A stretch of DNA of 64,000 nucleotides. It comes from Terriglobus sp. RCC_193. Lineage in GTDB: Bacteria > Acidobacteriota > Terriglobia > Terriglobales > Acidobacteriaceae. The notes under the pieces were generated by a model that was not told where the DNA came from, ran no database searches, and saw nothing but the letters and a program-made list of their open reading frames with translations. The position numbers were made by a program, and so were the translations under genes. The stretch is taken from positions 1,612,001 to 1,676,000 of the forward strand of contig NZ_JBFUPK010000001.1 of assembly GCF_041355105.1 (NCBI RefSeq), in the 5' to 3' direction. Below are positions 1 through 64,000 of the stretch, piece after piece (positions within the stretch are counted from its first letter, which is position 1; every line of letters begins with the position of its first letter).

Positions 1-339
1 GATGCGACTGCTTCCTCCGGATCAAACTATGGCCCTACCAATAAGTCATTAACGGATCGAGTCGCAGCAAGTGTCAAGACTGAGTCCGCGGGCTATCCCA
101 TACCAGTGGATCTGGTGACAGCTTCGGCGTCGGGCCTGGATCCCGATATCACTCCCGCCGCCGCGTATTATCAGGCTCCGCGTATTGCGCAACAACGTCA
201 CATCTCACAGGACATGATCAGCGCCCTGATCGCGCGACAGATTCAGCCACGGCAGCTTGGCATTCTGGGAGAACCACGAGTCAATGTTCTTGCATTGAAT
301 TTGGCTCTTTCGCAGATCCCTGGAAATGCCGCTCGGTAA
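1..339 (+). CDS. kdpC: KdpC, K+-transporting ATPase subunit C (5'-truncated by window edge)
   Basis: The frame is open from the first base and ends at TAA 337-339, leaving about 112 C-terminal residues. Visible family signatures are SGSNYGPTNKSL near the start, then DLVTASASGLDPDITP and, near the end, LGEPRVNVLALNLAL. KdpC is the single-pass, mostly extracytoplasmic subunit that stabilises the high-affinity KdpFABC potassium pump. kdpA and kdpB are expected upstream, outside the window. The sequence agrees with the family to its normal C-terminus, so only the 5' end is missing. A strong hairpin follows 11 bases after the stop. Confidence 0.95.
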   Translation, partial: DATASSGSNYGPTNKSLTDRVAASVKTESAGYPIPVDLVTASASGLDPDITPAAAYYQAPRIAQQRHISQDMISALIARQIQPRQLGILGEPRVNVLALNLALSQIPGNAAR

Positions 340-350
340 TCGTGTTACAG

Positions 351-380
351 GTGCGTGGCCCTGTTTCCAGGGCCACGCAC
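351..380. terminator. Bidirectional hairpin between kdpC and a convergent gene
   Basis: A perfect 13-bp stem (arms 351-363 and 368-380, GTGCGTGGCCCTG and its complement) closes a 4-base TTTC loop. It lies between two convergent genes, 11 bases after the kdpC stop and 6 bases before the end of the next gene. There is no clear T-run on either side, so it may act as a weak terminator or mRNA 3' stabiliser. Confidence 0.75.
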
Positions 381-386
381 AGAAGA

Positions 387-1643
387 TTAGAAGTAAGTAG
401 GCACGGCTTCCAGGACGTTATAACTTTCGTCCACCATCGCGACATAGCGCCACTTATCAAAAGTAAGACAGGGATGCGATATCTCAAACCCAAGCATGTC
501 TCCTACCTTGATATCGGCATCCTCCGGTATTTGAAGATACGCATGCTGATCCATTAGCTTGATGGTCTCCCATGCGGAAGAAGCGCGTACCGGATCCTGA
601 TGCGTACCAGGACGGAAATGCCAAACGGCTACAGGTAATCCCGCGTCAAACGCAACATCGCGTTTCCCCATCCCTACAATGGCAAGCCCCGGCTCCGGCA
701 CCGACTGCACATAGGCCCATACTTCAAGTGCGGATTGCAGCGTCGCACCGCGCTCAGCATCCACCTCTCTCGCAATGCTATTTCGCTGCCCGATCTCCTG
801 CTGCGCAACGCGATAAATACCCGCGTCTGAGGTCAGATAACATCCGGGCCGCAGAACGACATCGACCTCGTCTCGCACAGGTGCAAAGACATCCGCAACC
901 ACGTCATACCAGGCAGACCCTGCGCCGCTCAGGATTACTCGTTCCCCCTGCGCAAAGGCTTCCTGCTTCTGCAATTGCTTCACAGTGTCCACAGCCCGGC
1001 CAAGATATTCCCGGATACCAGCTTCGTCCTTCAACACACCTTCGTAGACCTCAACACCGCAAAGCAGCAGGCTCCCCTGCCATTGCGCAATAGCATCCAC
1101 CACAGCCTGCGTCTGTTCGTCCGTTCGAGTACCGGTTCGGCCACCATTGACACCCAGTTCCACTAGCACACGAAGCTGCTGCCCTTTGCCCTGAAAAAAC
1201 AAGCCGAGTTGATGGACCAGATCCGGTGAATCCACCAACGTATAGAAGATCGCCCCCTCGGCTATGATGTCGCTTACAAATTCGAAATTGGCGCGCCCCA
1301 CCAGCTCATTCGCCATCAGAATGCGCCGCACGCCATGAGCATGAGCAACCACACACTGCTGCGCCGTGGCCAGCGTAATGCCCCATGCGCCGGCATCCAT
1401 CTGGCGGCCGAACAGCTTGGCAGCCATGGTCGTTTTGCCATGCGGCGCCAGAGATACGCCGTATTTCTGCACAAATTCCACCATCCAGCGGAGGTTGTGC
1501 TCCATCCGAGGCTTCACCAAAACCGCGGCAGGCAGGCTCAGATCCTCGCGCAGAACGTTCCATCCGCGCGCCCCCACCGCTTCAATCTCTTCCGTGGTCC
1601 TTAGACCACCAAACCCTTTAGGGAAAATCTGTTCGCTGGCCAA
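387..1643 (-). CDS. D-threonine aldolase / D-serine dehydratase-like PLP protein
   Basis: This is a 418-residue fold-type III PLP enzyme of the alanine-racemase-like barrel family (DSD1 / D-threonine aldolase / 'amino acid deaminase' group). The PLP lysine is in SLAPHGKTTMAAKLF near residue 70. Later motifs include LVELGVNGGRTGTR and, near the C-terminus, GFEISHPCLTFDKW, where the His and Cys fit the metal-binding site of eukaryotic-type D-serine dehydratases. The start is probably TTG at 1643, preceded by a GGAGG ribosome-binding site at the right distance. It diverges from the deacylase/RidA/GntP genes, which suggests a role in using D-amino acids. The exact substrate cannot be told from sequence. 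Confidence 0.8.
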   Translation of the reverse strand: MASEQIFPKGFGGLRTTEEIEAVGARGWNVLREDLSLPAAVLVKPRMEHNLRWMVEFVQKYGVSLAPHGKTTMAAKLFGRQMDAGAWGITLATAQQCVVAHAHGVRRILMANELVGRANFEFVSDIIAEGAIFYTLVDSPDLVHQLGLFFQGKGQQLRVLVELGVNGGRTGTRTDEQTQAVVDAIAQWQGSLLLCGVEVYEGVLKDEAGIREYLGRAVDTVKQLQKQEAFAQGERVILSGAGSAWYDVVADVFAPVRDEVDVVLRPGCYLTSDAGIYRVAQQEIGQRNSIAREVDAERGATLQSALEVWAYVQSVPEPGLAIVGMGKRDVAFDAGLPVAVWHFRPGTHQDPVRASSAWETIKLMDQHAYLQIPEDADIKVGDMLGFEISHPCLTFDKWRYVAMVDESYNVLEAVPTYF

Positions 1644-1727
1644 GCTGCCTCCACATTTGCGATGCTTTATCTGTGACTAACTTTGAGCATATCGTCGACG
1701 ACCAGATCCAGACCAGCAGAGGCCACC

Positions 1728-3179
1728 ATGCCAGAATGTGATCTGTTGATTCGTGGCGCACTTCTGATCGACGGCAGCTGCGACGCTGCCCGCGAAAGCG
1801 ACATTGCAGTACACGCAGGACGCATCGCGTGCATCGACGCAGATAGTACATGGCGCTCCGAAAACACGGTCGATGCGAAAGGACTCGTGTTGTCGCCCGG
1901 CTTCATCGATACGCACACTCACGACGACACCAGCGTCATTGAGACGCCCGCCATGCTACCAAAGCTGACACAGGGAGTCACCACGGTTGTCGTCGGCAAT
2001 TGTGGCATCAGCGCGTCGCCCGTGCTACCAGCAAATCCCCTGCCTGACCCGATGGAATTACTGGGTAAGCCGGCGATGATGCAGTATCGCAGCTTCGCGG
2101 ACTATGTTCATGCGGTCAACGCAGCCAACCCGTCCGTTAATGTCATGGCATTGGTAGGCCACACCACATTGCGCGCAAATCATCTTGACCGACTGGATCG
2201 AGCGGCTACAGAGAACGAAGTCAACGCAATGCGCGCACAGTTGCAGGACGCTCTTGAACACGGCGCGCTCGGGCTAAGTACAGGCCTTGCGTATCTTTCT
2301 GCATATTCTGCCACGTTGGACGAAGTGCTTGGCGTAGCCGAACCACTGGGCAATGCAGGCGCTATGTACGCAACACACATGCGTAGCGAGACCGCTGCCA
2401 TTCTGGATGCAATGGAAGAAAGCTTTGCCGTTGGACGCGCTTCACAGTCCGTGCCTGTATTGATCTCGCATCTGAAGTGCGCAGGTCCTGACAATTGGGG
2501 TCGCACAAGTGATGTTCTCGCACTGCTGGACAAGGCACGCGCAAGACAGATAGTCCATTGTGATTGTTATCCCTACACCGCCAGCAGCAGTATGCTTGAT
2601 CTTCGCCAGGTGGATGAGCGCATTGAGATTCGCATTACGTGGAGCGAGCCACACCCGCAGGTTTCCGGTAAATCTCTTGCAGAGATTGCAGCAGAATGGA
2701 ACAAAACGCAACTGGAAACGGCGAAAGCATTGATGCCCGCAGGTGCTATTTACCACAACATGTCGCCGGAGGATGTAAAGCGCGTTCTTCGGCATCCCGC
2801 GGTCATGGTCGGAAGTGATGGGCTTCCGCATGATCCGCGGCCGCATCCACGTTTGTGGGGAACGTTTCCGCGAGTTCTTGGATACTATAGTCGCGAGGAA
2901 CAACTCTTTGACCTTCCCACCGCCGTTCATAAGATGACAGGGCTCTCAGCGCAGACGCTCGGGCTGCGTGATCGAGGAATGATTCGTAAAGGTTTTGCTG
3001 CGGATCTTGTTCTCTTCGATCCTGCAATTGTGCGCGATGCGGCAACATGGACGGATTCTACGCAGCCCAGCATCGGCATTCATCATGTGTGGGTCAACGG
3101 GATACCTTCCATCACAAACGCTACAGTGACAACACAACGCGGCGGCAAGTTCCTGCCGCGACAATCGCATACAGCATGA
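1728..3179 (+). CDS. N-acyl-D-amino-acid deacylase (D-aminoacylase, amidohydrolase family)
   Basis: The protein has 483 residues when started at ATG 1728, where MPECDLLIRGALLIDG matches the usual beginning of D-aminoacylases; a longer frame from 1683 adds 15 unlikely residues. Metal-binding motifs of the amidohydrolase barrel are present: FIDTHTHDD near residue 63, a conserved Cys in VVGNCGISASP near residue 90, and GSDGLPHDPRPHPRLWGTF towards the end. The family removes acyl groups from N-acyl-D-amino acids in the cytoplasm. It is followed after 22 bases by a RidA gene and then a GntP permease, forming one transcription unit. Confidence 0.88.
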   Translation: MPECDLLIRGALLIDGSCDAARESDIAVHAGRIACIDADSTWRSENTVDAKGLVLSPGFIDTHTHDDTSVIETPAMLPKLTQGVTTVVVGNCGISASPVLPANPLPDPMELLGKPAMMQYRSFADYVHAVNAANPSVNVMALVGHTTLRANHLDRLDRAATENEVNAMRAQLQDALEHGALGLSTGLAYLSAYSATLDEVLGVAEPLGNAGAMYATHMRSETAAILDAMEESFAVGRASQSVPVLISHLKCAGPDNWGRTSDVLALLDKARARQIVHCDCYPYTASSSMLDLRQVDERIEIRITWSEPHPQVSGKSLAEIAAEWNKTQLETAKALMPAGAIYHNMSPEDVKRVLRHPAVMVGSDGLPHDPRPHPRLWGTFPRVLGYYSREEQLFDLPTAVHKMTGLSAQTLGLRDRGMIRKGFAADLVLFDPAIVRDAATWTDSTQPSIGIHHVWVNGIPSITNATVTTQRGGKFLPRQSHTA

Positions 3180-3201
3180 ACCATTTGCAACAGGAGAAGG
3201 T

Positions 3202-3594
3202 ATGAGCATCAAGCGTTACGGAGTGGAAGGCGGCAAAGGACAGGGCGGTTCGCACATGCCCTTTGCACGAGCAGTAGAGGCAAACGGCTGGCTGTTCGTC
3301 AGTGGCCAGGTCCCCATGGTGAACGGAGAAGTGATTGTGGGCAACATCGTTGCACAGTCGCATCAGGCTATCAAGAACATGATGGCCATTGTGGAAGAAG
3401 CAGGCTACGGCCCGGAGCACATTGTCCGCTGCGGTGTATGGCTTGACGATGCGCGCGACTTCGCCGCATTCAACGGCGTCTTCCGCCAGTACTTCGGCGA
3501 AAATCCTCCGGCACGCGCATGCGTGGAAACAAAGATGGTAGTGGATTGCAAGGTCGAGATCGACTGCGTCGCTTATAAGGCTCCTGCCAAGTAA
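3202..3594 (+). CDS. RidA/YjgF family enamine-imine deaminase
   Basis: A 130-residue single-domain RidA protein. The core reads LFVSGQVPMVNGEV, then IKNMMAIVEEAG, and the C-terminal PPARACVETKMVVDCKVEIDCVAY carries the Arg that binds the substrate carboxylate. RidA proteins hydrolyse reactive enamine/imine intermediates released by PLP enzymes. That fits its position between a D-aminoacylase and a permease and close to a PLP amino-acid lyase. A good ribosome-binding site (AGGAGAAGG) ends just upstream of ATG 3202. The downstream permease start follows its stop by 2 bases, so translation is likely coupled. Confidence 0.9.
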   Translation: MSIKRYGVEGGKGQGGSHMPFARAVEANGWLFVSGQVPMVNGEVIVGNIVAQSHQAIKNMMAIVEEAGYGPEHIVRCGVWLDDARDFAAFNGVFRQYFGENPPARACVETKMVVDCKVEIDCVAYKAPAK

Positions 3595-3596
3595 GG

Positions 3597-4949
3597 ATGA
3601 TGACCGACACCCACTCGATTCTCCTGCTCAGCGCCGCAGCTATTTCGGTCGTTGTGTTGATCGTGCTCATCGTGTGGGTGCGGTTAAATCCGTTTCTTAC
3701 GCTTGTCCTATGTTCTATTGGGCTTGCTATCGCCTCAGGCATGCCCCTGCCTAAAGTCGTCTCTTCTTTTGAAACTGGCCTGGGCAACACACTCGGTCAC
3801 GTTGCCATTGTGGTGGCGCTTGGCACCATGCTCGGAAAGATGCTTGCAGAGTCGGGTGCTGCAGAACGCATTGCTCAGAGTTTGGTGGATGCATTCGGGC
3901 CACGCCACGTTCCGTGGGCCATGCTGTGCGCCGGTATTCTTGTTGGTATCCCCGTATTCTTTGAGGTCGCACTCGTCCTGCTGATGCCGCTCGCTTACAA
4001 CGTGGCGCAAAAGACGGGCCGCTCGCTTGTCACCACGTTGCTTCCCATGGCCGCAGGCGTTGCGATGGTGCACGGTCTCCTGCCGCCCCATCCTGCGGCA
4101 TTGATGGCAGCAACCGCATTTCATGCAGACCTCGGCAAGACTATCGGATGGGCCCTGCTCGCAGGCATCCCGGCTGCAATTCTTGCAGGCCCCGTCTGGT
4201 CCAGCTTCATCTCGAAACACATCGCCGCACCGCAACACACAGCACTGAGCGATGCATTTGTACATTCCAACCAGGAACGCGAGCTTCCATCATTTCTCAC
4301 CAGTGTCTCGATGATCCTTCTGCCCGTAGCGCTGATGCTGGTTGGCAGTTGGGCAGATAAATTCACGGCTACTGGAAGCCGCCCAAATCTCATTTTGCAT
4401 TTCCTCGGCAACGCCGATGTAGCCCTTCTGATCGCAACACTCTTAAGCCTGTATCAGCTTGGTCTCCGCCGCGGATTCGCACGCGACCAGTTACTTTGCT
4501 TTACGAATGAGTGTCTCGCGCCTACAGCCACAGTGACATTGCTGGTCGGCGCGGGCGGCGGCTTTGGGCGCGTTCTCATCGATAGTGGCGTCAGCAGCGT
4601 GCTGCTTGGTTATGCATTGAAAACACATGTCCCTTTGCTCCTCCTGGCGTGGTTACTCGCAACCTTCATCCGCCTTGCAACTGGATCGACGACGGTTGCC
4701 ATGGCCACTGCCAGCAGCATAGTGGCTCCCATGGCGCTTGCCATAACAGGCGTTCGCCCTGAGTTCCTGGCCATTGCAACCGGTGCAGGAGCCACAGGGT
4801 TCTCGCATGTAAACGACGGAGGCTTCTGGCTGGTCAAGGAATATAGCGGCATGTCCGTTGCAGATACGTTGAAGTCATGGACAGTCGTAGAAACGATCCT
4901 GTCACTGGTCGCCTTTGGCGCGGTCTGCCTGCTGCAATGGGTACTTTAG
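3597..4949 (+). CDS. GntP-family permease (gluconate/D-serine type)
   Basis: A 450-residue integral membrane protein with about 12 hydrophobic segments. Family signatures include NPFLTLVLCSIGLAI at the N-terminus, LGTMLGKMLAESGAAERIA near residue 80, PVFFEVALVLLMPLAY near 120 and GSTTVAMATASSI near 365. GntP members are proton symporters for gluconate and related acids, and the DsdX branch takes up D-serine. With a D-aminoacylase, RidA and a D-serine dehydratase-like enzyme beside it, uptake of a D-amino acid or its N-acyl form is the most likely job. The start is ATG 3597 or the adjacent ATG 3600. Confidence 0.87.
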   Translation: MMTDTHSILLLSAAAISVVVLIVLIVWVRLNPFLTLVLCSIGLAIASGMPLPKVVSSFETGLGNTLGHVAIVVALGTMLGKMLAESGAAERIAQSLVDAFGPRHVPWAMLCAGILVGIPVFFEVALVLLMPLAYNVAQKTGRSLVTTLLPMAAGVAMVHGLLPPHPAALMAATAFHADLGKTIGWALLAGIPAAILAGPVWSSFISKHIAAPQHTALSDAFVHSNQERELPSFLTSVSMILLPVALMLVGSWADKFTATGSRPNLILHFLGNADVALLIATLLSLYQLGLRRGFARDQLLCFTNECLAPTATVTLLVGAGGGFGRVLIDSGVSSVLLGYALKTHVPLLLLAWLLATFIRLATGSTTVAMATASSIVAPMALAITGVRPEFLAIATGAGATGFSHVNDGGFWLVKEYSGMSVADTLKSWTVVETILSLVAFGAVCLLQWVL

Positions 4950-4976
4950 CCAACGCATCATTGCACGCGAGATGCC

Positions 4977-5243
4977 AGAGCCAGTTATGCCTTTTGTGAG
5001 AGCTTCCGTTGCGGGTGGAGCGTGTTCCGGCGCGACGGAGGACGCAGACATTGGTAATTCCAAGGCAAGGACGACAACAAAGCCGGAGCGCGCTCCACAC
5101 GCAACCCTCCGGGCTGGGTCCTGCGTTTCCGATGCCGGCGTTACTCCTCGCTAAGATACACCCGGTATCCCGCGCGACTCGCTCCTTGGCCTCGAAAACG
5201 CCGAATCCCAGCGGAAGCACTCACAAAAGACATAACTGGCTCT
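4977..5243. mobile_element. MITE-like element with 32-bp terminal inverted repeats
   Basis: The arms 4977-5008 and 5212-5243 are inverted copies that match at 30 of 32 positions, beginning AGAGCCAGTTATG and ending GCTTCCG. The 203-bp interior has no convincing gene; its reading frames are arginine/serine-rich and lack a ribosome-binding site. It contains a 12-bp palindrome (GGAGCGCGCTCC, 5083-5094) and other complementary stretches, so the whole may fold as RNA or single-stranded DNA. No target-site duplication is visible. It sits between a 3' gene end and a convergent terminator. A non-autonomous transposable element or a REP/BIME-like family is the best guess. No second copy was seen in the window. 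Confidence 0.7.
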
Positions 5244-5357
5244 AGAGAAGTCCATGATCCTTCCGTCGATTCGACGTTGATTGCGTTCCATGAGTTCCAT
5301 GCGATAACGCTGCCTCTTCAACAACTCTTGAATCTCAAGCGGATTTCCTCGAAACAC
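5244..5357 (-). pseudogene. Possible small-ORF remnant abutting the inverted-repeat element
   Basis: On the minus strand an ATG at 5357 opens a frame beginning MFRGNPLEIQELLKRQ that continues in a charged, helix-like pattern (RYRMELMERNQRR) to base 5244. There it runs straight into the outer edge of the inverted-repeat element. It has no obvious ribosome-binding site and no recognised family. It may be the intact 5' part of a small gene cut by the element, or chance coding potential. It is recorded because it otherwise leaves the 5244-5374 stretch unexplained. Confidence 0.25.
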
Positions 5358-5374
5358 CAGCTTTAGAAAAGTTG

Positions 5375-5403
5375 GGCCGCCAGATCATTGTGATCCGGCG
5401 GCC
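5375..5403 (-). terminator. Rho-independent terminator of the TlpA-like gene
   Basis: GGCCGCC (5375-5381) pairs with GGCGGCC (5397-5403); after one mismatch the stem continues with GATCA/TGATC around a 3-base loop. Read on the minus strand it lies 27 bases past the stop of the TlpA-like gene and is followed by CAACTTTTC. Confidence 0.8.
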
Positions 5404-5429
5404 TTTATGCTTGTAGTGTTTCACGCGCG

Positions 5430-6809
5430 TTACTCGCCTTCGTGTGTTACCTGAATCCCAACAGAGGCAGTTTGCTGCGTGGGCTTTTCGGCCAGCAGCT
5501 TTTCGATCGTAGAAGTGAATTCCGCTTTCAACTCATCGTTGAAACGCCCACTCGCAGGCGATGCGAAGCCTGAGTGCACCGACTTCACGCGGCCATCACG
5601 CCCAATGAACAGCGTTGCGGGCCATGTGTTCAGATTGACCGCCTGCGGCACCTTTTCCCACATCTCAGCGGGCGCTCCAGCGATGAGATACGTGTAATCC
5701 ACACCGTACTGTTTTACGAAAGCCTTCTCACGTTCCAGACCGCCCTGCTGCTCCGGCTCTTCGAAATCCAATGCGACAATCGCCAGTCCCTTGTCCCTGT
5801 ACTTCTTGTCCAGCTGAACAAGATACTGCGCCTCATCATGGCAGTTCGGGCACCACGTACCAGTAACAACCGCAACAACTACCTTGTCCTTAAAGCGCGG
5901 ATCGTCTTCGGAAATCAGCTTTCCATTCACGTCTGGAAAGTTAAATACAAATTTTTCGTTTGGATCGCGAACAGTTGTATGCGTGCTGTAATTCTCGGGC
6001 TGCGGCAGGCCCTTTGCTCGTGCAACGTCCTCCCGATAGGCCACAAGCTGCGGCGTGTAACGGCTATCAACAGGTGCTTCTTCGCCATACGCTTTGGCGC
6101 TCGTGGTCTTTAGAGCAGCAGGCTTTTGCGCTGAGAGCTTCGAACCAGGGTTCTGCTCCACAACAAGCGTGCCGTCGGCCTGCGGCGTAACTTCAATGAC
6201 GCCCGGACGCGAACCGTCAAAATGGCTTAAGCGCCACTTACCATCATGAAATGTACCGGTATACGCGCCTGTATCTCCGTCGACACGAAGGATCGTTGCT
6301 GCAATCTCAGCACCTCGCTGCTCCACGATGAAGTGAAAAGCCTTTTCACCCTTTGAAGAAGGTGTCTCCAGCGGCAGAATATAGGAGCCACCAACCTGCG
6401 GCACGTTCGAGACATTCACCTTCGCATCCACATGACGTGTGGCCTTGAACTGATAAGCCGCAGTCGATGCGCGATTCTGTGTGGAGACATCGCCCGCAAG
6501 CTGATCACCGTTCAACTTAGCGTGAATGGCCGTGAGGTAGTGATCGATATTAAGTGTCAATTCATTGTTTGCAAAGGATCCGCCAGTCGTGCTGTCGAAC
6601 GGTTCAAATCCGTTATAAAACGTACCTTTCACACCGTTTCCGTCTCCGGAGATATCCAGCCGGAATGGAACTGTTTCTCCATTCGGCCGGACCAGTGCAG
6701 CGTCCCATCGGCCGTCAATGGATTTTGGTGCGCTTTGTGCCAACGCTGCGGTTGTGCCCAGTCCTGCCAAGGCAATCGCAACACCTGTGTATTTCAGCAT
6801 CGTCTTCAT
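5430..6809 (-). CDS. Exported TlpA-like thioredoxin-fold protein with a novel N-terminal region
   Basis: 459 residues from ATG 6809, which has GAGGT a few bases upstream; a signal peptide (MLKYTGVAIALAGLGTTAALAQ) follows. Residues 28-220 hold two beta-rich, lipocalin-like halves (SIDGRWDAALVRP and GGSYILPLETP) with no named family that I recognise. The C-terminal third is a TlpA/ResA-type thioredoxin domain with active site TWCPNCH near residues 319-325. It presumably acts as a periplasmic thiol reductant or oxidant. It is the last gene of a minus-strand cluster with cytochromes and a DsbD-alpha-like protein. It is paralogous over its full length to the gene at 10891 on the other side of the divergent promoters. 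Confidence 0.85.
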   Translation of the reverse strand: MKTMLKYTGVAIALAGLGTTAALAQSAPKSIDGRWDAALVRPNGETVPFRLDISGDGNGVKGTFYNGFEPFDSTTGGSFANNELTLNIDHYLTAIHAKLNGDQLAGDVSTQNRASTAAYQFKATRHVDAKVNVSNVPQVGGSYILPLETPSSKGEKAFHFIVEQRGAEIAATILRVDGDTGAYTGTFHDGKWRLSHFDGSRPGVIEVTPQADGTLVVEQNPGSKLSAQKPAALKTTSAKAYGEEAPVDSRYTPQLVAYREDVARAKGLPQPENYSTHTTVRDPNEKFVFNFPDVNGKLISEDDPRFKDKVVVAVVTGTWCPNCHDEAQYLVQLDKKYRDKGLAIVALDFEEPEQQGGLEREKAFVKQYGVDYTYLIAGAPAEMWEKVPQAVNLNTWPATLFIGRDGRVKSVHSGFASPASGRFNDELKAEFTSTIEKLLAEKPTQQTASVGIQVTHEGE

Positions 6810-6846
6810 AGTGACCTCGCGAGTGGTTGATACAACGTGGTGTGTC

Positions 6847-8250
6847 TTAGCCATGAATATGACTCGAGCCAACTGGCTGAGTCGCAATTCGCAGGCGCCT
6901 GGATTGTGCGTAGCTCCGCCATTCCTCTGGCAGCCCACGCTTTGTAGCCAGCAGAATTTCCAAGGCCGCACGCTTTGCTTCCGGGCTTATGCCCGCAAAG
7001 TCCTGGCTCTGGTCTTCGCCGGTTAACACTTGAAATAGCCGGTGATACACATATCCCTTTGCCGGCTCCGGAATGTTGTCAAATGATTCCGTGTAGATGA
7101 GATAGCTGCACGGATAGCGGAAGGTATGCACCTTCAAGTCAAAGTCGCGCAGCGAACGCCCTTTCGAATCTCGCGGCCCGTGCGCTGCAAAATCACGCGC
7201 GAAGTCAGACTTTGCATCTGCATCAAAGCCAAAACCTGCAAGCGATGCCTCGTTTGCGAATACGAGATAGCGCACCAATTGCTCCGCAGGACGCTCATAC
7301 TGTTGGCGAGTACTTTCTGTGAGAGAAGCCGCATCTACGGACTTACCGCCGTTTGTTTTCGCAGCCTGAAACTCTGCAATACGCACGCGGTAGTTCGTAA
7401 GCGTGATCAAGTTATGCGCCTGCGTCTGATGCGCCAGGACCAGATGTGCAACAACATCGCTGTCCGCGGTGAGATAACTCTTCTTGTCGAACTTCGCTGC
7501 GATCGGTGTCAGCCTTTCGTCACCGGCATTGTCACCATCTGGCACAACAGCATTGCCAATCGACAGATCAGGCGCGGAACTGAACTTTCCTGTCACATAC
7601 CATCCGCCCCAGCGGTTCTTGATCTCGCTTTCCTGATCTGTGATGAAGGACCTTGTACTGGTCGCCTGGGTCCCTGTCGACGTTGGATAGATGGACCGCA
7701 GCAGCACACCCGGCACGCCGCGTGTTCCAGCGGCAATGTGGCATTGCGTGCAATCAAGTTCTGCGCGTTCAAATTTCGGCTTCTCCACCTGGTGTTCATC
7801 CAGAAGGTAGAAGATCGCTCCCTGCATTGGATCAAAAGAAACAACTTCAATCGCCTTTCCTTCATGCACCTGACCAATGTAGACATCGTCGTTGAAATAC
7901 AGCGCTCGCGGATTTTCCGGAGAAATTTTCTTATATTGAAAACTCGTCTTGGAAAACACCAGCGTCTGCGAGTCGAGGGGGATGCTCAACTCCTTCAAAA
8001 CGGAACGAAGATAGCCATGTTCAGGCTCATAGCTCAATTTCGCTTCGCCGCTGTCCAGACGCTGCTGCAGCTTTGCGACGGGATCGTTAACATTGTCGGA
8101 ACGATAGTTGATGGGCGCATCGCTGAAAGGAACGTACCCCTGGTTCTTCACTGCGATCTGCGCTTTCGATAACAACAATGCTGCGCCCGCAATCACAAGT
8201 GGCATCACAATGCTCTGCAGGCGCTTACCAACTGATCGTTTGTTCTTCAT
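6847..8250 (-). CDS. Exported monoheme c-type cytochrome-like protein of unknown role
   Basis: 467 residues from ATG 8250 (GGGGAC upstream); an ATG seven codons earlier is possible. An N-terminal hydrophobic segment (IVMPLVIAGAALLLS) serves as signal or anchor. A single heme-binding CTQCH is at residues 167-171, in the context ERAELDCTQCHIAAGTRG. Otherwise the sequence matches no family I recognise. A distal methionine ligand cannot be assigned. It lies 37 bases upstream of the TlpA-like gene and just downstream of two hairpins and a cysteine-containing small ORF, so expression may depend on readthrough from the upstream operon. Confidence 0.75.
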   Translation of the reverse strand: MKNKRSVGKRLQSIVMPLVIAGAALLLSKAQIAVKNQGYVPFSDAPINYRSDNVNDPVAKLQQRLDSGEAKLSYEPEHGYLRSVLKELSIPLDSQTLVFSKTSFQYKKISPENPRALYFNDDVYIGQVHEGKAIEVVSFDPMQGAIFYLLDEHQVEKPKFERAELDCTQCHIAAGTRGVPGVLLRSIYPTSTGTQATSTRSFITDQESEIKNRWGGWYVTGKFSSAPDLSIGNAVVPDGDNAGDERLTPIAAKFDKKSYLTADSDVVAHLVLAHQTQAHNLITLTNYRVRIAEFQAAKTNGGKSVDAASLTESTRQQYERPAEQLVRYLVFANEASLAGFGFDADAKSDFARDFAAHGPRDSKGRSLRDFDLKVHTFRYPCSYLIYTESFDNIPEPAKGYVYHRLFQVLTGEDQSQDFAGISPEAKRAALEILLATKRGLPEEWRSYAQSRRLRIATQPVGSSHIHG

Positions 8251-8296
8251 GTCCCCGTTCCTGCCTTTCATCTCGCAGACTCTTATCCAGCAAAAG

Positions 8297-8330
8297 AAAA
8301 TCCACCCCTGGCCAATGCCGGGTGGATTTT
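8297..8330 (-). terminator. Terminator or attenuator hairpin upstream of the monoheme cytochrome gene
   Basis: A perfect 11-bp stem (arms 8297-8307 and 8320-8330, AAAATCCACCC type) encloses a 12-base loop. On the minus strand it is followed by TTTTCTTTTG. It stands 47 bases before the start at 8250, leaving almost no room for a separate promoter, so partial readthrough is likely. Confidence 0.75.
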
Positions 8331-8366
8331 AGACTGCAAGGTGCAATGAATTGCAGCCAGCAGAAA

Positions 8367-8396
8367 GCCCGCTCCAGCATGAGCTGACGAGCGGGC
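8367..8396 (-). terminator. Second hairpin in the 8250 leader
   Basis: GCCCGCTC (8367-8374) pairs with GAGCGGGC (8389-8396) around a 14-base loop. Read on the minus strand it is followed by TTTCTG. It lies 24 bases past the stop of the small ORF at 8420-8488 and precedes the hairpin at 8297-8330, giving two tandem stop signals. Confidence 0.6.
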
Positions 8397-8419
8397 GGCG
8401 GCGTTATCTGTACGCAACC

Positions 8420-8488
8420 TTATGGCGCGCGCATACGCTTCACTCTCTCGTCATACGTGTTGTAGATAGAACAACAACCTTTGCTCAT
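8420..8488 (-). CDS. 22-codon small ORF with tandem cysteines (leader peptide or microprotein)
   Basis: The minus-strand frame ATG 8488 to TAA 8420 encodes 22 residues, starting MSKGCCSIYN and ending KRMRAP. A weak ribosome-binding site (CAGGGA) lies about 6 bases upstream. It begins 31 bases after the DsbD-alpha-like gene and is followed by two terminator-like hairpins before the next gene. Two readings are possible: a small last gene of the upstream operon, or a leader peptide whose translation influences the hairpins. Unlike the three cysteine-run ORFs elsewhere in the window, it has no adjacent promoter and its cysteines are near the N-terminus. Confidence 0.45.
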   Translation of the reverse strand: MSKGCCSIYNTYDERVKRMRAP

Positions 8489-8519
8489 AGCGATCCCTGT
8501 ATTACCAACTGAAAGCAAC

Positions 8520-8981
8520 TTAAGAAGCGTTTACCTTTGCCACTAAATGAATGGTTCGCGGTGGCATGCACGTTGTATCGCTGCACATCTGAAACCGAAC
8601 CGCCAACGGAATCTCGCCCGATCCCTGCGTCGTGGATTTCACCGGAACGTTCAACAGGAAAGTTCCCATGAAGTATTCCGTATCAAGATTGAAACTTGCG
8701 TCGTGATGCTGGACCGGGTTGCTGCCTGTAATCGCTCCGTCCAGTGAGAAAGGTGTTCCTTGCTCCACGCGAATCACCAACGGCAACGGTCCACCGGGTG
8801 ACTGCTTCGCTGAATACACGTGCCATCCATTCTCCACCTCTGCATGCAAAACGACGACATAGTCTCCTGCGTGCGCCGCCGGTTTCGCAGAAGCGCTCCA
8901 CTGCACATTCCCCGGCCTCTGCGCAGCAGCGCCAACCGCAGAGATCAGAAGTAGTGTCAGTGCTGAAAGTACTTTGTTCAT
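8520..8981 (-). CDS. Secreted DsbD N-terminal (alpha) domain-like protein
   Basis: 153 residues with a clear signal peptide (MNKVLSALTLLLISAVGAAAQ). The mature part resembles the immunoglobulin-like N-terminal domain of DsbD: GWHVYS, then FQMCSDTTCMPPRT near the C-terminus, whose two cysteines match the domain's redox-active pair and the typical CxPP ending. DsbD-alpha passes electrons to periplasmic thiol partners. Here it is a stand-alone protein without the membrane domain, next to cytochromes and in the same cluster as a TlpA-like protein. Its electron source is therefore not in the window. It starts 5 bases after the stop of the upstream cytochrome gene. Confidence 0.8.
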   Translation of the reverse strand: MNKVLSALTLLLISAVGAAAQRPGNVQWSASAKPAAHAGDYVVVLHAEVENGWHVYSAKQSPGGPLPLVIRVEQGTPFSLDGAITGSNPVQHHDASFNLDTEYFMGTFLLNVPVKSTTQGSGEIPLAVRFQMCSDTTCMPPRTIHLVAKVNAS

Positions 8982-8986
8982 CTCAA

Positions 8987-9424
8987 TTACTTCCCTTCAA
9001 ATTGTGGGGGATGCATTTGTCCAAGATGGCAATTTCCGCATGTAATAGGCGGCGAATACTGCCGATCCCCCAGGGTGCCCAGATATTTTTCATTAATGTC
9101 CTGGGTCATACGCATCATCGCGCGGGCTGTCTCTTTCCTTGGATTCTCATCCGACGCATAGTTCACCTGTTTCGAATCCGGATCCTGGTCATGGCAAAAG
9201 CTGCAATCCACACCGAGATCCTTCTGCATCTGCGCCATACGTGTATAGACATCCGGCAGTGATGAGCCCTTTGGCAATACTTTCAGGTTTGTTGGCTTTG
9301 GGAGCGCCGCAGTTTGAGCGTACGGTCCACCTTCTGCATGGAGATAGCCAACCGCCCCCTTCGCCAAAAACAAAATACCGAGCACGCCTGCCGCAAACCA
9401 CGGCCCGCTGCGCAATTGCATCAT
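8987..9424 (-). CDS. Diheme c-type cytochrome, photosynthetic reaction-centre cytochrome subunit-like
   Basis: 145 residues with an N-terminal membrane anchor or signal (WFAAGVLGILFLAKGAVGYL). Two heme motifs are visible, CSFCH near residue 76 and CGNCH near residue 129, in the arrangement LGVDCSFCHDQ ... ITCGNCHLGQMHPP. This short two-heme version of the reaction-centre cytochrome family is common in non-phototrophic Acidobacteria. Partners and redox role are unknown. The start codon overlaps the stop of the upstream CHRD gene as ATGA, which indicates translational coupling. Confidence 0.85.
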   Translation of the reverse strand: MMQLRSGPWFAAGVLGILFLAKGAVGYLHAEGGPYAQTAALPKPTNLKVLPKGSSLPDVYTRMAQMQKDLGVDCSFCHDQDPDSKQVNYASDENPRKETARAMMRMTQDINEKYLGTLGDRQYSPPITCGNCHLGQMHPPQFEGK

Positions 9425-9849
9425 TGCGCCTTCACAACCTGACCGCGGATCTCACCACCTGGGTTCGCTGACGTATGCAGGTTGAAGTACCACTTGCCAT
9501 CCAGCAGATCCTTTGCCTGATCCGCGGTCACACTGGCAGTCCCGTCAACAGGACTATCGAACGGCGCCTTCACTGGGACCTGAGGCTTTGCATTCGTGCC
9601 GGGTGCCGCAGGGCCATGAAAATGTGCGGCGACGACAGGTCCCGTTAATCCCTGGTACTCCACGTGATACTTCAATGTATTCGTATCCGTATCCAACGTT
9701 GCCGTCAACGTTCCCGTCCCCGAAACCTGTTTCGCAGGAACTTCTTCGCCACCGGTAAGGGCAGCCCTCAGCTTGATGGATTCTGCGTGCAGTGAAAGTG
9801 ACGCAAAACCGAGTGCAACCGTTGCTGCCAGTACCTGAATTTTTCTCAT
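9421..9849 (-). CDS. Exported CHRD-domain protein
   Basis: 142 residues from ATG 9849, which has AAGGAG upstream; earlier in-frame codons lack one. A signal peptide (MRKIQVLAATVALGFASLSLHA) is followed by one CHRD domain: LRAALTGGEEVPA at its start, VVAAHFHGPAAPG in the middle and WYFNLHTSANPGGEIRGQV at its end. The CHRD domain was named after chordin; its bacterial function is not established. The protein is probably periplasmic or surface-exposed. It is the second of two adjacent CHRD genes and overlaps the cytochrome gene by 4 bases. Confidence 0.88.
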   Translation of the reverse strand: MRKIQVLAATVALGFASLSLHAESIKLRAALTGGEEVPAKQVSGTGTLTATLDTDTNTLKYHVEYQGLTGPVVAAHFHGPAAPGTNAKPQVPVKAPFDSPVDGTASVTADQAKDLLDGKWYFNLHTSANPGGEIRGQVVKAQ

Positions 9850-9863
9850 TCTTTCTCTCCTTA

Positions 9864-10355
9864 CTAGTTTGTTTTGCTTACTAACCGCACGACACCGCGG
9901 ATTTCGCCTTCTGGGTGTTTCTCGGTTGTCACATTGAAATACCAGCGGCCCGCCAACAACTCCTGCTCTTCCTCTTGGTCGAGCCACGCTGTTCCCGTGA
10001 CTAGCCTTGCATCTGGCCGCGGCGCTGCCACTGTGGCCCAGCCAGCCCGATCAATCGCAGCCGCAGAAAAGAACTTCGCATTCGTGGCCGGTCCGGAAAG
10101 ATTGAGAAAGCGTGCGTTAAATCGCAATACATGGGTTTCAGAATCGTACGTTCCAGTTACATCTCCACTGGCGGGTTCGCTGTTGCTTGGCAACGCGATC
10201 GCGCCATCAAGATCAGCCTTCAATGCATACACTTTTACGAGTGGCGTGGAAGACGAGGCAAGGCCACTCTTTCTTCCACTTGCCGATATCGGATTCGCAG
10301 CCAGCACAAGTGCCAGGGCCACGGTGAATATGGGAAATCGCTGAGTCGATGACAT
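9864..10355 (-). CDS. Exported CHRD-like protein, divergent paralogue
   Basis: 163 residues from ATG 10355 with CAGGTGA upstream. After a signal sequence (FPIFTVALALVLAANPISA) the protein repeats the CHRD pattern in diverged form: VYALKADLDGAIALP, then GPATNAKFFSAAA and the conserved ending WYFNVTTEKHPEGEIRGVV. The His-containing HFHGP motif of its neighbour is replaced here by KFFSA, so any metal or ligand site may be lost. It is the first gene of the minus-strand cluster. Its 180-base leader contains a cysteine-run leader ORF and two hairpins. Confidence 0.8.
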   Translation of the reverse strand: MSSTQRFPIFTVALALVLAANPISASGRKSGLASSSTPLVKVYALKADLDGAIALPSNSEPASGDVTGTYDSETHVLRFNARFLNLSGPATNAKFFSAAAIDRAGWATVAAPRPDARLVTGTAWLDQEEEQELLAGRWYFNVTTEKHPEGEIRGVVRLVSKTN

Positions 10356-10462
10356 GAAATCACCTGCGCATTGCAATGCCAAAGCGGTGAATTGCGATGA
10401 AGCCTGCAGCCGCTCAAATACGGAAGCAGTTGGCATTCATGGATGTAAAGGAAGCGAAACTC

Positions 10463-10500
10463 GTAGGCGCACGGCGCTCTACCTATAGGTGAAGACCTAT
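10463..10500 (-). promoter_or_regulatory. Overlapping hairpins after the cysteine leader ORF
   Basis: On the minus strand ATAGGT-CTTC-ACCTAT (10500-10485) forms a tetraloop hairpin that covers the leader ORF's stop codon. A second stem, GTAG(A)GCGC-CGT-GCGCCTAC (10482-10463), follows. The palindrome ACCTATAGGT (10481-10490) overlaps both, so alternative pairings are possible, as expected for translation-controlled folding. No T-run follows, so if this attenuates it may involve Rho or ribosome access. Confidence 0.45.
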
Positions 10501-10535
10501 CGGGAGCAACAACAAAGCTGCGACAGAGTACGCAT
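10497..10535 (-). CDS. Cysteine-run leader peptide MRTLSQLCCCSR
   Basis: ATG 10535 to TAG 10497 encodes 12 residues, MRTLSQLCCCSR, with codons TGT TGT TGC before the last two. There is no ribosome-binding site; the ATG lies 7 bases after a -10-like element, so the transcript should begin at or next to the start codon. The ORF lies 141 bases upstream of the first CHRD gene and its stop codon is inside a hairpin. The design matches a leader peptide that senses charged tRNA-Cys. It is too short for automatic gene calling. Confidence 0.6.
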   Translation of the reverse strand: MRTLSQLCCCSR

Positions 10536-10570
10536 GAGAGAAACGTTAACACATGCGTCACAGATGTCAA
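10535..10570 (-). promoter_or_regulatory. Sigma70-like promoter giving a leaderless leader ORF
   Basis: On the minus strand TTGACA (10570-10565) and TAACGT (10548-10543) are separated by 16 bases, and the leader ORF's ATG follows after 7 bases. The -35 is consensus; the -10 matches at three positions only. Confidence 0.55.
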
Positions 10571-10711
10571 GTCTACGGATTATCGCAAAGCCTCCTGAAG
10601 AGGCAAGGATTAAGTTTTTGTTGTTCTATTTCAGATCGTAACTGAAAGAAAAATAAAGCCTCAGCGAAGCGGTCATCCAATAGCAAACGTCTCTTTCAAG
10701 AAAACATCTAC

Positions 10712-10748
10712 TTGACGCCCCGCAAGCGGGTGTTTACTTTTAACCTTA
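10712..10748 (+). promoter_or_regulatory. Sigma70-like promoter giving a leaderless leader ORF
   Basis: TTGACG (10712-10717), a 17-base spacer and TACTTT (10735-10740) are followed after 7 bases by the leader ORF's ATG. The spacer holds a perfect dyad CCCGC-AA-GCGGG (10719-10730) that could be an operator. This promoter diverges from the one ending at 10570. Confidence 0.55.
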
Positions 10749-10786
10749 TGCACATTGCATCCAGACTGTGTTGTTGTTGCCGCTAA
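10748..10786 (+). CDS. Cysteine-run leader peptide MHIASRLCCCCR
   Basis: ATG 10748 to TAA 10786 encodes 12 residues, MHIASRLCCCCR, with four successive Cys codons (TGT TGT TGT TGC) just before the final CGC. No ribosome-binding site precedes it; the start codon is 7 bases after the -10 element, predicting leaderless translation. The TlpA-like gene starts 104 bases downstream. The similarity to the leader at 10497-10535 in length, ending and promoter spacing argues against chance. Its likely role is to sense cysteine supply. The intervening 104 bases hold only a weak stem (10813-10831). Confidence 0.62.
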   Translation: MHIASRLCCCCR

Positions 10787-10890
10787 CGCAGGCACCACAC
10801 AGTCGTTTGTGCAGCCCGGACAGAACGGGTTCGTCTTCCGACCAAATTTTCTGATCACACCCACAACCTGATTTGAACGGAGTCTTCGTC

Positions 10891-12204
10891 ATGAAGCTTT
10901 CTGGACGCGTACTCGCATCCTCCTTGGCTGCTGTGTCTCTTCTGCAGTTCACGCCTGCGCTATTTGCACAAACCTCATCCGCGAAACTGACAACAGGTGT
11001 ATGGCAAGGCGTGGCAAAGGTGCGTGATACCGAAATTCCCATTACCATCCGTATTTCGCGTAATGGATCTAAGTTAGAAGCAGCGTTTCTCAATGGCCCT
11101 GCGACCAATCCTGATATCTCTCCTGCCAGTTCAGTAACGCTCGATGGCAATCATCTCGTAGCGTCATTCGATTACTTCGCGCGCACGCTTGACGCTACTG
11201 TAGACGGTGATTCGCTGACAGGAACCTATGGCGCAACGCATCCGGGCAAGCGCCCCGCGCCTCCCACGCCATTCACCGCAAAGCGCGTCGCGAAACTGTC
11301 GGATCCAACTTCATCGCCGAATGCTCCTAACATCTCCGGCTCCTGGGAGATTGCCACGAAGAGCAACAAGGGTGAAGGCGCATGGGAATTACGAATTGAT
11401 CCGCCTACTGGGAAATCTCCTGTAATCAAAGCAGCCATTCAGCGTATTGACGGCGATACTGGCGGCCTATGGGGCACATGGAATGGAAACAGCTATACGC
11501 TGGGACATTTCACCGCAGCGGGTGGCGCAGCCTATTCCATAACGCCTCAGGCAGACGGAACGCTCATAGTGAAGAGCCTTCTTGGCGGAGTTCATGGCTC
11601 ATCGCCTGAATTCACCGCACATCGGCCAGACGAAGCGCGGAAGCTCAATCTACCCACCCCTACCGACACAACGCAACAAACCTCCATCAAAGACCCCAAT
11701 GCGCCACTCACCTTCAGCTTTCCTGATCTGAATGGCAAGGTGCTTTCTAATACCGATGCGCAGTTCCGTGGCAAAGTGGTCATCGTTGCGATAGGCGGCT
11801 CATGGTGCCCCAACTGCCACGACGAAGCTGGCCTTCTCGTGAGCCTGTATAAGCGCTTCCATTCCAAAGGGCTTGAGATCGTGAACCTTGACTTCGAACA
11901 GGGCGATCCGGAAACCGATACGTCTCGTCTGAAGGCCTTCGTCCAGCACTATGGCATCACCTATCCCGTGCTTCTTGCTGGAACAACCGATCAACTCAAC
12001 GAGAAAATCCCACAGGGTGTCAATCTTAACTGCTGGCCTACTTCGTTCTTCGTTGGCCGCGATGGTCTGGTGAAAGAAACCCATGCAGGCTTTGCAGGCC
12101 CCGGCAACACCGCCGGCCACATTGCACTCGAACACGAAGTTACAGCCCTGGTAGAGAAGCTGCTTGCACAACCTGCTCCCAGCCAAAGCGCAAAGCTGAA
12201 CTAA
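10891..12204 (+). CDS. Exported TlpA-like thioredoxin-fold protein, paralogue of the 5430-6809 product
   Basis: 437 residues from ATG 10891 (GGAG upstream) with a signal peptide ending near ALFAQ. The N-terminal 230 residues contain the same two beta-rich halves as the paralogue: LTTGVWQGVAKV, then ISGSWEIATKSN and IQRIDGDTGGLWGTW. The C-terminal thioredoxin domain has active site GSWCPNCH near residues 304-310 and a later VGRDGLVKETHAGFAGP. It probably exchanges thiols in the periplasm. It is transcribed away from the cytochrome/CHRD cluster, from a promoter with its own cysteine-run leader, and ends at a strong bidirectional hairpin. Confidence 0.85.
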   Translation: MKLSGRVLASSLAAVSLLQFTPALFAQTSSAKLTTGVWQGVAKVRDTEIPITIRISRNGSKLEAAFLNGPATNPDISPASSVTLDGNHLVASFDYFARTLDATVDGDSLTGTYGATHPGKRPAPPTPFTAKRVAKLSDPTSSPNAPNISGSWEIATKSNKGEGAWELRIDPPTGKSPVIKAAIQRIDGDTGGLWGTWNGNSYTLGHFTAAGGAAYSITPQADGTLIVKSLLGGVHGSSPEFTAHRPDEARKLNLPTPTDTTQQTSIKDPNAPLTFSFPDLNGKVLSNTDAQFRGKVVIVAIGGSWCPNCHDEAGLLVSLYKRFHSKGLEIVNLDFEQGDPETDTSRLKAFVQHYGITYPVLLAGTTDQLNEKIPQGVNLNCWPTSFFVGRDGLVKETHAGFAGPGNTAGHIALEHEVTALVEKLLAQPAPSQSAKLN

Positions 12205-12220
12205 GACGAATGAAACGTAA

Positions 12221-12252
12221 AGACGGCGATCAGGATTTCCTGATCGCCGTCT
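12221..12252. terminator. Strong bidirectional terminator hairpin
   Basis: A perfect stem (AGACGGCGATCAGGA and its complement, 12221-12235 and 12238-12252) lies between convergent genes. On the minus strand it is followed by TTTACGTTT; on the plus strand by TACTGCA. Confidence 0.85.
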
Positions 12253-12294
12253 TACTGCATGTGAACCCGGATCCACGAGATGTTTACGCTCTGC

Positions 12295-12699
12295 TCAGGA
12301 AAGGAATTCCGGATCCACTGGAATCTGAAGCGCATTGGCAAGCGAATTGGTATGGGCCGCCGTACTGACAACTGCAAGAAACTCACCGTACTGTTCCTCA
12401 GTAAGTCCCTTGGCACGCGCTGCAGCGGTGTGTGAATGCGTGCAATAGATGCAGCTATTCACGGTAGAGACTGCAATGTAGATCAGTTCTTTCGTGAGCG
12501 GATCGAGCGCCCCAGGCTCAATCATTACCTTCTTCACTCGCGCCCATGTCTGTTCCAACAGATCCGGTTGATTGGCAAGCGCTCGCCAGAAATTATTTAC
12601 AAAATCTGATTTGCGGGTCGCCCGGATGTCATCAAATACAGCGTTGCACCTAGCGTCCGCTGCCACATCATCGTCTGTCCATAGTCGTACCGTAGCCAT
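12295..12699 (-). CDS. Carboxymuconolactone decarboxylase / AhpD-like protein
   Basis: 134 residues from ATG 12699, which follows GGAGACTGGAAG; earlier in-frame starts lack such a site. The AhpD core is complete: ELIYIAVSTVNSCIYCTHSH carries the Glu, the CxxC pair and the His of the proton-relay site near residues 72-91. AhpD-like proteins act as alkylhydroperoxidase-type thiol enzymes or as decarboxylases; the CxxC favours a redox function. The gene is convergent with the TlpA-like gene. It lies 80 bases downstream of the sialidase gene's stop, on the same strand. Confidence 0.85.
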   Translation of the reverse strand: MATVRLWTDDDVAADARCNAVFDDIRATRKSDFVNNFWRALANQPDLLEQTWARVKKVMIEPGALDPLTKELIYIAVSTVNSCIYCTHSHTAAARAKGLTEEQYGEFLAVVSTAAHTNSLANALQIPVDPEFLS

Positions 12700-12779
12700 C
12701 TTCCAGTCTCCAATCTGCGTATGCAGGATGCCACATCTCCATCGCATCTTGTATTACCCCCAAGAAAGACTTGGCAGGT

Positions 12780-13973
12780 TTATGGCTTGTACTCACCCGT
12801 TGTCGTGCCTTGCTTGATCCAGCTCTCCTCTATCAAAACGGTTTTTATCCCGAGACGACGATACGTATAGCTTGCCATGATCTTTCCATTCGCAAGTTGC
12901 AGAACTGCTGGGTAGCTATATTCCATACGTTCCCCTTTGGGCAGTGGCCCATAACTATCGCGCGTCTCCATATCGCGGACATATTTCCATGTAACACCGC
13001 CATCGCTGGAGAGCGCAATCGACACAGGAACACGTTCGCCGGACTGGGTAACATGGCCGGGTTTATGTCCAGAGGTATTGTTAAATACCATGGCGATGTT
13101 CCCATCGCGGAGCTTCGCTGCCTGGATGGAGGCATTGTTATTCGGTAATGGCGTCGGCTCCGGAGCCGTCCAGTTGCAGCCATCGGTGGATGTTGAACGA
13201 TGAATGAAGTCCGCAAAGCGGCTGCGGTAGAACGCTACATAACGTCCGGGTGCCTGCTTCACAATACTCATCTGCACCATGCCCTCAGACTTTGGAACCC
13301 TGCACTCCTTCCATGTCTGCCCTCCATCCGCACTTAATTTGACGACGGAATAGTTTGTTTCCGCACCCTTCGTAATGCCTGCGCTGGTTGAGTAGTAGAT
13401 AGGAAGCAGAAGCTCGTTGTGCTCGCCCTGAACAAATGGTTGACGCGTGAATGCCCCAGCTTCTGGAAAAAGAACCACCGGCGCACTCCATGTTTTTCCA
13501 CCGTCTTTAGAAACAGACTTAAGCACCTGTGCATCTGCCTGTCCTTTGCCTGCAGTTTGTGCTGTGTGCAGGATCCAGATCTCTCCGTTGGAAGCCTGAT
13601 ACGCAACAGGGTTCTGATAAGACTTGGCCAGATCATGGTCGACACGGACAGGCTTACCCCAAGTCATTGACCCTTTGGGAAGAATCGACGCAACAATGGC
13701 CACATCCGATTGCCCTTCGGCGGTTCCTGAAAACCATACACAGAGAAGATCGCCGTTCTTCAGTTGCAGCAGATTCGACGCGTGCGAAGACGCAAACAGT
13801 TTCGGAAGGAAAGCCGATTTGGCCCCCGGTAAATTCTTATCAGGAGACAGTTTCGCCGAAAGACCGTCAGGAGCTTCGATATTCGCTGTCGGCGATACGT
13901 ATTTTTTCTGACTGTTCCCTGCAACACTCAATGAAGCCAGCAGCATGCCTGTAGCAACCCGATGCATCCTCAT
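12780..13973 (-). CDS. Secreted sialidase-like exo-glycosidase (BNR/Asp-box repeats)
   Basis: 397 residues if started at ATG 13973, which has GAGGAG 8 bases upstream; ATG 13997 is an alternative. A signal peptide (VATGMLLASLSVAG) is followed by a six-bladed propeller-type sequence. Three Asp boxes are visible: SKDGGKTW, SADGGQTW and SSDGGVTW. Other landmarks are CVWFSGTAEGQSD near the start, PIYYST and, near the end, YSYPAVLQLANGKIMASYTY. The family includes GH33 sialidases and related exo-glycosidases that release terminal acidic sugars. Nearby minus-strand genes encode a GH2 enzyme, TonB receptor and sugar-acid transporter, so glycan use is the likely setting. Confidence 0.82.
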   Translation of the reverse strand: MRMHRVATGMLLASLSVAGNSQKKYVSPTANIEAPDGLSAKLSPDKNLPGAKSAFLPKLFASSHASNLLQLKNGDLLCVWFSGTAEGQSDVAIVASILPKGSMTWGKPVRVDHDLAKSYQNPVAYQASNGEIWILHTAQTAGKGQADAQVLKSVSKDGGKTWSAPVVLFPEAGAFTRQPFVQGEHNELLLPIYYSTSAGITKGAETNYSVVKLSADGGQTWKECRVPKSEGMVQMSIVKQAPGRYVAFYRSRFADFIHRSTSTDGCNWTAPEPTPLPNNNASIQAAKLRDGNIAMVFNNTSGHKPGHVTQSGERVPVSIALSSDGGVTWKYVRDMETRDSYGPLPKGERMEYSYPAVLQLANGKIMASYTYRRLGIKTVLIEESWIKQGTTTGEYKP

Positions 13974-13993
13974 TTTCAGCACTCCTCGATTCA

Positions 13994-14185
13994 TCATTCT
14001 TTAGACCGGAACATCGTATCCATCCGATCTAGCTCACGAAAACATGGAGACTCATTAACCTGTAATCTCCGCTCTTGAGAATGAAGCAGTAGATAAACTC
14101 GCCGCTGCGTGAAAGCATCCGTAATGTAGCGCGCCATTAGCATGTCATTCGGCAGGTTCAATCGAATTTCTGAGGGTTTGTCTTC
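13994..14185 (-). pseudogene. Possible C-terminal gene remnant upstream of the sialidase gene
   Basis: A minus-strand frame runs without interruption from the glycerophosphodiesterase start region to a stop at 13994. It has a protein-like composition (RLNLPNDMLMARYITDAF, then RVYLLLHSQERR and ELDRMDTMFRSKE). No start with a ribosome-binding site is visible and no family is recognised. It ends 20 bases before the sialidase start, where an operon partner would be. It may be the surviving 3' end of a gene cut by the plus-strand insertion at 14186-15019. The coding nature is not proven. Confidence 0.3.
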
Positions 14186-15019
14186 GTGTTGAAAGCAAGT
14201 GTCATTTGTCTTCTGGCCCTGACCACCGGCAGGCTCTTTTCCCAATCGCCTCAAGCTGCGTATCAGCCAGCTCCTGCCTTAGCCACAGTTCCGGGCAAGA
14301 TCGTGATTATTTCCCATCGCGGGGAACACCTCCACCATCCTGAAAATACACTCGTCGCATTTCTTGCCGCTGCTGACGCTGGCGCAGACTACATTGAGCT
14401 GGACGTGCGCACCACCTCTGACGGCAAACTGATTCTCATGCACGACAAAACGGTCGACAGAACAACCAATGGCACAGGCGACGTAAGGAACCATACCTTC
14501 AATGAAATTCGCTCATTGGACGCTGGCGCTAAGTTTTCGCCAGCATTTACTGGGACCAAAGTGCCCACTTTCGACGAAGCTCTTGATCTCGCACGCAACA
14601 GAATCAACGTCTATGTCGACACGAAAGATGCCGACCCGCAACAGGTTGTGGACACGATCGTTCGACACAGCATGCAGGATCACGTGATCATCTATGGCAA
14701 TCCATTCCTGCTGTTTGAGGTCCATAAAATTCTGCCCGCCTTACGTTTGATGCCCGAGGCTCAGAATGCCGATGTCGCCCGTTTCCTTTTGCATTCCATG
14801 CCGCTTTCCGTCCTCGCATTCGACGCATCCGATTTTCAAAAACCGATTATTCAGGTTGCAAAGGAAGCGCATGCACAGGTATTTGTTGACCGTCTGAATG
14901 AAGCCGACACACCCGAGTTCTGGCAAAAAGCCATCGACGAAGGAGCCGATGGCATCCAGACAAACCGTCCAGAGGCGCTGGCCAACTACCTTCGCCAACA
15001 CGGTCTGGCAACACATTAA
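14186..15019 (+). CDS. Exported glycerophosphodiester phosphodiesterase
   Basis: 277 residues from GTG 14186 (TGAGGG upstream), with a hydrophobic leader (ASVICLLALTTGRLFSQS). The GDPD barrel signatures are all present: IISHRGEHLHHPENTLVAF near residue 38, then YIELDVRTTSDGKLILMHDKTVDRTTNG, giving the His/Glu/Asp metal and catalytic residues. The family hydrolyses glycerophosphodiesters to glycerol 3-phosphate and an alcohol. It is the only plus-strand gene in this stretch and is flanked on both sides by truncated minus-strand frames, which suggests that it was inserted or that neighbouring genes were deleted. Confidence 0.88.
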   Translation: MLKASVICLLALTTGRLFSQSPQAAYQPAPALATVPGKIVIISHRGEHLHHPENTLVAFLAAADAGADYIELDVRTTSDGKLILMHDKTVDRTTNGTGDVRNHTFNEIRSLDAGAKFSPAFTGTKVPTFDEALDLARNRINVYVDTKDADPQQVVDTIVRHSMQDHVIIYGNPFLLFEVHKILPALRLMPEAQNADVARFLLHSMPLSVLAFDASDFQKPIIQVAKEAHAQVFVDRLNEADTPEFWQKAIDEGADGIQTNRPEALANYLRQHGLATH

Positions 15020-15097
15020 TGTCTTTGCAAACACCGCTGCCACGGCACGACCTAGACCGCTATTGGCACCTGTAACAATGGCAATCTTGGCTGGCAA
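15020..15097 (-). pseudogene. N-terminal fragment of a short-chain dehydrogenase
   Basis: From a TTG at 15097, preceded by GGAGATGAATC, the frame reads MPAKIAIVTGANSGLGRAVA and then AVFAKT. This is the Rossmann beta-alpha start of an SDR oxidoreductase with the TGxxxGxG cofactor motif. After about 26 residues the similarity stops exactly where the 3' end of the plus-strand phosphodiesterase gene begins. It stands 15 bases after the GH2 gene on the same strand, so an intact SDR was probably the next gene of that operon. The rest is missing. Confidence 0.7.
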
Positions 15098-15112
15098 GAT
15101 TCATCTCCATCG

Positions 15113-17443
15113 CTAAGCTTCTTTCCTGCGTTGAATCGAAACTGAGATCGTTCTTGATCCTAAGTCAGCATGAGAAATGGTTACCTGTGCTTTGCCCTGC
15201 TGATTTGAGACAGAGCGCAACCATACAGCACCGACCGCACCTGAATCGGCAAGGTTGAACTCAGTATCGCCAACCAGTTTTCCGGTTCCAGTGTGCTGGA
15301 CGCGGAGACTTCCTTTCGCGGAAGGCCTGCTATTCCCAAAGCGATCAGCCACTCCAAAGGAGATTCGCGTGCTGTCCACGCCGTCTGCGGCGATGGCCGC
15401 ATCATCCCCCTCCAGCCACAGGCGGTCCTGCTCATGGCTCCCTTCAAAGGAGCGTGAGAGCAAGAGTTTTCCGTTCACATAGCCATCGATGCGCAGAACA
15501 GAGTGATCTACTTTTTCCCAGGGAAGGTTGCAGAAGAACGGAGCGTAAGCGAGCATCGCATAACTCTCTCGATCAGGATGAAGCGTTTGGAGCAAGACAT
15601 CATCGAGGTACACGCGCAACTCTTCGCAGTTCGAAAAGATCGCGGCGCCGCCACTGGATGCATGCAACTCTGCGTCCCAATAGAAGCTTGGTTCAATCAC
15701 CACTCGGATTGATGGCGAGACTTGCGACCGGTAGAACGACGCCCCCAACTTGGGAATACGGAATGTATCAACTACACCGGGGCACTTAACACCTTCGTAG
15801 GCGTTCATGGGACTGGCATAATCAAAACCGCACCAGGCAATAACACCTGCGTTCCGTGGATCTCGCGCGGCTCGATCATGTGCTTGCGCATGGAGAACCG
15901 CCTGTACGTTTTGCTCTTGCGGTATACCTGCTCTCCGATAGCGTCGTAGAAAGTTTTTGGCCGTGCCGTAAGAGAACTGCCCAACGGCTTCTGCGTTCAT
16001 ATACGGCACACCGGGCTGCGCGGGATCAATACCAACGCTTCCGTCAGGCGCCGCGTGATAGTCATCGAATGCAAAAATGTCTTCATGCCAATTCTCTTTC
16101 CAGTCCTTGCGCGAGGAAGGAGTCATGCTCCCCGAAGTAGGCCTCGTTGGATCAAGCTGCTGCGCCAAAGTACGCGTACGCTGATACAGCGCTGGATCAT
16201 TTGCAGATTCATTAATCCTTGTTCCCCAAACGATGATTGAGGGGTGATGACGGTCGCGGCGGATCATTTCTTCGACATTCTGCACCGCGACTTCTTTCCA
16301 GGAAGAGTCTCCCAGGTATTGCCAGCCGGGAATCTCCTCCCACACCAGCAGGCCAAGTTCATCGCACGCATCCAGAAATGCGGTGGACTGAGGATAGTGT
16401 GAGCAGCGCACCACGTTGCAGTTCAGCGTGTGACGAAGATACTCCGCGTCGCGCCGCATCGCTCTCGGTGATGCTCCAAAGCCAACATACGGAAACAGTT
16501 CGTGGCGATTCAGCCCAAAGAGCCGTGTCTTCTTACCATTCAGGTAGAAGCCATCGAGTTCAAACTTTGCTTCGCGAAAGCCGATGGTCTTCGATTGTGT
16601 TTCGCTCTCGCGGTTACTGGAACGAAACGATACCTGGAGCTGATAGAGATGTGGATTTTCCGGGCTCCACAGCTCAATTTCAGATAACGAATCCAATGTC
16701 AACGACGCTTTGTTCTTGCCAGGCTTCAACTCCGCCTCGTGGGTTTCTTTCGCAAGAACAGACGTACCGTGTATCAGTTGCGCCGTGATTATTCCCTTGC
16801 CGACTTGCTTTGCGTCCAGTTCCACAACCACATCCACGGAAGGGTGACCACTCAGGACGTTGCGTGTCGTACTCCAGAAATCAACGATGGTTGTGGCTGG
16901 AACGGTGTGCAAAGTAACCAGCCCATTCAGTCCTCCAGGAAGAAAGTAGTCTACCGATGCGAACCCTTTAGGGGAACCGGAAGGCGGCACATTTACCCAG
17001 CGGGAATCCACCTCGAGCACCAGTTCATTCGATCCTGCGTGGACAGCATCCGTGATCTCACACGCGAATGGTGTGAAACCTCCCTGATGCGATGCAATGG
17101 TTTGCCCATTTATCTTTACGACCGTGTTGGCCAGAGCACGCTCCACATGCAGGAAATGTCTTACATCGGGCGATGTGGAGGGCACTCGCAATTCGCGCCG
17201 ATAGGTCCACACTTTCTCCCACGATGCAGGCTCCCACTGGTGCCATGACAAGGGTACAGGCGTGTGGGGCAGCGTCGCATCATGCTCAATGACCTTGCCA
17301 TCCACCGAAACTTCCCACGCATCTATCAACACAACTTCCGTGTGCGTCTTAGCACTCAGCGGCAAAGGAAATGCTTTCGGCAATGCAGTAGCGGCGAACA
17401 CCGCGATGCCACTTGCAGCAAATTTTCTCCGGCTAAGAATCAT
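15113..17443 (-). CDS. Tat-exported glycoside hydrolase family 2 enzyme
   Basis: 776 residues from ATG 17443, which has AGGAGG five bases upstream. A twin-arginine signal (SRRKFAASGIAVFAATALP) is followed by a GH2 sugar-binding domain (ALANTVVKINGQTIASHQGG), an immunoglobulin-like domain and the TIM barrel beginning GFREAKFELDGFYLNGKKTRLFGLNRHE. The probable acid/base Glu is in IIVWGTRINESAND; the nucleophile is probably the Glu of YMNAEAVG. Family members are beta-galactosidases, glucuronidases and mannosidases; the linkage cannot be read from sequence. It follows the TonB receptor gene and precedes an SDR remnant. Confidence 0.85.
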   Translation of the reverse strand: MILSRRKFAASGIAVFAATALPKAFPLPLSAKTHTEVVLIDAWEVSVDGKVIEHDATLPHTPVPLSWHQWEPASWEKVWTYRRELRVPSTSPDVRHFLHVERALANTVVKINGQTIASHQGGFTPFACEITDAVHAGSNELVLEVDSRWVNVPPSGSPKGFASVDYFLPGGLNGLVTLHTVPATTIVDFWSTTRNVLSGHPSVDVVVELDAKQVGKGIITAQLIHGTSVLAKETHEAELKPGKNKASLTLDSLSEIELWSPENPHLYQLQVSFRSSNRESETQSKTIGFREAKFELDGFYLNGKKTRLFGLNRHELFPYVGFGASPRAMRRDAEYLRHTLNCNVVRCSHYPQSTAFLDACDELGLLVWEEIPGWQYLGDSSWKEVAVQNVEEMIRRDRHHPSIIVWGTRINESANDPALYQRTRTLAQQLDPTRPTSGSMTPSSRKDWKENWHEDIFAFDDYHAAPDGSVGIDPAQPGVPYMNAEAVGQFSYGTAKNFLRRYRRAGIPQEQNVQAVLHAQAHDRAARDPRNAGVIAWCGFDYASPMNAYEGVKCPGVVDTFRIPKLGASFYRSQVSPSIRVVIEPSFYWDAELHASSGGAAIFSNCEELRVYLDDVLLQTLHPDRESYAMLAYAPFFCNLPWEKVDHSVLRIDGYVNGKLLLSRSFEGSHEQDRLWLEGDDAAIAADGVDSTRISFGVADRFGNSRPSAKGSLRVQHTGTGKLVGDTEFNLADSGAVGAVWLRSVSNQQGKAQVTISHADLGSRTISVSIQRRKEA

Positions 17444-17463
17444 CCAGCCTCCTTCTGAAACGC

Positions 17464-17488
17464 AGGGTACTGCCATCGGCAGCACCCT
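17464..17488 (-). terminator. Intercistronic hairpin between TonB receptor and GH2 genes
   Basis: AGGGT-A-CTGCC-ATC-GGCAG-C-ACCCT (17464-17488) forms a 10-pair stem with one mismatch. On the minus strand it follows the receptor stop codon and is followed by GCGTTTC and then the GH2 ribosome-binding site. It may be a partial terminator or processing site. Confidence 0.5.
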
Positions 17489-17495
17489 ATGGCTG

Positions 17496-20400
17496 TTAGA
17501 AGCTTAGTCGCAAAGCGAACTGCAGGACTCGTGGTGATCCAGCACCCGTGATCTTACCGAAGCTTGCCGTTCCAGCAGATACGGTCGCGTTTGGATTGTT
17601 CAGGTTTGCGCGGTTCAACGCGTTGAAAGCCTGCGCGTGGAATTGCAACCCCAAACGATCCGTCAGATGAAACGTCTTGGCCGCAGACGCATCCAGATTC
17701 AACGACCCCGGTCCACGCAGACTGTTACGTCCACTGTTGCCAAAGGTTCCCGTCGCTGCGGCCTGATAAGCAGCCGTATTGAAGTACTGCGTGATGCTGC
17801 TCACACCCGCTGGCCGGGCAGGATCGCCGACGCGATCGGCGTAGTCGCCACCGACTCCTGACAACGAACGGTCCGTTCCACTCAGCACGGTGAACGGAGT
17901 ACCCGTCGCTGCATTCAGAATCGTGTTCACTTGCCATCCGTTGATAATCTGGCCAGCCCAAGGAGCAACATGTACCTTCGGAATGTCATAGACCAGCGCC
18001 AGGTTGTAACGAACCGTTACATCGTAATCAGCAGGTCCGCGTGAACTGTTAAGGTCGAAAGGATTGGCTGGTCCGGCATTGCCTTCAATCGCGCTCGATG
18101 TGTTGTCGATGATCTTCGCCCACGTCAGATTCGTCAGCACATGCAGACCATTTGAAACACGTCGTGTCACATTCACTTGCAGGCCGTTGTAATCGGAGTA
18201 TTCATAGGAACTGGCGACTTCCATCGCGCCCACCCCCTGATAGATTCGGCGCGATTGTGTATTCGCCAGCGTGGCTCCCGGACCGTACACAGCAGGATTC
18301 AATTGCCGCGATCCCATCACATGTTGCACGTGGTTTCCAACATACGCAATCGATAGCGCAAGTGAATTTGTCAGCTGAGTTTCCACTGTGAAGTTACGAT
18401 CCTGGATAGTCGCCACCTTTGAGTTCGGGTCAAGCACACCGCCTGATACCGGCAACGTAAACACATACGATCCGAAGTTACTTAACGGAGTCTTCGCACG
18501 CGGGAACGGGCTGCTGCTGCCCCAGATGTTGTCCCATGCATTGGCAGGGTTCGGTGTGGTCACCCCAAAGCTGCGAGGCTGCGTCTGATTAGTTCGTTGG
18601 TACAGCAAACCTTCTGGGAAGCCATAGAAGAGGCCATAGGCTCCGCGGAAAATTAACTTCCCTTTTCCGCCCACGTTGTATGCAAAGCCCACGCGTGGTC
18701 CAAAGTCCTTCCAGTTCTTCCGAAAGATCGAATCCTGTACTCCCTTATCGCCGAGAAACAACAGTCCAAGTGGCGCATTGGGCGCAATGATCGACTGCGC
18801 ACCTGCCTGAAAACCTACCAATGCAGTGTTCAGATCGGTAGGAGGAAGCCACGGGTCCCAACGAAGCCCTGCGTTGATCGTCAGGTCACGATTAACTTTC
18901 CAATCATCTTGCACATACAGATCGGGCCGGTTCTCCCTCAGGTACATGGTTCGTCCATTGTCCTGCGAGAACGATGACTCATATCCCAGATAAAAATCGG
19001 CTACGGCGTTGCCACTGCTGCGGAATCCGGTTGGCAATGTTACTCCGCTGGGTGCCGCTGTCCGCGCACCACTGAATGCGTTGTCACCTGGAACATAGGA
19101 ATAGTCGTTTGCGTTGATGCGCGAACGTTCCCAGCCTCCACCAAAGTTAATGGTGTGCGAACCCACAATCTTTACAAACGTAGCCTTGTACTCAAACGTC
19201 GTTGCTGCCTGCTGCAACGTTCCGCCAGAAAAGATGTTGACGAAGCCGGAGATGTTGGCACGGATACCAGGGAAGAGTGCGAGCGGCGTACCTAATGGAA
19301 CCTGCTGTCCAAGGTCTTGCAGCGATTTCAACCCGGGAGCCTGCGGCACCTGGGTGCGTGCGAAGCGTCCTGCTGCAGCGGAAAATGTTCCCGTAAAACT
19401 CGGGCTGAAGACATGCGTGTCGCTAATGACCAGCGACTGATTTCGAAATGCGTTCGCCGCAAAAAATCCAGTCGGCGCGGTGAAGGACCGTTGGAAATTG
19501 TTCTGGTTATAAAAATAGCGACCGCTCAGATGGTTATTCGCCAAAAGCTGGTGATCCACCTTAACCGTGTACTGCGTGTTGCTGATGTTCTGATTCGGAC
19601 TCAGCGTGACACGACCGGTGGAATCAGGATTCAGGCCAGCGAGATAGTTTTTATATACGGCCTGCGAAAGAGCGCTAGCACCGGTGGTGATGATATTGCC
19701 AGCATACGGTTGGCCGGTCGTCGGGTTATAGAGTTGCGTGCCTGCGGATGTAAGCGCGCTGAAGTTACCATTCATCTGCGCGACAGTGGGAATAACAAAC
19801 GAAACGGGATTTACAGAAGCACGCTGCTCCTGATCTTCTGCGGCAAAGAAGAAGAACGTCTTGTCATGAATGATCGGGCCACCCACCGTTCCACCAAACT
19901 GGTTCAGCTTGAAGGGTGGCTTGATTGGACGCCCTGCGGAATCGCGTGCCGGAAAACGGTTATACGCATTCAACACAGTGTTGCGCAGATACTCATATGC
20001 CGTGCCGTGAATCTGATTGGTACCCGACCGTGTCGAGAGCTGCACCAACGCACCTGCACCGGGAAACTCCGCGCTATAGTTTGATGACTGAATCGTAAAT
20101 TCCTGGAGTGCGTCAGGATTGGGCAAGGTCGGAACAGAATCGAAAAAACGATTGTTATAGATGGCATTATCGAGCAGATAAGTGCTCTGCGTGGGACGCA
20201 AACCATTCACCGCCAGGCCAACATTGTCCTGCTGTCCTGCTTCCGTACCAACGCTGGTGAGCGTGGTTCCTGGCGTTAGCGTCGTCAACTGAAGGGCGTT
20301 GCGACCATTTAATGGCAACTCCGATATCTGTTTTGCATCAATCGTTGTCTGCACCGCAGAGTTCGCAGTCTGCAATTGAGCTGCTTCAGCCGTTACTTCA

Positions 20401-20753
20401 ACCGTCTGTGATGCTTCGCCGTTAAGTAAGGTGAACGGCGCATCGATTACCTGTCCCGTCAGCAATACGACGCCGGTACGTTGCTGTGTACGGAATCCTT
20501 CCTTGGTGATCTGCACAGAGTAGGAACCGATCGGCAGATCTGGAAAGACAAAGATACCTAACGAATTTGACTTCACCGAACGGGAAACACCTGTGCCTGT
20601 GTTCGTAACAACCACGCCCGCATCCGGGACTAACGCTCCAGTGCTATCCAGCACCGTGCCACGAAGAACACCAACCGCCTGCGCATACATGTGTGCAGCG
20701 GGAGCAAGTGAAAGAACAGCGAGAACAGACAAGGGAATACGACGTGTCATCAT
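17496..20753 (-). CDS. TonB-dependent receptor, Oar-like with carboxypeptidase-regulatory N-domain
   Basis: 1085 residues from ATG 20753, which has GGAGG five bases upstream. After a signal peptide (VLAVLSLAPAAHMYAQA) comes a carboxypeptidase-regulatory-like domain (GVLRGTVLDSTGALVPDAGV). It is followed by the plug (ELPLNGRNALQLTTLTPG, LLDNAIYNNRFFDS) and a long outer-membrane barrel that ends in the aromatic LQFALRLSF. Such receptors are abundant in Acidobacteria and import large or scarce substrates, mostly glycans. The gene lies between a truncated TIM-barrel gene and the GH2 gene, downstream of an SsuD/MFS operon, so the ligand may be a sulfonated or acidic glycan. That link is inferred. 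Confidence 0.9.
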   Translation of the reverse strand: MMTRRIPLSVLAVLSLAPAAHMYAQAVGVLRGTVLDSTGALVPDAGVVVTNTGTGVSRSVKSNSLGIFVFPDLPIGSYSVQITKEGFRTQQRTGVVLLTGQVIDAPFTLLNGEASQTVEVTAEAAQLQTANSAVQTTIDAKQISELPLNGRNALQLTTLTPGTTLTSVGTEAGQQDNVGLAVNGLRPTQSTYLLDNAIYNNRFFDSVPTLPNPDALQEFTIQSSNYSAEFPGAGALVQLSTRSGTNQIHGTAYEYLRNTVLNAYNRFPARDSAGRPIKPPFKLNQFGGTVGGPIIHDKTFFFFAAEDQEQRASVNPVSFVIPTVAQMNGNFSALTSAGTQLYNPTTGQPYAGNIITTGASALSQAVYKNYLAGLNPDSTGRVTLSPNQNISNTQYTVKVDHQLLANNHLSGRYFYNQNNFQRSFTAPTGFFAANAFRNQSLVISDTHVFSPSFTGTFSAAAGRFARTQVPQAPGLKSLQDLGQQVPLGTPLALFPGIRANISGFVNIFSGGTLQQAATTFEYKATFVKIVGSHTINFGGGWERSRINANDYSYVPGDNAFSGARTAAPSGVTLPTGFRSSGNAVADFYLGYESSFSQDNGRTMYLRENRPDLYVQDDWKVNRDLTINAGLRWDPWLPPTDLNTALVGFQAGAQSIIAPNAPLGLLFLGDKGVQDSIFRKNWKDFGPRVGFAYNVGGKGKLIFRGAYGLFYGFPEGLLYQRTNQTQPRSFGVTTPNPANAWDNIWGSSSPFPRAKTPLSNFGSYVFTLPVSGGVLDPNSKVATIQDRNFTVETQLTNSLALSIAYVGNHVQHVMGSRQLNPAVYGPGATLANTQSRRIYQGVGAMEVASSYEYSDYNGLQVNVTRRVSNGLHVLTNLTWAKIIDNTSSAIEGNAGPANPFDLNSSRGPADYDVTVRYNLALVYDIPKVHVAPWAGQIINGWQVNTILNAATGTPFTVLSGTDRSLSGVGGDYADRVGDPARPAGVSSITQYFNTAAYQAAATGTFGNSGRNSLRGPGSLNLDASAAKTFHLTDRLGLQFHAQAFNALNRANLNNPNATVSAGTASFGKITGAGSPRVLQFALRLSF

Positions 20754-20778
20754 TGGAACCTCCAATTGGTTCATAAGC

Positions 20779-20797
20779 CTGTCTTGCGTCAAGACAG
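20779..20797. promoter_or_regulatory. Hairpin in the 5' leader of the TonB receptor gene
   Basis: CTGTCTTG-CGT-CAAGACAG is a perfect 8-bp stem, 26 bases upstream of the receptor start codon. The 217-base leader (20754-20970) also has a run of TGTTG repeats near 20870-20880 but no clear promoter. The hairpin could stabilise the mRNA, or the dyad could bind a protein. Confidence 0.45.
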
Positions 20798-20970
20798 ATG
20801 TGCGAAGACGCCGTCAATGCGGCGCTCCTGCGATATCAGTTGTGTAGGAAGAGTGGAAAACTAGAGACAACAACAACAGCGATAGCGGCATAGAGCCGCC
20901 GCGCCATCGAGGCAGGCGCCGCAAAAATGTACGTATGGATTTTCGGAGAGCGAAAGAACAGAGTGCAGCA

Positions 20971-21165
20971 TCACGAGGCTACCGCCTTATACAAGCTTCG
21001 GTACACAGGCACATCCACCAATGAGCCCTCAATCTTCGCACCAGTAGGCCATGCATTCGTCTGTGCGCTAAAACGCAGACTCCGCTGAACCTGTATCCAG
21101 GCTGCAGAAGGAGCCATAGTCATTGCACCCAGTAGCGATATCATTTTGCGTCGAGAGAGTGTCAT
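20971..21165 (-). pseudogene. Truncated Tat-exported sugar isomerase/epimerase-like ORF
   Basis: 64 residues with a twin-arginine signal (LSRRKMISLLGAMTMAPSAA), then LRFSAQTNAWPTGAKIEGSL and a short unrelated tail ending YKAVAS. The AQTNAW segment matches the start of the mature TIM-barrel protein at 24728-25633 (YGAQTNAFAIQP), but the barrel itself is absent. The start overlaps the upstream MFS stop as ATGA, as for a functional operon gene. It is most likely an internally deleted copy; a functional secreted peptide is less likely. The truncated end faces the TonB receptor leader. Confidence 0.6.
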
Positions 21166-22412
21166 CGGGTCTCCTGTAGCTGGCGATATGCGGGTGAACC
21201 GAGTAAGAACAGTGCTGCCGCACCCATCATGGGCATAATGCCAATCAGAAAGAAGACCGGCGTGTACGAAACGTGATCGACCAGGTAACCGGTAAGCAGA
21301 GGAAACAGCAACCCACTCAGCCCTGCAGCCAGGCCGGTAAAGCCGGTCACACGACCGACCTCACTCTCCGGAAACAGATCGGTGATCGCTCCAAACATGT
21401 TTGCGGATAAAAAGTTGTCTGCCAACATCGACACACCAATCAACAAGTAGGCGAGCAGCAGCCCCTTGGCAAACGGCACAAACAGACTCACAATGCAGAG
21501 CAAAGCGCTAAGGTACATCGTGATCCTGCGCACGGAATAGACCCGTAGCCCGCGCTTCTCAAGCGCACCGGCACTCCACCCGCCGGCAACTCCGCCAATA
21601 TCTCCCAACACAAAAGGGATCCATGCCACATAGCCGATTCCACTCATCGAAACATGACGCTCATGGAACAGGTAGTTCGGAATCCAGTACCAATAGAACT
21701 GCATGACTGGCCCAATGAAGAAGCGGCACATCATGACGGCCCACACCGACCGCTGCGCAAACAACTCCCACACGCTGCGCTCCGGCTTCGTATCGCGGTG
21801 TTCTTCCTTCGCCGGGGGATTCCGATACAGCAACAACCACAACGGTACCCACAACAGTCCCAACGAAGCAGCCACCAGGAACGCCGAACGGTATCCATGA
21901 CGTTGCAGTAGCCACACAATGATCGGTGGTGCAATTGTCGAACCAATCATGCTGCCGCTATTGAATATTCCAATCGCGAGTGTTCGGTTCTCCTTGCGGA
22001 ACAGTTGAGTTAGCACCTTGATGCCACCAGAGTAATTGCCGCACTCCCCTGTGCCCATCCAGAGGCGCGCCAAACCAAGTTGAAATCCGCTCTTTGTAAA
22101 TGCCTGCGCGCTGGTCGCCCCAGACCACCACAGCACGGCACCAGCCAGCACAATGCGCGCACCAAACCGGTCCATCAGCGCACCCATCGGCAATTCGCCT
22201 GTCATCATGCCGAACTGAAACGCAGACACAATGCGGCCATACGCTTCGTTGCTCAGATGCAAGTTCTGTCGCACCACCGGCGCCAGAACCGATAGTGTCT
22301 GGCGGTCGACGAAGTTCACCACCGTAATCGCAAACAGCAGTGCAAGAATCAGCCAGCGTCTGCGCTCGCTATAGCCGTGTCTTTGTGGCACGGTGCCCAA
22401 CACTGCACTCAT
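21162..22412 (-). CDS. MFS transporter, ExuT/ACS (sugar-acid) type
   Basis: 416 residues with about 12 membrane segments. The first loop carries [18 protein letters not shown] and the second helix [28 protein letters not shown], which are typical of the anion:cation symporter group that includes hexuronate transporters. It starts with an ATGA overlap on the SsuD gene and ends with an ATGA overlap on the truncated isomerase ORF, so all are co-translated. Beside an alkanesulfonate monooxygenase and sugar-modifying enzymes, an acidic or sulfonated sugar is a reasonable substrate, though this is not proven. Confidence 0.85.
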
Positions 22413-23560
22413 CCGTTTCGAACCGGCCGGAACTCATTGCCGACAAAATCTGCTGGATGACGATCATGAATCGACGCAGCAGGATCGCTGTGATGAATAG
22501 GCAGCAGCGGGAACAGCAGTTCCTTCACGCGATACGCCTCTTCAAGATGCGGGTAGCCAGACAGAATGAAACTGTCGATGCCCAGGTCTGCGTATTCCAG
22601 CATGCGTTGCGCTACTGTCTCTGCGTCGCCCACAAGCGCAGTGCCTGCACCACTCCGAACCAGTCCAATACCTGACCAGAGATTCGGACTCACTTCAAGA
22701 TTCTCCGCGCTTCCCCGCACCAATTCCGCCATGCGACGCTGCCCTTCCGAGTCAAACTTTGCCAGACCTTGCCGCGCGCGCTCAACGACGTCCTTGTTGA
22801 CGTAACGGATGAGGTCGTTTGCATCGCGCCATGCAGCCTCGTTTGTCTCGCGCACAATCACATGTAGGCGAATGCCAAAGCGCAGCGTACGACCCTGCTT
22901 CGCAGCAGCTTCACGAACTCGCGCAATTTTCTCCGCTACAAGTGCTGGCGGTTCACCCCATGTCAAATACACATCTACCTGGCGTGCTGCAAGCTCGATA
23001 CCCGCATTGGAAGAGCCTCCAAAATATAGCGTCGGATGCGGTTGCTGCAGTGCCGGGTAATATACCCGCGCATCCTTCACATGCAGGTACTTGCCTTCAA
23101 AGCTCGATGTCTCACCTGCCATGATGCTGCGCCAGATTGAGAGGAATTCGTCTGTCACGGCATATCGTTCATCATGCGGCAGAAACACACCATCCGCAGC
23201 AGCTTCATGCGGATCACCACCGGTAACCACATTAATCAGCAGCCTCCCGCCGGAGAGGCGATCAAACGTGGAAGCCATGCGCGCCGCTACGGTTGGCGAC
23301 ATGATCCCGGGACGAATCGCAACCAGAAAGCGCAGCCGCTTCGTAGCTGGTAACAAAGCAGAAGCGATCACCCATGAGTCTTCGCACGAATTTCCTGTCG
23401 GTAGAAGAACAGAATGATAACCGAGGTTATCGACAGCTTGGGCAATCTGCGTGAGATACGCAAGGTCTGTGACACGTGAACCAACTTCGCTGCCAAGATA
23501 CCGGCCGTCACCAGTAGTGGGAATGAACCATGAGATCTCCACGTTCTTAGTCCCTTTCAT
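22409..23560 (-). CDS. ssuD: FMNH2-dependent alkanesulfonate monooxygenase (SsuD family)
   Basis: 383 residues from ATG 23560; a GTG at 23542 with AGGGA upstream is an alternative start. Similarity to SsuD extends along the whole length: [14 protein letters not shown] at the start, [55 protein letters not shown] and [18 protein letters not shown] near the end. SsuD releases sulfite from alkanesulfonates using reduced flavin, supplying sulfur when cysteine and sulfate are short. No SsuE flavin reductase and no SsuABC transporter are in the window. The genes around it handle sugars, so the substrate may be a sulfonated sugar such as sulfoquinovose rather than a simple alkanesulfonate. It overlaps the upstream oxidoreductase gene by 14 bases. 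Confidence 0.92.
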
Positions 23561-24731
23561 CAAGCTTTGATTGCGGAACACCCTGGCTCCAGTAAGACTT
23601 CAACGCGAGCAGTACCGGCACGGAAGCGGCAAGACCTGCATCCAATGGAGCATTCGGCACAGCCCCATTGGTAATTGCATCCAGAAAATTCCTGGTGTGC
23701 GAACGTTCCAGATTCTCCTTGGTATCGACACGCACTGGCGTTCCTTGCAACGGTGTATACACATACCCATCGCGAGCAACTTCGAGCAACCCTTCCGTTC
23801 CTTCAAACAAAACGGAAGGACGTTCATTTCGCAACGACAACACGGAACTCTCGAAGTTCAGATTCCAGTCCTTGTAACGGACAACCGCACTTACCGTGTC
23901 GGGGTTGTCACGGCCATCGTGCAGCTTATAAATCCCGCCAGTTGCAAATGCTGACTGCGGTGCTGCGTCATTCAGAAACCACTGCGCCACATCAACCCAA
24001 TGCGTCAGGATATCCGCAAGCAGACCGTTGCCGTAATCGTGGAAGTAACGCCACGAATCGTAACGCGCTGTCTGATACGGAACATGTGGCGCCGGCCCAA
24101 GGAAGCGTTCCCAGTCCAGACCAGCAGGCTTCGGCGCATCCACAATCTTGCGGCGCTGCCAGGCAAAGTCATGCCAAACGGCACGCACCAACACAATCTG
24201 GCCCAACTTTCCGCTGTCGATGTATTCCTGTTTCGCACGCAGATAGGTCGCACCACTACGCTGCTGTGTGCCGCATTGCAGAACGTGCTTGCTCTGCTGA
24301 GCCGCATCGACAAGTGTTTGCCGTTCGTGCCAGCGATGCAGCGTCGGCTTCTCCAGGTAGACATGCTTTCCTGCCCCCAGCGCAGCCTTCGCTACAGTGA
24401 CGTGAAGATGATCCGGTGTTGCAATCAAGACAGCATCCACGTCCTTGTGCGCCAGCAGATCTTCGTGCGCATTGAACGACGCAGGCTCCGGTAGTTCCGG
24501 TGCAAGTTGTGCAAGGACGCGCTTACGCGTTGCCTCATACGTGTCCGCGATGGCCACCAGTTGTGTGCGGCCATCCTGAAGGAAGCCCGCTCCCACGATG
24601 CGTCCCCGGCGTCCAACACCGATGATGCCCAGCCCAACACGGTTGTTCGCACCAATCACGTGCGCATACGACTTCGCGCTCATGGAGACTGCAGTTGCAG
24701 CCGTTACGCCAATAAATTCGCGGCGATTCAT
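23547..24731 (-). CDS. Tat-exported Gfo/Idh/MocA family oxidoreductase
   Basis: 394 residues beginning with a twin-arginine signal ([18 protein letters not shown]). The Rossmann fold follows ([16 protein letters not shown]), and the catalytic-loop motif [15 protein letters not shown] is present near residue 130, where EKP holds the conserved lysine. Exported members of this family oxidise or reduce sugars while keeping NAD(P) tightly bound. The gene overlaps the TIM-barrel gene upstream (ATGA) and the SsuD gene downstream. The order suggests that the exported TIM-barrel and oxidoreductase work on the same sugar, perhaps through a 3-keto sugar intermediate. Confidence 0.87.
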
Positions 24732-25633
24732 GCAGAGAACGCTCCCTTCAACGATTGCAGCGAAGTTTCCAGAACGGCGCGCCCTAGTTTCGTGCCATCT
24801 TCGCGTTCTTCTTCATTGATCACCCAGCCGTGCCAGTTCGCCTGCTTCAGAGCATTCGCAACCTGCCTCAGTGGGAACTTTCCTTGGCCGAGAGCGACCT
24901 GTTTGCCATCTACAAAATCGCGGAAGTGCAATCCCGTTAGTCGCGCCGCATGTTTCTGCACAAACGCTGGAAGATCTAAATTCGTGCGCGAGGCGTGGCC
25001 AATATCCATAAGGAAACTGACCTTCGCGGGATCAGTCTCCGCATAGAGCGTTTCCAACTCGAGCGCTCCATACTTCGCCTCCCACCAATGATTGTGATAC
25101 GCCAGCTTCAGACCCAGCGTGGAGGCAAACTCACCTGCTGTATTCAGCGCTTCTGCTTTTCGCTTTAACTCATCAGCTGTCGCTGCGGGAGCACCGCTGA
25201 AAATCAAGCGCTGCGCCCCGGTCTCAGCACCTTGGTGCGCAACTGTTTCGTAGAAAGCCTTAGGCGGTACGTTCGTCAGTGAATCGTATTCCGGCAAAAA
25301 GATGTGGATGCCTAGAAAGGTAAGTCCTGTCGTCTCGATCTGCTTTCGCGCCGACGGCAAATCCTTTGACTGACCACGGAGGTTAATGAAGCCTGTCTCA
25401 AATCCGTCGTATCCAAGACTGCGAATCTGCGTGAGGGCATCCACAAACGTCTCGAAACGCGCAGGCTGGATTGCAAACGCATTGGTCTGCGCACCGTAGA
25501 AGGTCCGCGTCGACGAAGACGCGGGATCCAGTGCACGTGCAATGCCTTGACCAAAAGTACGTTGCAGAGATAGTCCGGCAACACTCGCAAGAGCTGAGCC
25601 GATGACGTGTCTCCGTGTAAAGGAAGATGCCAT
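24728..25633 (-). CDS. Tat-exported sugar phosphate isomerase/epimerase-like TIM-barrel protein
   Basis: 301 residues from ATG 25633 (GAGG upstream). A Tat signal (FTRRHVIGSALASVAGLSL) is followed by an AP-endonuclease-type-2/xylose-isomerase-like barrel: LTQIRSLGYDGFETGFINLRG, LGLKLAYHNHWWEAKYG, VSFLMDIGHASRTNLDLPAF and GWVINEEEREDGTKLGRAV, with His, Asp and Glu positions fitting a metal site. It is the first gene of the operon and lies 100 bases after a cysteine-rich leader ORF. Exported relatives act on keto-sugars; the actual reaction is unknown. Confidence 0.85.
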   Translation of the reverse strand: MASSFTRRHVIGSALASVAGLSLQRTFGQGIARALDPASSSTRTFYGAQTNAFAIQPARFETFVDALTQIRSLGYDGFETGFINLRGQSKDLPSARKQIETTGLTFLGIHIFLPEYDSLTNVPPKAFYETVAHQGAETGAQRLIFSGAPAATADELKRKAEALNTAGEFASTLGLKLAYHNHWWEAKYGALELETLYAETDPAKVSFLMDIGHASRTNLDLPAFVQKHAARLTGLHFRDFVDGKQVALGQGKFPLRQVANALKQANWHGWVINEEEREDGTKLGRAVLETSLQSLKGAFSA

Positions 25634-25733
25634 GAAAACCTCACCAAAGAACAGAGCCTCGGGGAAGAGCTCACGCCTCGTGTCGATAAAATGTAGGGAT
25701 GAAAATTGGAAACTAAAAAATTGCGCGCAGGGG

Positions 25734-25802
25734 TTAGCGGCAACAACAGCTGCTGGGGGCAACTGGACAACACGGGAGGCCGATTTGTTCAACCGTGAGC
25801 AT
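25734..25802 (-). CDS. Cysteine-rich leader peptide of the SsuD operon (22 codons)
   Basis: ATG 25802 to TAA 25734 encodes 22 residues that begin MLTVEQIGLPCC and end SSCCCR. Five Cys codons are present, three in a row (TGT TGT TGC) directly before a final CGC and the stop. There is no ribosome-binding site; the ATG lies 6 bases after the -10 element, so translation should be leaderless. The ending and promoter geometry match the leaders at 10497-10535 and 10748-10786. It precedes a polycistron that includes SsuD, so pausing at Cys codons when cysteine is low is a plausible switch. The 100 bases between it and the first gene show no strong terminator. Confidence 0.65.
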   Translation of the reverse strand: MLTVEQIGLPCCPVAPSSCCCR

Positions 25803-25837
25803 GAACTCATGCTATGGAGCATTGCTCCAACTGTCAA
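25802..25837 (-). promoter_or_regulatory. Sigma70-like promoter of the SsuD operon
   Basis: On the minus strand TTGACA (25837-25832), a 17-base spacer and TAGCAT (25814-25809) stand 6 bases from the leader ORF's ATG. The spacer contains a dyad TGGAGC-AAT-GCTCCA (25815-25829) that could bind a repressor. The -35 begins 18 bases after the coaBC stop. Confidence 0.65.
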
Positions 25838-25854
25838 ATGGGCTTACATCCTTT

Positions 25855-27066
25855 TCACGTTCGAGATTGACGAAGGCGAGTCCAATCCAGGATGCGGTCT
25901 GCCATCTCTCGTTTCGAACCACGCGGCAGCGGTAACTCAACATCCTGGGAGATGAGAATGCCTTCGTTTACATCAGCTTCAAACCCACTGTCTGCATAGG
26001 AAACATCGTTCGCGACAATCAGATCCGCGCCTTTTGCACGAAGCTTCCGCCTTCCTTCTTCAAGAACATTCTCTGTCTCAGCCGCAAACCCAATCACGAT
26101 TGTGCCTGCATGCCGCTGCTCTACAACCTGACGAAGAATATCTCGAGTTGGTAACAGTTCCAGCGTCAGTGAGTTTTTCTTCTTGAGTTTCTCCGGTGCA
26201 GGACATGCAACCCGGTAGTCCGAAACCGCAGCAGCCATGATAACCATCGATGCTTCGGTCAAACGTCCGAGCACAATGGACTCCATCTCTTCCGCTGTCG
26301 TCACTCGGATCGATTCACATCCCGGAGGTGTTGGCACAGCCAGGGACGCACCCACAAGTATGACTCTTGCACCACGTTCCAACGCGGCATGGGCCAGCGC
26401 TACTCCCATCTTTCCGCTGGAACGGTTTCCGATGAATCGAACCGGATCAATGAGTTCACGGGTTCCTCCAGCAGTAATGAGGATTGTTTCGCCAACCAGG
26501 TCCTTCGTTCGCCCTGACGTGGCGAAGACGCGATCCGCGATCGCGCCGGGTTCTGCGAGCCGCCCCGCACCCACCATTCCGCAAGCGAGTTCACCACTTT
26601 CTGGTGAAACAATTTGGACGCCGCGCTGTTGCAACGTCTTCAGATTTGCCTGCGTTGCCGGGTGCTCCCACATATGAAGGTTCATCGCAGGTGCGACGAT
26701 AATCGGGATCGTAGCGGCCAAAACGGTTGCGGATAAGAAGTCATCCGCAAACCCATGAGCCATCTTGGCGAGCATGTTTGCTGTAGCCGGAGCCACAACC
26801 AACACATCAGCATTCTGAGTTATCTGGATGTGCTCAATATCGAAATCTTCCCCGTCGGCTATAGAAGCTTCGCTGTGTGTGGTCTGCCACAGAGATGTCA
26901 TTACCTGCGAACCGCTCAGTGCCGCGAAGGTCAGTGGCGTGACGAACCGCTCCGCATTTGCAGTCATCACGACCTGGACTGTCGCTCCGCGACGCTGAAG
27001 TTCACGGAGAAGTTCAGCCGCTTTGTAAGCCGCAATTCCCCCACACACACCAAGAATAACCTTCAT
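25855..27066 (-). CDS. coaBC: Bifunctional CoaBC (phosphopantothenate-cysteine ligase / decarboxylase)
   Basis: 403 residues from ATG 27066, which overlaps the panC stop as ATGA. The N-terminal flavoprotein decarboxylase part has LGVCGGIAAYKAAELLREL and the PxMNxxMW motif in VAPAMNLHMWEHPA near residue 130. The C-terminal ligase part has ILITAGGTRELIDPVRFIGNRSSGKMG near residue 205. The enzyme joins cysteine to 4'-phosphopantothenate and decarboxylates the product on the way to coenzyme A. It completes a panB-panC-coaBC operon. Because it consumes cysteine, its position next to a cysteine-sensing leader is worth noting, although they have separate promoters. Confidence 0.95.
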   Translation of the reverse strand: MKVILGVCGGIAAYKAAELLRELQRRGATVQVVMTANAERFVTPLTFAALSGSQVMTSLWQTTHSEASIADGEDFDIEHIQITQNADVLVVAPATANMLAKMAHGFADDFLSATVLAATIPIIVAPAMNLHMWEHPATQANLKTLQQRGVQIVSPESGELACGMVGAGRLAEPGAIADRVFATSGRTKDLVGETILITAGGTRELIDPVRFIGNRSSGKMGVALAHAALERGARVILVGASLAVPTPPGCESIRVTTAEEMESIVLGRLTEASMVIMAAAVSDYRVACPAPEKLKKKNSLTLELLPTRDILRQVVEQRHAGTIVIGFAAETENVLEEGRRKLRAKGADLIVANDVSYADSGFEADVNEGILISQDVELPLPRGSKREMADRILDWTRLRQSRT

Positions 27067-27935
27067 GCGTTTGCTCCATCGATCCGCAACGTACAGTTGT
27101 CGATCAATCGCGTCGTGCCGATCCATGCTGCTACAGCAACGAGAGTTTCAGCAGGCAATGTATCTTCGTCGAGAGTTTCAAGCGTGTCTGGGTCGACTAA
27201 ATCTGCGTAGTCGATTTTCAATACATTCGAATGCATAAGCTCTTTGCTCAGAGTCTCACGTATTACCGATGTACGACGCTCCCCTTGCCTCACAATATCC
27301 ATCACGGCACGGAGTGACCGCGAGAGAGTCTCGGCTTCAATGCGTTCTGTTTCGCTGAGATAGCGATTTCTGGAACTCATCGCCAACTCGCTTGATTCAC
27401 GGACCGTTGGACACACTACCAGATTCAGATCAAAATTCAGATCGCGCACCATCTTGCGAAGCACCGCAACCTGCGCCGCATCCTTCTCTCCAAAGAAAGC
27501 ACAGCCTGGCTGCACAATGTTGAAAAGCTTCGCGACTACTGTGGCAACGCCACGGAAATGCCCCGGTCGAGATGCGCCATCCAACCGCGCGCCAATCACA
27601 GGAACATCCACAATGGTCTCCGTCCCCGGCGGATACATCTCCTCCGGGGAAGGCGCAAAGAGCAGATCAACGCCTTCCTGTTCCAACAACAGACAATCCT
27701 GCTGGAAGGTGCGTGGATAGCGTGCCAGATCTTCCGCAGGACCAAATTGCAACGGGTTGACGAAGATACTGACTACGGTGCGGTCACAGCTTTTCCGTGA
27801 GGCTCGAACCAATGAAAGATGCCCCTCGTGCAACGCGCCCATAGTAGGCACCAGGCCAATCGTCTGCTGTGCAGAACCACGCTGGTAAGCTTTGCAGGCG
27901 GCACGCATTGCCAGTGGGGATGAGATTATTTGCAT
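27063..27935 (-). CDS. panC: Pantoate-beta-alanine ligase
   Basis: 290 residues. Landmarks are GLVPTMGALHEGHLSLVRAS, the ATP-binding HIGH-like motif near residue 35; VVSIFVNPLQFGPAEDLARYPR; HFRGVATVVAKLFNIVQP; GEKDAAQVAVLR; and SSRNRYLS. The enzyme condenses pantoate with beta-alanine using ATP to make pantothenate. Its start lies inside the end of panB (10-base overlap) and its stop overlaps the coaBC start, so the three genes are tightly coupled. The length is normal for the family. Confidence 0.96.
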   Translation of the reverse strand: MQIISSPLAMRAACKAYQRGSAQQTIGLVPTMGALHEGHLSLVRASRKSCDRTVVSIFVNPLQFGPAEDLARYPRTFQQDCLLLEQEGVDLLFAPSPEEMYPPGTETIVDVPVIGARLDGASRPGHFRGVATVVAKLFNIVQPGCAFFGEKDAAQVAVLRKMVRDLNFDLNLVVCPTVRESSELAMSSRNRYLSETERIEAETLSRSLRAVMDIVRQGERRTSVIRETLSKELMHSNVLKIDYADLVDPDTLETLDEDTLPAETLVAVAAWIGTTRLIDNCTLRIDGANA

Positions 27936-28840
27936 ACGGATACTTCCCTTTGTTTCGTGGAAGCAACATCACGTTCTGCGACTATCTCAGCCTTAGGCAT
28001 GTGATAGCTCTCATGATCGTCGGGGAAGGTTTTTGCCATAACGGCATCACGAAAGTCCCTGATCCCCCGCTCCATTAACAACCGTCCATCTCCAAACGAA
28101 CGCACGAACTTCGGCTTCCGTGTGAACGACAGAGAGAACAAGTCATGGAACACCAGAATTTGGCCGTCACAATCAGGACCGGCTCCAATTCCGATTGTTG
28201 GAATGGAAAGAAAAGCTGTAATTTCCGCAGCAAGCTCCCTGGGTATGCCCTCAAGCACTATCGCAATTGCGCCAGCCTCTTCGAGCGCCAGCGCATCATC
28301 GCGCAGACGCATTGCATCCATCTCTGAAAGTCCTTGCACGCGATAGCCACCCATGCGATGGACTGATTGCGGAGTCAAGCCAATATGTCCTACTACTGGC
28401 ATTTCCGCCTGCGTTAACGCTTTCACGTGCGGTGCGTAAGCAATTCCACCTTCCAGTTTGACTGCTTCACTCCCGCACTCTTTGAAGAAGCGCAATCCGT
28501 TTCGCACTGCATCTTCAATTGAGACTTGATAACTGCCGTAAGGCATGTCCACCACCAGCAGCGCGCGCTTCGTTCCCCGCCGCACAGCACGTGCATGATG
28601 CAACATGTCGTCCATCGTGACGCGGAGCGTATTGTCGTATCCGAGAACAGCTGTGCCCAGGGAATCGCCCACAAGAAGCATGTCGATTCCTGCTTCATCC
28701 GCAAGTCGAGCGGTCGGATAGTCGTAAGCGGTAAGTGCTGTAAGGGGTGTGAAAGCGCGTTTGCTTTGCAGCAGCGTTTGCGGCGTGACTTTTGTCGCTG
28801 CCGCAGGACGCAGAGCGTCCTTGGTCTCTGTCTGACTCAT
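27926..28840 (-). CDS. panB: Ketopantoate hydroxymethyltransferase
   Basis: 304 residues from ATG 28840, preceded by GGAGTAGAG; an upstream in-frame ATG at 28891 lacks a good site. Motifs include TALTAYDYPTARLADEAGID, LLVGDSLGTAVLGYD, DMPYGSYQVS, VKLEGG, VVGHIGLTPQSVHRMGGYRVQG and FLSIPTIGIGAGPDCDGQILVFHD. The enzyme adds a hydroxymethyl group from methylenetetrahydrofolate to 2-oxoisovalerate, the first step to pantothenate. It is the first gene of the panB-panC-coaBC operon. The 172-base gap to the divergent panD gene holds nothing recognisable beyond promoter space. Confidence 0.96.
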   Translation of the reverse strand: MSQTETKDALRPAAATKVTPQTLLQSKRAFTPLTALTAYDYPTARLADEAGIDMLLVGDSLGTAVLGYDNTLRVTMDDMLHHARAVRRGTKRALLVVDMPYGSYQVSIEDAVRNGLRFFKECGSEAVKLEGGIAYAPHVKALTQAEMPVVGHIGLTPQSVHRMGGYRVQGLSEMDAMRLRDDALALEEAGAIAIVLEGIPRELAAEITAFLSIPTIGIGAGPDCDGQILVFHDLFSLSFTRKPKFVRSFGDGRLLMERGIRDFRDAVMAKTFPDDHESYHMPKAEIVAERDVASTKQREVSVCK

Positions 28841-29012
28841 CTCTACTCCAGTGCCACTCCGTCCCATGTGCGGATGCAGCCCGTACAGCAAGTATAGTCG
28901 CTGGCACCAGGAAGGCTCAAAAGCTCCCTTGCGGCTAGAGTCTTTTGCCTGCGCGCCTTACACTTAACCTTGGCAGGCGACCGCTCACCATGCGGCGACA
29001 AGCCGGAGGGTT

Positions 29013-29375
29013 ATGGAAGCAAGTGTGAAGATGATGAAGTCCAAGCTGCACCGTGCAACGGTGACACAATCGGATCTTCATTACGAAGGCAGCATCGGCA
29101 TCGATACGGATCTTCTGGGTCAATCAGGCATTCTGGTAAACGAAGCGGTACATGTGTGGAACGTAAACACCGGCCAACGTTGGGAAACATATGCCATCCC
29201 TCAGCCAGCAGGCACGGGGGAAATTCAGGTGAACGGTGCTGCCGCAAGGCTCGCACAGGTAGGCGATGTCATCATCATTGCAGCATTCTCATGGATGACA
29301 GAAAGTGCTGCCAGGGAACACACTCCTCGTGTCGTTCTTTTGGATGAGAGCAACAAGCCTCTCCCTGGCGCATAA
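29013..29375 (+). CDS. panD: Aspartate 1-decarboxylase (pyruvoyl enzyme precursor)
   Basis: 120 residues. The self-cleavage site is in SDLHYEGSIGIDTD, where the chain breaks between Gly and Ser to form the pyruvoyl group; WNVNTGQRWETYAI and VNGAAARLAQVGDVIIIA are further family motifs. The enzyme makes beta-alanine for pantothenate synthesis. It diverges from panB, so all four pantothenate/CoA genes sit together. The start may be ATG 29013 (GGAGGG close upstream) or ATG 29031, which aligns better with the family's MLKSKLHR beginning. Confidence 0.94.
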   Translation: MEASVKMMKSKLHRATVTQSDLHYEGSIGIDTDLLGQSGILVNEAVHVWNVNTGQRWETYAIPQPAGTGEIQVNGAAARLAQVGDVIIIAAFSWMTESAAREHTPRVVLLDESNKPLPGA

Positions 29376-29406
29376 GAACCGGCATTCATTCGCATGCGGT
29401 CTTTGT

Positions 29407-29955
29407 TCAATACATGGAACCGGCAATTTGCTCAGCAATAGCCTGCACCACGGCATCTGAGGTGACGTCGCTTCCTTGCCAATGAACACTTTCCATCGGC
29501 GGATGGCTGCATCGTAGCACCATGAGTCGGTTGCGAACGTACGCCACAACTCGGTCTTCGGTTCCGCCATTACTCGGTGAAGAACATGCGATCGCCTGAT
29601 TCCCTACTCCGATCAGTGAACGTGATGTACCTGGGCAGGACGATCGAATGGCAGCGGCGTACTCCTTCTTCGGATGGGTCATCGTCGCGACCTTGATTCG
29701 CAGAGTCGACCGCTGGTCATGCGTTGTGAACTCGCACATGCCGTTCGGTCGTGGATCGCTTACCGGATAGGACGACTGTGGCAACCTTGCCAGATGTGGC
29801 GACTGAGGCAATAACGTAACGTGCATGGTCACATCCACTCCCAGAGCACCGCTGGCGGTTGCCTGGTTCAGCCAGGGACACAAGGATTGCGCACCCGCAA
29901 CATGCGGAAGCAGCGTAAAGATCATCAGTGTGAACCAACGCAATGAAGCACGCAT
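29407..29955 (-). CDS. Secreted protein of unknown function
   Basis: 182 residues with a signal peptide (WFTLMIFTLLPHVAGAQ). The mature protein has five cysteines; it begins LCPWLNQATASGALG and later contains GMCEFTTHDQRS and GVGNQAIACSS. This pattern loosely resembles DUF3558-type secreted proteins, but I cannot name a family with confidence. Its start codon overlaps the stop of the cytochrome gene by one base (TGATG), so it is co-translated with the pentaheme cytochrome. A role related to that cytochrome is possible. Confidence 0.65.
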   Translation of the reverse strand: MRASLRWFTLMIFTLLPHVAGAQSLCPWLNQATASGALGVDVTMHVTLLPQSPHLARLPQSSYPVSDPRPNGMCEFTTHDQRSTLRIKVATMTHPKKEYAAAIRSSCPGTSRSLIGVGNQAIACSSPSNGGTEDRVVAYVRNRLMVLRCSHPPMESVHWQGSDVTSDAVVQAIAEQIAGSMY

Positions 29956-32300
29956 CAGTGCGAACTCCCCAATGGTGTTTCCGTTACAGCACTACCATCT
30001 GCAAGATGAGCATGGTGCAGGCTGGAGTGGACGTGCCACGGGATGCTCTCGGTAGAAATCTCCGGATGCATCCGAAGAAAATCCTGTGAGTACGTTGGGG
30101 CGCCGGGATCGGTCTTCTTAAGGGCGAACAGTGCTCCCTGTTGTTTCGCACTGTCTTTCATTCCGTTGCGGCGATATAGCAACGACAGGTTGTAGTGTGC
30201 TGCCACATCGTCAGGATCGATGTTCTGTAGAGCCTGGAACTGTTCCATGGCGGCCTTCTGGTCGCCGGACTGATAGTACGAAACACCCAGCTCCCTTCTC
30301 GCGTCGATCGACCGCGGATACTGAGCGACTACCTGCTTGAGATCGGCAACCTCCTGCGAGGTATTGCCGTCACGCCGCTCCACAAGCGCAAGGTAATAGA
30401 GTGCACGCGCATTGCCGGGACTCAGTGTCAACGCTTTTTCCAGCGCAGTACGCGCCGGTGCAAACTTCTCCCATTGAATGTTTGTGAGCGCCATGTTGGT
30501 ATAGCCGTCTGCATCGTTCGGGTGCAGCTTCAACGCTTCACGGAAGGCGTTAAGCGAATCACCGTACTGCAGTTGATCCAGCAACGCGATGCCGAGATTG
30601 TTCCACCGCATCCACGTGGGATTATCGCCTGCAACAGCACGCTCCGGAGGATTGGCTCCCATCGCGAGAAGGCGTGTGCGCGAAGCGATTTCCACGACAG
30701 GCAATTCTTTGTAGCCGGTCCCCTTGCCAAAGATGTTGTCCGTATAGCTATGCCGGAGATGCCGATAGTTGACACGTGCTGTGATGGAAACGCCCTGCTT
30801 CACATCGCCAGGCACACGGAACTCGTAACGCACAAGAACAGAACGGCCAGCAGACACGGTGTTGTCATAGGCAACAGAATGAATCGTCCACACTTTATGG
30901 TTGTCGACAAAGGTCCCGCCTGTGTTCACAGGACGATTCGTAAAGCTGTGCGCTGATTCGTCCAGCGACCCATCGGCTTTGAGATAGCCGCTGTGATAGA
31001 TCACCTTACCAGTTGTGACATCTTTGGCTTCAAACTCCATCCATGCTTCAAAAAGATCACGCACCTCGGGGATAAGCGAGTGGCCAATGTTCTTGTTCTG
31101 TACAACAACGTAAGCTTCCACAACATCATTCGGTTTTATGTTGAAGCTTTGTTCACCTAACGGCGCCACAAGGTTCTTGCTGCCGTTAATCTTCACACCA
31201 AATAGATCGACATTGAGGAAGGTGCCACGTTTCAGAAACGCAATTGTTTTGTCGATCTGTTCATCAAAGCCGTAATACATTGGCACAGCCGTGTTTCCCG
31301 CAGCCCAGCGGTGCGATGCAAAGCTTCCATGCTTGGCTCCCGGCTCAGGAAGAGAAGCATCGAAGCGCTCCATGTGGCAGCCCTGACAGGGCAGGTAGCT
31401 CCCTTTGTAAAACGTAAGCGGATTCTGCTCTGAGAACTTGGAGTTCTGCCACTCGTCGTATGTCGTGAAAGCACGAATCCATTTGTACTCATTCAACGAG
31501 TCAGGCAAATTTGCTTTATGACATGCGGCGCAGAACTCCGGTTGCTTCATCAGCGAACGCATCACAGCAGCAGCGTGACGATCAGGATACGCCAGAATCT
31601 CCTTGTATGGCACCTGGCCGGGTATGCGAGCGCCCTGGGCATCTGTCATAACTGAGGGCACATTCATCACATAACCACCATTGCCCAGGGTGGACTGCAC
31701 CTTCCCAATGGAGTGGCATGTCATGCAGGTGACGCCATCCTGATCAAAGCGACGATCCACCATCGAGTTCTTCGTCAACGCACCGGAAAGCACGGCAATG
31801 GGATTGTGGCAGCTATCGCAATGGCGTGAAAACTGAATGCCTTTCGTGTTGATCACGATGTTGACGCTGGTGCGATAGAACGGCGTGCGGAAAGAATTTG
31901 AATGTAAAGACTGACGCCACTCCGCAAAAGCTTCCTTGTGGCAATATCCGCAATACTGCGCAGTGGGAAAAGCGCCGGGCTGAATAAAATCGCCGCCTTC
32001 CACCTGCGCGTTGCCTGGTAGCGAGATGTTGTCCAACATCACGCCGAAGTCATAACTGTGGCGGATCATATCCGCCCACTTCTTCCGCTCTGGATCAAGT
32101 TCCGCATGAGCAGGAATCGTAGCGGGAGCATAAATTGGAGCCGTGTACTGTGGCGTCGCCGCTGAGTTTCCGCCCCCGCTCTGTTGCCCCGCATACGTTT
32201 TTCCGGAAGGCAAAAGTGCGAACACAAGCAGAGCAGGTATTCCGAATCCTATAAGGAGTCGGCCTGCGATTTGCGGATGGAGACGAAGTCTCATAGACAT
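29955..32300 (-). CDS. Pentaheme c-type cytochrome with C-terminal TPR repeats
   Basis: 781 residues with an N-terminal signal or anchor (LLIGFGIPALLVFALLPS). Five CxxCH heme motifs are visible: CGYCH at 117, CDSCH at 161, CMTCH at 192, CAACH at 257 and CQGCH at 305, an arrangement resembling cytochrome c554-type domains. From about residue 570 TPR repeats follow (NPTWMRWNNLGIALL, DADGYTNMALTNIQ, ARALYYLALVERRDG, DDVAAHYNLSLLYRRNG). The protein should sit in or on the periplasm and move electrons; substrate and partner are unknown. The CRTAC1 gene lies just upstream (18-base gap) and a secreted protein gene overlaps its end. Confidence 0.87.
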   Translation of the reverse strand: MSMRLRLHPQIAGRLLIGFGIPALLVFALLPSGKTYAGQQSGGGNSAATPQYTAPIYAPATIPAHAELDPERKKWADMIRHSYDFGVMLDNISLPGNAQVEGGDFIQPGAFPTAQYCGYCHKEAFAEWRQSLHSNSFRTPFYRTSVNIVINTKGIQFSRHCDSCHNPIAVLSGALTKNSMVDRRFDQDGVTCMTCHSIGKVQSTLGNGGYVMNVPSVMTDAQGARIPGQVPYKEILAYPDRHAAAVMRSLMKQPEFCAACHKANLPDSLNEYKWIRAFTTYDEWQNSKFSEQNPLTFYKGSYLPCQGCHMERFDASLPEPGAKHGSFASHRWAAGNTAVPMYYGFDEQIDKTIAFLKRGTFLNVDLFGVKINGSKNLVAPLGEQSFNIKPNDVVEAYVVVQNKNIGHSLIPEVRDLFEAWMEFEAKDVTTGKVIYHSGYLKADGSLDESAHSFTNRPVNTGGTFVDNHKVWTIHSVAYDNTVSAGRSVLVRYEFRVPGDVKQGVSITARVNYRHLRHSYTDNIFGKGTGYKELPVVEIASRTRLLAMGANPPERAVAGDNPTWMRWNNLGIALLDQLQYGDSLNAFREALKLHPNDADGYTNMALTNIQWEKFAPARTALEKALTLSPGNARALYYLALVERRDGNTSQEVADLKQVVAQYPRSIDARRELGVSYYQSGDQKAAMEQFQALQNIDPDDVAAHYNLSLLYRRNGMKDSAKQQGALFALKKTDPGAPTYSQDFLRMHPEISTESIPWHVHSSLHHAHLADGSAVTETPLGSSH

Positions 32301-32318
32301 AGTTGTTTGTACTTCCGC

Positions 32319-34148
32319 TTACTTTTTCGAAACGGCATGCACCGGCGCAGGAGCATGGTACACCCCTGCAATTACTCCGCGTCCTTGTTCAATGGTGTAA
32401 AAGCGATCTGTTGCGGGCAGTTTCAGTTTTTCGACGCTGCCGTCAGTCCAGTGAATCTCCACGCCATCGATGCTGTTCGCGCTGCCAAGTCCAAAGTGAA
32501 CGCGTGGATCATTATTCGATTCGTAGCTTCCGCCGCTGAGCACATCGCCACGCTGCCGCAAGCCTCCGGCCGTCAGGTAGACCGTCGTTCCCGTAGCGTC
32601 TTTCGGCGTTTTCCCTGCACCCACAAGCTGCAGCCCCACCCAGTGATTCGTATTGGCATCCACATTCCGCAACAGCGACGGCGACTGATCCAGATTGTTA
32701 ATCACCACATCGATCCTGCCGTCGTTGAACAGATCGCCAAACGCAGCACCACGCCCTGGAATCACTTCGGCAAGCCCTGATCCCACAACCGGCGGCATCA
32801 TAATGAACTTCGCCCCCTGATTCATGTTGTGGAACAGCAGTGGCCTTTGCCGAAACGATGTTCCCCAATCAGAATGATCAGCCTGCGGATACACGTGTCC
32901 ATTCACCAGGAAAATGTCCTTCCATCCATCGTTATCGAAATCGATAAACCCGGTGGCCCACGTCAGGAACGGATAGGTAGGCGCAGCAATGCCCATCTCC
33001 GGTGTGATTTCGGAGAAGTTCAAATCGCCTTCATTGCGGAAGAGCGGTTTGTAGTCGTCAGAGAAGGTGCCCGTGTACAGGTCAAGCAACCCGTTATTGC
33101 GGTAGTCGCCAATCGCAAGTCCCATGTTTGCCTGGTCGCGTCCCTGTTGATTCAACGCGAAGCCGGAGATAAGGCTGACATCCTCAAATGTGCCGTCCCC
33201 TTGATTGCGATACAGGTAGTTCGGCGAAGAGTCATCCGTAACAAGTAAGTCCTGTTTACCGTCGCCATCCATGTCCACAAAGGTGGAACTGAAGCCGTAA
33301 TTTCCTTTCTTATCCGCGACGCCGGCTTTTTCACTAACGTCGGTAAACCTTCCATCACCATTGTTATGAAACAGATGGTCCGGCTCACCGCGAAGCCCTT
33401 TGGGGCCGCACATGGTATGCGTCCCACGGAACGAGCAGTTCAGATATCCCACTTCCGCAGAGCCCGACAGCGGCAGATGGTTGATATCGAAATGAACATA
33501 ACCGGGCACAAAAAGATCCAGGCGCCCGTCGCCATCGTAATCGCCGAAAGTGGCGCCGGTGGACCAGTTGCCAAGCGTCACACCCGCCTTCTCTGCAACA
33601 TCCGTGAAGGTGCCGTCATGGTTGTTGTGGAATAGCCGATTCTTGCCGTAGTTCGAAACGTAAAGGTCGGGCCAGCCGTCATTGTCGTAGTCTCCGACGG
33701 CCACACCGAAGCCCCAACGATCATTGACAACGCCAGCTTTTGTCGTCACATCCGTGAAGGTCCCGTCATGATTGTTATGGAACAGCGCAGCATGCGGCGC
33801 GCGTGTCTTACCCTTCTCCGCATCCCACGTGGAACCGTTTACGAAATAAAGGTCCATCCAACCGTCGCGGTCGTAATCGATCATCGCCACACCGGAACCG
33901 GTTGTTTCCAGGATCAGCGACTTCTCTGGCGTTCCCATGGTGTGGTGCCAGCTCGTTAGCCCCGCAGCCGCTGCATCTTCTTTAAAAACAATGAGACCAG
34001 ACTTAACGAAGCCGCTTTCGGTAATGGGTTTGTGATCTTCGCCATAGACAGGCGCAGCGGGTGGTCCGCTCGACGATCCTCCCTGCGCGTAACACCTGGC
34101 CACGAGCAGGGTCGACAACATCAGGCAACACAAAAAGCGCAGTCTCAA
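32319..34148 (-). CDS. CRTAC1-type secreted protein (VCBS/FG-GAP repeats, ASPIC/UnbV C-terminus)
   Basis: 609 residues with a signal peptide (LCCLMLSTLLVARCYAQ). Repeated FG-GAP/VCBS units with calcium-binding acidic motifs occur throughout: DYDRDGWMDLYFVNG, DYDNDGWPDLYVSNYG, DYDGDGRLDLFVPG, DMDGDGKQDLLVTDD and DFDNDGWKDIFLVNG. The C-terminus has the ASPIC/UnbV pattern (HFGLGSANSIDGVEIHWTDGS). It is predicted to be a beta-propeller on the cell surface. In Acidobacteria and Planctomycetes such genes often accompany multiheme-TPR cytochromes, as here. Function is unknown. Confidence 0.88.
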   Translation of the reverse strand: MRLRFLCCLMLSTLLVARCYAQGGSSSGPPAAPVYGEDHKPITESGFVKSGLIVFKEDAAAAGLTSWHHTMGTPEKSLILETTGSGVAMIDYDRDGWMDLYFVNGSTWDAEKGKTRAPHAALFHNNHDGTFTDVTTKAGVVNDRWGFGVAVGDYDNDGWPDLYVSNYGKNRLFHNNHDGTFTDVAEKAGVTLGNWSTGATFGDYDGDGRLDLFVPGYVHFDINHLPLSGSAEVGYLNCSFRGTHTMCGPKGLRGEPDHLFHNNGDGRFTDVSEKAGVADKKGNYGFSSTFVDMDGDGKQDLLVTDDSSPNYLYRNQGDGTFEDVSLISGFALNQQGRDQANMGLAIGDYRNNGLLDLYTGTFSDDYKPLFRNEGDLNFSEITPEMGIAAPTYPFLTWATGFIDFDNDGWKDIFLVNGHVYPQADHSDWGTSFRQRPLLFHNMNQGAKFIMMPPVVGSGLAEVIPGRGAAFGDLFNDGRIDVVINNLDQSPSLLRNVDANTNHWVGLQLVGAGKTPKDATGTTVYLTAGGLRQRGDVLSGGSYESNNDPRVHFGLGSANSIDGVEIHWTDGSVEKLKLPATDRFYTIEQGRGVIAGVYHAPAPVHAVSKK

Positions 34149-34279
34149 AGGAACACACCCGGTCCTGAAAATGCCTGCCGATCAAGAATTGCAGCGGCGA
34201 CATGCAGACGAGCATAGAACCTATCATGGCCACAACCGGAACAGCAATTCAAAATGTGTCCGGGTATAGTGGATGCGAT

Positions 34280-35314
34280 ATGAACATGCGTGAGATCGCA
34301 CGGCGGGCAGGAGTTTCCAGTGCCACGGTTTCGCGCGTCATCAACGGGTCGACGATCGTCCGTGAAGACACAGCGCAGCGCGTCCGCAAAGTCCTGGAAG
34401 AAGTTCAGTTCATCCCTAACCCCAGCGCCACCACACTGAAATACGGACGCAGCAAAACCTACGGCCTCATCGTCCCCGATATGCTGAACCCTTTTTTCGC
34501 GGAGTTCTTTGGAGCATTTGAGGATCTGCTGGTTGAGATCGATCATGAAGTTCTTCTGACCAGCGCGCAGACGGCGGAGAAACTGCTGAAGTCCATCCGA
34601 CGGATGCTGATGCGGCAGGTGGATGGCGCAGTGCTGATGGCATCGGAGTTCGATACGAAGTCTGTCGAACCCCTGTTGCGCCGGCGTGTTCCCCTAACCA
34701 CCGTGGATCGCAGAACAGTTCATGTGGGCTGCAGCGATGTCTCCATCGACTACGAACGCGGCTTCGCGGAAGCGGTGCGCCACCTCGTGTCGCTGGGTCA
34801 CACTCGCATCGGCTATATCGGTGGTATGAAAGGACCGCACACAACAGAGGTTCGTGCGAACGCTTTCAAGCTGGCCATTCGCGGCGCCGGAGTGACTCTG
34901 CATCCTGAGTTGATGCGTCATGGAAACTATCGCGTCTCTGGCGGAGAACGTGAGGTGACCGCGTTGATGAAAGCAGCAGAGCCTCCCACCGCGATACTTA
35001 CGGCAAACGATCTGACAGCACTGGGAGCCGCACAGGGATTGCACCGGCTCGGCCTGTCAGCACCACACGATCTCTCCATCATCGGCCTGGATGACATTCT
35101 TCTCAGCGAGGTTTGCCAGCCTCCGTTGTCGACCATCCGTACACCACGCAAACGGCTTGCGAAAGTCTGCCTTGAGGCGCTCGATTTTTCAAAAGCGAAT
35201 ATCGAAAGCCTGGGCATACAGCTTTCCGTGCCGACAGAACTGATCGTGCGCGAGACAACGGCCCCGCCGCGGCGCAGAGAACGGACCAGCAAAACATCGC
35301 GCCGGAAATCATGA
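34280..35314 (+). CDS. LacI-family transcriptional regulator
   Basis: 344 residues from ATG 34280; longer frames start without a ribosome-binding site. The N-terminal helix-turn-helix is MREIARRAGVSSATVSRVING and the hinge is PNPSATTLKYGRSKTYGLIVPD. A periplasmic-binding-protein-like sensor domain follows (LGHTRIGYIGG, AILTANDLTALGA, ISIIGLDDILLSE-like segment). It should bind an operator near the following genes and respond to a sugar. It overlaps the SSS symporter gene by 4 bases (ATGA) and leads a plus-strand galactoside-type locus. Confidence 0.9.
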   Translation: MNMREIARRAGVSSATVSRVINGSTIVREDTAQRVRKVLEEVQFIPNPSATTLKYGRSKTYGLIVPDMLNPFFAEFFGAFEDLLVEIDHEVLLTSAQTAEKLLKSIRRMLMRQVDGAVLMASEFDTKSVEPLLRRRVPLTTVDRRTVHVGCSDVSIDYERGFAEAVRHLVSLGHTRIGYIGGMKGPHTTEVRANAFKLAIRGAGVTLHPELMRHGNYRVSGGEREVTALMKAAEPPTAILTANDLTALGAAQGLHRLGLSAPHDLSIIGLDDILLSEVCQPPLSTIRTPRKRLAKVCLEALDFSKANIESLGIQLSVPTELIVRETTAPPRRRERTSKTSRRKS

Positions 35315-36882
35315 CCACCGGAGTTTCCCGCTTCGGTTTCGGCGTCTGGTTTTTTCCTGCATACGGCCTCATCACCATGCTGATCGGCTGGAAATCGCGC
35401 AGACGATTCGCCACGGCTGGCGATTACCTGAACGCCTCACACACTCTGCCCTTGCCGATTGTCATCATTGCGTATCTTGCTTCCAACTGCGGCGCACTGG
35501 AAATTGTCGGCCTCAGTGCCATGGCAGCGCATTACGGCGCACTCGCGTTTCACTTCTACCTGATTGGCGCCATCCCCGGCATGATCTTTCTTGCGTTGTG
35601 GATGATGCCGGTCTATCTGCACAACGGCATTACCAGTGTCCCGGAATACCTGATGGTGCGCTACGGTCCACGCATGCGGCTGTTAAACGCATGTGTTACC
35701 GCATGCATCATGCTCCTGCTGTCTGGCATCAGCCTGTACGCCATGGCCCAGGTGCTTACCGTCACCATCGGCATGACGTTCGAGTGGGGGATTCTCTGCT
35801 GCGCATTCATCGTGATCGTCTATGTTTTCCTCGGGGGCATTCGCGCCACCATCTACAACGAACTCTTCCAGTTCTTTGTGATTGTGGCAGGATTGCTGCC
35901 GTTAGCACTGCGCAGCTTCCGGTTGCTGCAACTTCATGGGCGATCAGACATGTCACAGAATCTGCATCTGTGGCACGGCATGCACAGCTTTGCACCCCAG
36001 GCACGCATGGACGGTTTCGGTGTGGTGGCAGGTCTGGGTTTCGTCCTGGGTTTTGGATACTGGTGCACGGACTTTGTCATGATGCAGCGCGCCTTTGCCG
36101 CTCGCAAAGAGAATGACGCACGACAGGTTCCACTGTGGGCTGGGTTCGGCAAACTGCTGTTTTCTCTGCTGGTCGTTGTTCCTGGGCTTGCAGCAATACA
36201 TGTTTTGCCACAGACCTCCGAGCACTACGACCGCACTCTGCCACGGATGATGACGATCTTGTATTCACCCTGGCTGCAAGGCTTAGGCTTAACCGCGCTT
36301 GCGGCAAGTCTCATGTCCAGCCTTGCCTCCAACGTCTCTGCCTTCGCTGCACTCTGGACGGAAGATATCTATCGCACCACCATCTGCAAAGACCGTGACG
36401 ATCGCCACTATCTCCGCATGGGGCACTTTGCGGTACTTGCCGCAATGCTATTGAGCCTGTCTGCCTCCTATCTGAATTTCCTTTTCCGCGATCTCATGGA
36501 ACATATCCAGTTAATCTTCTCCGTGTTCGCAGCGCCGTTCTGGGCAGTGTTTCTGCTGGGAATGTTGACACGAAGGACAAATGAGCGGGGAGCCATCCTT
36601 GGCTTTCTCCTGGGTTCCAGCTTTTCATTTGCACATTCCGTGGCCGTGTCACGCGAATGGTTGCACTACGGCAGCACCATGACGGCCAATTTCCATTCCG
36701 CAATCTATGCCTTCACCATCGCGGCAATTGCAGCGTGGCTCCTCAGCCCGCGGGGAAATGTTGCTGCGGCAGGCCGTCTGCAATGGAGCCTCGTCGCAGT
36801 TTCCAGCACAAACGCTTACCTTCTACTGCTGGCACTGTTGATGCTCATTGCGTGCGTCTGGTTCAACATCTGGTGGTTCTAA
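35311..36882 (+). CDS. Sodium:solute symporter (SSS family)
   Basis: 523 residues with about 13-14 membrane segments. The N-terminal part has FFPAYGLITMLIGWKSRRRFATAGDY, then LASNCGALEIVGLSAMAAHYG and VPEYLMVRYGPRMR, a family signature near residue 105. The loop region GFGYWCTDFVMMQRAFAARKENDAR is also typical of SSS sugar transporters (SGLT-like). It likely brings a sugar into the cytoplasm with sodium. It is translationally coupled to the LacI regulator and followed after 91 bases by a GH35 gene, consistent with uptake of the released monosaccharide or oligosaccharide. Confidence 0.9.
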   Translation: MTTGVSRFGFGVWFFPAYGLITMLIGWKSRRRFATAGDYLNASHTLPLPIVIIAYLASNCGALEIVGLSAMAAHYGALAFHFYLIGAIPGMIFLALWMMPVYLHNGITSVPEYLMVRYGPRMRLLNACVTACIMLLLSGISLYAMAQVLTVTIGMTFEWGILCCAFIVIVYVFLGGIRATIYNELFQFFVIVAGLLPLALRSFRLLQLHGRSDMSQNLHLWHGMHSFAPQARMDGFGVVAGLGFVLGFGYWCTDFVMMQRAFAARKENDARQVPLWAGFGKLLFSLLVVVPGLAAIHVLPQTSEHYDRTLPRMMTILYSPWLQGLGLTALAASLMSSLASNVSAFAALWTEDIYRTTICKDRDDRHYLRMGHFAVLAAMLLSLSASYLNFLFRDLMEHIQLIFSVFAAPFWAVFLLGMLTRRTNERGAILGFLLGSSFSFAHSVAVSREWLHYGSTMTANFHSAIYAFTIAAIAAWLLSPRGNVAAAGRLQWSLVAVSSTNAYLLLLALLMLIACVWFNIWWF

Positions 36883-36973
36883 CGATCTGACTATGCCGGG
36901 CGTGCCTAAAAAGGTTCTGGTTCAACCACAAATCATGAATCCGTATACAATTCTCCCCAATTCCGGGATTCCT

Positions 36974-38839
36974 ATGACTTTGCCTGTTCTCCGTGCTTCT
37001 GCCTTCGCTACATGCGTACTCGCCTTCTTTCCAGTTGGTTCACAACACGCTCAGGCGCAGAGCGCGCCGGTTCATAGCTTCACCGTCTCAGGGCGAGACT
37101 TCCTCATGGATGGCAAGCCCTACCAGGTCATCTCCGGCGAAATGCATTATCCGCGTATCCCGCGTGAATACTGGCGTGACCGGCTACGAAAAGCAAAAGC
37201 AATGGGACTGAATACCATCACCACTTACGCCTTCTGGAACCTGCATGAACCACGCCCAGGAGTCTACGATTTCAGCGGACAGAATGACCTTGCTGCGTTT
37301 CTCCATGATGCGCAGGCCCAGGGGTTGAATGTGATCCTGCGTCCCGGCCCGTACGTCTGTGCGGAGTGGGAGCTTGGAGGCTATCCTTCCTGGCTGCTGA
37401 AAGATCGCACGCTTACCTTGCGATCAACCAATCCCGCATACCATGCGGCCGTCCAGCGTTGGTTTCAGAGGCTGGCCGTCGAGGTGAAACCACTGCTGCT
37501 GAAGAACGGTGGCCCCATCATCGCCGTCCAGGTCGAGAACGAATATGGGGCCTTCGGCGACGATCTGAACTATCTGCAGCAGGTGAAGGATGACATGGTG
37601 CACGCGGGACTCGGCGACGATCTGATGTTCACGTCCAACCAGGCCTCGGACCTGGCCAAAGGCTCGCTTCCGGATCTTCCGGCTGCAGTGAACTTCGGCG
37701 CGGGCAATGCCGCCACCTCCACTGCCATGCTCGAGAAGTTTCGGCCCAGCGGTCCGCGCATAGTGGGTGAATACTGGGCCGGATGGTTCGACAAATGGGG
37801 CGAAGAACATCACGAAACCGACGGCCGTAAAGAAGCGCAGGAGTTTCAATGGATGCTGGAGCACGGCTACTCAGTCTCCATGTACATGTTCCATGGCGGC
37901 AGTAGTTTTGGATGGATGAACGGCGCTGACTCTCACACAGGCAAGGACTACCATCCAGACACCACCAGCTACGATTACGACGCTCCACTGGATGAATCCG
38001 GCTCGCCGCGCTACAAATATGCGTTGTTGCAACAGGCTATTGCCACCGCAACGCACACCAGCCCAATGCCAGTGCCAAAGGCCTCGGAACGTCGCGTTTT
38101 CCCTGTTGGCGCAGTTAAGGAATCGGCCTCACTCTGGGACAATCTGCCCAGGCCAGTCCATTCTGAAACACCGCTCACCTTCGAAGACCTGGATCAGAAC
38201 TTCGGCTACGTACTCTACCGCACCACCTTGCCTGCACACGCAGGAAACACGCTCACCGTCAACGGTCTGCATGACTACGCAGTGGTGTATGTGGATCGAA
38301 AGCAGATCGGCACACTCGACCGCCGACTGGATCAATCCACTGTGACACTGCCTTCGGGTCTTCGTGACGGCGCAGTGCTCGACATTCTGGTGGAGAACAC
38401 CGGCCGCGTCAATTACTCCCACGCCATCCTGACAGAACGCACCGGAATCACGGAAAAGGTCATGCTGGGCGATGCGGAAGTAAGCGGATGGGAGATGTTT
38501 TCGCTTCCCATGCAGGACCTCTCCCGCCTACGGTTCCGTTCTGGCGCCTGCACTGGTCCCTGCTTCTTCCGAACCACCATGACCGTCGACCGTCCCGCCG
38601 ATACGTTCCTCGACACGCGCGGACTTCACAAAGGACAGCTCTGGCTGGGTGCGCACAACCTGGGCCGTTTCTGGTCAATTGGGCCGCAATTCACGCTGTA
38701 TACGCCGGCACCATGGCTCCACGCCGGAGCGAATCGCATCACATGGTTCGACCTTGAGGGCAATAGCCGACACGAAAACCTCACCGCAGTGCACGATCCC
38801 GTCTACGGAGCCGTAACGCACAGTCGCGAGTCGCAGTAG
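36974..38839 (+). CDS. Exported GH35 beta-galactosidase
   Basis: 621 residues from ATG 36974, giving a signal peptide (ASAFATCVLAFFPVGSQHAQAQ); earlier in-frame ATGs at 36935 and 36893 would lengthen it. The catalytic barrel begins FLMDGKPYQVISGEMHYPRIP and contains FWNLHEPRPGVYDF, RPGPYVCAEWELGGYP, the acid/base Glu in VQVENEYG and the nucleophile Glu in VGEYWAGWFDKWG. C-terminal beta-sandwich domains end with LWLGAHNLGRFWSIGPQ. The enzyme removes terminal beta-galactose from oligosaccharides or side chains, probably in the periplasm. It belongs with the LacI and SSS genes. Confidence 0.92.
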   Translation: MTLPVLRASAFATCVLAFFPVGSQHAQAQSAPVHSFTVSGRDFLMDGKPYQVISGEMHYPRIPREYWRDRLRKAKAMGLNTITTYAFWNLHEPRPGVYDFSGQNDLAAFLHDAQAQGLNVILRPGPYVCAEWELGGYPSWLLKDRTLTLRSTNPAYHAAVQRWFQRLAVEVKPLLLKNGGPIIAVQVENEYGAFGDDLNYLQQVKDDMVHAGLGDDLMFTSNQASDLAKGSLPDLPAAVNFGAGNAATSTAMLEKFRPSGPRIVGEYWAGWFDKWGEEHHETDGRKEAQEFQWMLEHGYSVSMYMFHGGSSFGWMNGADSHTGKDYHPDTTSYDYDAPLDESGSPRYKYALLQQAIATATHTSPMPVPKASERRVFPVGAVKESASLWDNLPRPVHSETPLTFEDLDQNFGYVLYRTTLPAHAGNTLTVNGLHDYAVVYVDRKQIGTLDRRLDQSTVTLPSGLRDGAVLDILVENTGRVNYSHAILTERTGITEKVMLGDAEVSGWEMFSLPMQDLSRLRFRSGACTGPCFFRTTMTVDRPADTFLDTRGLHKGQLWLGAHNLGRFWSIGPQFTLYTPAPWLHAGANRITWFDLEGNSRHENLTAVHDPVYGAVTHSRESQ

Positions 38840-38976
38840 CGCTCACCGCCATGCGACTGCAGCACACGCCCGTTCTTTTCGGCGTGCTCGAGACTTATCG
38901 CTCCCTGGAAAACCTACGCACCCTCCCGGCACTGCCTCTCTGCACGCGGGCTTTGAAACGACTCAAAAAAATATGC

Positions 38977-39006
38977 TTGACACCTAATCTTTCGACTCAG
39001 TAGCTT
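38977..39006 (+). promoter_or_regulatory. Possible promoter of the second TonB receptor gene
   Basis: TTGACA (38977-38982) and TAGCTT (39001-39006) are spaced 18 bases apart, 80 bases upstream of the receptor start. The -10 fit is modest. The rest of the 247-base gap (38840-39086) holds an A-run near 38965 but no gene that I can support. Confidence 0.4.
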
Positions 39007-39086
39007 CTGTGGCCACGTGAATGTATACGGATTCACGAGCGCTGAATCACTTCCCGTTCCACTTTACCCTTTGAGGCCTATTTCGC

Positions 39087-42000
39087 ATGAAAGCAATCAG
39101 GGATTACTCAGAAACACGACGCAGAAGCAGGCAATGGATATGGGCCGCACTCCTGGCGGCACTCCTCCTCACGCTTTCCCCCCTTCACGCCCAGGTAGAT
39201 CAGGGCACAATCACTGGAACAGTGACCGACCCGTCGGGCGCCGTGGTGCCCAATGCCTCGGTTACGGTAACGAACGTGGACACCGGATTCACACAGTCCG
39301 ATAAGACTGACTCAAGAGGCCTCTACACTTTCTCGCCGCTGAAGATCGGACGTTACAGCGTGAAGGTGGCCGCCCCCGGCTTCGCTACCAAGCAGCAGGA
39401 CAACGTGCAGCTTCACGTGGGTGAACGCACCGGCATCAACATTGGCCTTGCCATCGGTTCAGAGGAAACCGTCCAGGTAACCACCGAACCGCCGCTGCTA
39501 CAGACCGAAGACGGTTCGACCGGGCAGGTGGTGGATGCGCAGACCATCGTGGACACGCCGCTGAATGGCCGCAACTACGTCTTCATCGCGCAACTTTCCG
39601 CTGGCATCGCACCGGGCAATGGTTCACGTGGTGCCGGCAAGGGCGACTTCTCTGCCAACGGCATGCGTTCCGAGCAAAACAACTTCCTGCTGGACGGTGT
39701 CGACAACAACGTCAACGTGGTGGACTTCTTCAACGGTGCGTCCTACAACGTGAAGCCACCACCGGAGGCACTGGCAGAGTTCAAGGTCCAGACCGGCTCC
39801 TACAGCGCAGAATACGGCCACTCCGCTGGCGCAGTCGTGAACGTGTCTGTGAAGTCCGGCACCAACAGCATTCACGGTTCTGCATGGGAATACATCCGTA
39901 ACGATGCGTTTGATATTCACGAATGGGCATCGTTCGGCAATCGCGTTGTGCCGAAGTATCGTCAGAACCAGTTCGGCGGAACGATTGGTTTCCCCATCAT
40001 CAAGGACAAGCTCTTCTTCTTCGGCGATGCAGAAGCAAACCGCATTATCTTTGGCGAGAGCGGAAACTACAGCGTACCCACGGCGCTGATGCGGCAGGGC
40101 GATTTCTCTGAACTGCTGAACACGAACTTGACCGGCGCCACACCGGTGCAGCTCGTGCAACCCAACTCCGGCAATCAGGCCACCCCGCTCTCATGCAATG
40201 GCAAGCTGAACGTCCTCTGCCCCAGCCAGATCAACCAGACCGCTCTGAACATCCTCAAGATGTATCCGGCCCCCAACCAGAGCGTGAATGGCCTGATCAC
40301 CAACAACTACTTCAGCAACCGAAATGCCGTGGATAACACCACGCAGTTCGACGTGCGCGTGGACTACAACGCCACGCAGAAGGATCAGGCGTTCGTTCGC
40401 GCAAGCTACTCCAACACGCCAGGCACGCGCACCCCGGTGTTCGGCAATGTGCTTGATGGCGGCGGCTTCGGCGACACGGGCACGATCGTCAATCTGTCAG
40501 AAGCTCTGGCAGCAAGTGAAACGCACGTCTTCAATCCGAACTTCGTAAACGAAATCCGGTTCGGCTACAACTATGGCAACTTCGGTTTCAATCCTCCGAA
40601 CACCGATAAGAGCGGCGTTGCAGCCAGCATTGGCCTTGGCGGCATCCCTGGCGGAGCAAACAACGGCGGCCTGCCAAACGTCGCCGTTACGGGTATCTCC
40701 TCCTTCGGCTCTCCCACATGGGCTCCCACGAACGAGTATCAGAACGTCTACCAGATTCTGGACAACGTGACCAAGATCGTTCGGAGCCACAGCATCCGTA
40801 TGGGCGTCAGCTTTCAGCGCATCCGTTTCTCCACTCTGCAGCCGATTGAACCTCGCGGTGCTTACAACTTCACCGGCAAGTTCACGGCAGCACAAGGTTC
40901 TCCCACCGTGGGTGGTGTCGCATACAGCGGCTCTGGCGTTGCTGACTTCCTCACCAACAACATGGACACCGCGTACGTCACCAACATCTCCACCACGGAC
41001 GATGTGCGCTGGATTCGCGCCGGGTACTTCCAGGACGATTGGAAGATCACACCCAAATTCACACTCAACGTGGGTCTGCGTTACGAATATGCGCAACCCT
41101 ATAAGGAACGCCACGATCACCAGGCAGCCTTCATTGTGAACAGCATCGGAGCCAGCTCCGGTACGGGCACTTATCTCTTACCCACTTCACAAGCCGGAGT
41201 GACGTTAGCGCCCAGCTTCACGAATACGATGACGGCGAACCGTATCAACATCCAATACACCAGCAACCGCTTCCTGGTGCAGCCACAGAAGACAAACTTT
41301 GCACCACGCGTCGGTTTCGCCTACAAAGTTACGGACCGCCTCGTGATGCGCGCCGGTTACGGCATCTTCTTTGGCGGACTGGAAAGCGCTGGCTACTACC
41401 CAAACCTGGGCTTGAACTATCCGTTCCAATTCGAGTCTGGATATAACTCCACAACCCTGCATGGAGCCTGCACCACCACAAACTGCCAGAACAATGGCAT
41501 CACGCTGGAAAATGGCTTCTCAACTGCAATTGCAGCCGGATTGCAGAACTCTGTATCCAATCCAAGTCTTCGCGGATCGGATGCACAGGTGAAGACGCCA
41601 TACAGCCAGCAGTTCAATCTGGCGTTCGAATACTCGCTGTCGCGTACGCTTGCTGCCAGCGTGGCGTACGTTGGATCGAACTCACGTCACCTCATCGTGT
41701 TCCCTGACAAGAACGGCCCTGTCTCCCTCCTGGCGCCGGGTGTGGACGTCACGCCTTACCGTCCGTTCCCGACGATCGGTGGCACGGCATACAGTTCGTA
41801 TGCAGGAGCATCCAATTACAACTCGCTCCAGGCAAAGCTGGATAAGCGCATGAACAACGGCCTCAGCTTCCTGGCCAGCTACACCTATGCACATGCACTC
41901 GATAATTCTCCGACACCGCTAGGCAGCACGGGCGATGCGGGGTATCGCAATCCAAACCTGATCGGCATCGGCTCCGATTACAGCAACTCGCCGATCGACG

Positions 42001-42635
42001 TTCGTCACCGCTTCACCATCAATGGTTCTTATGCTCTTCCGTATGGTGTTGGACGCCAGTTCGGTAACCATCCCGGCTTCATGAACCTGGTGTTCGGCGG
42101 CTGGACCAACAGCCTGACGTTCATCGCGCAGACGGGAAATCCCTTCAGCATGAACAGCAGCGTCACCACGCAATCCGGTGCTACCACGCACCCGTACCTC
42201 ATTAGCGATCCGTTCAAGGGAGGCGGATCACCTGACGCGAGCCGTACCGATCTGGCGGGATATTCCTGCCCGACGCAGACACGAACCCCAACTCACTGGT
42301 ACAACCCCTGTGCCTTCGTCAATCCTCCGGCCGTCCCTTCAGGGGCACAGATCAGTGGACTTGCTGCCCTGCGCTATCTCGGGTCGCCTCGCAACTCGAT
42401 CTACGGTCCCGGCTACGAGCGCATCAATGGCTCGCTGTTCAAGAACTTCACCATCTGGCGTGAAGCTTCTCTGCAACTGCGTGCCGACTACTTCAACCTG
42501 CTGAATACGCCCGCTTACGGCAACCCCAATGCCAACATTGGAACCGGTGGTGGACAGATCACCTCAGCCCGCAGTCTGGGACAGTTCTATCCCGACTCGC
42601 GATTCTGGCAGTTCGCCGCGAAGGTCAACTTCTAA
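39087..42635 (+). CDS. TonB-dependent receptor, Oar-like with carboxypeptidase-regulatory N-domain
   Basis: 1182 residues; GAGG lies 9 bases before ATG 39087. The signal region is WIWAALLAALLLTLSPLHAQ. A carboxypeptidase-regulatory-like domain (GTITGTVTDPSGAVVPNASV) precedes the plug (VVDAQTIVDTPLNGRNYVFIAQLSAG, NNFLLDGVDNNVNVVDFFNG) and the barrel, which ends in the aromatic FWQFAAKVNF. It is predicted to import an oligosaccharide across the outer membrane. It lies between the GH35 gene and a TPR-protein gene followed by a second beta-galactosidase-like gene, so a galactose-containing polymer is the likely ligand. The two receptors of this window share architecture but are divergent. Confidence 0.92.
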   Translation: MKAIRDYSETRRRSRQWIWAALLAALLLTLSPLHAQVDQGTITGTVTDPSGAVVPNASVTVTNVDTGFTQSDKTDSRGLYTFSPLKIGRYSVKVAAPGFATKQQDNVQLHVGERTGINIGLAIGSEETVQVTTEPPLLQTEDGSTGQVVDAQTIVDTPLNGRNYVFIAQLSAGIAPGNGSRGAGKGDFSANGMRSEQNNFLLDGVDNNVNVVDFFNGASYNVKPPPEALAEFKVQTGSYSAEYGHSAGAVVNVSVKSGTNSIHGSAWEYIRNDAFDIHEWASFGNRVVPKYRQNQFGGTIGFPIIKDKLFFFGDAEANRIIFGESGNYSVPTALMRQGDFSELLNTNLTGATPVQLVQPNSGNQATPLSCNGKLNVLCPSQINQTALNILKMYPAPNQSVNGLITNNYFSNRNAVDNTTQFDVRVDYNATQKDQAFVRASYSNTPGTRTPVFGNVLDGGGFGDTGTIVNLSEALAASETHVFNPNFVNEIRFGYNYGNFGFNPPNTDKSGVAASIGLGGIPGGANNGGLPNVAVTGISSFGSPTWAPTNEYQNVYQILDNVTKIVRSHSIRMGVSFQRIRFSTLQPIEPRGAYNFTGKFTAAQGSPTVGGVAYSGSGVADFLTNNMDTAYVTNISTTDDVRWIRAGYFQDDWKITPKFTLNVGLRYEYAQPYKERHDHQAAFIVNSIGASSGTGTYLLPTSQAGVTLAPSFTNTMTANRINIQYTSNRFLVQPQKTNFAPRVGFAYKVTDRLVMRAGYGIFFGGLESAGYYPNLGLNYPFQFESGYNSTTLHGACTTTNCQNNGITLENGFSTAIAAGLQNSVSNPSLRGSDAQVKTPYSQQFNLAFEYSLSRTLAASVAYVGSNSRHLIVFPDKNGPVSLLAPGVDVTPYRPFPTIGGTAYSSYAGASNYNSLQAKLDKRMNNGLSFLASYTYAHALDNSPTPLGSTGDAGYRNPNLIGIGSDYSNSPIDVRHRFTINGSYALPYGVGRQFGNHPGFMNLVFGGWTNSLTFIAQTGNPFSMNSSVTTQSGATTHPYLISDPFKGGGSPDASRTDLAGYSCPTQTRTPTHWYNPCAFVNPPAVPSGAQISGLAALRYLGSPRNSIYGPGYERINGSLFKNFTIWREASLQLRADYFNLLNTPAYGNPNANIGTGGGQITSARSLGQFYPDSRFWQFAAKVNF

Positions 42636-42723
42636 CGCGTCTGCTCTGCTTACACTGGAATGCAGCCGGGAGACCGGCTGCATTTCCTGCTTAGGAAATA
42701 CTCCATTTTTGCTCGGAAGGTTC

Positions 42724-44178
42724 GTGCGTCGCATCCTACTCATTCCTTCGGTTGCACTCACGCTCATCGGCGTGCAGGCTACTACTGCGCAGAGTTCCTC
42801 CCCAAAGAACAACGTCGCTCATTCCAGCACAGCGTCATGCGCAGCCAGGACCATGACACCGGAAGATGCAGCAAAAGAACGCAAGGCGCTTGCCAGCCTG
42901 GATGCCAATGACGTTGCATCCGCACAACCCGATCTCGTCGCTCTTGCAAAGAAATACCCTTGTCGATTCGAACTTCAGGCAGCCGCAGGCATGGCCCTTG
43001 CTGAAGCTGAAAACGTCAACGCAGCCGTTCCGTTTCTTCGCCAGGCTCACGCACGTCGTCCCACCGATGATGCCATCGCGTTCAATCTTGCACTGGCGGA
43101 ATTGAAAACGGGGAACGTGGATTCCGCGTTACCGCTGCTTCAAAAGGTCGCATCCCGAAATCCAAACAGGGCCGATACGCAGTTGGCCCTTGCTGCAGCA
43201 TTCATGCAGAGCAAACGTCCCTCGGACGCAGCCGCCGCCTTCAAAAAAGCGAGCATGGATCTCACTGCCGGTGGACAGGCCGTGCCTCTGGAACTGCGCA
43301 TGGACTGGGCATCGGCGCTTCTGCAAAGTCATCGTCCATCCGAGGCCCGTGACGTGCTGCGCTCTGCAGACGGTCTGCAACAATCCGCCCCTGCTCTGGC
43401 ATTGCTCGCTGAAACGGCTGAAGCAACTGGCGATTACGAAGAAGCCGCACGCTCCTTTGAAAGTGCCGCGCGTCTTGATCCCTCCGAACCGATGATTGTC
43501 GCGTATGGGAACGAGTTGCTGCAGCATCGCACCTTTGGTCCTGCAATCGAAATCCTCAAGTACGGCACGGAAAAATTCCCTGAGAGCCAACGCATGCATC
43601 TGGCCCTGGGCGCGGCGTACTTCAACAACGCGATGTATCCGTTGGCCGCTCCGGAGTTCTACACCATGCTGCTACGTTCGCCCAACGACACATTGGCTGC
43701 GGACATGTTGGGCCGCAGTTGTGCCGATGCAACGGCTGCGTCGTTGCAGGAGTGCACTGCACTGGAAGGCTTCGCAAAGGAGCATCCCGAAAACGCTGTC
43801 GCGGCAACATACGCAGCCACGGCCATCCTTCAGCGCCCGACGGAAGCGCGCGATTCACAGACGGCCGAGCATCTGCTGCAAAACGCACTGCGCGCAGACC
43901 CGAAGCTTGCAGACACCTGGTATCAGATGGGCATCCTGCAGCAATCGCGCAATCAGTGGAATGAGAGCGCAGCATCGCTGGAACATGCCATCGCTCTGCA
44001 GCCGGATTTTGCCGATGCGCACTATCGGCTGTCGCGCGCGTATAGCCGCATGGGGCGCCGCGAAGAAGCTATAGCGGAAGTACAGCTTGAGATGAAGTTT
44101 CGCCAGGAAAACAAGGACGCAAACAGCCTGAGGATGCAGAAGATCGTCCGCATTCTTACCGTGGATAAACAGCCGTAA
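42724..44178 (+). CDS. Exported TPR-repeat protein
   Basis: 484 residues from GTG 42724, placed by GGAAGG just upstream and by the signal peptide it creates (ILLIPSVALTLIGVQATTAQ). Upstream in-frame residues overlap the TonB receptor and are unlikely to be translated. The mature protein consists of tandem TPR helices: NVNAAVPFLRQAHARRPTDD, IAFNLALAELKTGNVDSALP, GDYEEAARSFESAARLDPSE and WNESAASLEHAIALQPDFAD. TPR proteins next to Oar-like receptors probably assemble or support outer-membrane uptake complexes. No enzymatic domain is visible. Confidence 0.85.
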   Translation: MRRILLIPSVALTLIGVQATTAQSSSPKNNVAHSSTASCAARTMTPEDAAKERKALASLDANDVASAQPDLVALAKKYPCRFELQAAAGMALAEAENVNAAVPFLRQAHARRPTDDAIAFNLALAELKTGNVDSALPLLQKVASRNPNRADTQLALAAAFMQSKRPSDAAAAFKKASMDLTAGGQAVPLELRMDWASALLQSHRPSEARDVLRSADGLQQSAPALALLAETAEATGDYEEAARSFESAARLDPSEPMIVAYGNELLQHRTFGPAIEILKYGTEKFPESQRMHLALGAAYFNNAMYPLAAPEFYTMLLRSPNDTLAADMLGRSCADATAASLQECTALEGFAKEHPENAVAATYAATAILQRPTEARDSQTAEHLLQNALRADPKLADTWYQMGILQQSRNQWNESAASLEHAIALQPDFADAHYRLSRAYSRMGRREEAIAEVQLEMKFRQENKDANSLRMQKIVRILTVDKQP

Positions 44179-44202
44179 CCGCCGATGGAAGGATAACTTT
44201 CG

Positions 44203-45831
44203 ATGATTCCGTTCTCTGCCCTGCAACGCTTGACTCTGCGGTTCATGGTCGCGGCCATAGGTTGCGCAATCACTTCAGCAAGCCACGCTCAGACATCGCA
44301 GTCACCGCGCATGGTGGAACACGACGGTCATCATGCATTATTCGTTGACGGCGCTCCATACCTTGTCCTGGGAGCTCAGATCAACAACTCCAGCACGTGG
44401 CCTTCCACGCTTCCCAAAGTGTGGCCAGCTCTGCAACGCATGCATGCCAATACCATCGAAGCGCCTATCTATTGGGAGCAGTTGGAACCACATCCCGGCC
44501 AGTTCGACTTCTCCTCTGTCGACCAGCTTGTAAAGGGCAGCCGCGAACACAACCTCCGTCTCGTCGTGCTTTGGTTTGGAACATGGAAAAACGGCAACAT
44601 GCACTACGTTCCGGAGTGGGTGAAAACGAATCCGCAGAAGTATCCGCGCGTGCTCAACCGCGATGGCGATCCCATCGACGTGCTCTCCGCGCAGTCGCAG
44701 ACAAATCTCGATGCGGACAAGCATGCTTTCGAAGCCCTGATGAGCCATCTCGCCGAGATCGACGCACAGGATCACACCGTCATCCTTGTGCAAGTAGAAA
44801 ATGAATCCGGCAACATTGGATCGCCACGCGATTTCTCCACCGCGTCGAACCGCGAATTCGCCGGCGCTGTGCCAGCCGATCTTACGCATGCGCTTCATAC
44901 GAAGTCTGGTAGTTGGAGCGAAGTCTTCGGTGGAGACGCCGATGAAACCTTCCAGGCCTATCATCAGGCGAAGTACCTCAATGAAATCGCCGCGGCAGGT
45001 AAGGCGAAGTTCAACATCCCCATGTATTGCAACGTGTGGCTCTCGTATCCCATTGCTGAGCTTCCCGAACGGCAGGTCCGCAATCCTGGCATTCAATATC
45101 CATCGGGTGGACCAACCCAGTGGATGCTTCCGTTGTGGAAGGCTCTTGCACCATCCATCGATGCAATTGGTCCGGACATCTACTCCTCTGATCCCGCGTT
45201 CTACACAAAGGTGCTTGAGACTTATGCAAGACCGGACAATGCGCTGTGGATTCCGGAAACCGGCAACGGCGACGACTATGCACCGTACCTCTTCCTCGCA
45301 CTTGGTCACGGCACCATTGGCTTCTCACCCTTTGGCGTGGACGACACGGGATGGACCTTCAAAGACGGCGAAGGCCCAGTGGCACATACGCGGAACTATG
45401 CGCTGCTGAATCCCATGGCACGCGAGCTTGCGTTGTTGAACTTTCAGGGCGCCCTGAAGACAGCGATGGAACTGCCGGGACAGCCGGAACAGGAACTTGA
45501 CTTCGGCAAGTGGAAAGCCTCTGTCCGCTTTGGTTTCCCGCAGCGCGATGGGCAGCGTGTTCCCGGTACGCCGAACCATGAAGGACGCGCGCTTGTTGCG
45601 CAGCTTGGGCCTGACGAATTCCTCGTTACCGGGATTGAAAGCAGCGTCGCTTTTCATACGGAGGGTAAGTTGCCGGGCATCCGCATGCAGATTCTTTCTG
45701 CTGAAGAAGGCCGTTATGAAAACGGCACATGGAAACCGACGCGCCTGTGGAATGGCGATCAGACCGACCGTGGTTTGAACTTTCATCGTGGAGCCGACAC
45801 CGTTGTGAAGATCCGGCTCGGGACCTTCTAG
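44203..45831 (+). CDS. Exported GH35/GH42-like beta-galactosidase with DUF5597-type C-terminus
   Basis: 542 residues with a signal peptide (MVAAIGCAITSASHAQ). The barrel begins HHALFVDGAPYLVLGAQINNSS and contains APIYWEQLEPHPGQFDFSSVD, the acid/base Glu in VILVQVENESGNIG near residue 203 and the probable nucleophile Glu in LWIPETGNGDD near residue 350. The C-terminal part (VAQLGPDEFLVTGIESSVAFH) matches the DUF5597 domain. It probably cleaves galactosides in the periplasm and complements the GH35 enzyme at 36974. It lies 24 bases downstream of the TPR gene on the same strand. Confidence 0.83.
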   Translation: MIPFSALQRLTLRFMVAAIGCAITSASHAQTSQSPRMVEHDGHHALFVDGAPYLVLGAQINNSSTWPSTLPKVWPALQRMHANTIEAPIYWEQLEPHPGQFDFSSVDQLVKGSREHNLRLVVLWFGTWKNGNMHYVPEWVKTNPQKYPRVLNRDGDPIDVLSAQSQTNLDADKHAFEALMSHLAEIDAQDHTVILVQVENESGNIGSPRDFSTASNREFAGAVPADLTHALHTKSGSWSEVFGGDADETFQAYHQAKYLNEIAAAGKAKFNIPMYCNVWLSYPIAELPERQVRNPGIQYPSGGPTQWMLPLWKALAPSIDAIGPDIYSSDPAFYTKVLETYARPDNALWIPETGNGDDYAPYLFLALGHGTIGFSPFGVDDTGWTFKDGEGPVAHTRNYALLNPMARELALLNFQGALKTAMELPGQPEQELDFGKWKASVRFGFPQRDGQRVPGTPNHEGRALVAQLGPDEFLVTGIESSVAFHTEGKLPGIRMQILSAEEGRYENGTWKPTRLWNGDQTDRGLNFHRGADTVVKIRLGTF

Positions 45832-45864
45832 CGTGATTCCGCTTGTGCGAAGTACGTGCTGGTG

Positions 45865-47070
45865 TCAGACGTACTTTGCACGAAGCGCCTGCGAGATGGT
45901 AAGCGGGCGGTTGGAGATCGTGTTCGGTTTCGTGTCCGGACTGATCAACACCGCACGCGAACTCCCCTCTGCCCACGCCAGCGTGGTGAGTCGTCCCGGT
46001 GCAGCGATCCGCTTCATCGCGATCCAGTTATAAAACGCATTCATCTCCGCATCCACCAGCGCACCTTCCGGATCGGGCGTTATCGAATCCGGTTCTTCTA
46101 CCATCTCGTTCAGTCCACGGTGGCGCTGACGTGGGCCATAACGTAACAGCAGCGTGGCTGGTTGCGCACGGCGGGCCAGCTCTCTGCCAGCCCACTGAAC
46201 GAACGACGTGCTGAATATCTGCGTCCCTGAGCCCTCTGTGAACAGCTCCGTATAGAAGCGCTGCAGAACTGGATCAGGTGTAACGCGTGAACTACCGGAG
46301 CTTTGCGCTGACATCTTAGACAGTTGCGTGCGCATCTGCTCTGCGCCAGACTGGCCGCTCTGCAGGATCGACTTCATCTGTGTCAGCACGTGGCTGCGCA
46401 GCGGTGCAAGCTGCGTATAACTCGTGCTCACAACAGGATCAAACGAAGCGGGAACATCCCACGCAGTACCGCCATCCACATACCAGTGTGTGTATGGTGC
46501 AGGCATTCGTTTCGCTCGTTCGGCCACTTCCGCCAGCATTTGCGCCTTCGCGCTGGCCGCGTCGATTCCCTCCAGCCGAATGCCCTGCCGAGCAAGCTTG
46601 CGCATCAGCGATGGCCGCGAGACGTCTGCTCCATGCCCCAGCACAATCAACAACAACCTGTCCGTCGTGTCGGCCTGTTCTGGAATGGCTTCAAAGAGAG
46701 CCTTCGATGCAGCATGAAAAGTGTTGATCTGCCCCGTGGACCAAAGCGATGCCGTGAGCTGCTCCACATACGCTCCCGGAGATTGGACCCAGTTCGTCCG
46801 CTCAAGTTCCGACGGCAAAGTAATGACACGCAGTGGGGCCAGCAAAGAAGTGCGACGCTGCGCCTCCATCGATTCAAGCACCGTACACTGCCACTCCAGC
46901 GTCTCCCGTTCCACAGGAAAGCGAATATCCAGCGCGATGATCTGCACCAGGAACGACGGGCACACACTCATCGGCAACTCACGCAATAACCCCAGATGCC
47001 GAATGGCGAACGCCCGCGCAAGAGGAGGATACGTTGCAAAGCTTGCAGTCTGTAGATCCGCAGGCGTCAT
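45865..47070 (-). CDS. Uncharacterised protein paired with a phosphatase-fold Tat protein
   Basis: 401 residues without signal peptide or membrane segment, so probably cytoplasmic unless exported with a partner. Segments such as LLLIVLGHGADVSRPSLMRKLA (Rossmann-like strand-loop), THWYVDGGTAWDVPASFDPVV and LLLRYGPRQRHRGLNEMVEEP look conserved in style, but I do not recognise a family. The start overlaps the stop of the upstream alkaline-phosphatase-like gene as ATGA, so both are made together and probably act together. It is convergent with the DUF5597 gene. Confidence 0.6.
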   Translation of the reverse strand: MTPADLQTASFATYPPLARAFAIRHLGLLRELPMSVCPSFLVQIIALDIRFPVERETLEWQCTVLESMEAQRRTSLLAPLRVITLPSELERTNWVQSPGAYVEQLTASLWSTGQINTFHAASKALFEAIPEQADTTDRLLLIVLGHGADVSRPSLMRKLARQGIRLEGIDAASAKAQMLAEVAERAKRMPAPYTHWYVDGGTAWDVPASFDPVVSTSYTQLAPLRSHVLTQMKSILQSGQSGAEQMRTQLSKMSAQSSGSSRVTPDPVLQRFYTELFTEGSGTQIFSTSFVQWAGRELARRAQPATLLLRYGPRQRHRGLNEMVEEPDSITPDPEGALVDAEMNAFYNWIAMKRIAAPGRLTTLAWAEGSSRAVLISPDTKPNTISNRPLTISQALRAKYV

Positions 47071-48224
47071 CGCAGTTCCTCAATGCAACGGCCCGGTGTA
47101 TCTGTGCTGAATCCAAGGCGGCAACCCACCGTTGGCACCAGGTCAATCGACTCAATGGGCCGCTCCACGACTACGTTCTGCCGAACATGAGGCCCCATTG
47201 CCAATAGCCATGTGGTCCGCGCCATGTCGCTGCCTGTGCGGTGATGCTGAAATCCGTTGCCGGATGGATCGTCATCGGCATCGCGCCCGAAATCTGGCAT
47301 GATGTACACCGTCGTGCGGTCACGATATTCAGGGTGCGCCTGCACCGACTGCCACAACTCCGCGCACAGCCGATCCGCGCGGCGAATGGCGTCGATATAA
47401 AGCGAATACGCCCCGGAGTGCGCCACGTCCATGTCATGCAGGGTCAGCATCATCAACGACGGAGCCTGCTGGTCCATCAGCCGCCGTGTAATGAACAACG
47501 AAAGTTCATCAGCGCTATCCAGTGTCTGCGCATGCTTCACAAAATCTGCCACCGAGAGTCGCAGCGTAGACTCCAGCGCTTCCAGGTGCAGTTCACGGTC
47601 CTGCGATGTCGACAACACCTGGTACTCCGGCATCTCGTAGTTATCCTGCAGCAGATGCTGCAGGTCCGCTCCTGACGACGCCTTCTGCATGGCCGTGCTA
47701 AGAAGCCGCTTGGGAAGGATCACTCCCGCACCATACTGCGGACCAAAGCGTGCATGGCTGCTGCCGCCAATCTTCTGAAAGCCATTGCTGGGCGCAATCA
47801 CCCATGTATCCGTCACCGGTCGCTTCAACGCGCGGCGGTAATACTCAAACAAAGTGGGATTCGGAGGCGGCTGTGCGATGAAGTTATTGAAGCGTTCGTA
47901 CACACCCGTGACAATGCTCGCCGTGGCAACATAGTGGCCAAGGATGCCACCGTTACGCACCTGCGTAAAGAATGTGCCCTGCGGAAGCAGCGTGTGTAGA
48001 AGGTTAGGGATATTCTCCTGCCCCTCTTCCGCAAATGTTTCTTCATCGCGTGCACCACCGCCAAAGGTCACTACGATGGTCTTCTGCGACGGCTGCACTG
48101 CGGCTGACAACGGAGCGGCAAAACCACTGCGCACCGTACTCGCAGAAAGCGCACCGATGGCGCCGCGCAGAAACTCTCTTCGAGAAGCAGCAATTTGCTG
48201 TGGCAGAATTGGTCGCTGAAACAT
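47067..48224 (-). CDS. Tat-exported alkaline-phosphatase-superfamily-like protein
   Basis: 385 residues from ATG 48224, chosen because it puts a twin-arginine signal (ASRREFLRGAIGALSAS) near the N-terminus; a longer frame from 48290 is open. The mature part resembles sulfatase/DUF1501-type alkaline-phosphatase folds: KTIVVTFGGGARDEETF, APSLMMLTLHDMDVAHSGAY, DRTTVYIMPDFGRDADDD and GFQHHRTGSDMARTTWLLAMGP, with Asp and His residues where metals would bind. The usual sulfatase Cys/Ser motif is not seen. It is co-translated with the unknown protein at 45865. Function unknown. Confidence 0.62.
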   Translation of the reverse strand: MFQRPILPQQIAASRREFLRGAIGALSASTVRSGFAAPLSAAVQPSQKTIVVTFGGGARDEETFAEEGQENIPNLLHTLLPQGTFFTQVRNGGILGHYVATASIVTGVYERFNNFIAQPPPNPTLFEYYRRALKRPVTDTWVIAPSNGFQKIGGSSHARFGPQYGAGVILPKRLLSTAMQKASSGADLQHLLQDNYEMPEYQVLSTSQDRELHLEALESTLRLSVADFVKHAQTLDSADELSLFITRRLMDQQAPSLMMLTLHDMDVAHSGAYSLYIDAIRRADRLCAELWQSVQAHPEYRDRTTVYIMPDFGRDADDDPSGNGFQHHRTGSDMARTTWLLAMGPHVRQNVVVERPIESIDLVPTVGCRLGFSTDTPGRCIEELR

Positions 48225-48473
48225 CGCAGATAGTATGCTCCGCGGACAGCAGCTTTGCGAAGCCCTTTCCCGCTGAGTTTCAATATGCACGCGGACCTAA
48301 CGACAGGCTTACAAGCACATGAGGCCAAAATGGAAGCTGATGAACTTTGGCTCCCGGGACAGCTTCAATGAGGTGCAGAAATTATTCGGTAAGCTTATGG
48401 AAAGTAAGGACACAAAAGGCCCAAGGCGGCCTCAAGGTGCAACCAGTCATTCTCATTAGCGATTGAAGAAGAT

Positions 48474-48548
<75 letters not shown>

Positions 48549-48654
48549 TCAGGATGAACGAGGTGCCGGAGGGCGGGCTCCGGCTCAACTCGCATTCCCT
48601 TTATAACAAACAAGCGCGCTGAGGTCAAAGGCTCGCCTCTCTCTTCCAGCCTGT

Positions 48655-49401
48655 TCAGGGATACAACACAACAGCAATGTTGTACGTGGCAAAGCTGGAC
48701 TTACTTTGCATGTCACATGCGCCGACTGCTGCGCTGGAAAATCCACCCTGTGCAATGCGCGTGGTCAACTGAGCCGGTAAGCGATTCAGATCGGTCGAAC
48801 TGAAGCGCATGACAAATGCTGGCCTGTCACCCTGATAGCCGGAAGACTGCCTGCATGTGGCACGTGCAGCTTCACTGGCAGCCACACTGGAAACTCCTGC
48901 AGCCGATATAAGTTGTGCCACCTGCGTCTCCTGCTGACGATAGGACAGTGGCTGCACATCGCGCGCAAAGTCTTCCACACCCCACATCTGCCGCCCGGAA
49001 ACTACAACGGAAATACCAATGGAATTCACTGCCGGATCAAGAATGTTGTCACGATGACGTGGTGAGTTCATCAGCGCCGTATGCATCTCCAGAATCGAGG
49101 TGCTTGTAGCCACATTTTCTGCAACACGCGAGAATCGCGATCCACTGGCAGCCGCACGCTCTGCCAGTCCCGATTCCCCCTGAAACTGGTGCGAGATCGA
49201 CTGTGCAGACCGCATACGCAACGCGTGCTCCTGTGCTGCATGCGTCAGTGTTGGATTCCACGCAACCGCATGCAGACCCGCAGCGGCACGTTCTGCGTTG
49301 ATAGCCTGAAACAAGTACTGTTCTGCGACCGTATGTTGTGCCACAGTCAAACGGCACAACATCACAAACATCCCCAGAAGAACCGTTCTAACCCGCCAAT
49401 T
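48655..49401 (-). CDS. Secreted CAP/SCP-domain protein
   Basis: 248 residues if started at GTG 49401, which has GGAGG nine bases upstream and gives a good signal peptide (VRTVLLGMFVMLCRLTVAQ); ATG 49371 or 49362 would shorten it. The CAP domain follows: LFQAINAERAAAGLHAVAWNPTLTHAAQEHALRM, then VAENVAT, NSPRHRDNILDPAVNSIGIS and WGVEDFARD, including the conserved His and Glu cavity residues. The C-terminal third (CRQSSGYQGDRP, VGACDMQSKSSF) is specific to this protein. Bacterial CAP proteins are secreted with mostly unknown roles. The start overlaps the fcl stop by 14 bases. Confidence 0.82.
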   Translation of the reverse strand, partial: NWRVRTVLLGMFVMLCRLTVAQHTVAEQYLFQAINAERAAAGLHAVAWNPTLTHAAQEHALRMRSAQSISHQFQGESGLAERAAASGSRFSRVAENVATSTSILEMHTALMNSPRHRDNILDPAVNSIGISVVVSGRQMWGVEDFARDVQPLSYRQQETQVAQLISAAGVSSVAASEAARATCRQSSGYQGDRPAFVMRFSSTDLNRLPAQLTTRIAQGGFSSAAVGACDMQSKSSFATYNIAVVLYP

Positions 49402-50359
49402 CACCCCGTACAGCCTCCCACGTGCGTCGAATCCCCTCTTCCAGTTCGACACGGTGTTTCCATCCCAGGCTGTGAATCAGTGAAACATCCATCAACTTGC
49501 GCGGTGTGCCGTCTGGCTTCGTAAGGTCGAAGCGCAACACTCCCTTGAACCCCAAAACACGCGCAACAGTTTCGGCCAGTTCGCGGATTGTCACATCCTC
49601 GCCCGTGCCGATATTGATCAACGGCGGCGTGTCTTCGCGCAGCAGCTTTGCATATTCCTCTGCGGGCAGATTCAGCAGATACACGCACGCTTCGGCCAGA
49701 TCGTCGGAATACAGCAGTTCGCGCTTCGGCGTACCGCTGCCCCACACTTCCACTGCTTCCGCGCCGTCCCGGATGGCCTGCGCCGTCTTGCGAATCAATG
49801 CCGGCAGCACATGCGAGTTCTTCAGATCGAAGTTGTCATTCGGTCCGTAGAGATTCGTCGGCATGGCCGCCAGATACTTTGTGCCAAACTGCCGGTTGTA
49901 CGACCAGCACATCTCAATGCCAGCGATCTTCGCCAACGCATACGGACGATTCGTCGGTTCCAGCGGTCCCGTCAGCAGGCAGCTTTCCGGCATGGGCTGC
50001 GGCGCCATCTTGGGATAAATGCAGCTCGATCCCAGGAACAGCAGACGGTCCACATCCGTCGCATAACAAGCTTCAATCACGCTGTTCTGAATCTTCAGGT
50101 TGTCGTGAATAAAGTCGGCGGGATAGGTGTTGTTGGCCAGAATGCCACCCACCTTCGCCGCCGCCAGCACCACAAATTGCGGCTTCGTCTCCTGAAAGAA
50201 ATGCAGCACTGCTTCCGCATCCTGCAGATCCAGTTCCGTACGCGAACGCGTTAGAACCTGCGTATAGCCAAGCCGCTTCAGTTCGCGCACAATCGCCGAA
50301 CCCACCAGGCCACCATGCCCGGCAACAAAGATGGGCGCATCCTTCGGCATGTAGGACAT
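49388..50359 (-). CDS. fcl: GDP-L-fucose synthase
   Basis: 323 residues of an extended short-chain dehydrogenase. The N-terminal NADP site is IFVAGHGGLVGSAIVREL. The catalytic residues lie in LFLGSSCIYPKMAPQPMPE (Ser) and NRPYALAKIAGIEMC (Tyr, Lys); SGTPKRELLYSDDLAEA and INIGTGEDVTIRELAE are typical of the family. It converts GDP-4-keto-6-deoxymannose to GDP-L-fucose, directly after the Gmd reaction. gmd ends 2 bases before its start, so both form an operon that supplies GDP-fucose for polysaccharides. Confidence 0.95.
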   Translation of the reverse strand: MSYMPKDAPIFVAGHGGLVGSAIVRELKRLGYTQVLTRSRTELDLQDAEAVLHFFQETKPQFVVLAAAKVGGILANNTYPADFIHDNLKIQNSVIEACYATDVDRLLFLGSSCIYPKMAPQPMPESCLLTGPLEPTNRPYALAKIAGIEMCWSYNRQFGTKYLAAMPTNLYGPNDNFDLKNSHVLPALIRKTAQAIRDGAEAVEVWGSGTPKRELLYSDDLAEACVYLLNLPAEEYAKLLREDTPPLINIGTGEDVTIRELAETVARVLGFKGVLRFDLTKPDGTPRKLMDVSLIHSLGWKHRVELEEGIRRTWEAVRGELAG

Positions 50360-50361
50360 GA

Positions 50362-51456
50362 CTAGGTCTCCCGTACGTTGAAGGGCTTGTAGCCGTGCTC
50401 CATCACCAGCGCATCACGTTTGGCCGCAGAGTAGTCAGACTCGATCATCTCGCGTACCAGTTCGTCGAAACTGGTGCGCGGCACCCATCCAAGTTCATTC
50501 TTTGCCTTGGACGGATCACCGAGAAGCGTCTCCACTTCGGTCGGGCGGAAGTAGCGAGGATCGACAGCCACAATCGTCTTGCCGGTGGCCTTATCGACAG
50601 CCTTCTCATCCACCCCCGTGCCAGACCATTCCAGGTCCATCTCCAGCAGTTCAGCGCAACGCTTGATGAAGTCGCGCACGCTGTACTGGATACCTGTGGC
50701 GATCACAAAATCCTGCGGCTTCTCCTGCTGCAGCATCAGCCACTGCATCTCGATGTAGTCGCGTGCGTGGCCCCAGTCGCGTTTCGCGTCCAGGTTGCCC
50801 ATGTACAACTCATCCTGCAGACCCACCTTGATACGGGCCATGCCGCGCGTGATTTTGCGGGTCACGAAAGTCTCACCACGCATCGGTGATTCGTGATTGA
50901 ACAGGATGCCGTTGCACGCATAAATGCCGTAGGCTTCGCGATAATTCACCACAATCCAGTAGCCATACATCTTGGCCACCGCGTAGGGCGAACGCGGATA
51001 AAACGGCGTTGTTTCCTTCTGCGGAATCTCCTGCACCAGGCCGTACAGCTCGCTGGTACTGGCCTGGTAGAACTTCGTCTTCTTCTCGAGTCCCAGGATG
51101 CGGATAGCTTCCAGCAGACGCAGCACGCCCAGCGCGTCGGAGTTTGCCGTGTACTCCGGCTCCTCAAACGAAACCGCTACGTGCGACTGCGCAGCCAGGT
51201 TATAAATCTCATCCGGCTGTACCTTCTGCACAATGTGGATCAGCGACGACGAATCCGTCATATCGCCGTAGTGCAGGATGAAGTTACGATGCTGCTGGTG
51301 CGGATCCTCGTAAATGTGATCGATACGCGCCGTGTTGAAAAGTGATGTGCGCCGCTTGATGCCGTGCACTTCATAGCCCTTCTTCAGCAGAAACTCTGCA
51401 AGATAGGCGCCATCCTGTCCAGTTACACCAGTGATAAGAGCTTTTTTCAACGTCAT
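50362..51456 (-). CDS. gmd: GDP-mannose 4,6-dehydratase
   Basis: 364 residues. The NADP-binding start is [76 protein letters not shown] and the catalytic Tyr-Lys in [13 protein letters not shown] follow, and [18 protein letters not shown] lies near residue 225. It dehydrates GDP-mannose as the first step of GDP-L-fucose synthesis. It precedes fcl and follows a WcaI-like glycosyltransferase gene, so the three are likely to serve exopolysaccharide or colanic-acid-like glycan formation. Confidence 0.97.
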
Positions 51457-51512
51457 CCCTTAAGGTTGCAATAGTTTTTTGTGGTCTCTGCATGGACCAT
51501 TTGTTGTTCAGT

Positions 51513-52898
51513 CTACTCTGTCGGAACGGGAGGAGCCGGTGGCCGCCTGCGACGACGACGGTTCACCAGTGCAAAGCGGAACGGTGTCTGCGGTCGTTCA
51601 AACGGGAGTCCACGATATTCCGCAACGGTAGAACGCAGGTCGCGTTCAAACTGTTCCAGAACCTGTTCGCGGCCCAGATTGCGTATGGCATACTCACGCG
51701 CATTCAACCCCATACGCATCCGCTGCGTCGGGTTCGCGGCCAGCATCCTCACCGCATCCACCATCGCATCCACGTCTTCTGGCGGAATCACCGCACCACA
51801 AGGCGAGCTGCCGTCCACTCCGCCCGCGATCACGGTTCCAAGCTGCGTATCCGCCGGAGAAGACGCGATCGTCGCGCGCCCGCTGGACAGCATTCCCGTC
51901 AGCTTCGACGGCATTACCAGGTCCGCTGCGCCCGCGCGCTGCGGCAGCAAATGCACGTCTGCGCAGTTCAACAGTTCATTTAATGATTCCAACGGCTGCA
52001 GGGGCAAAAGCGTCACATTTGGCAACCCTTGCACCATCTCCTCCAACTGCGCGCGAAATGCCCCTTCACCGCACAGAAGGAAGTGAATCGTCCCGTCATC
52101 GCGCAGAGCCGCAGCAGCCTTCGGCAACAACTCAAGCCCTTGCTTGTTGCCCATGTTGCCGCTGTAGAGAAACACCGTCTTCCCTTCAAGGCCCAGCTCA
52201 GAGCGAAAACGATTCGGTGCATCCGGAGCCTGCGGCTTCACCAGATCGACATCCACCCAGTTAGGAAACAAAACAATCCGTTCGGGCCGCACACCTTTCG
52301 TAAGAGAGCGTTCCACCATACGCACAGAGATGCTGGACACACGCTGAAATGCCTGTGAAAACGTCTCCTCCAGCAGCATGGCGAAGGTGTGAATCGGCCC
52401 CTTACGCGGCAGCATACCAAGATCGAACGCCGCGTCTACTTCGAAGTCCTGTACATGCAGCCATCCGGGTGTATGCGACAACCGTGCCGCCAGTAATGCA
52501 AAAGGGGCGCAGAAAAATGTCGGCTCCACAGTCCAGATGATGTCTGGCGCCCCTGCACGCGATCCCATCACCTCGCGCATCAGCACTGGCAGAGAACTCA
52601 CAGCAAAGGAAAACAGGTGACGCACCCGTTTGAGGCCCGTAACTTTCTCAGGAACATACAGCGGGCAGCGAAACACCAGTGGCTCACCTCGGCCATCACC
52701 AGCCGGTCCGCCCCCCTCACGGACATAGCCACGTCCGCGATAGTCATCTGCAATTTTCCAGGCAGGATAGTACGGAGGCGCTGTTACCACACGCACCCTG
52801 TGGCCACGCGCAGCAAGCCAGGCCGCCATTTCGCCAGTGTATTTTCCGATGCCTGTCAGTTCCGGGGCATAGTTCAGCCCGTAAATCAGGATGTCCAG
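51513..52898 (-). CDS. WcaI-like glycosyltransferase with a probable CTG start codon
   Basis: 461 residues when started at CTG 52898. An internal ATG at 52829 would remove the N-terminal glycosyltransferase beta-strand. Codons 2-23 before that ATG read DILIYGLNYAPELTG and GKYTGE, which agree with the start of WcaI (colanic-acid GT4 family). AAGGAG lies 7 bases before the CTG, and no in-frame ATG, GTG or TTG occurs between there and the preceding stop. Further motifs are APPYYPAWKIADDYRGR, IVLFPNWVDVDLV, FLYSGNMGNKQGLELLPKAA and AADLVMPSKLTGMLSSGR. The enzyme transfers a sugar during polysaccharide assembly in the cytoplasm. The C-terminus is arginine-rich. Confidence 0.85.
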   Translation of the reverse strand: MDILIYGLNYAPELTGIGKYTGEMAAWLAARGHRVRVVTAPPYYPAWKIADDYRGRGYVREGGGPAGDGRGEPLVFRCPLYVPEKVTGLKRVRHLFSFAVSSLPVLMREVMGSRAGAPDIIWTVEPTFFCAPFALLAARLSHTPGWLHVQDFEVDAAFDLGMLPRKGPIHTFAMLLEETFSQAFQRVSSISVRMVERSLTKGVRPERIVLFPNWVDVDLVKPQAPDAPNRFRSELGLEGKTVFLYSGNMGNKQGLELLPKAAAALRDDGTIHFLLCGEGAFRAQLEEMVQGLPNVTLLPLQPLESLNELLNCADVHLLPQRAGAADLVMPSKLTGMLSSGRATIASSPADTQLGTVIAGGVDGSSPCGAVIPPEDVDAMVDAVRMLAANPTQRMRMGLNAREYAIRNLGREQVLEQFERDLRSTVAEYRGLPFERPQTPFRFALVNRRRRRRPPAPPVPTE

Positions 52899-53090
52899 AT
52901 AGGGGCTCCTTCGCAGCCTGTCAGATGGAGATGTCGCCTCCCATCATAGCGTCCGGGCACGCCTTTCTTCGTCACAGTATCGGGAAAAATCTTCCTCACA
53001 CCTTCAGGAAAATTTACGCTAAGCCGTTTTCCATCAAGGCATTTCAACCTCAGGATGACCGGGACAGCTTCGCGCACGTACGATAACGAC

Positions 53091-53897
53091 ATGCGTTCTC
53101 CCATCGCCCTGACAGCTCTCGCGTTGCTGCTTCTCTTCGCGATCGCAGCACTGCTGGCGCCATGGGCCGCCCCCTACGATCCTGCCGGATTGCATCTACA
53201 GCAGCGCCTGTTATCCCCAGACCACCACTTTCTGCTGGGCACGGATGAACTGGGGCGCGACATCTTCTCCCGCATTCTTTTTGGTGCACGCCTGTCTCTC
53301 GCAGTCGCCGTCACCGTGGTCAGCCTGTCGCTTCTGCTGGGCCTTGTCATCGGTTCCATCGCGGGCTATTACGGCGGTTGGCGCGACACCATTTTGAATG
53401 TCTACGTGATGAATGCCTTCATGGCCATGCCTGGCATTCTTCTGGCCATCGCCTTCGTCGCTTTCCTGGGGCCGGGCCTGCGCAATGTAATTCTTGCCCT
53501 CACCCTTTCCGGTTGGGTGAACTACGCCCGACTTGTGCGTGCACAGGTCATGTCCGCGCGCGAACGAGAGTTTGTAGAAGCAGCGCGTTCCCTTGGCGCA
53601 GGCGATCTCCGTATCCTGCTCCGGCATATCCTGCCCAATATCGTGCAGCCGGTCATCGTGCAGGCCGCTATTGGTATGGCTGGGGCAGTGCTGGCGGAAG
53701 CCACACTCAGCTTTCTGGGCCTCGGCGTGCCACCTCCAGCCGCAAGCTGGGGTTCCATGCTCAACGACGCCCGAGCGCACCTTTTTGATGCGCCACACAT
53801 GGTCATTGCCCCGGCCGTGACCGTGATGCTATGTGTGCTGGCTTTTTCATTTCTGGGGGACGCTTTGCGCGACTGGTCCGATCCCCGTACGCGTTGA
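53091..53897 (+). CDS. DppC/OppC-type ABC transporter permease without partner genes
   Basis: 268 residues from ATG 53091 (ATG 53055 is possible; neither has a clear ribosome-binding site). The fold is that of peptide/nickel ABC permeases: LTALALLLLFAIAALLAPW, the conserved LLGTDELGRDIFSRILFGARLSL near residue 50, VEAARSLGAGDLRILLRHILPN as the ATPase-contacting EAA loop near residue 165, and ATLSFLGLGVPPPAASWG near the end. Such permeases pair with a DppB-type subunit, ATPases and a binding protein, none of which is nearby. It may use partners encoded elsewhere. The neighbouring thrB gene is convergent. Confidence 0.85.
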   Translation: MRSPIALTALALLLLFAIAALLAPWAAPYDPAGLHLQQRLLSPDHHFLLGTDELGRDIFSRILFGARLSLAVAVTVVSLSLLLGLVIGSIAGYYGGWRDTILNVYVMNAFMAMPGILLAIAFVAFLGPGLRNVILALTLSGWVNYARLVRAQVMSAREREFVEAARSLGAGDLRILLRHILPNIVQPVIVQAAIGMAGAVLAEATLSFLGLGVPPPAASWGSMLNDARAHLFDAPHMVIAPAVTVMLCVLAFSFLGDALRDWSDPRTR

Positions 53898-54045
53898 TCT
53901 CATCACAGTTTCCACACAATGAAGAACGCCCGGACCTCATGCGAGATCAACGGGCGTCCGCAGACTAACCCTCCCCCAGGGTTGTCCACGAAATCAAAAG
54001 TAGCACTTGAACCCGGCTTATGCGGCAAACTAAAGTAACAAAAAA

Positions 54046-54067
54046 GTAACCTGATATTTTTGGTTAC
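54046..54067 (-). terminator. Rho-independent terminator of the thrC-thrB operon
   Basis: On the minus strand GTAACC (54067-54062) pairs with GGTTAC (54051-54046) around a 10-base loop, followed by TTTTTTG. It begins 2 bases after the thrB stop. The rest of the 53898-54068 gap holds a weaker dyad (ACGCCCG/CGGGCGT, 53926-53957) that may end the plus-strand permease gene. Confidence 0.75.
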
Positions 54068-54068
54068 A

Positions 54069-54959
54069 TCAAACCGCGAAAATAGTTGTCACGATGACTT
54101 CGGCATTTATTCCGCTTTCACGGAGAATCATGCCGACAGCGTCTTTTGCGGCTTCCTGATGCCCCGATTCGAGAATCAACAGGACCGATGGCCCGGCACC
54201 AGAAAGCGCAACACCCAGCACTCCACGGCTGCCGGCTAAAGGCAGTAAAAACGGGAGCAGAGGGCATACCGGCGCACGGTAAGGCTGGTGCATCCTGTCT
54301 TCCATAGCACGCGACAGCAAATCTCCGCGTCCTTGCGCAAACGCTGCAGTCAGCATGGCCACTCGTTGCACATTCGCGATCGTATCTGCCTTGGAATAGC
54401 TCTCGGGCAGCATCGCACGGGCTTTTTTCGTGGAAAGTGAGCTATCCGGCATCACCACCAGCAATGGCCAATCCACCGGGGGATGGATGGATAATGCATC
54501 CACCTCGCCCTCAGCCGTCATCAGCGACACCGTAAGACCGCCCAACACACAGGCAGCAACATTGTCTGGATGCCCCTCGCGGAGAGAAGCTTCGGTCAGC
54601 ACTTTGTGCTTCGACCAGCCGAGATTTCCAAAGTGCGAGGCAAGCATCACTCCCGCCACCAGCGCCGCTGCCGACGACCCGCAACCCATCCCGAGCGGTA
54701 TCTCGTTATGCAGGTCCAGATGCAGCGGAACAGGATCGATTCCCTGCCCATCCAGGACGCTCCGGTAGGTCTCCAGCACCAACGAATCATCCACATCGCC
54801 GGTCTGTGCGACGTTACGGCCTGTTGATGTGATGGAAAAAAGGTCGGATTCCCGCGCCTCAATTTCGAGCGCAAAATCCATCGCCAGACCCAGTGCATCG
54901 AACCCCGGCCCCAGGTTGGCTGAGGTCGCAGGCAGCCGCAGTTTCAACCCATCGGCCAT
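54069..54959 (-). CDS. thrB: Homoserine kinase
   Basis: 296 residues of the GHMP kinase family. The start has LKLRLPATSANLGPGFDALGLAMD; the ATP loop is EIPLGMGCGSSAAALVAGVML near residue 90; GVLGVALSGAGPSVLLILE lies near the C-terminus. The enzyme phosphorylates homoserine before threonine synthase acts. The gene follows thrC by 2 bases on the same strand, so threonine synthesis from homoserine is encoded as a pair. The length is normal. Confidence 0.95.
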   Translation of the reverse strand: MADGLKLRLPATSANLGPGFDALGLAMDFALEIEARESDLFSITSTGRNVAQTGDVDDSLVLETYRSVLDGQGIDPVPLHLDLHNEIPLGMGCGSSAAALVAGVMLASHFGNLGWSKHKVLTEASLREGHPDNVAACVLGGLTVSLMTAEGEVDALSIHPPVDWPLLVVMPDSSLSTKKARAMLPESYSKADTIANVQRVAMLTAAFAQGRGDLLSRAMEDRMHQPYRAPVCPLLPFLLPLAGSRGVLGVALSGAGPSVLLILESGHQEAAKDAVGMILRESGINAEVIVTTIFAV

Positions 54960-54961
54960 GA

Positions 54962-56311
54962 CTACAGAGAACCTGCCATCTCAGTTTCCAGCGCGCGCAT
55001 TACGGACGACTCATCCGCATCCAGCGCCAAAGGCGGCCTGCGATACGGCGCTGCTTCCGCTACATCCGTAGCCAGCAGGTCCTTGTGGAAGTCGATGGTG
55101 TACTCCGGGTCCTTCAGCGTATGACCGGTCAACAACAGCACCACGCGTTCGCCCGTCTGCACATGACCCGACTTCAGCAACTTCTTCAAACCAGCCAGCG
55201 TGACCGCCGAAGCGGGCTCGCAGCCAATGCCTTCGGCCCCGATCTGCGCCTTGGCAATGGCAATCTCGTTCTCGTCAGCCTGTTCGCACCATCCGCCGGT
55301 CGCCTCGATCACGCGAGCCGCCTTACGCCAGCTGGCGGGATTACCAATGCGAATCGCCGTAGCGCGCGTATCAGCCGTCACAGGATGCAGTTGCTTCTCT
55401 TCATTCGTGAACCACTGGAACAGCGGATTCGCACCAGCCGCCTGAATCACGCTGATCTTCGGAACGCGGTCAATGAAGCCAAGCTGTTTCAACTCCGCAA
55501 AGCCCTTGCCCAACGCCGAACCATTCGCCAGGTTGCCACCCGGAACGATCACATGGTCCGGCACCTGCCAATCCAACTGTTCGCAAATCTCAATCGCGGG
55601 CGTCTTCTGCCCTTCCAGGCGATACGGATTCACGGAGTTCAGCAGGTAGATGGGGTTCTTGCGGACAATCTCTGTCAGCAGTTTTACGCAGCCGTCGAAA
55701 TCGGTCTTCAACTGCACGGTCAACGCGCCGTAATCCATAGACTGCGACAGCTTGCCCCACGCAATCTTGCCTTCGGGAATGAACACAATCGCACGCAGTC
55801 CGGCACGGGCAGCATACGCAGCCATCGCAGCCGATGTGTTGCCCGTGGAAGCGCACGCCACCCACTTGTAGCCGCGTTCCGCCGCAACCGACAGCGCGGT
55901 GGTCATGCCTGTGTCTTTGAACGAACCTGTCGGATTCATACCCTGGTGTTTGGCCAGCAGAAAATCCAATCCCAGCAACTTTGCCGTGCGCGGCAGGTCA
56001 TACAGGGGCGTATTGCCTTCACGCAGCGTCACCGCATTGTTTTCGTCCTGCAAAATGGGCAACAGATCGCGATAGCGCCATACGCCGCTGGCATCAATGG
56101 GCAACGTGGAATCACGCCGCTCTGCCCACAGGTGGCGCAGCGCCTGCGCGTTCGGCCGAGGTGAAGCGGCATCGCCACGCGTTTCGCTCCACGGATACTC
56201 CACCTCGTAGAGTTCACCGGTAGCCGGGTCGCGGAAATCGCTGCTAACCGCATCGGGAGCAATCCGCTCGCCACTTCCAATGCATCGAAGCTGATGTGAG
56301 ACAAATGACAT
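54962..56311 (-). CDS. thrC: Threonine synthase
   Basis: 449 residues. The PLP lysine is in HQGMNPTGSFKDTGMTTALSV near residue 150; CASTGNTSAAMAAYAARAG and VPGGNLANGSALGKGFAELK bind the phosphate of PLP. An N-terminal segment RCIGSGERIAPDA and the C-terminal LTGHTLKDPEY also match the family. It makes threonine from O-phosphohomoserine. thrB follows immediately. Only 23 bases separate its start from the divergent modA start, so its promoter must lie inside or next to modA sequence. Confidence 0.94.
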   Translation of the reverse strand: MSFVSHQLRCIGSGERIAPDAVSSDFRDPATGELYEVEYPWSETRGDAASPRPNAQALRHLWAERRDSTLPIDASGVWRYRDLLPILQDENNAVTLREGNTPLYDLPRTAKLLGLDFLLAKHQGMNPTGSFKDTGMTTALSVAAERGYKWVACASTGNTSAAMAAYAARAGLRAIVFIPEGKIAWGKLSQSMDYGALTVQLKTDFDGCVKLLTEIVRKNPIYLLNSVNPYRLEGQKTPAIEICEQLDWQVPDHVIVPGGNLANGSALGKGFAELKQLGFIDRVPKISVIQAAGANPLFQWFTNEEKQLHPVTADTRATAIRIGNPASWRKAARVIEATGGWCEQADENEIAIAKAQIGAEGIGCEPASAVTLAGLKKLLKSGHVQTGERVVLLLTGHTLKDPEYTIDFHKDLLATDVAEAAPYRRPPLALDADESSVMRALETEMAGSL

Positions 56312-56334
56312 GGATGACTCTAGGGTATCGCACC

Positions 56335-57120
56335 ATGCATCGACTTCGCCTTTTTGCCGTAGGCATCTTCGCTGTCACGCTCTGCTGCGCCGCCTCCCTG
56401 CCAGCGCAAAACGCCGCTCCGCCAAAGGAAATTATTGTGGCGGCCGCAGCCGACATGGAACCTGTTCTTACTGCGTATGCACCGCTATTTGAAAATCAGA
56501 CAGGACTAAAGCTCAAAATCAGCTACGCCGCGTCAGCCGCGTTGTTGCAGCAGATTCAGAACGGTTCCCCGGCGGACATATTCTTCTCCGCCGATTTTTA
56601 TTTCGCGGAACAAGCTGTGGCCTCGGGCCTGACACTGCAAAAGACCCCGTCTCCCTATGCCAAAGGCATACTGGGCCTGTGGACGCGCAATGATTCGCGC
56701 TTCAAACCACTTACCATCGACGTTCTCTCACGCCAGGACCTTGGTCCCGTGGCCATCGCCAACCCCGACCGGGCACCCTATGGACGCGCCGCCGTGGCTG
56801 CGTTGAAACACATGAACCTGTATGCGAACGTAGCCCCGCACATCGTGCAGGCAGACAGCGTGGCGCAGGCCGGACAGTTCGCTCTCAGCGGCAATGCGGA
56901 AGTGGCCCTCATCTCCCGCACCATGGCCGTATCGCCAAAGTACAAAGATGCCGGGCAATTCGTACTTATGCCACAGGGTCAGTATCCCGAAATCATCCAG
57001 ACCGCCGTCATCCTGAAGAACGGCGCCAACCATGAAGGCGCTCACCTGCTGCTGAACTTCATTCTCAGCGACAAAGTGCAATCGGACTTGGAAGCCAAAG
57101 GGCTGCAGCGCGTGAAGTAA
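56335..57120 (+). CDS. modA: Molybdate ABC transporter, periplasmic binding protein
   Basis: 261 residues from ATG 56335 with a signal peptide (LFAVGIFAVTLCCAASLPAQ). ModA motifs are IIVAAAADMEPVLTAYAPLFE at the start of the mature protein, ISYAASAALLQQIQNGSPADIFFSADFYF, PVAIANPDRAPYGRAAVAALK and a final NFILSDKVQSDLEAKGLQRV. It binds molybdate or tungstate in the periplasm and hands it to ModB. A minus-strand TIGR03435 gene separates it from modB and modC, which is unusual. The thrC gene diverges from it with only 23 bases between. Confidence 0.92.
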   Translation: MHRLRLFAVGIFAVTLCCAASLPAQNAAPPKEIIVAAAADMEPVLTAYAPLFENQTGLKLKISYAASAALLQQIQNGSPADIFFSADFYFAEQAVASGLTLQKTPSPYAKGILGLWTRNDSRFKPLTIDVLSRQDLGPVAIANPDRAPYGRAAVAALKHMNLYANVAPHIVQADSVAQAGQFALSGNAEVALISRTMAVSPKYKDAGQFVLMPQGQYPEIIQTAVILKNGANHEGAHLLLNFILSDKVQSDLEAKGLQRVK

Positions 57121-57213
57121 GGCATTCCGCTATCCGGCGATAGAGATTTGAAGGGGCTCGGCTTCAGCCGGGCCGCGAAACACATCACTAAGAAACAGAC
57201 AACCACATCACCG

Positions 57214-57942
57214 TCAATTCTCCGTTGGCGCTGTCACAGAATCAATCACCATCGTCTGGATCGTGACGTGCCGACGCGTCAATTTCAATCCCAGTTCACC
57301 CTCAAAGGTCATGCGCAGCACAGCTTGCGGATCGGCATGAATATCCGCTGCCTGATCCACATACGGATGGAAGTCGAGCGAAAAATCGTACTTTCCGGGC
57401 AGATGCGTTTCATCCACCATCGGTGCACCCAGCGGATCGGAAACATACGTCACAAAATCCTGCATCGTCCAATCCTTTACCACCATGCCCATCGCGGAGT
57501 TCTGATGCCACGCATCGCCATCCTGTGCGGCAGGCTTCATCTTCTTCAATCCCTGAGGATCTACTGTAACGACGTATGCCGAAGCCTCCTTCGTTCCCGG
57601 ATGAAACTTCAGCCCGAAGCGTTCTACAAGCAGCTCCTGCATCAACTGCCGCATCCGCTCATCGTTTGCGGAAGGATCCGTTTTAGCGGTGATGTCGTAG
57701 TGCTGCTTGTCCATGCCGTCCATCTCGACAATCTGCGGCCGCTGCACGTGATACGCCCACTTAATGCAGGTGATCAGCGTGACGTCATGCATGCGCAGTG
57801 TGCCGTGCGAGATTTCGGTTTCCCCGTCCCGCTCAAACTTCACACTCTGGTTGCTGGGCCGGACCGTGGCCACATCAAAGCTCTCCTGCGCCACCGCGCA
57901 GGAACTGTAGAGGAAGACCGCTGCTAGAAGGATTCGGCGCAT
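57214..57942 (-). CDS. Soli-TIGR03435 family secreted protein
   Basis: 242 residues from ATG 57942 (GAGGATAG upstream) with a signal peptide (ILLAAVFLYSSCAVAQ). The mature part has the pattern of this acidobacterial family: ESFDVATVRPSNQSV at the start, LITCIKWAYHVQ, YDITAKTDPSA, MRQLMQELLVERFGLKFHPGTKEASAYVVTV and LPGKYDFSLDF. Such proteins are greatly expanded in Acidobacteria and have no known function. This one lies in opposite orientation between modA and modBC, and its start is 60 bases from the modB start, so their promoters face each other. Confidence 0.87.
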   Translation of the reverse strand: MRRILLAAVFLYSSCAVAQESFDVATVRPSNQSVKFERDGETEISHGTLRMHDVTLITCIKWAYHVQRPQIVEMDGMDKQHYDITAKTDPSANDERMRQLMQELLVERFGLKFHPGTKEASAYVVTVDPQGLKKMKPAAQDGDAWHQNSAMGMVVKDWTMQDFVTYVSDPLGAPMVDETHLPGKYDFSLDFHPYVDQAADIHADPQAVLRMTFEGELGLKLTRRHVTIQTMVIDSVTAPTEN

Positions 57943-58001
57943 ACTATCCTCATACGCACGCCGCCGCAGTCCGGTTCCGTGAGAACGGTACACTCAAACG
58001 C

Positions 58002-58667
58002 GTGGATACCGCCGACCTGCTCCTGACGCTGGAACTGGCAGCCGTAACAACGGCGGTGCTACTGCTTCTCGCCATTCCGCTGGCTGGCTGGATCGCCTTC
58101 GCCCACACCCGCCTGCGTTACTTCACAGAAGCCCTGGTTGCACTTCCTCTGGTGCTCCCGCCCACCGTAATCGGCTTCTATCTGCTCGTGGGTCTCGGCC
58201 CAACAACTTCCATAGGACGCACCATCACCAGCATCCTCGGCCACACACTCGCGTTTTCGTTCAGCGGCCTTGTCGTGGGTTCCATCCTGTATAGCCTTCC
58301 CTTCGCGGTGCAACCCATCGTTGCCGGTTTGCGCTCGGTCGACCCCGCCTATCTTGAAGCCGCCGCAACACTCGGCGCATCGCCACAACGTGCCTTCACA
58401 CGCATTGCACTGCCGCTGGCAAAGAGTTCGCTGCTGACTGCCGCAGTCCTCACCTTCACCCATACCGTCGGCGAATTCGGCGTAGTGCTGATGCTGGGCG
58501 GCAGCATCCCCGGACGCACACGCACGCTCTCCATCGCGCTCTACAACCTCGTAGAAAACGGCGACTTCCACACCGCCAATACACTTGCGCTTTTGTTGCT
58601 CAGCTTCTCCACGCTGGCGCTGCTGCTGCTCTACGCATTGCCTTTATTCAGGAGGCAGCGTGCCTGA
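58002..58667 (+). CDS. modB: Molybdate ABC transporter permease
   Basis: 221 residues from GTG 58002, where the family's normal N-terminus begins (TADLLLTLELAAVTTAVLLLLAIPLAGW); no strong ribosome-binding site is seen. Five or so membrane segments follow, with LVALPLVLPPTVIGFYLLVGLG, PYLEAAATLGASPQRAFTRIALP-like EAA loop (the sequence has AYLEAAATLGASPQRAF) and FTHTVGEFGVVLMLGGSIPGRT, typical of ModB. It transports molybdate through the inner membrane with ModC. It overlaps modC by 8 bases. Confidence 0.92.
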   Translation: MDTADLLLTLELAAVTTAVLLLLAIPLAGWIAFAHTRLRYFTEALVALPLVLPPTVIGFYLLVGLGPTTSIGRTITSILGHTLAFSFSGLVVGSILYSLPFAVQPIVAGLRSVDPAYLEAAATLGASPQRAFTRIALPLAKSSLLTAAVLTFTHTVGEFGVVLMLGGSIPGRTRTLSIALYNLVENGDFHTANTLALLLLSFSTLALLLLYALPLFRRQRA

Positions 58668-59346
58668 CACACTACAACTCCAGGTGCAATGCAATGCCGC
58701 CATCGGGTCGCTGCGCATCGATGCCGACTTCGCCACAACGCATCCATGGACCGTTCTCTTCGGCCCATCCGGTTCTGGTAAATCGTCCCTGTTACGCCTG
58801 GTTGCAGGCCTGTGGCAGCCGCAGGAAAGTCGCGTCCTGCTTGATGCAAACGACATCACTGCAACACCCGCGTACAAGCGAAAGATCGCGCTCGTGGCAC
58901 AACAACCGGCGCTGTTCCCGCACAGGACCGTGCGCCAGAACATCGCCTTCGGAAACGACAACGGCAGCGCAGAATCCATCGCACAAACGCTCGCCCTGTT
59001 CGCGCTCAACCCTCTTGCGGATGCAAAACCCGCAACCCTCTCAGGAGGCGAACGCCAACGAGTCGCCATCGCACGCGCATTGGCTTCCACGCCGCGTCTT
59101 TTACTGCTGGATGAAGTCTTCACAGGGATGCATCGCACGCAACGCGACACGCTGATGCAGCAGGTACGCACACTCTGCGCTGCACGCAACATCGCCGTAC
59201 TTGCCGTAACCCACGATCTTCCCGAAGCTCTGGAAGCCGATGAAGTCCTCCGCATCGACTATGGCCGCATCGTTGCACAAGGTCCTCCGAGCATCGTGCT
59301 CTCAGAAGAGAAAGCTGCGATGCTCGCCAACCTTAACCAACACTGA
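58660..59346 (+). CDS. modC: Molybdate ABC transporter ATPase, short form without MOP domain
   Basis: 228 residues from GTG 58660, which has AGGAGG six bases upstream. Walker A is LFGPSGSGKSSLLRLVAG near residue 35; the signature is LSGGERQRVAIARALAS near 127; Walker B is LLLLDEVFTGMHRTQRD, with Val where most relatives have Pro; the switch His is in VLAVTHDLPEA. The protein ends after the ATPase domain, while classical ModC is about 350 residues with a C-terminal molybdate-binding MOP domain. Feedback inhibition by molybdate may therefore be absent. Its end overlaps the convergent murB end by 14 bases. Confidence 0.9.
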   Translation: MPDTLQLQVQCNAAIGSLRIDADFATTHPWTVLFGPSGSGKSSLLRLVAGLWQPQESRVLLDANDITATPAYKRKIALVAQQPALFPHRTVRQNIAFGNDNGSAESIAQTLALFALNPLADAKPATLSGGERQRVAIARALASTPRLLLLDEVFTGMHRTQRDTLMQQVRTLCAARNIAVLAVTHDLPEALEADEVLRIDYGRIVAQGPPSIVLSEEKAAMLANLNQH

Positions 59347-60361
59347 CCGGTTCCTGCTCCAGCGCAATCCCAAACTTCAACTGCACTGTCGCTATAATCT
59401 GCTCGCGCAAAGCGATGATGTCCGCAGCCGTCGCTCCACCACGGTTAATCACCGCCAGCGTGTGCCGCGATGAAATGCCCACACGCCCCATCGCATACCC
59501 ACGCACAAAGCCAGCCTGCTCCAGTAGCCATGCCGCAGGCAGCTTGATCAGCTCCTCACCCGCAGGCCAGTGCGGCACCGCATCCACACCAACGCCCGCA
59601 GCCTCCGAAACCTTCAGGAGGATTTCTTTTCCCACAATCGGATTGCGAAAAAATGACCCCGCTGAACGCGAGTTCGGATCACCCGCATCCACCACCATGC
59701 CCTTGCCACGTCGAATGGTCCGCACAGCATCTGCGATCTCTGCCAGCGACGGCTGCGGCTTGTCCTCAAAGTGCCTGCGAAGATCGGCATACTTCAGACA
59801 AGGCGCGCCACCCTCACGCAACCGAAAATCCACTCGCGTCACAATGTAGCGGCCACGCTCCGTTGTATTGAACAGGCTGGTGCGATACGCAAACCCACAC
59901 GCTTCATTGCTTAACTCAACAAACTGCTCCGTAGCGGTATCGAAGCAGCGAACGGACATGATCGTCTCGCTGACTTCCTGTCCGTACGCGCCCACATTCT
60001 GCACCGGCGTGCCGCCAACGGTACCAGGGATACCCGCCAGACACTCCAACCCCTGCAGTCCCGCATCCACCGTCTGCTGCACGAAACCGTCCCAAAACTC
60101 GCCCGCGCCCACACGCAGCAGATCGCCTTTGTGCTCCACACCGCGGATCGCCATGTGCAGCACAACCCCCCAAAAACCGTCGTCAGAAACCAGCAGGTTG
60201 CTGCCGCCACCCAACACAAACAACGGAACTTCAAGTTCACGGGCAAAGGCCACTGCCTCCACCACTTCCGCCTCCGTCGCAGCCTCGGCAAACCATCGAG
60301 CCGCGCCGCCCACGCCAAGCGTGGTATACCCCGCCAGACCAACCTTTTCTTCCAGCAACAT
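59333..60361 (-). CDS. murB: UDP-N-acetylenolpyruvoylglucosamine reductase (type I MurB)
   Basis: 342 residues from ATG 60361 (AAAGG just upstream). FAD-binding motifs are AGYTTLGVGGAARWFAEA at the start and VPLFVLGGGSNLLVSDDGFWG; LECLAGIPGTVGGTPVQNVGAYG follows. The proton-donor Ser is in SRSAGSFFRNPIVGKE near residue 235 and the C-terminus is the type I form (HTLAVINRGGATAADIIAL). It reduces the enolpyruvyl group to make UDP-MurNAc, an essential peptidoglycan step in the cytoplasm. It stands alone here, convergent with modC. Confidence 0.95.
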   Translation of the reverse strand: MLLEEKVGLAGYTTLGVGGAARWFAEAATEAEVVEAVAFARELEVPLFVLGGGSNLLVSDDGFWGVVLHMAIRGVEHKGDLLRVGAGEFWDGFVQQTVDAGLQGLECLAGIPGTVGGTPVQNVGAYGQEVSETIMSVRCFDTATEQFVELSNEACGFAYRTSLFNTTERGRYIVTRVDFRLREGGAPCLKYADLRRHFEDKPQPSLAEIADAVRTIRRGKGMVVDAGDPNSRSAGSFFRNPIVGKEILLKVSEAAGVGVDAVPHWPAGEELIKLPAAWLLEQAGFVRGYAMGRVGISSRHTLAVINRGGATAADIIALREQIIATVQLKFGIALEQEPVSVG

Positions 60362-60471
60362 GCCTTTGAGGCTACCAGCCTGCGAATCCTGCAACACTCC
60401 CGCGCATCCAGTTAGAATCAATACAGACACGGCCGCGGACCTTCACCCCGCCTTGGCCCGGAGGAATACAC

Positions 60472-60897
60472 ATGTACCCAGAGATTATGGTGATCCCGAT
60501 GCGCGAGGAACTGACCCGCGCCGGTATTCAGGAAGCGCGTACCAGCGCGGAAGTCGATCAGGCGCTGGCACAGCCCGGAACCACCATGGTTGTGGTCAAC
60601 AGCATCTGCGGATGCGCCGCAGGCAAGATGCGCCCCGGCGTTCGCATGGCCATGCAGCACGCCAACACCCCCGACCAAAGCATCACCGTATTCGCCGGAC
60701 AGGACCGCGACGCCACGGATAAGGCACGCGGCTATTTCGGCGGCCACCCGCCCACCTCACCTGCCATCGCCATCCTGCGCGACGGTCAGCTGGTGTACCT
60801 GATGCAGCGTTCCGCGATTGAATCGGCCAACGCACCTGCCATTGCCCAGGAGCTGGCACGCGCGTTTGACGTGCACTGCGCCAAGGCCACCGCGTAA
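60472..60897 (+). CDS. BrxA/BrxB (YphP/YqiW) family bacilliredoxin-like protein
   Basis: 141 residues starting MYPEIMVIPMREELT, with GGAGGAATACAC upstream. The redox centre is VVVNSICGCAAGKMRPG near residues 42-58, carrying the CGC motif of this family, and the thioredoxin-like fold continues through FAGQDRDATDKARGYFGGHPPTSP. Bacilliredoxins remove bacillithiol from protein mixed disulfides in Firmicutes. Whether this organism makes bacillithiol cannot be told from the window. The gene is single and ends at a strong terminator. Confidence 0.9.
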   Translation: MYPEIMVIPMREELTRAGIQEARTSAEVDQALAQPGTTMVVVNSICGCAAGKMRPGVRMAMQHANTPDQSITVFAGQDRDATDKARGYFGGHPPTSPAIAILRDGQLVYLMQRSAIESANAPAIAQELARAFDVHCAKATA

Positions 60898-60920
60898 GTT
60901 CCACAACAGCAAGAAGTTCG

Positions 60921-60950
60921 AAAAGGGGAAGGCTCCGGTCTTCCCCTTTT
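60921..60950 (+). terminator. Rho-independent terminator of the bacilliredoxin gene
   Basis: AAAAGGGGAAG (60921-60931) pairs with CTTCCCCTTTT (60940-60950) around an 8-base loop, followed by TCTTTTG. It begins 24 bases after the stop codon. Confidence 0.9.
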
Positions 60951-61005
60951 TCTTTTGCCTCACCTTTCTGCCGCAGCGGACGATAAGGCAAGTGTGAGCC
61001 CGCCG

Positions 61006-61209
61006 ATGTTTCACCCCGTGCCCACATCTGCCGTCGCGGACCGCATCGACCTGCGTTCCTGGCGGCTCGACCAGGTCGTACGCGGGCACGTGCTTGCCGT
61101 GCTGCAACGCTGCGACGGAAACAAGCTGCGAGCGGCCGAGGTCCTCGGCATCAGCCGCTCCACGCTTTACCGCATGTTGGACTCATTCTCCGTAATGATG
61201 TCCACCTGA
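61006..61209 (+). CDS. Stand-alone Fis-type helix-turn-helix protein
   Basis: 67 residues from ATG 61006; a GTG at 60994 is an alternative and neither has a clear ribosome-binding site. The protein ends in a Fis/NtrC-type DNA-binding domain: [18 protein letters not shown], then [21 protein letters not shown], where [16 protein letters not shown] is the helix-turn-helix. In sigma54 activators this domain follows a receiver and AAA+ module, but neither is present upstream, where a terminator precedes the gene. It is likely a small nucleoid-type or local regulator, or a domain left after a deletion. Confidence 0.75.
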
Positions 61210-61260
61210 GGGTAAAATCAGGGCCGCAGTGACAGCGCAGAATCCGCTACACTGCGGCTC

Positions 61261-63063
61261 ATGCGCTTTCTTCTTCCCCTCACAGTCGTGGCCCTCTCCG
61301 TAACCCTGCCGATGCAGTCCCCCGCACAGGCTCCGCGCACCGCAGCCACCACCAGCGTGGCGGACCGTTCCCGCGCGTTGAACCGACTGTTTGATGACTA
61401 CTGGCAGTGGACACTGAAGCAGTCGCCGGAGACCGCCACCTCCGTCGGCGACGCCCGCTACAACGACCGGTGGAGCGACTACAGCGCCGCCGTCTTCAAT
61501 TCCAATCTGCAGCACGAAGCGGAACTCATCGCACAGCTTGGCGCCATCGACACCACTGGCCTTCCCGAACAGGACCAGCTCTCCGCCACTCTGCTGATGA
61601 AGCAGTTCGTCGACGACCAGGAAGGCGCGCGCTTCAAGCCCTGGGAGACGCCTGTAAACCAGTTCGGCGGCCCGCAGCTCACTTTCCTGCAGATCATCAA
61701 CATGATGCCCTTCACCACCGTGAAGGACTACGACGACTACATCGCCCGGCTAAACGCCATCCCCGGCGTCTTTATGCAGGTGCAGCAATCCATGGACGCC
61801 GGCGTGCAGGACAGCCGCACCGTGCCGCAGATGCTGATGGAAAAGGCACAGGCCCAGATCCAGAAGATTGCCGCAGCCAAGCCGGAAGAGAGTCCCTTCG
61901 CCGGCCCTCTGGCCAAACTGCCAGCCTCCATCTCTGCCGCGGAACAAAAGCGCATCCGCAAGGACGCGATAGACGCAATCACGCAGAAGGTGCTGCCCAG
62001 CTACGACCGCTTCGGCCGCTATCTGAAGGCACAGTACATCCCCAGGGCGCGCACCACACTGGGCGCATCCGCACTGCCTGACGGCAAGGCCTATTACGAA
62101 TTCCAGATCCGCACCCTCACCACCACCAGCCGCACCGCCGACCAGATTCACCAGCTCGGACTCGACGAGGTCAAGCGCGATGAAACCGAAATGCTCACCA
62201 TTGCGAAGAAGTTCGGCTTCAACGATCTAAAGAGCTTCAACGACCACCTGAAGAACGATCCCAAGCAGCATCCCACTTCCGCACAGCAGTTGCTCGATGC
62301 CTACAAGAAGCCACTTGCCGCCATGCAGGCGAAGCTGCCCGAACTCTTCGGCCGTCTTCCCAAAGCGCCGCTCGAAGTAAAGCCCACTCCCGACTTCCGC
62401 GCTGCCAACTCCGCCCCAGCCGACTACGAACAGGGAACCCCCGACGGCAAACGTCCCGGCGTCTTCAACGCCAACACCTACAACTTCGCCAACCGGACCT
62501 TCTTCACCACGGAAGCCATCGCGTATCACGAAGGCATCCCCGGCCATCACCTGCAGATTTCCATCGCACAGGAACTGACCGGCATCCCCGAATTCCGTAA
62601 AGAAGGTGGCTACACCGCATACGTGGAAGGATGGGGCCTTTACGCCGAACATCTCGGCAAGGACGCAGGCTTCTACCAGGACCCGCTCAGCGACTACGGA
62701 CGCCTGCAAGCCGATATATGGCGCGCCATCCGTCTCGTCGTGGACACCGGTGTACACAGCAAAGGCTGGACGCGCCAGCAGATGGTCGATTACTTCCACG
62801 AGCACTCCGCTGTAGATGAACCCTCCGTACAGGCCGAAGTGGATCGCTACATCGCATGGCCCGCACAGGCACTCGCCTACAAGAGCGGCCAGTTGAAGAT
62901 TCTCGAACTCCGCGAACGCGCCAAGCAGAAGCTGGGAGCAAAGTTCGACATCCGCAACTTCCACGACGAAGTCCTCGACTCCGGCGCGCTACCGCTCGAC
63001 ATCCTGGAAAAGCGCGTAGATGCATGGATTGCAGCAGGCGGCCCACCGCAGCCCAAGTCGTAG
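61261..63063 (+). CDS. DUF885 family exported protein, metalloprotease-like
   Basis: 600 residues with a signal peptide (FLLPLTVVALSVTLPMQSPAQA). The helical DUF885 fold is recognised by ETATSVGDARYNDRWSDYS near residue 58, FTTEAIAYHEGIPGHHLQISIAQE near residue 425, YTAYVEGWGLYAEHLG near 450 and WPAQALAYKSGQLKILELR near 540. The HEGxPGHH motif with the downstream Glu resembles a gluzincin zinc site, so a peptidase activity is plausible, although the family is not well characterised. The gene starts 51 bases after the HTH gene and is probably transcribed alone. Confidence 0.87.
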   Translation: MRFLLPLTVVALSVTLPMQSPAQAPRTAATTSVADRSRALNRLFDDYWQWTLKQSPETATSVGDARYNDRWSDYSAAVFNSNLQHEAELIAQLGAIDTTGLPEQDQLSATLLMKQFVDDQEGARFKPWETPVNQFGGPQLTFLQIINMMPFTTVKDYDDYIARLNAIPGVFMQVQQSMDAGVQDSRTVPQMLMEKAQAQIQKIAAAKPEESPFAGPLAKLPASISAAEQKRIRKDAIDAITQKVLPSYDRFGRYLKAQYIPRARTTLGASALPDGKAYYEFQIRTLTTTSRTADQIHQLGLDEVKRDETEMLTIAKKFGFNDLKSFNDHLKNDPKQHPTSAQQLLDAYKKPLAAMQAKLPELFGRLPKAPLEVKPTPDFRAANSAPADYEQGTPDGKRPGVFNANTYNFANRTFFTTEAIAYHEGIPGHHLQISIAQELTGIPEFRKEGGYTAYVEGWGLYAEHLGKDAGFYQDPLSDYGRLQADIWRAIRLVVDTGVHSKGWTRQQMVDYFHEHSAVDEPSVQAEVDRYIAWPAQALAYKSGQLKILELRERAKQKLGAKFDIRNFHDEVLDSGALPLDILEKRVDAWIAAGGPPQPKS

Positions 63064-63137
63064 TGCTGTTACTGCAAATCTTCAGAGGCTGACGTTACGA
63101 TCTTGCCTGTTCGATTCAAATCTGTATCGCGTGCGTG

Positions 63138-63815
63138 TCAGTGCTTCCACAAAGTCTGAAGAAGTGTCGCGAGTCCATTCCAAAGAATCTGCACACCGAT
63201 GCAAAGCAGAATAAATGCGACCACTCGCAGAATGCCATGCGCCGTGGATGGAGAAATCGCCTTGGTAATGATAGGAGCATGGGCATAGCAGTAATAGACA
63301 GCCGCGCTCAGCACCACGATCGCGATGAAAAGCCCTAAATGTCCGAACACGATGGCGCTCCGCGCTCCATCAGAGAAACGGGCGCTCAAGGTCAGCAAAA
63401 CAACAAGCGTGCCAGGACCAGCCGTGACGGGAAATGTGAAGGGATAGAAGGCCTTGTCCTGGAGGTTGTTGAACCCGCGATCTGCACTCAACTGCGCTTC
63501 TTCCCGCTTGTCATTCGCCGCCGCTTCAGAATCCTTGGCATTCAGAACCGACCATCCAATGGCAGCAATGACAATGCCGCCTGCTACCTGAACGATTGGC
63601 AGAGAGATACCAAAGAAGTTGAGAATGGCTGAACCGAGCAGTTCGAAGATACCGAGGAACACGACGGTATTGATTGCGATCCTACGGGCGAGCGAACGGT
63701 AGACAGACGGTGGTGCATCTCCGACAAGTCCAAGAAAGACAAGGGCGGAGCTAAGCGGATTGACGAGCGGCAACAACGCGCTGAACGCAATCAGAAACGA
63801 GTCCCAAACGATCAA
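63138..63815 (-). CDS. MarC family integral membrane protein
   Basis: 225 residues with six membrane segments. MarC signatures are FSALLPLVNPLSSALVFLGL near the start, GISLPIVQVAGGIVIAAIGW near residue 75, and YPFTFPVTAGPGTLVVLLTLSA near residue 128, with the conserved Asn-Pro and Pro-Gly-Thr elements. The family was once linked to multiple antibiotic resistance in E. coli but has no demonstrated transport activity. A loop of charged residues (DSEAAANDKREEAQ) separates segments three and four. It is monocistronic here as far as can be seen. Confidence 0.9.
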   Translation of the reverse strand: MIVWDSFLIAFSALLPLVNPLSSALVFLGLVGDAPPSVYRSLARRIAINTVVFLGIFELLGSAILNFFGISLPIVQVAGGIVIAAIGWSVLNAKDSEAAANDKREEAQLSADRGFNNLQDKAFYPFTFPVTAGPGTLVVLLTLSARFSDGARSAIVFGHLGLFIAIVVLSAAVYYCYAHAPIITKAISPSTAHGILRVVAFILLCIGVQILWNGLATLLQTLWKH

Positions 63816-63929
63816 GCAGCCCCCTCAAAAGTCTTCCGTTTTCGAATCGTACCGATACCGCTCTGGCCGGTTGTCCATCCATTGCGTGTCACGCCACGAT
63901 CCGCAATCACTTCGCGGAATGAGTGTACT

Positions 63930-64000
63930 TCACAGCGTCGCCAGCACCCGGGCGCTCTTCAACCGCTCTTCCAAATGCCGCTCCAGGGTGCTCACAGCGA
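63930..64000 (-). CDS. C-terminal end of an unidentified gene (cut by window edge)
   Basis: On the minus strand the frame enters at base 64000 and ends at TGA 63930, giving 23 residues that include STLERHLEERLKSARV and finish LATL. The composition is that of a helical protein end. The family cannot be named from so little. The 114 bases between it and the MarC gene start (63816-63929) show no feature beyond room for a promoter. Confidence 0.55.
   Translation of the reverse strand, partial: AVSTLERHLEERLKSARVLATL

Follow-up and report, generated by a model that had tools for sequence, protein, structure and literature searches.

A putative cysteine-responsive leader peptide ahead of an SsuD operon, and Cys-run leaders of like design, in Terriglobus and related acidobacteria

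The SsuD operon and the short reading frames in the window

The window, a stretch of 64,000 nucleotides from Terriglobus sp. RCC_193, carries on its minus strand an operon built around a sulfonate-using enzyme. Its first gene, for a TIM-barrel protein (PF01261, AP_endonuc_2), occupies 24728..25631, with the start placed at ATG 25631 from comparison with the corresponding gene of G315, a genome from another genus. This is followed by a GFO_IDH_MocA oxidoreductase (23547..24731, identified with Pfam), SsuD, the FMNH2-dependent alkanesulfonate monooxygenase (22409..23581), and an MFS transporter (MFS_1, 21162..22412, identified with Pfam and NCBIfam). An outer-membrane beta-barrel protein (OMP; PF25183, OMP_b-brl_4) follows the MFS gene at 17496..20792, also on the minus strand. 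SsuD passes the equivalog cut-off of the NCBIfam model TIGR03565 (594.4 bits, cut-off 518.2), and the solved chains nearest to it are alkanesulfonate monooxygenases.

Directly upstream of the operon lies a 22-codon ORF, MLTVEQIGLPCCPVAPSSCCCR, as the preliminary description had claimed; it is on the minus strand at 25802..25734 and has a TAA stop. A first pair of Cys codons is found at codons 11-12 (TGT TGT, 25767..25772), and a terminal run at codons 19-21 (TGT TGT TGC, 25740..25748), after which come only CGC and the stop codon. The ORF had been assigned the whole range 25734-25837; this is correct for 25734-25802, while 25803-25837 is its promoter. That promoter is sigma-70-like, TTGACA-17-TAGCAT, with the -35 element at 25832..25837 (TTGACC in G315) and the -10 element at 25809..25814. 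Since TAGCAT is 6 bases ahead of the ATG, the RNA is expected to start at or beside this codon, and the transcript is predicted to be leaderless. The gene next upstream has flavoprotein and DFP domains and is presumably CoaBC; it ends at 25855, which places the leader promoter in the intergenic space behind it. Past this gene (25855-29375), panC-like and panB-like ORFs and, on the opposite strand, a panD-like ORF can be recognized by eye, and the sulfur operon is thus adjoined by what looks like a pantothenate/CoA cluster. In an Rfam scan of the window no family reached its gathering score in the SsuD leader; the only hit at such a score anywhere in the window is a tRNA (48477-48548).

A likeness between this leader and two others about 15 kb away had also been proposed, and it holds. 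Both are of the predicted leaderless CCC type, and in each the -10 element is separated from the ATG by 7 bases. One, MRTLSQLCCCSR, lies on the minus strand (10535..10497) ahead of a gene with a CHRD domain, the other, MHIASRLCCCCR, on the plus strand (10748..10786) ahead of a TlpA-like (AhpC-TSA) gene at 10873-12204. The two leaders are divergent and stand back to back, with both promoters in between (10497-10786). The SsuD operon itself has a second Cys-run leader, ending in CRYRCCCCL and a stop codon, at 20974..20861 on the minus strand ahead of the OMP gene, where no good leaderless promoter was seen in the sequence. Another frame at 20974-20861 resembles a signal peptide by eye.

Cys-run leaders in the same genome and in relatives

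Further leaders were found in the same genome with gapless and short-gap patterns; they come from among the matches listed (part of the 113 for the short-gap pattern), and the set given here is incomplete. For example, VTIPVQTCCCCRCS precedes a second TlpA-like gene, with the promoter TTGACC-18-TAGAAT-7-GTG. The cysD operon of this genome, whose CysD scores 445.7 bits (cut-off 396.6), is preceded by MRACCQCRNCCPAHPVAVCCRVR; downstream are CysN-like and TauE-like ORFs (by eye) and a second PF01507 protein, CysH-like. A sulfatase-OMP-rotamase-FGE operon is preceded by VSAISKRIPPCCCCR, for which no good leaderless promoter was found; FGE is the sulfatase maturation enzyme. This sulfatase leader and the OMP leader of the window, both with poor promoters, count against the cysteine-responsive reading given below.

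SsuD is rare among relatives. It is found in 3 of 150 genomes of the family (E<=1e-90) and in 6 of 399 of the class (E<=1e-120). In G315 the genes, identified by position and by eye, run TIM-oxidoreductase-SsuD (81%)-MFS-OMP. The leader MTTVETICVPCDASAPRRLCCCL is found there ahead of the TIM gene (TTGACC-18-TAGAGT-6-ATG), and a leader ending in VVRTCCCCRQTL, the counterpart of the window OMP leader, ahead of the OMP gene (TTGCAG-17-TAAAGT-6-ATG). Between the window and G315 the DNA of the first leader is identical at 48 of 72 aligned columns (67%), the promoter region at 21 of 45 and the first 150 bases of the first gene at 57 of 155; in the stretch after the leader identity is 36 of 118, which is the level of shuffled sequence. 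Two transposase-like ORFs (insertion-sequence type, by eye) lie directly ahead of the G315 leader and SsuD operon (L117:2513-4219), an arrangement that hints at joint movement of the two.

Genome G072 has the same arrangement of genes. Its OMP gene is preceded by an ORF ending in AVRLCSCCCCL, also a counterpart of the window OMP leader, with a fair promoter; its TIM gene has a doubtful Cys ORF, VNTPFHSDFCALGPAGPDLLTCC, which lies off the predicted start. In G006 SsuD occurs in another setting, and a Cys-run ORF ending in DGCCCSTTPVEFVLL precedes the SsuD gene; no recognizable promoter was found for it. No Cys leader with a promoter score of at least 6.5 was detected ahead of SsuD in G400, G406 and G217. 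Not all SsuD genes, then, have such a leader, and these cases count against the cysteine-responsive reading. Clear SsuD Cys leaders occur only in the TIM-oxidoreductase-SsuD-MFS-OMP arrangement, that is, in this Terriglobus, in G315 and partly in G072. When a gapless pattern, TGYTGYTGYCGNTRA, was run against 100 genomes of the family and 30 loci were taken, one per genome, none had a Cys leader with a leaderless promoter; for this reason the comparison was moved to orthologous genes.

For cysD, a looser test finds a short upstream ORF containing at least three Cys at all 11 same-genus loci, and only 3 of the 11 pass a strict one (3 Cys in 5, score 6). PF01507 gave no hit in 2 of the 13 genomes of the genus. 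In a search across the phylum, which did not take in a second cysD of G008, clusters of Cys precede cysD at 10 of 11 loci in the family, compared with 4 of 19 outside it, where the other 15 have no such ORF; these counts are for Cys alone, and other residues form no control set. At 5 of the 10 Cys-cluster loci of the family the promoter scores at least 8. Of the four loci outside the family with a Cys-cluster ORF, L250 and L258 both belong to family f59; in L246 and L271 the ORFs are weak. The Cys-rich short ORFs of L250 and L258 have a common tail, CxCTRTxxVPxxSVLP. Promoter spacing was surveyed in 18 cysD leaders from 21 rows (L139 and L141 are near-copies and L263 is the same locus as L140). 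A -10-like hexamer was found in 15 of these, and 12 of the 15 start 9-12 bases after it (range 6-12), so these leaders can be regarded as near-leaderless; this spacing and the strict-test count weigh against the cysteine-responsive reading.

Among 14 loci with relatives of the sulfatase, counterparts are found in this genome and in G031, and L127 is a possible third (score 7.2). Only low-scoring Cys ORFs occur in L124, L131 and L132, and no Cys ORF was seen in the remaining 8.

The TlpA-like protein was compared as well; of 150 genomes in the family, 18 encode it (E<=1e-30). A test for a leaderless Cys cluster (score of at least 7) is passed by 35 of 80 named TlpA-like loci. Among the 41 closest (L165-L204 and L241, a group chosen after all 80 had been inspected, with L241 joined because its leader is present), 30 pass, compared with 0 of 215 other ORFs of the same loci. 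The residue clustered in leaderless short ORFs of these 41 loci is Cys in 30 cases; the next is Arg, with 6. Of the 11 loci that fail, 4 have Cys-bearing leaders missed by the filter (L171, L186, L191, L193) and L190 has a promoter score of 6.5; no Cys leader was seen in L165, L166, L196, L199, L200 and L204. Leaders of the closer relatives include MHTASRLCCCCR, MYTLSIFCCRCCRS and MVSAPTHRCCCRPSACR, and they are present in Granulicella, Edaphobacter and Terriglobus albidus; that of Bryocella scores 6.5. Six more distant TlpA-like loci have a related form of leader, e.g., one beginning MFLVRCCECSCCPAGDASGL, with scores from 6.0 to 8.4. In these acidobacterial loci (L205, L207, L210, L218, L219 and L220) the Cys-rich leader reads M(N/F)V(I/V/F)RCCxCSCCPAGDxSGL, with variants, and TTGACA or TTGACT is found ahead of it in 4 of the 6. 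The TlpA-like protein (10873-12204 in the window; L278) is a frequent partner of leaders in the Acidobacteriaceae, and this pairing hints at a role in the sulfur or thiol economy of the cell.

How the leaders might act

These observations are best accommodated if the 22-codon ORF encodes a cysteine-responsive leader peptide controlling the TIM barrel-oxidoreductase-SsuD-MFS operon, as one member of a set of Cys-run leaders in this genome that also precede cysD, sulfatase, OMP and TlpA-like genes. On the sequence evidence we regard this as likely. Short ORFs with runs of Cys codons stand ahead of sulfur operons (SsuD, cysD, sulfatase/FGE), and for the SsuD leader the promoter geometry predicts that transcription begins on the ATG or close by. 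In all 35 pooled leaders the -10 element is 6-9 bases from the start, 30 of them having been admitted by a score that permits only 4-9. Because relatives carry a like design ahead of their own sulfur genes, stalled protein synthesis probably serves the cell as a gauge of cysteine. The earlier suggestion that the Cys codons sense cysteine shortage on behalf of sulfur genes fits the comparative tests on the cysD, sulfatase/FGE, TlpA-like and G315 SsuD leaders. To our knowledge no sulfur role has been assigned to the CHRD and TlpA-like genes, a point against this reading.

In the proposed mechanism, RNA synthesis would begin on the ATG or next to it, after which a ribosome would load at the 5' end and trail RNA polymerase. 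With ample Cys-tRNA the ribosome would complete the leader and depart, and transcription would end ahead of the genes, either because Rho acts on the C-rich, G-poor RNA or because an intrinsic hairpin forms. With Cys-tRNA scarce, the ribosome would stall close to the stop codon, on the run of Cys codons; this would hinder termination, and the genes would be transcribed. We infer from sequence comparison that the ribosome stalls, that a shortage of cysteine induces the genes and which agent terminates; relief of termination by the stalled ribosome is the probable link between them. One property of some leaders sits uneasily with a cysteine-responsive mechanism of this kind. Several extend up to about 15 codons past the Cys run, and with so long a tail a stalled ribosome would shield less of the region that follows.

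Transcription attenuation relieved by a stalled ribosome is favored because of the base skew after the leaders, the hairpins, the scant effect on start sites and the presence of a rho gene. In the 60 bases after the leader, C-G skew is 0.30 (n=34), while 81 upstream regions taken as controls give 0.00 (p=3e-11, which should be taken as indicative, p-values being too small here because the compared loci are related). The count covers 34 of 35 pooled leaders; in one the stretch is too short. At cysD leaders the skew is 0.36 and is positive in 18 of 18. For the window leaders the values are 0.33 (SsuD), 0.25 (OMP), 0.16 (CHRD) and 0.11 (TlpA). The untranslated stretch after the SsuD leader (25632..25733, minus strand), whose first 60 bases are G-poor, is a candidate region for Rho loading, and the same genome encodes Rho (720.5 bits, cut-off 509.45), so that C-rich, G-poor RNA and the factor that might act on it occur together. 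It is quite possible that Rho is the terminating agent, although we would put the chance somewhat below even. Perhaps Rho is the commoner agent, with intrinsic hairpins close behind, and the agent may vary among members of the set.

Attenuation by intrinsic terminators, in which hairpins that follow the leader or reach into it would terminate the transcript except when the Cys codons hold a stalled ribosome, is a possible but less than probable account. Over the whole region from leader to gene, 8 of 35 pooled leaders have a terminator score of at least 9, compared with 1.35 expected from mononucleotide shuffles. The loci are L177, L187, L188, L189, L192, L194 and the SsuD operons of the window (11.5) and of G315 (10.0), and in both SsuD operons the hairpin is directly ahead of the first gene; in the window this is CTTCCCCGAGG..CTTTGGTGAGG followed by TTTTCAT, at 25632..25667 on the minus strand. 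L187-L189 are close relatives, and the 8 therefore represent fewer independent cases. The other 27 of the 35 regions have no hairpin at this score, and in the first 100 bases after the leader a terminator-like hairpin is as scarce as in controls (1 of 35 and 1 of 81, respectively). A second hairpin in the window, at 25715..25744 (minus strand), is a possible proximal terminator: Cys/Arg codons form its 5' arm, T6 follows, and a single fold gives -11.5 kcal/mol for a 41-base piece. Against this, the proximal hairpin was not seen in G315, and a simple terminator scan found none. An antiterminator was seen neither in single folds nor in a consensus fold of six cysD leaders, which gave no convincing switch.

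Control of translation, in which the Cys-codon region would pair with the first gene's ribosome-binding site until a stalled ribosome frees that site, appears unlikely for these leaders. A review describes, in the portion available, leaderless ORFs of M. smegmatis with contiguous Cys codons that regulate downstream translation (PMC9031893), and in the window the site ahead of the TIM gene is mostly paired in the fold (0.28 unpaired). Start-site masking by the Cys region was nevertheless not seen in the folding model: when this region was blocked in silico, the unpaired fraction of the site shifted only from 0.459 to 0.485 (26 of the 35 transcripts, p=0.12), and it fell in both SsuD operons. 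The spacing between the stop codon of the leader and the point where the protein match begins also ranges widely, from 27 to 287 bases.

Small Cys-rich peptides can bind metals, and the peptide itself might be the sensor or product, either metal-binding or redox-sensing; the TlpA-like thiol oxidoreductases among the downstream genes would suit such a role. We consider this very improbable. The spacing of Cys varies (CCC, CRRC, CRC, CCQCRNCC), the peptides diverge widely outside the Cys run, and the annotated targets include genes for sulfur acquisition. Codon use is also informative. In the 35 pooled leaders TGT:TGC is 100:49 and in the cysD leaders 80:23, compared with 196:653 in the long ORFs of the 41 TlpA-like loci (spurious ORFs included), and this bias to TGT suggests that the codons matter. 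That the ORF arose by chance within a promoter region can be set aside almost entirely, for although Cys-run short ORFs arise randomly in GC-rich DNA and the gapless pattern gave a leaderless promoter at 0 of 30 loci, the window has 3 leaderless CCC ORFs with a promoter score of at least 8 (in a scoring scheme of our own) compared with a mean of 0.033 and a maximum of 1 in 60 dinucleotide shuffles, the leader is conserved in another genus, and the TlpA-like loci gave 30 of 41 against 0 of 215.

Relation to known cysteine leaders

Leaders with Cys codons are already a known kind in Actinobacteria and Rhodobacterales, as far as the accessible parts of the literature describe them. In mycobacteria, polycysteine short ORFs that are leaderless were the subject of the work of Canestrari et al. 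2020 (Mol Microbiol 114:93), as relayed in the available sections of PMC13236596, PMC9031893 and PMC9094748. By these accounts, the acidobacterial leaders resemble them in that the start is predicted to be leaderless, the Cys codons are contiguous, sulfur genes lie downstream and a response to cysteine supply is proposed. They differ in phylum, in the addition of SsuD, sulfatase/FGE, outer-membrane and TlpA-like genes as targets, and in the lack of any in silico sign of start-site masking.

Candidate cys leader peptides were described earlier (2005) in Mycobacterium, Propionibacterium and Bifidobacterium, and the authors suggest Rho-dependent termination (PMC1262725). From the portion of that paper available, those leaders likewise have Cys runs near the stop codon, and they are followed by polyY stretches with no general terminator, as the acidobacterial leaders are followed by a C-rich, G-poor stretch. 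The actinobacterial leaders precede cys and cbs operons, whereas the present set includes organosulfur scavenging, and some of its members have terminator-like hairpins. In the uORFC-8-2 motif of Rhodobacterales a short upstream ORF carries Cys codons in tandem, and attenuation by stalling was proposed for it; by the accessible text the motif lies ahead of cysS and comprises two stems plus an intrinsic terminator (PMC8632094). Hairpins are in the minority here and the gene is a different one, since the operon begins not with cysS but with the gene for the TIM-barrel protein.

In E. coli tnaC a ribosome is held near the stop codon and is proposed to block Rho just downstream. A ribosome held in such a position is also what is proposed here; in tnaC the signal is bound tryptophan, while the Cys leaders would stall for want of charged tRNA. 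The response of tnaC to bound tryptophan is described in the available part of PMC10941005, and tnaC is named as a model in that of PMC1262725.

Among the open-access papers listed in our searches, no title or abstract opening reports a Cys-codon leader in acidobacteria. The accessible text of PMC4833913 does not mention cysteine, and in that of a 2010 survey (PMC2965389), which remarks that hardly any attenuator predicted for Acidobacteria had a known function, cysteine occurs only in the references. What looks new is the phylum, the association with SsuD, sulfatase and outer-membrane genes and the presence of two leaders in one operon. The leaders suggest that the mycobacterial cysteine-codon leader may have a counterpart in a distant phylum. 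A broader view can be put forward tentatively, at slightly less than an even chance. The Acidobacteria (at least the Acidobacteriaceae; a few more distant acidobacterial genomes have the related form M(N/F)V(I/V/F)RCCxCSCCPAGD...) would possess a sulfur-starvation regulon that works without a dedicated transcription factor. Leaderless polycysteine leaders would stand ahead of genes for sulfate assimilation, sulfonate use, sulfatases and outer-membrane uptake; the ribosome and tRNA-Cys would sense and termination would switch. Such a system would have an origin independent of the mycobacterial one and would travel with acquired organosulfur operons. Using nothing but sequence, the leaders delineate a candidate sulfur regulon, and they flag TlpA-like and CHRD proteins and several outer-membrane proteins as probable members of the sulfur/cysteine economy.

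Leaders can also occur in tandem. Elsewhere in the same genome MVIRSFAACTCCCR, with the promoter TTGCAA-17-GATAAT-6-ATG, lies ahead of an OMP gene, and a second leader, VHPGSANPCCCCR, follows it by 125 bases ahead of the same gene (L275:170-214 and about 301-342; G000:C2:492169-492341). The 125 bases separate the two Cys runs, and the second leader has a GTG start, with no promoter seen for it.
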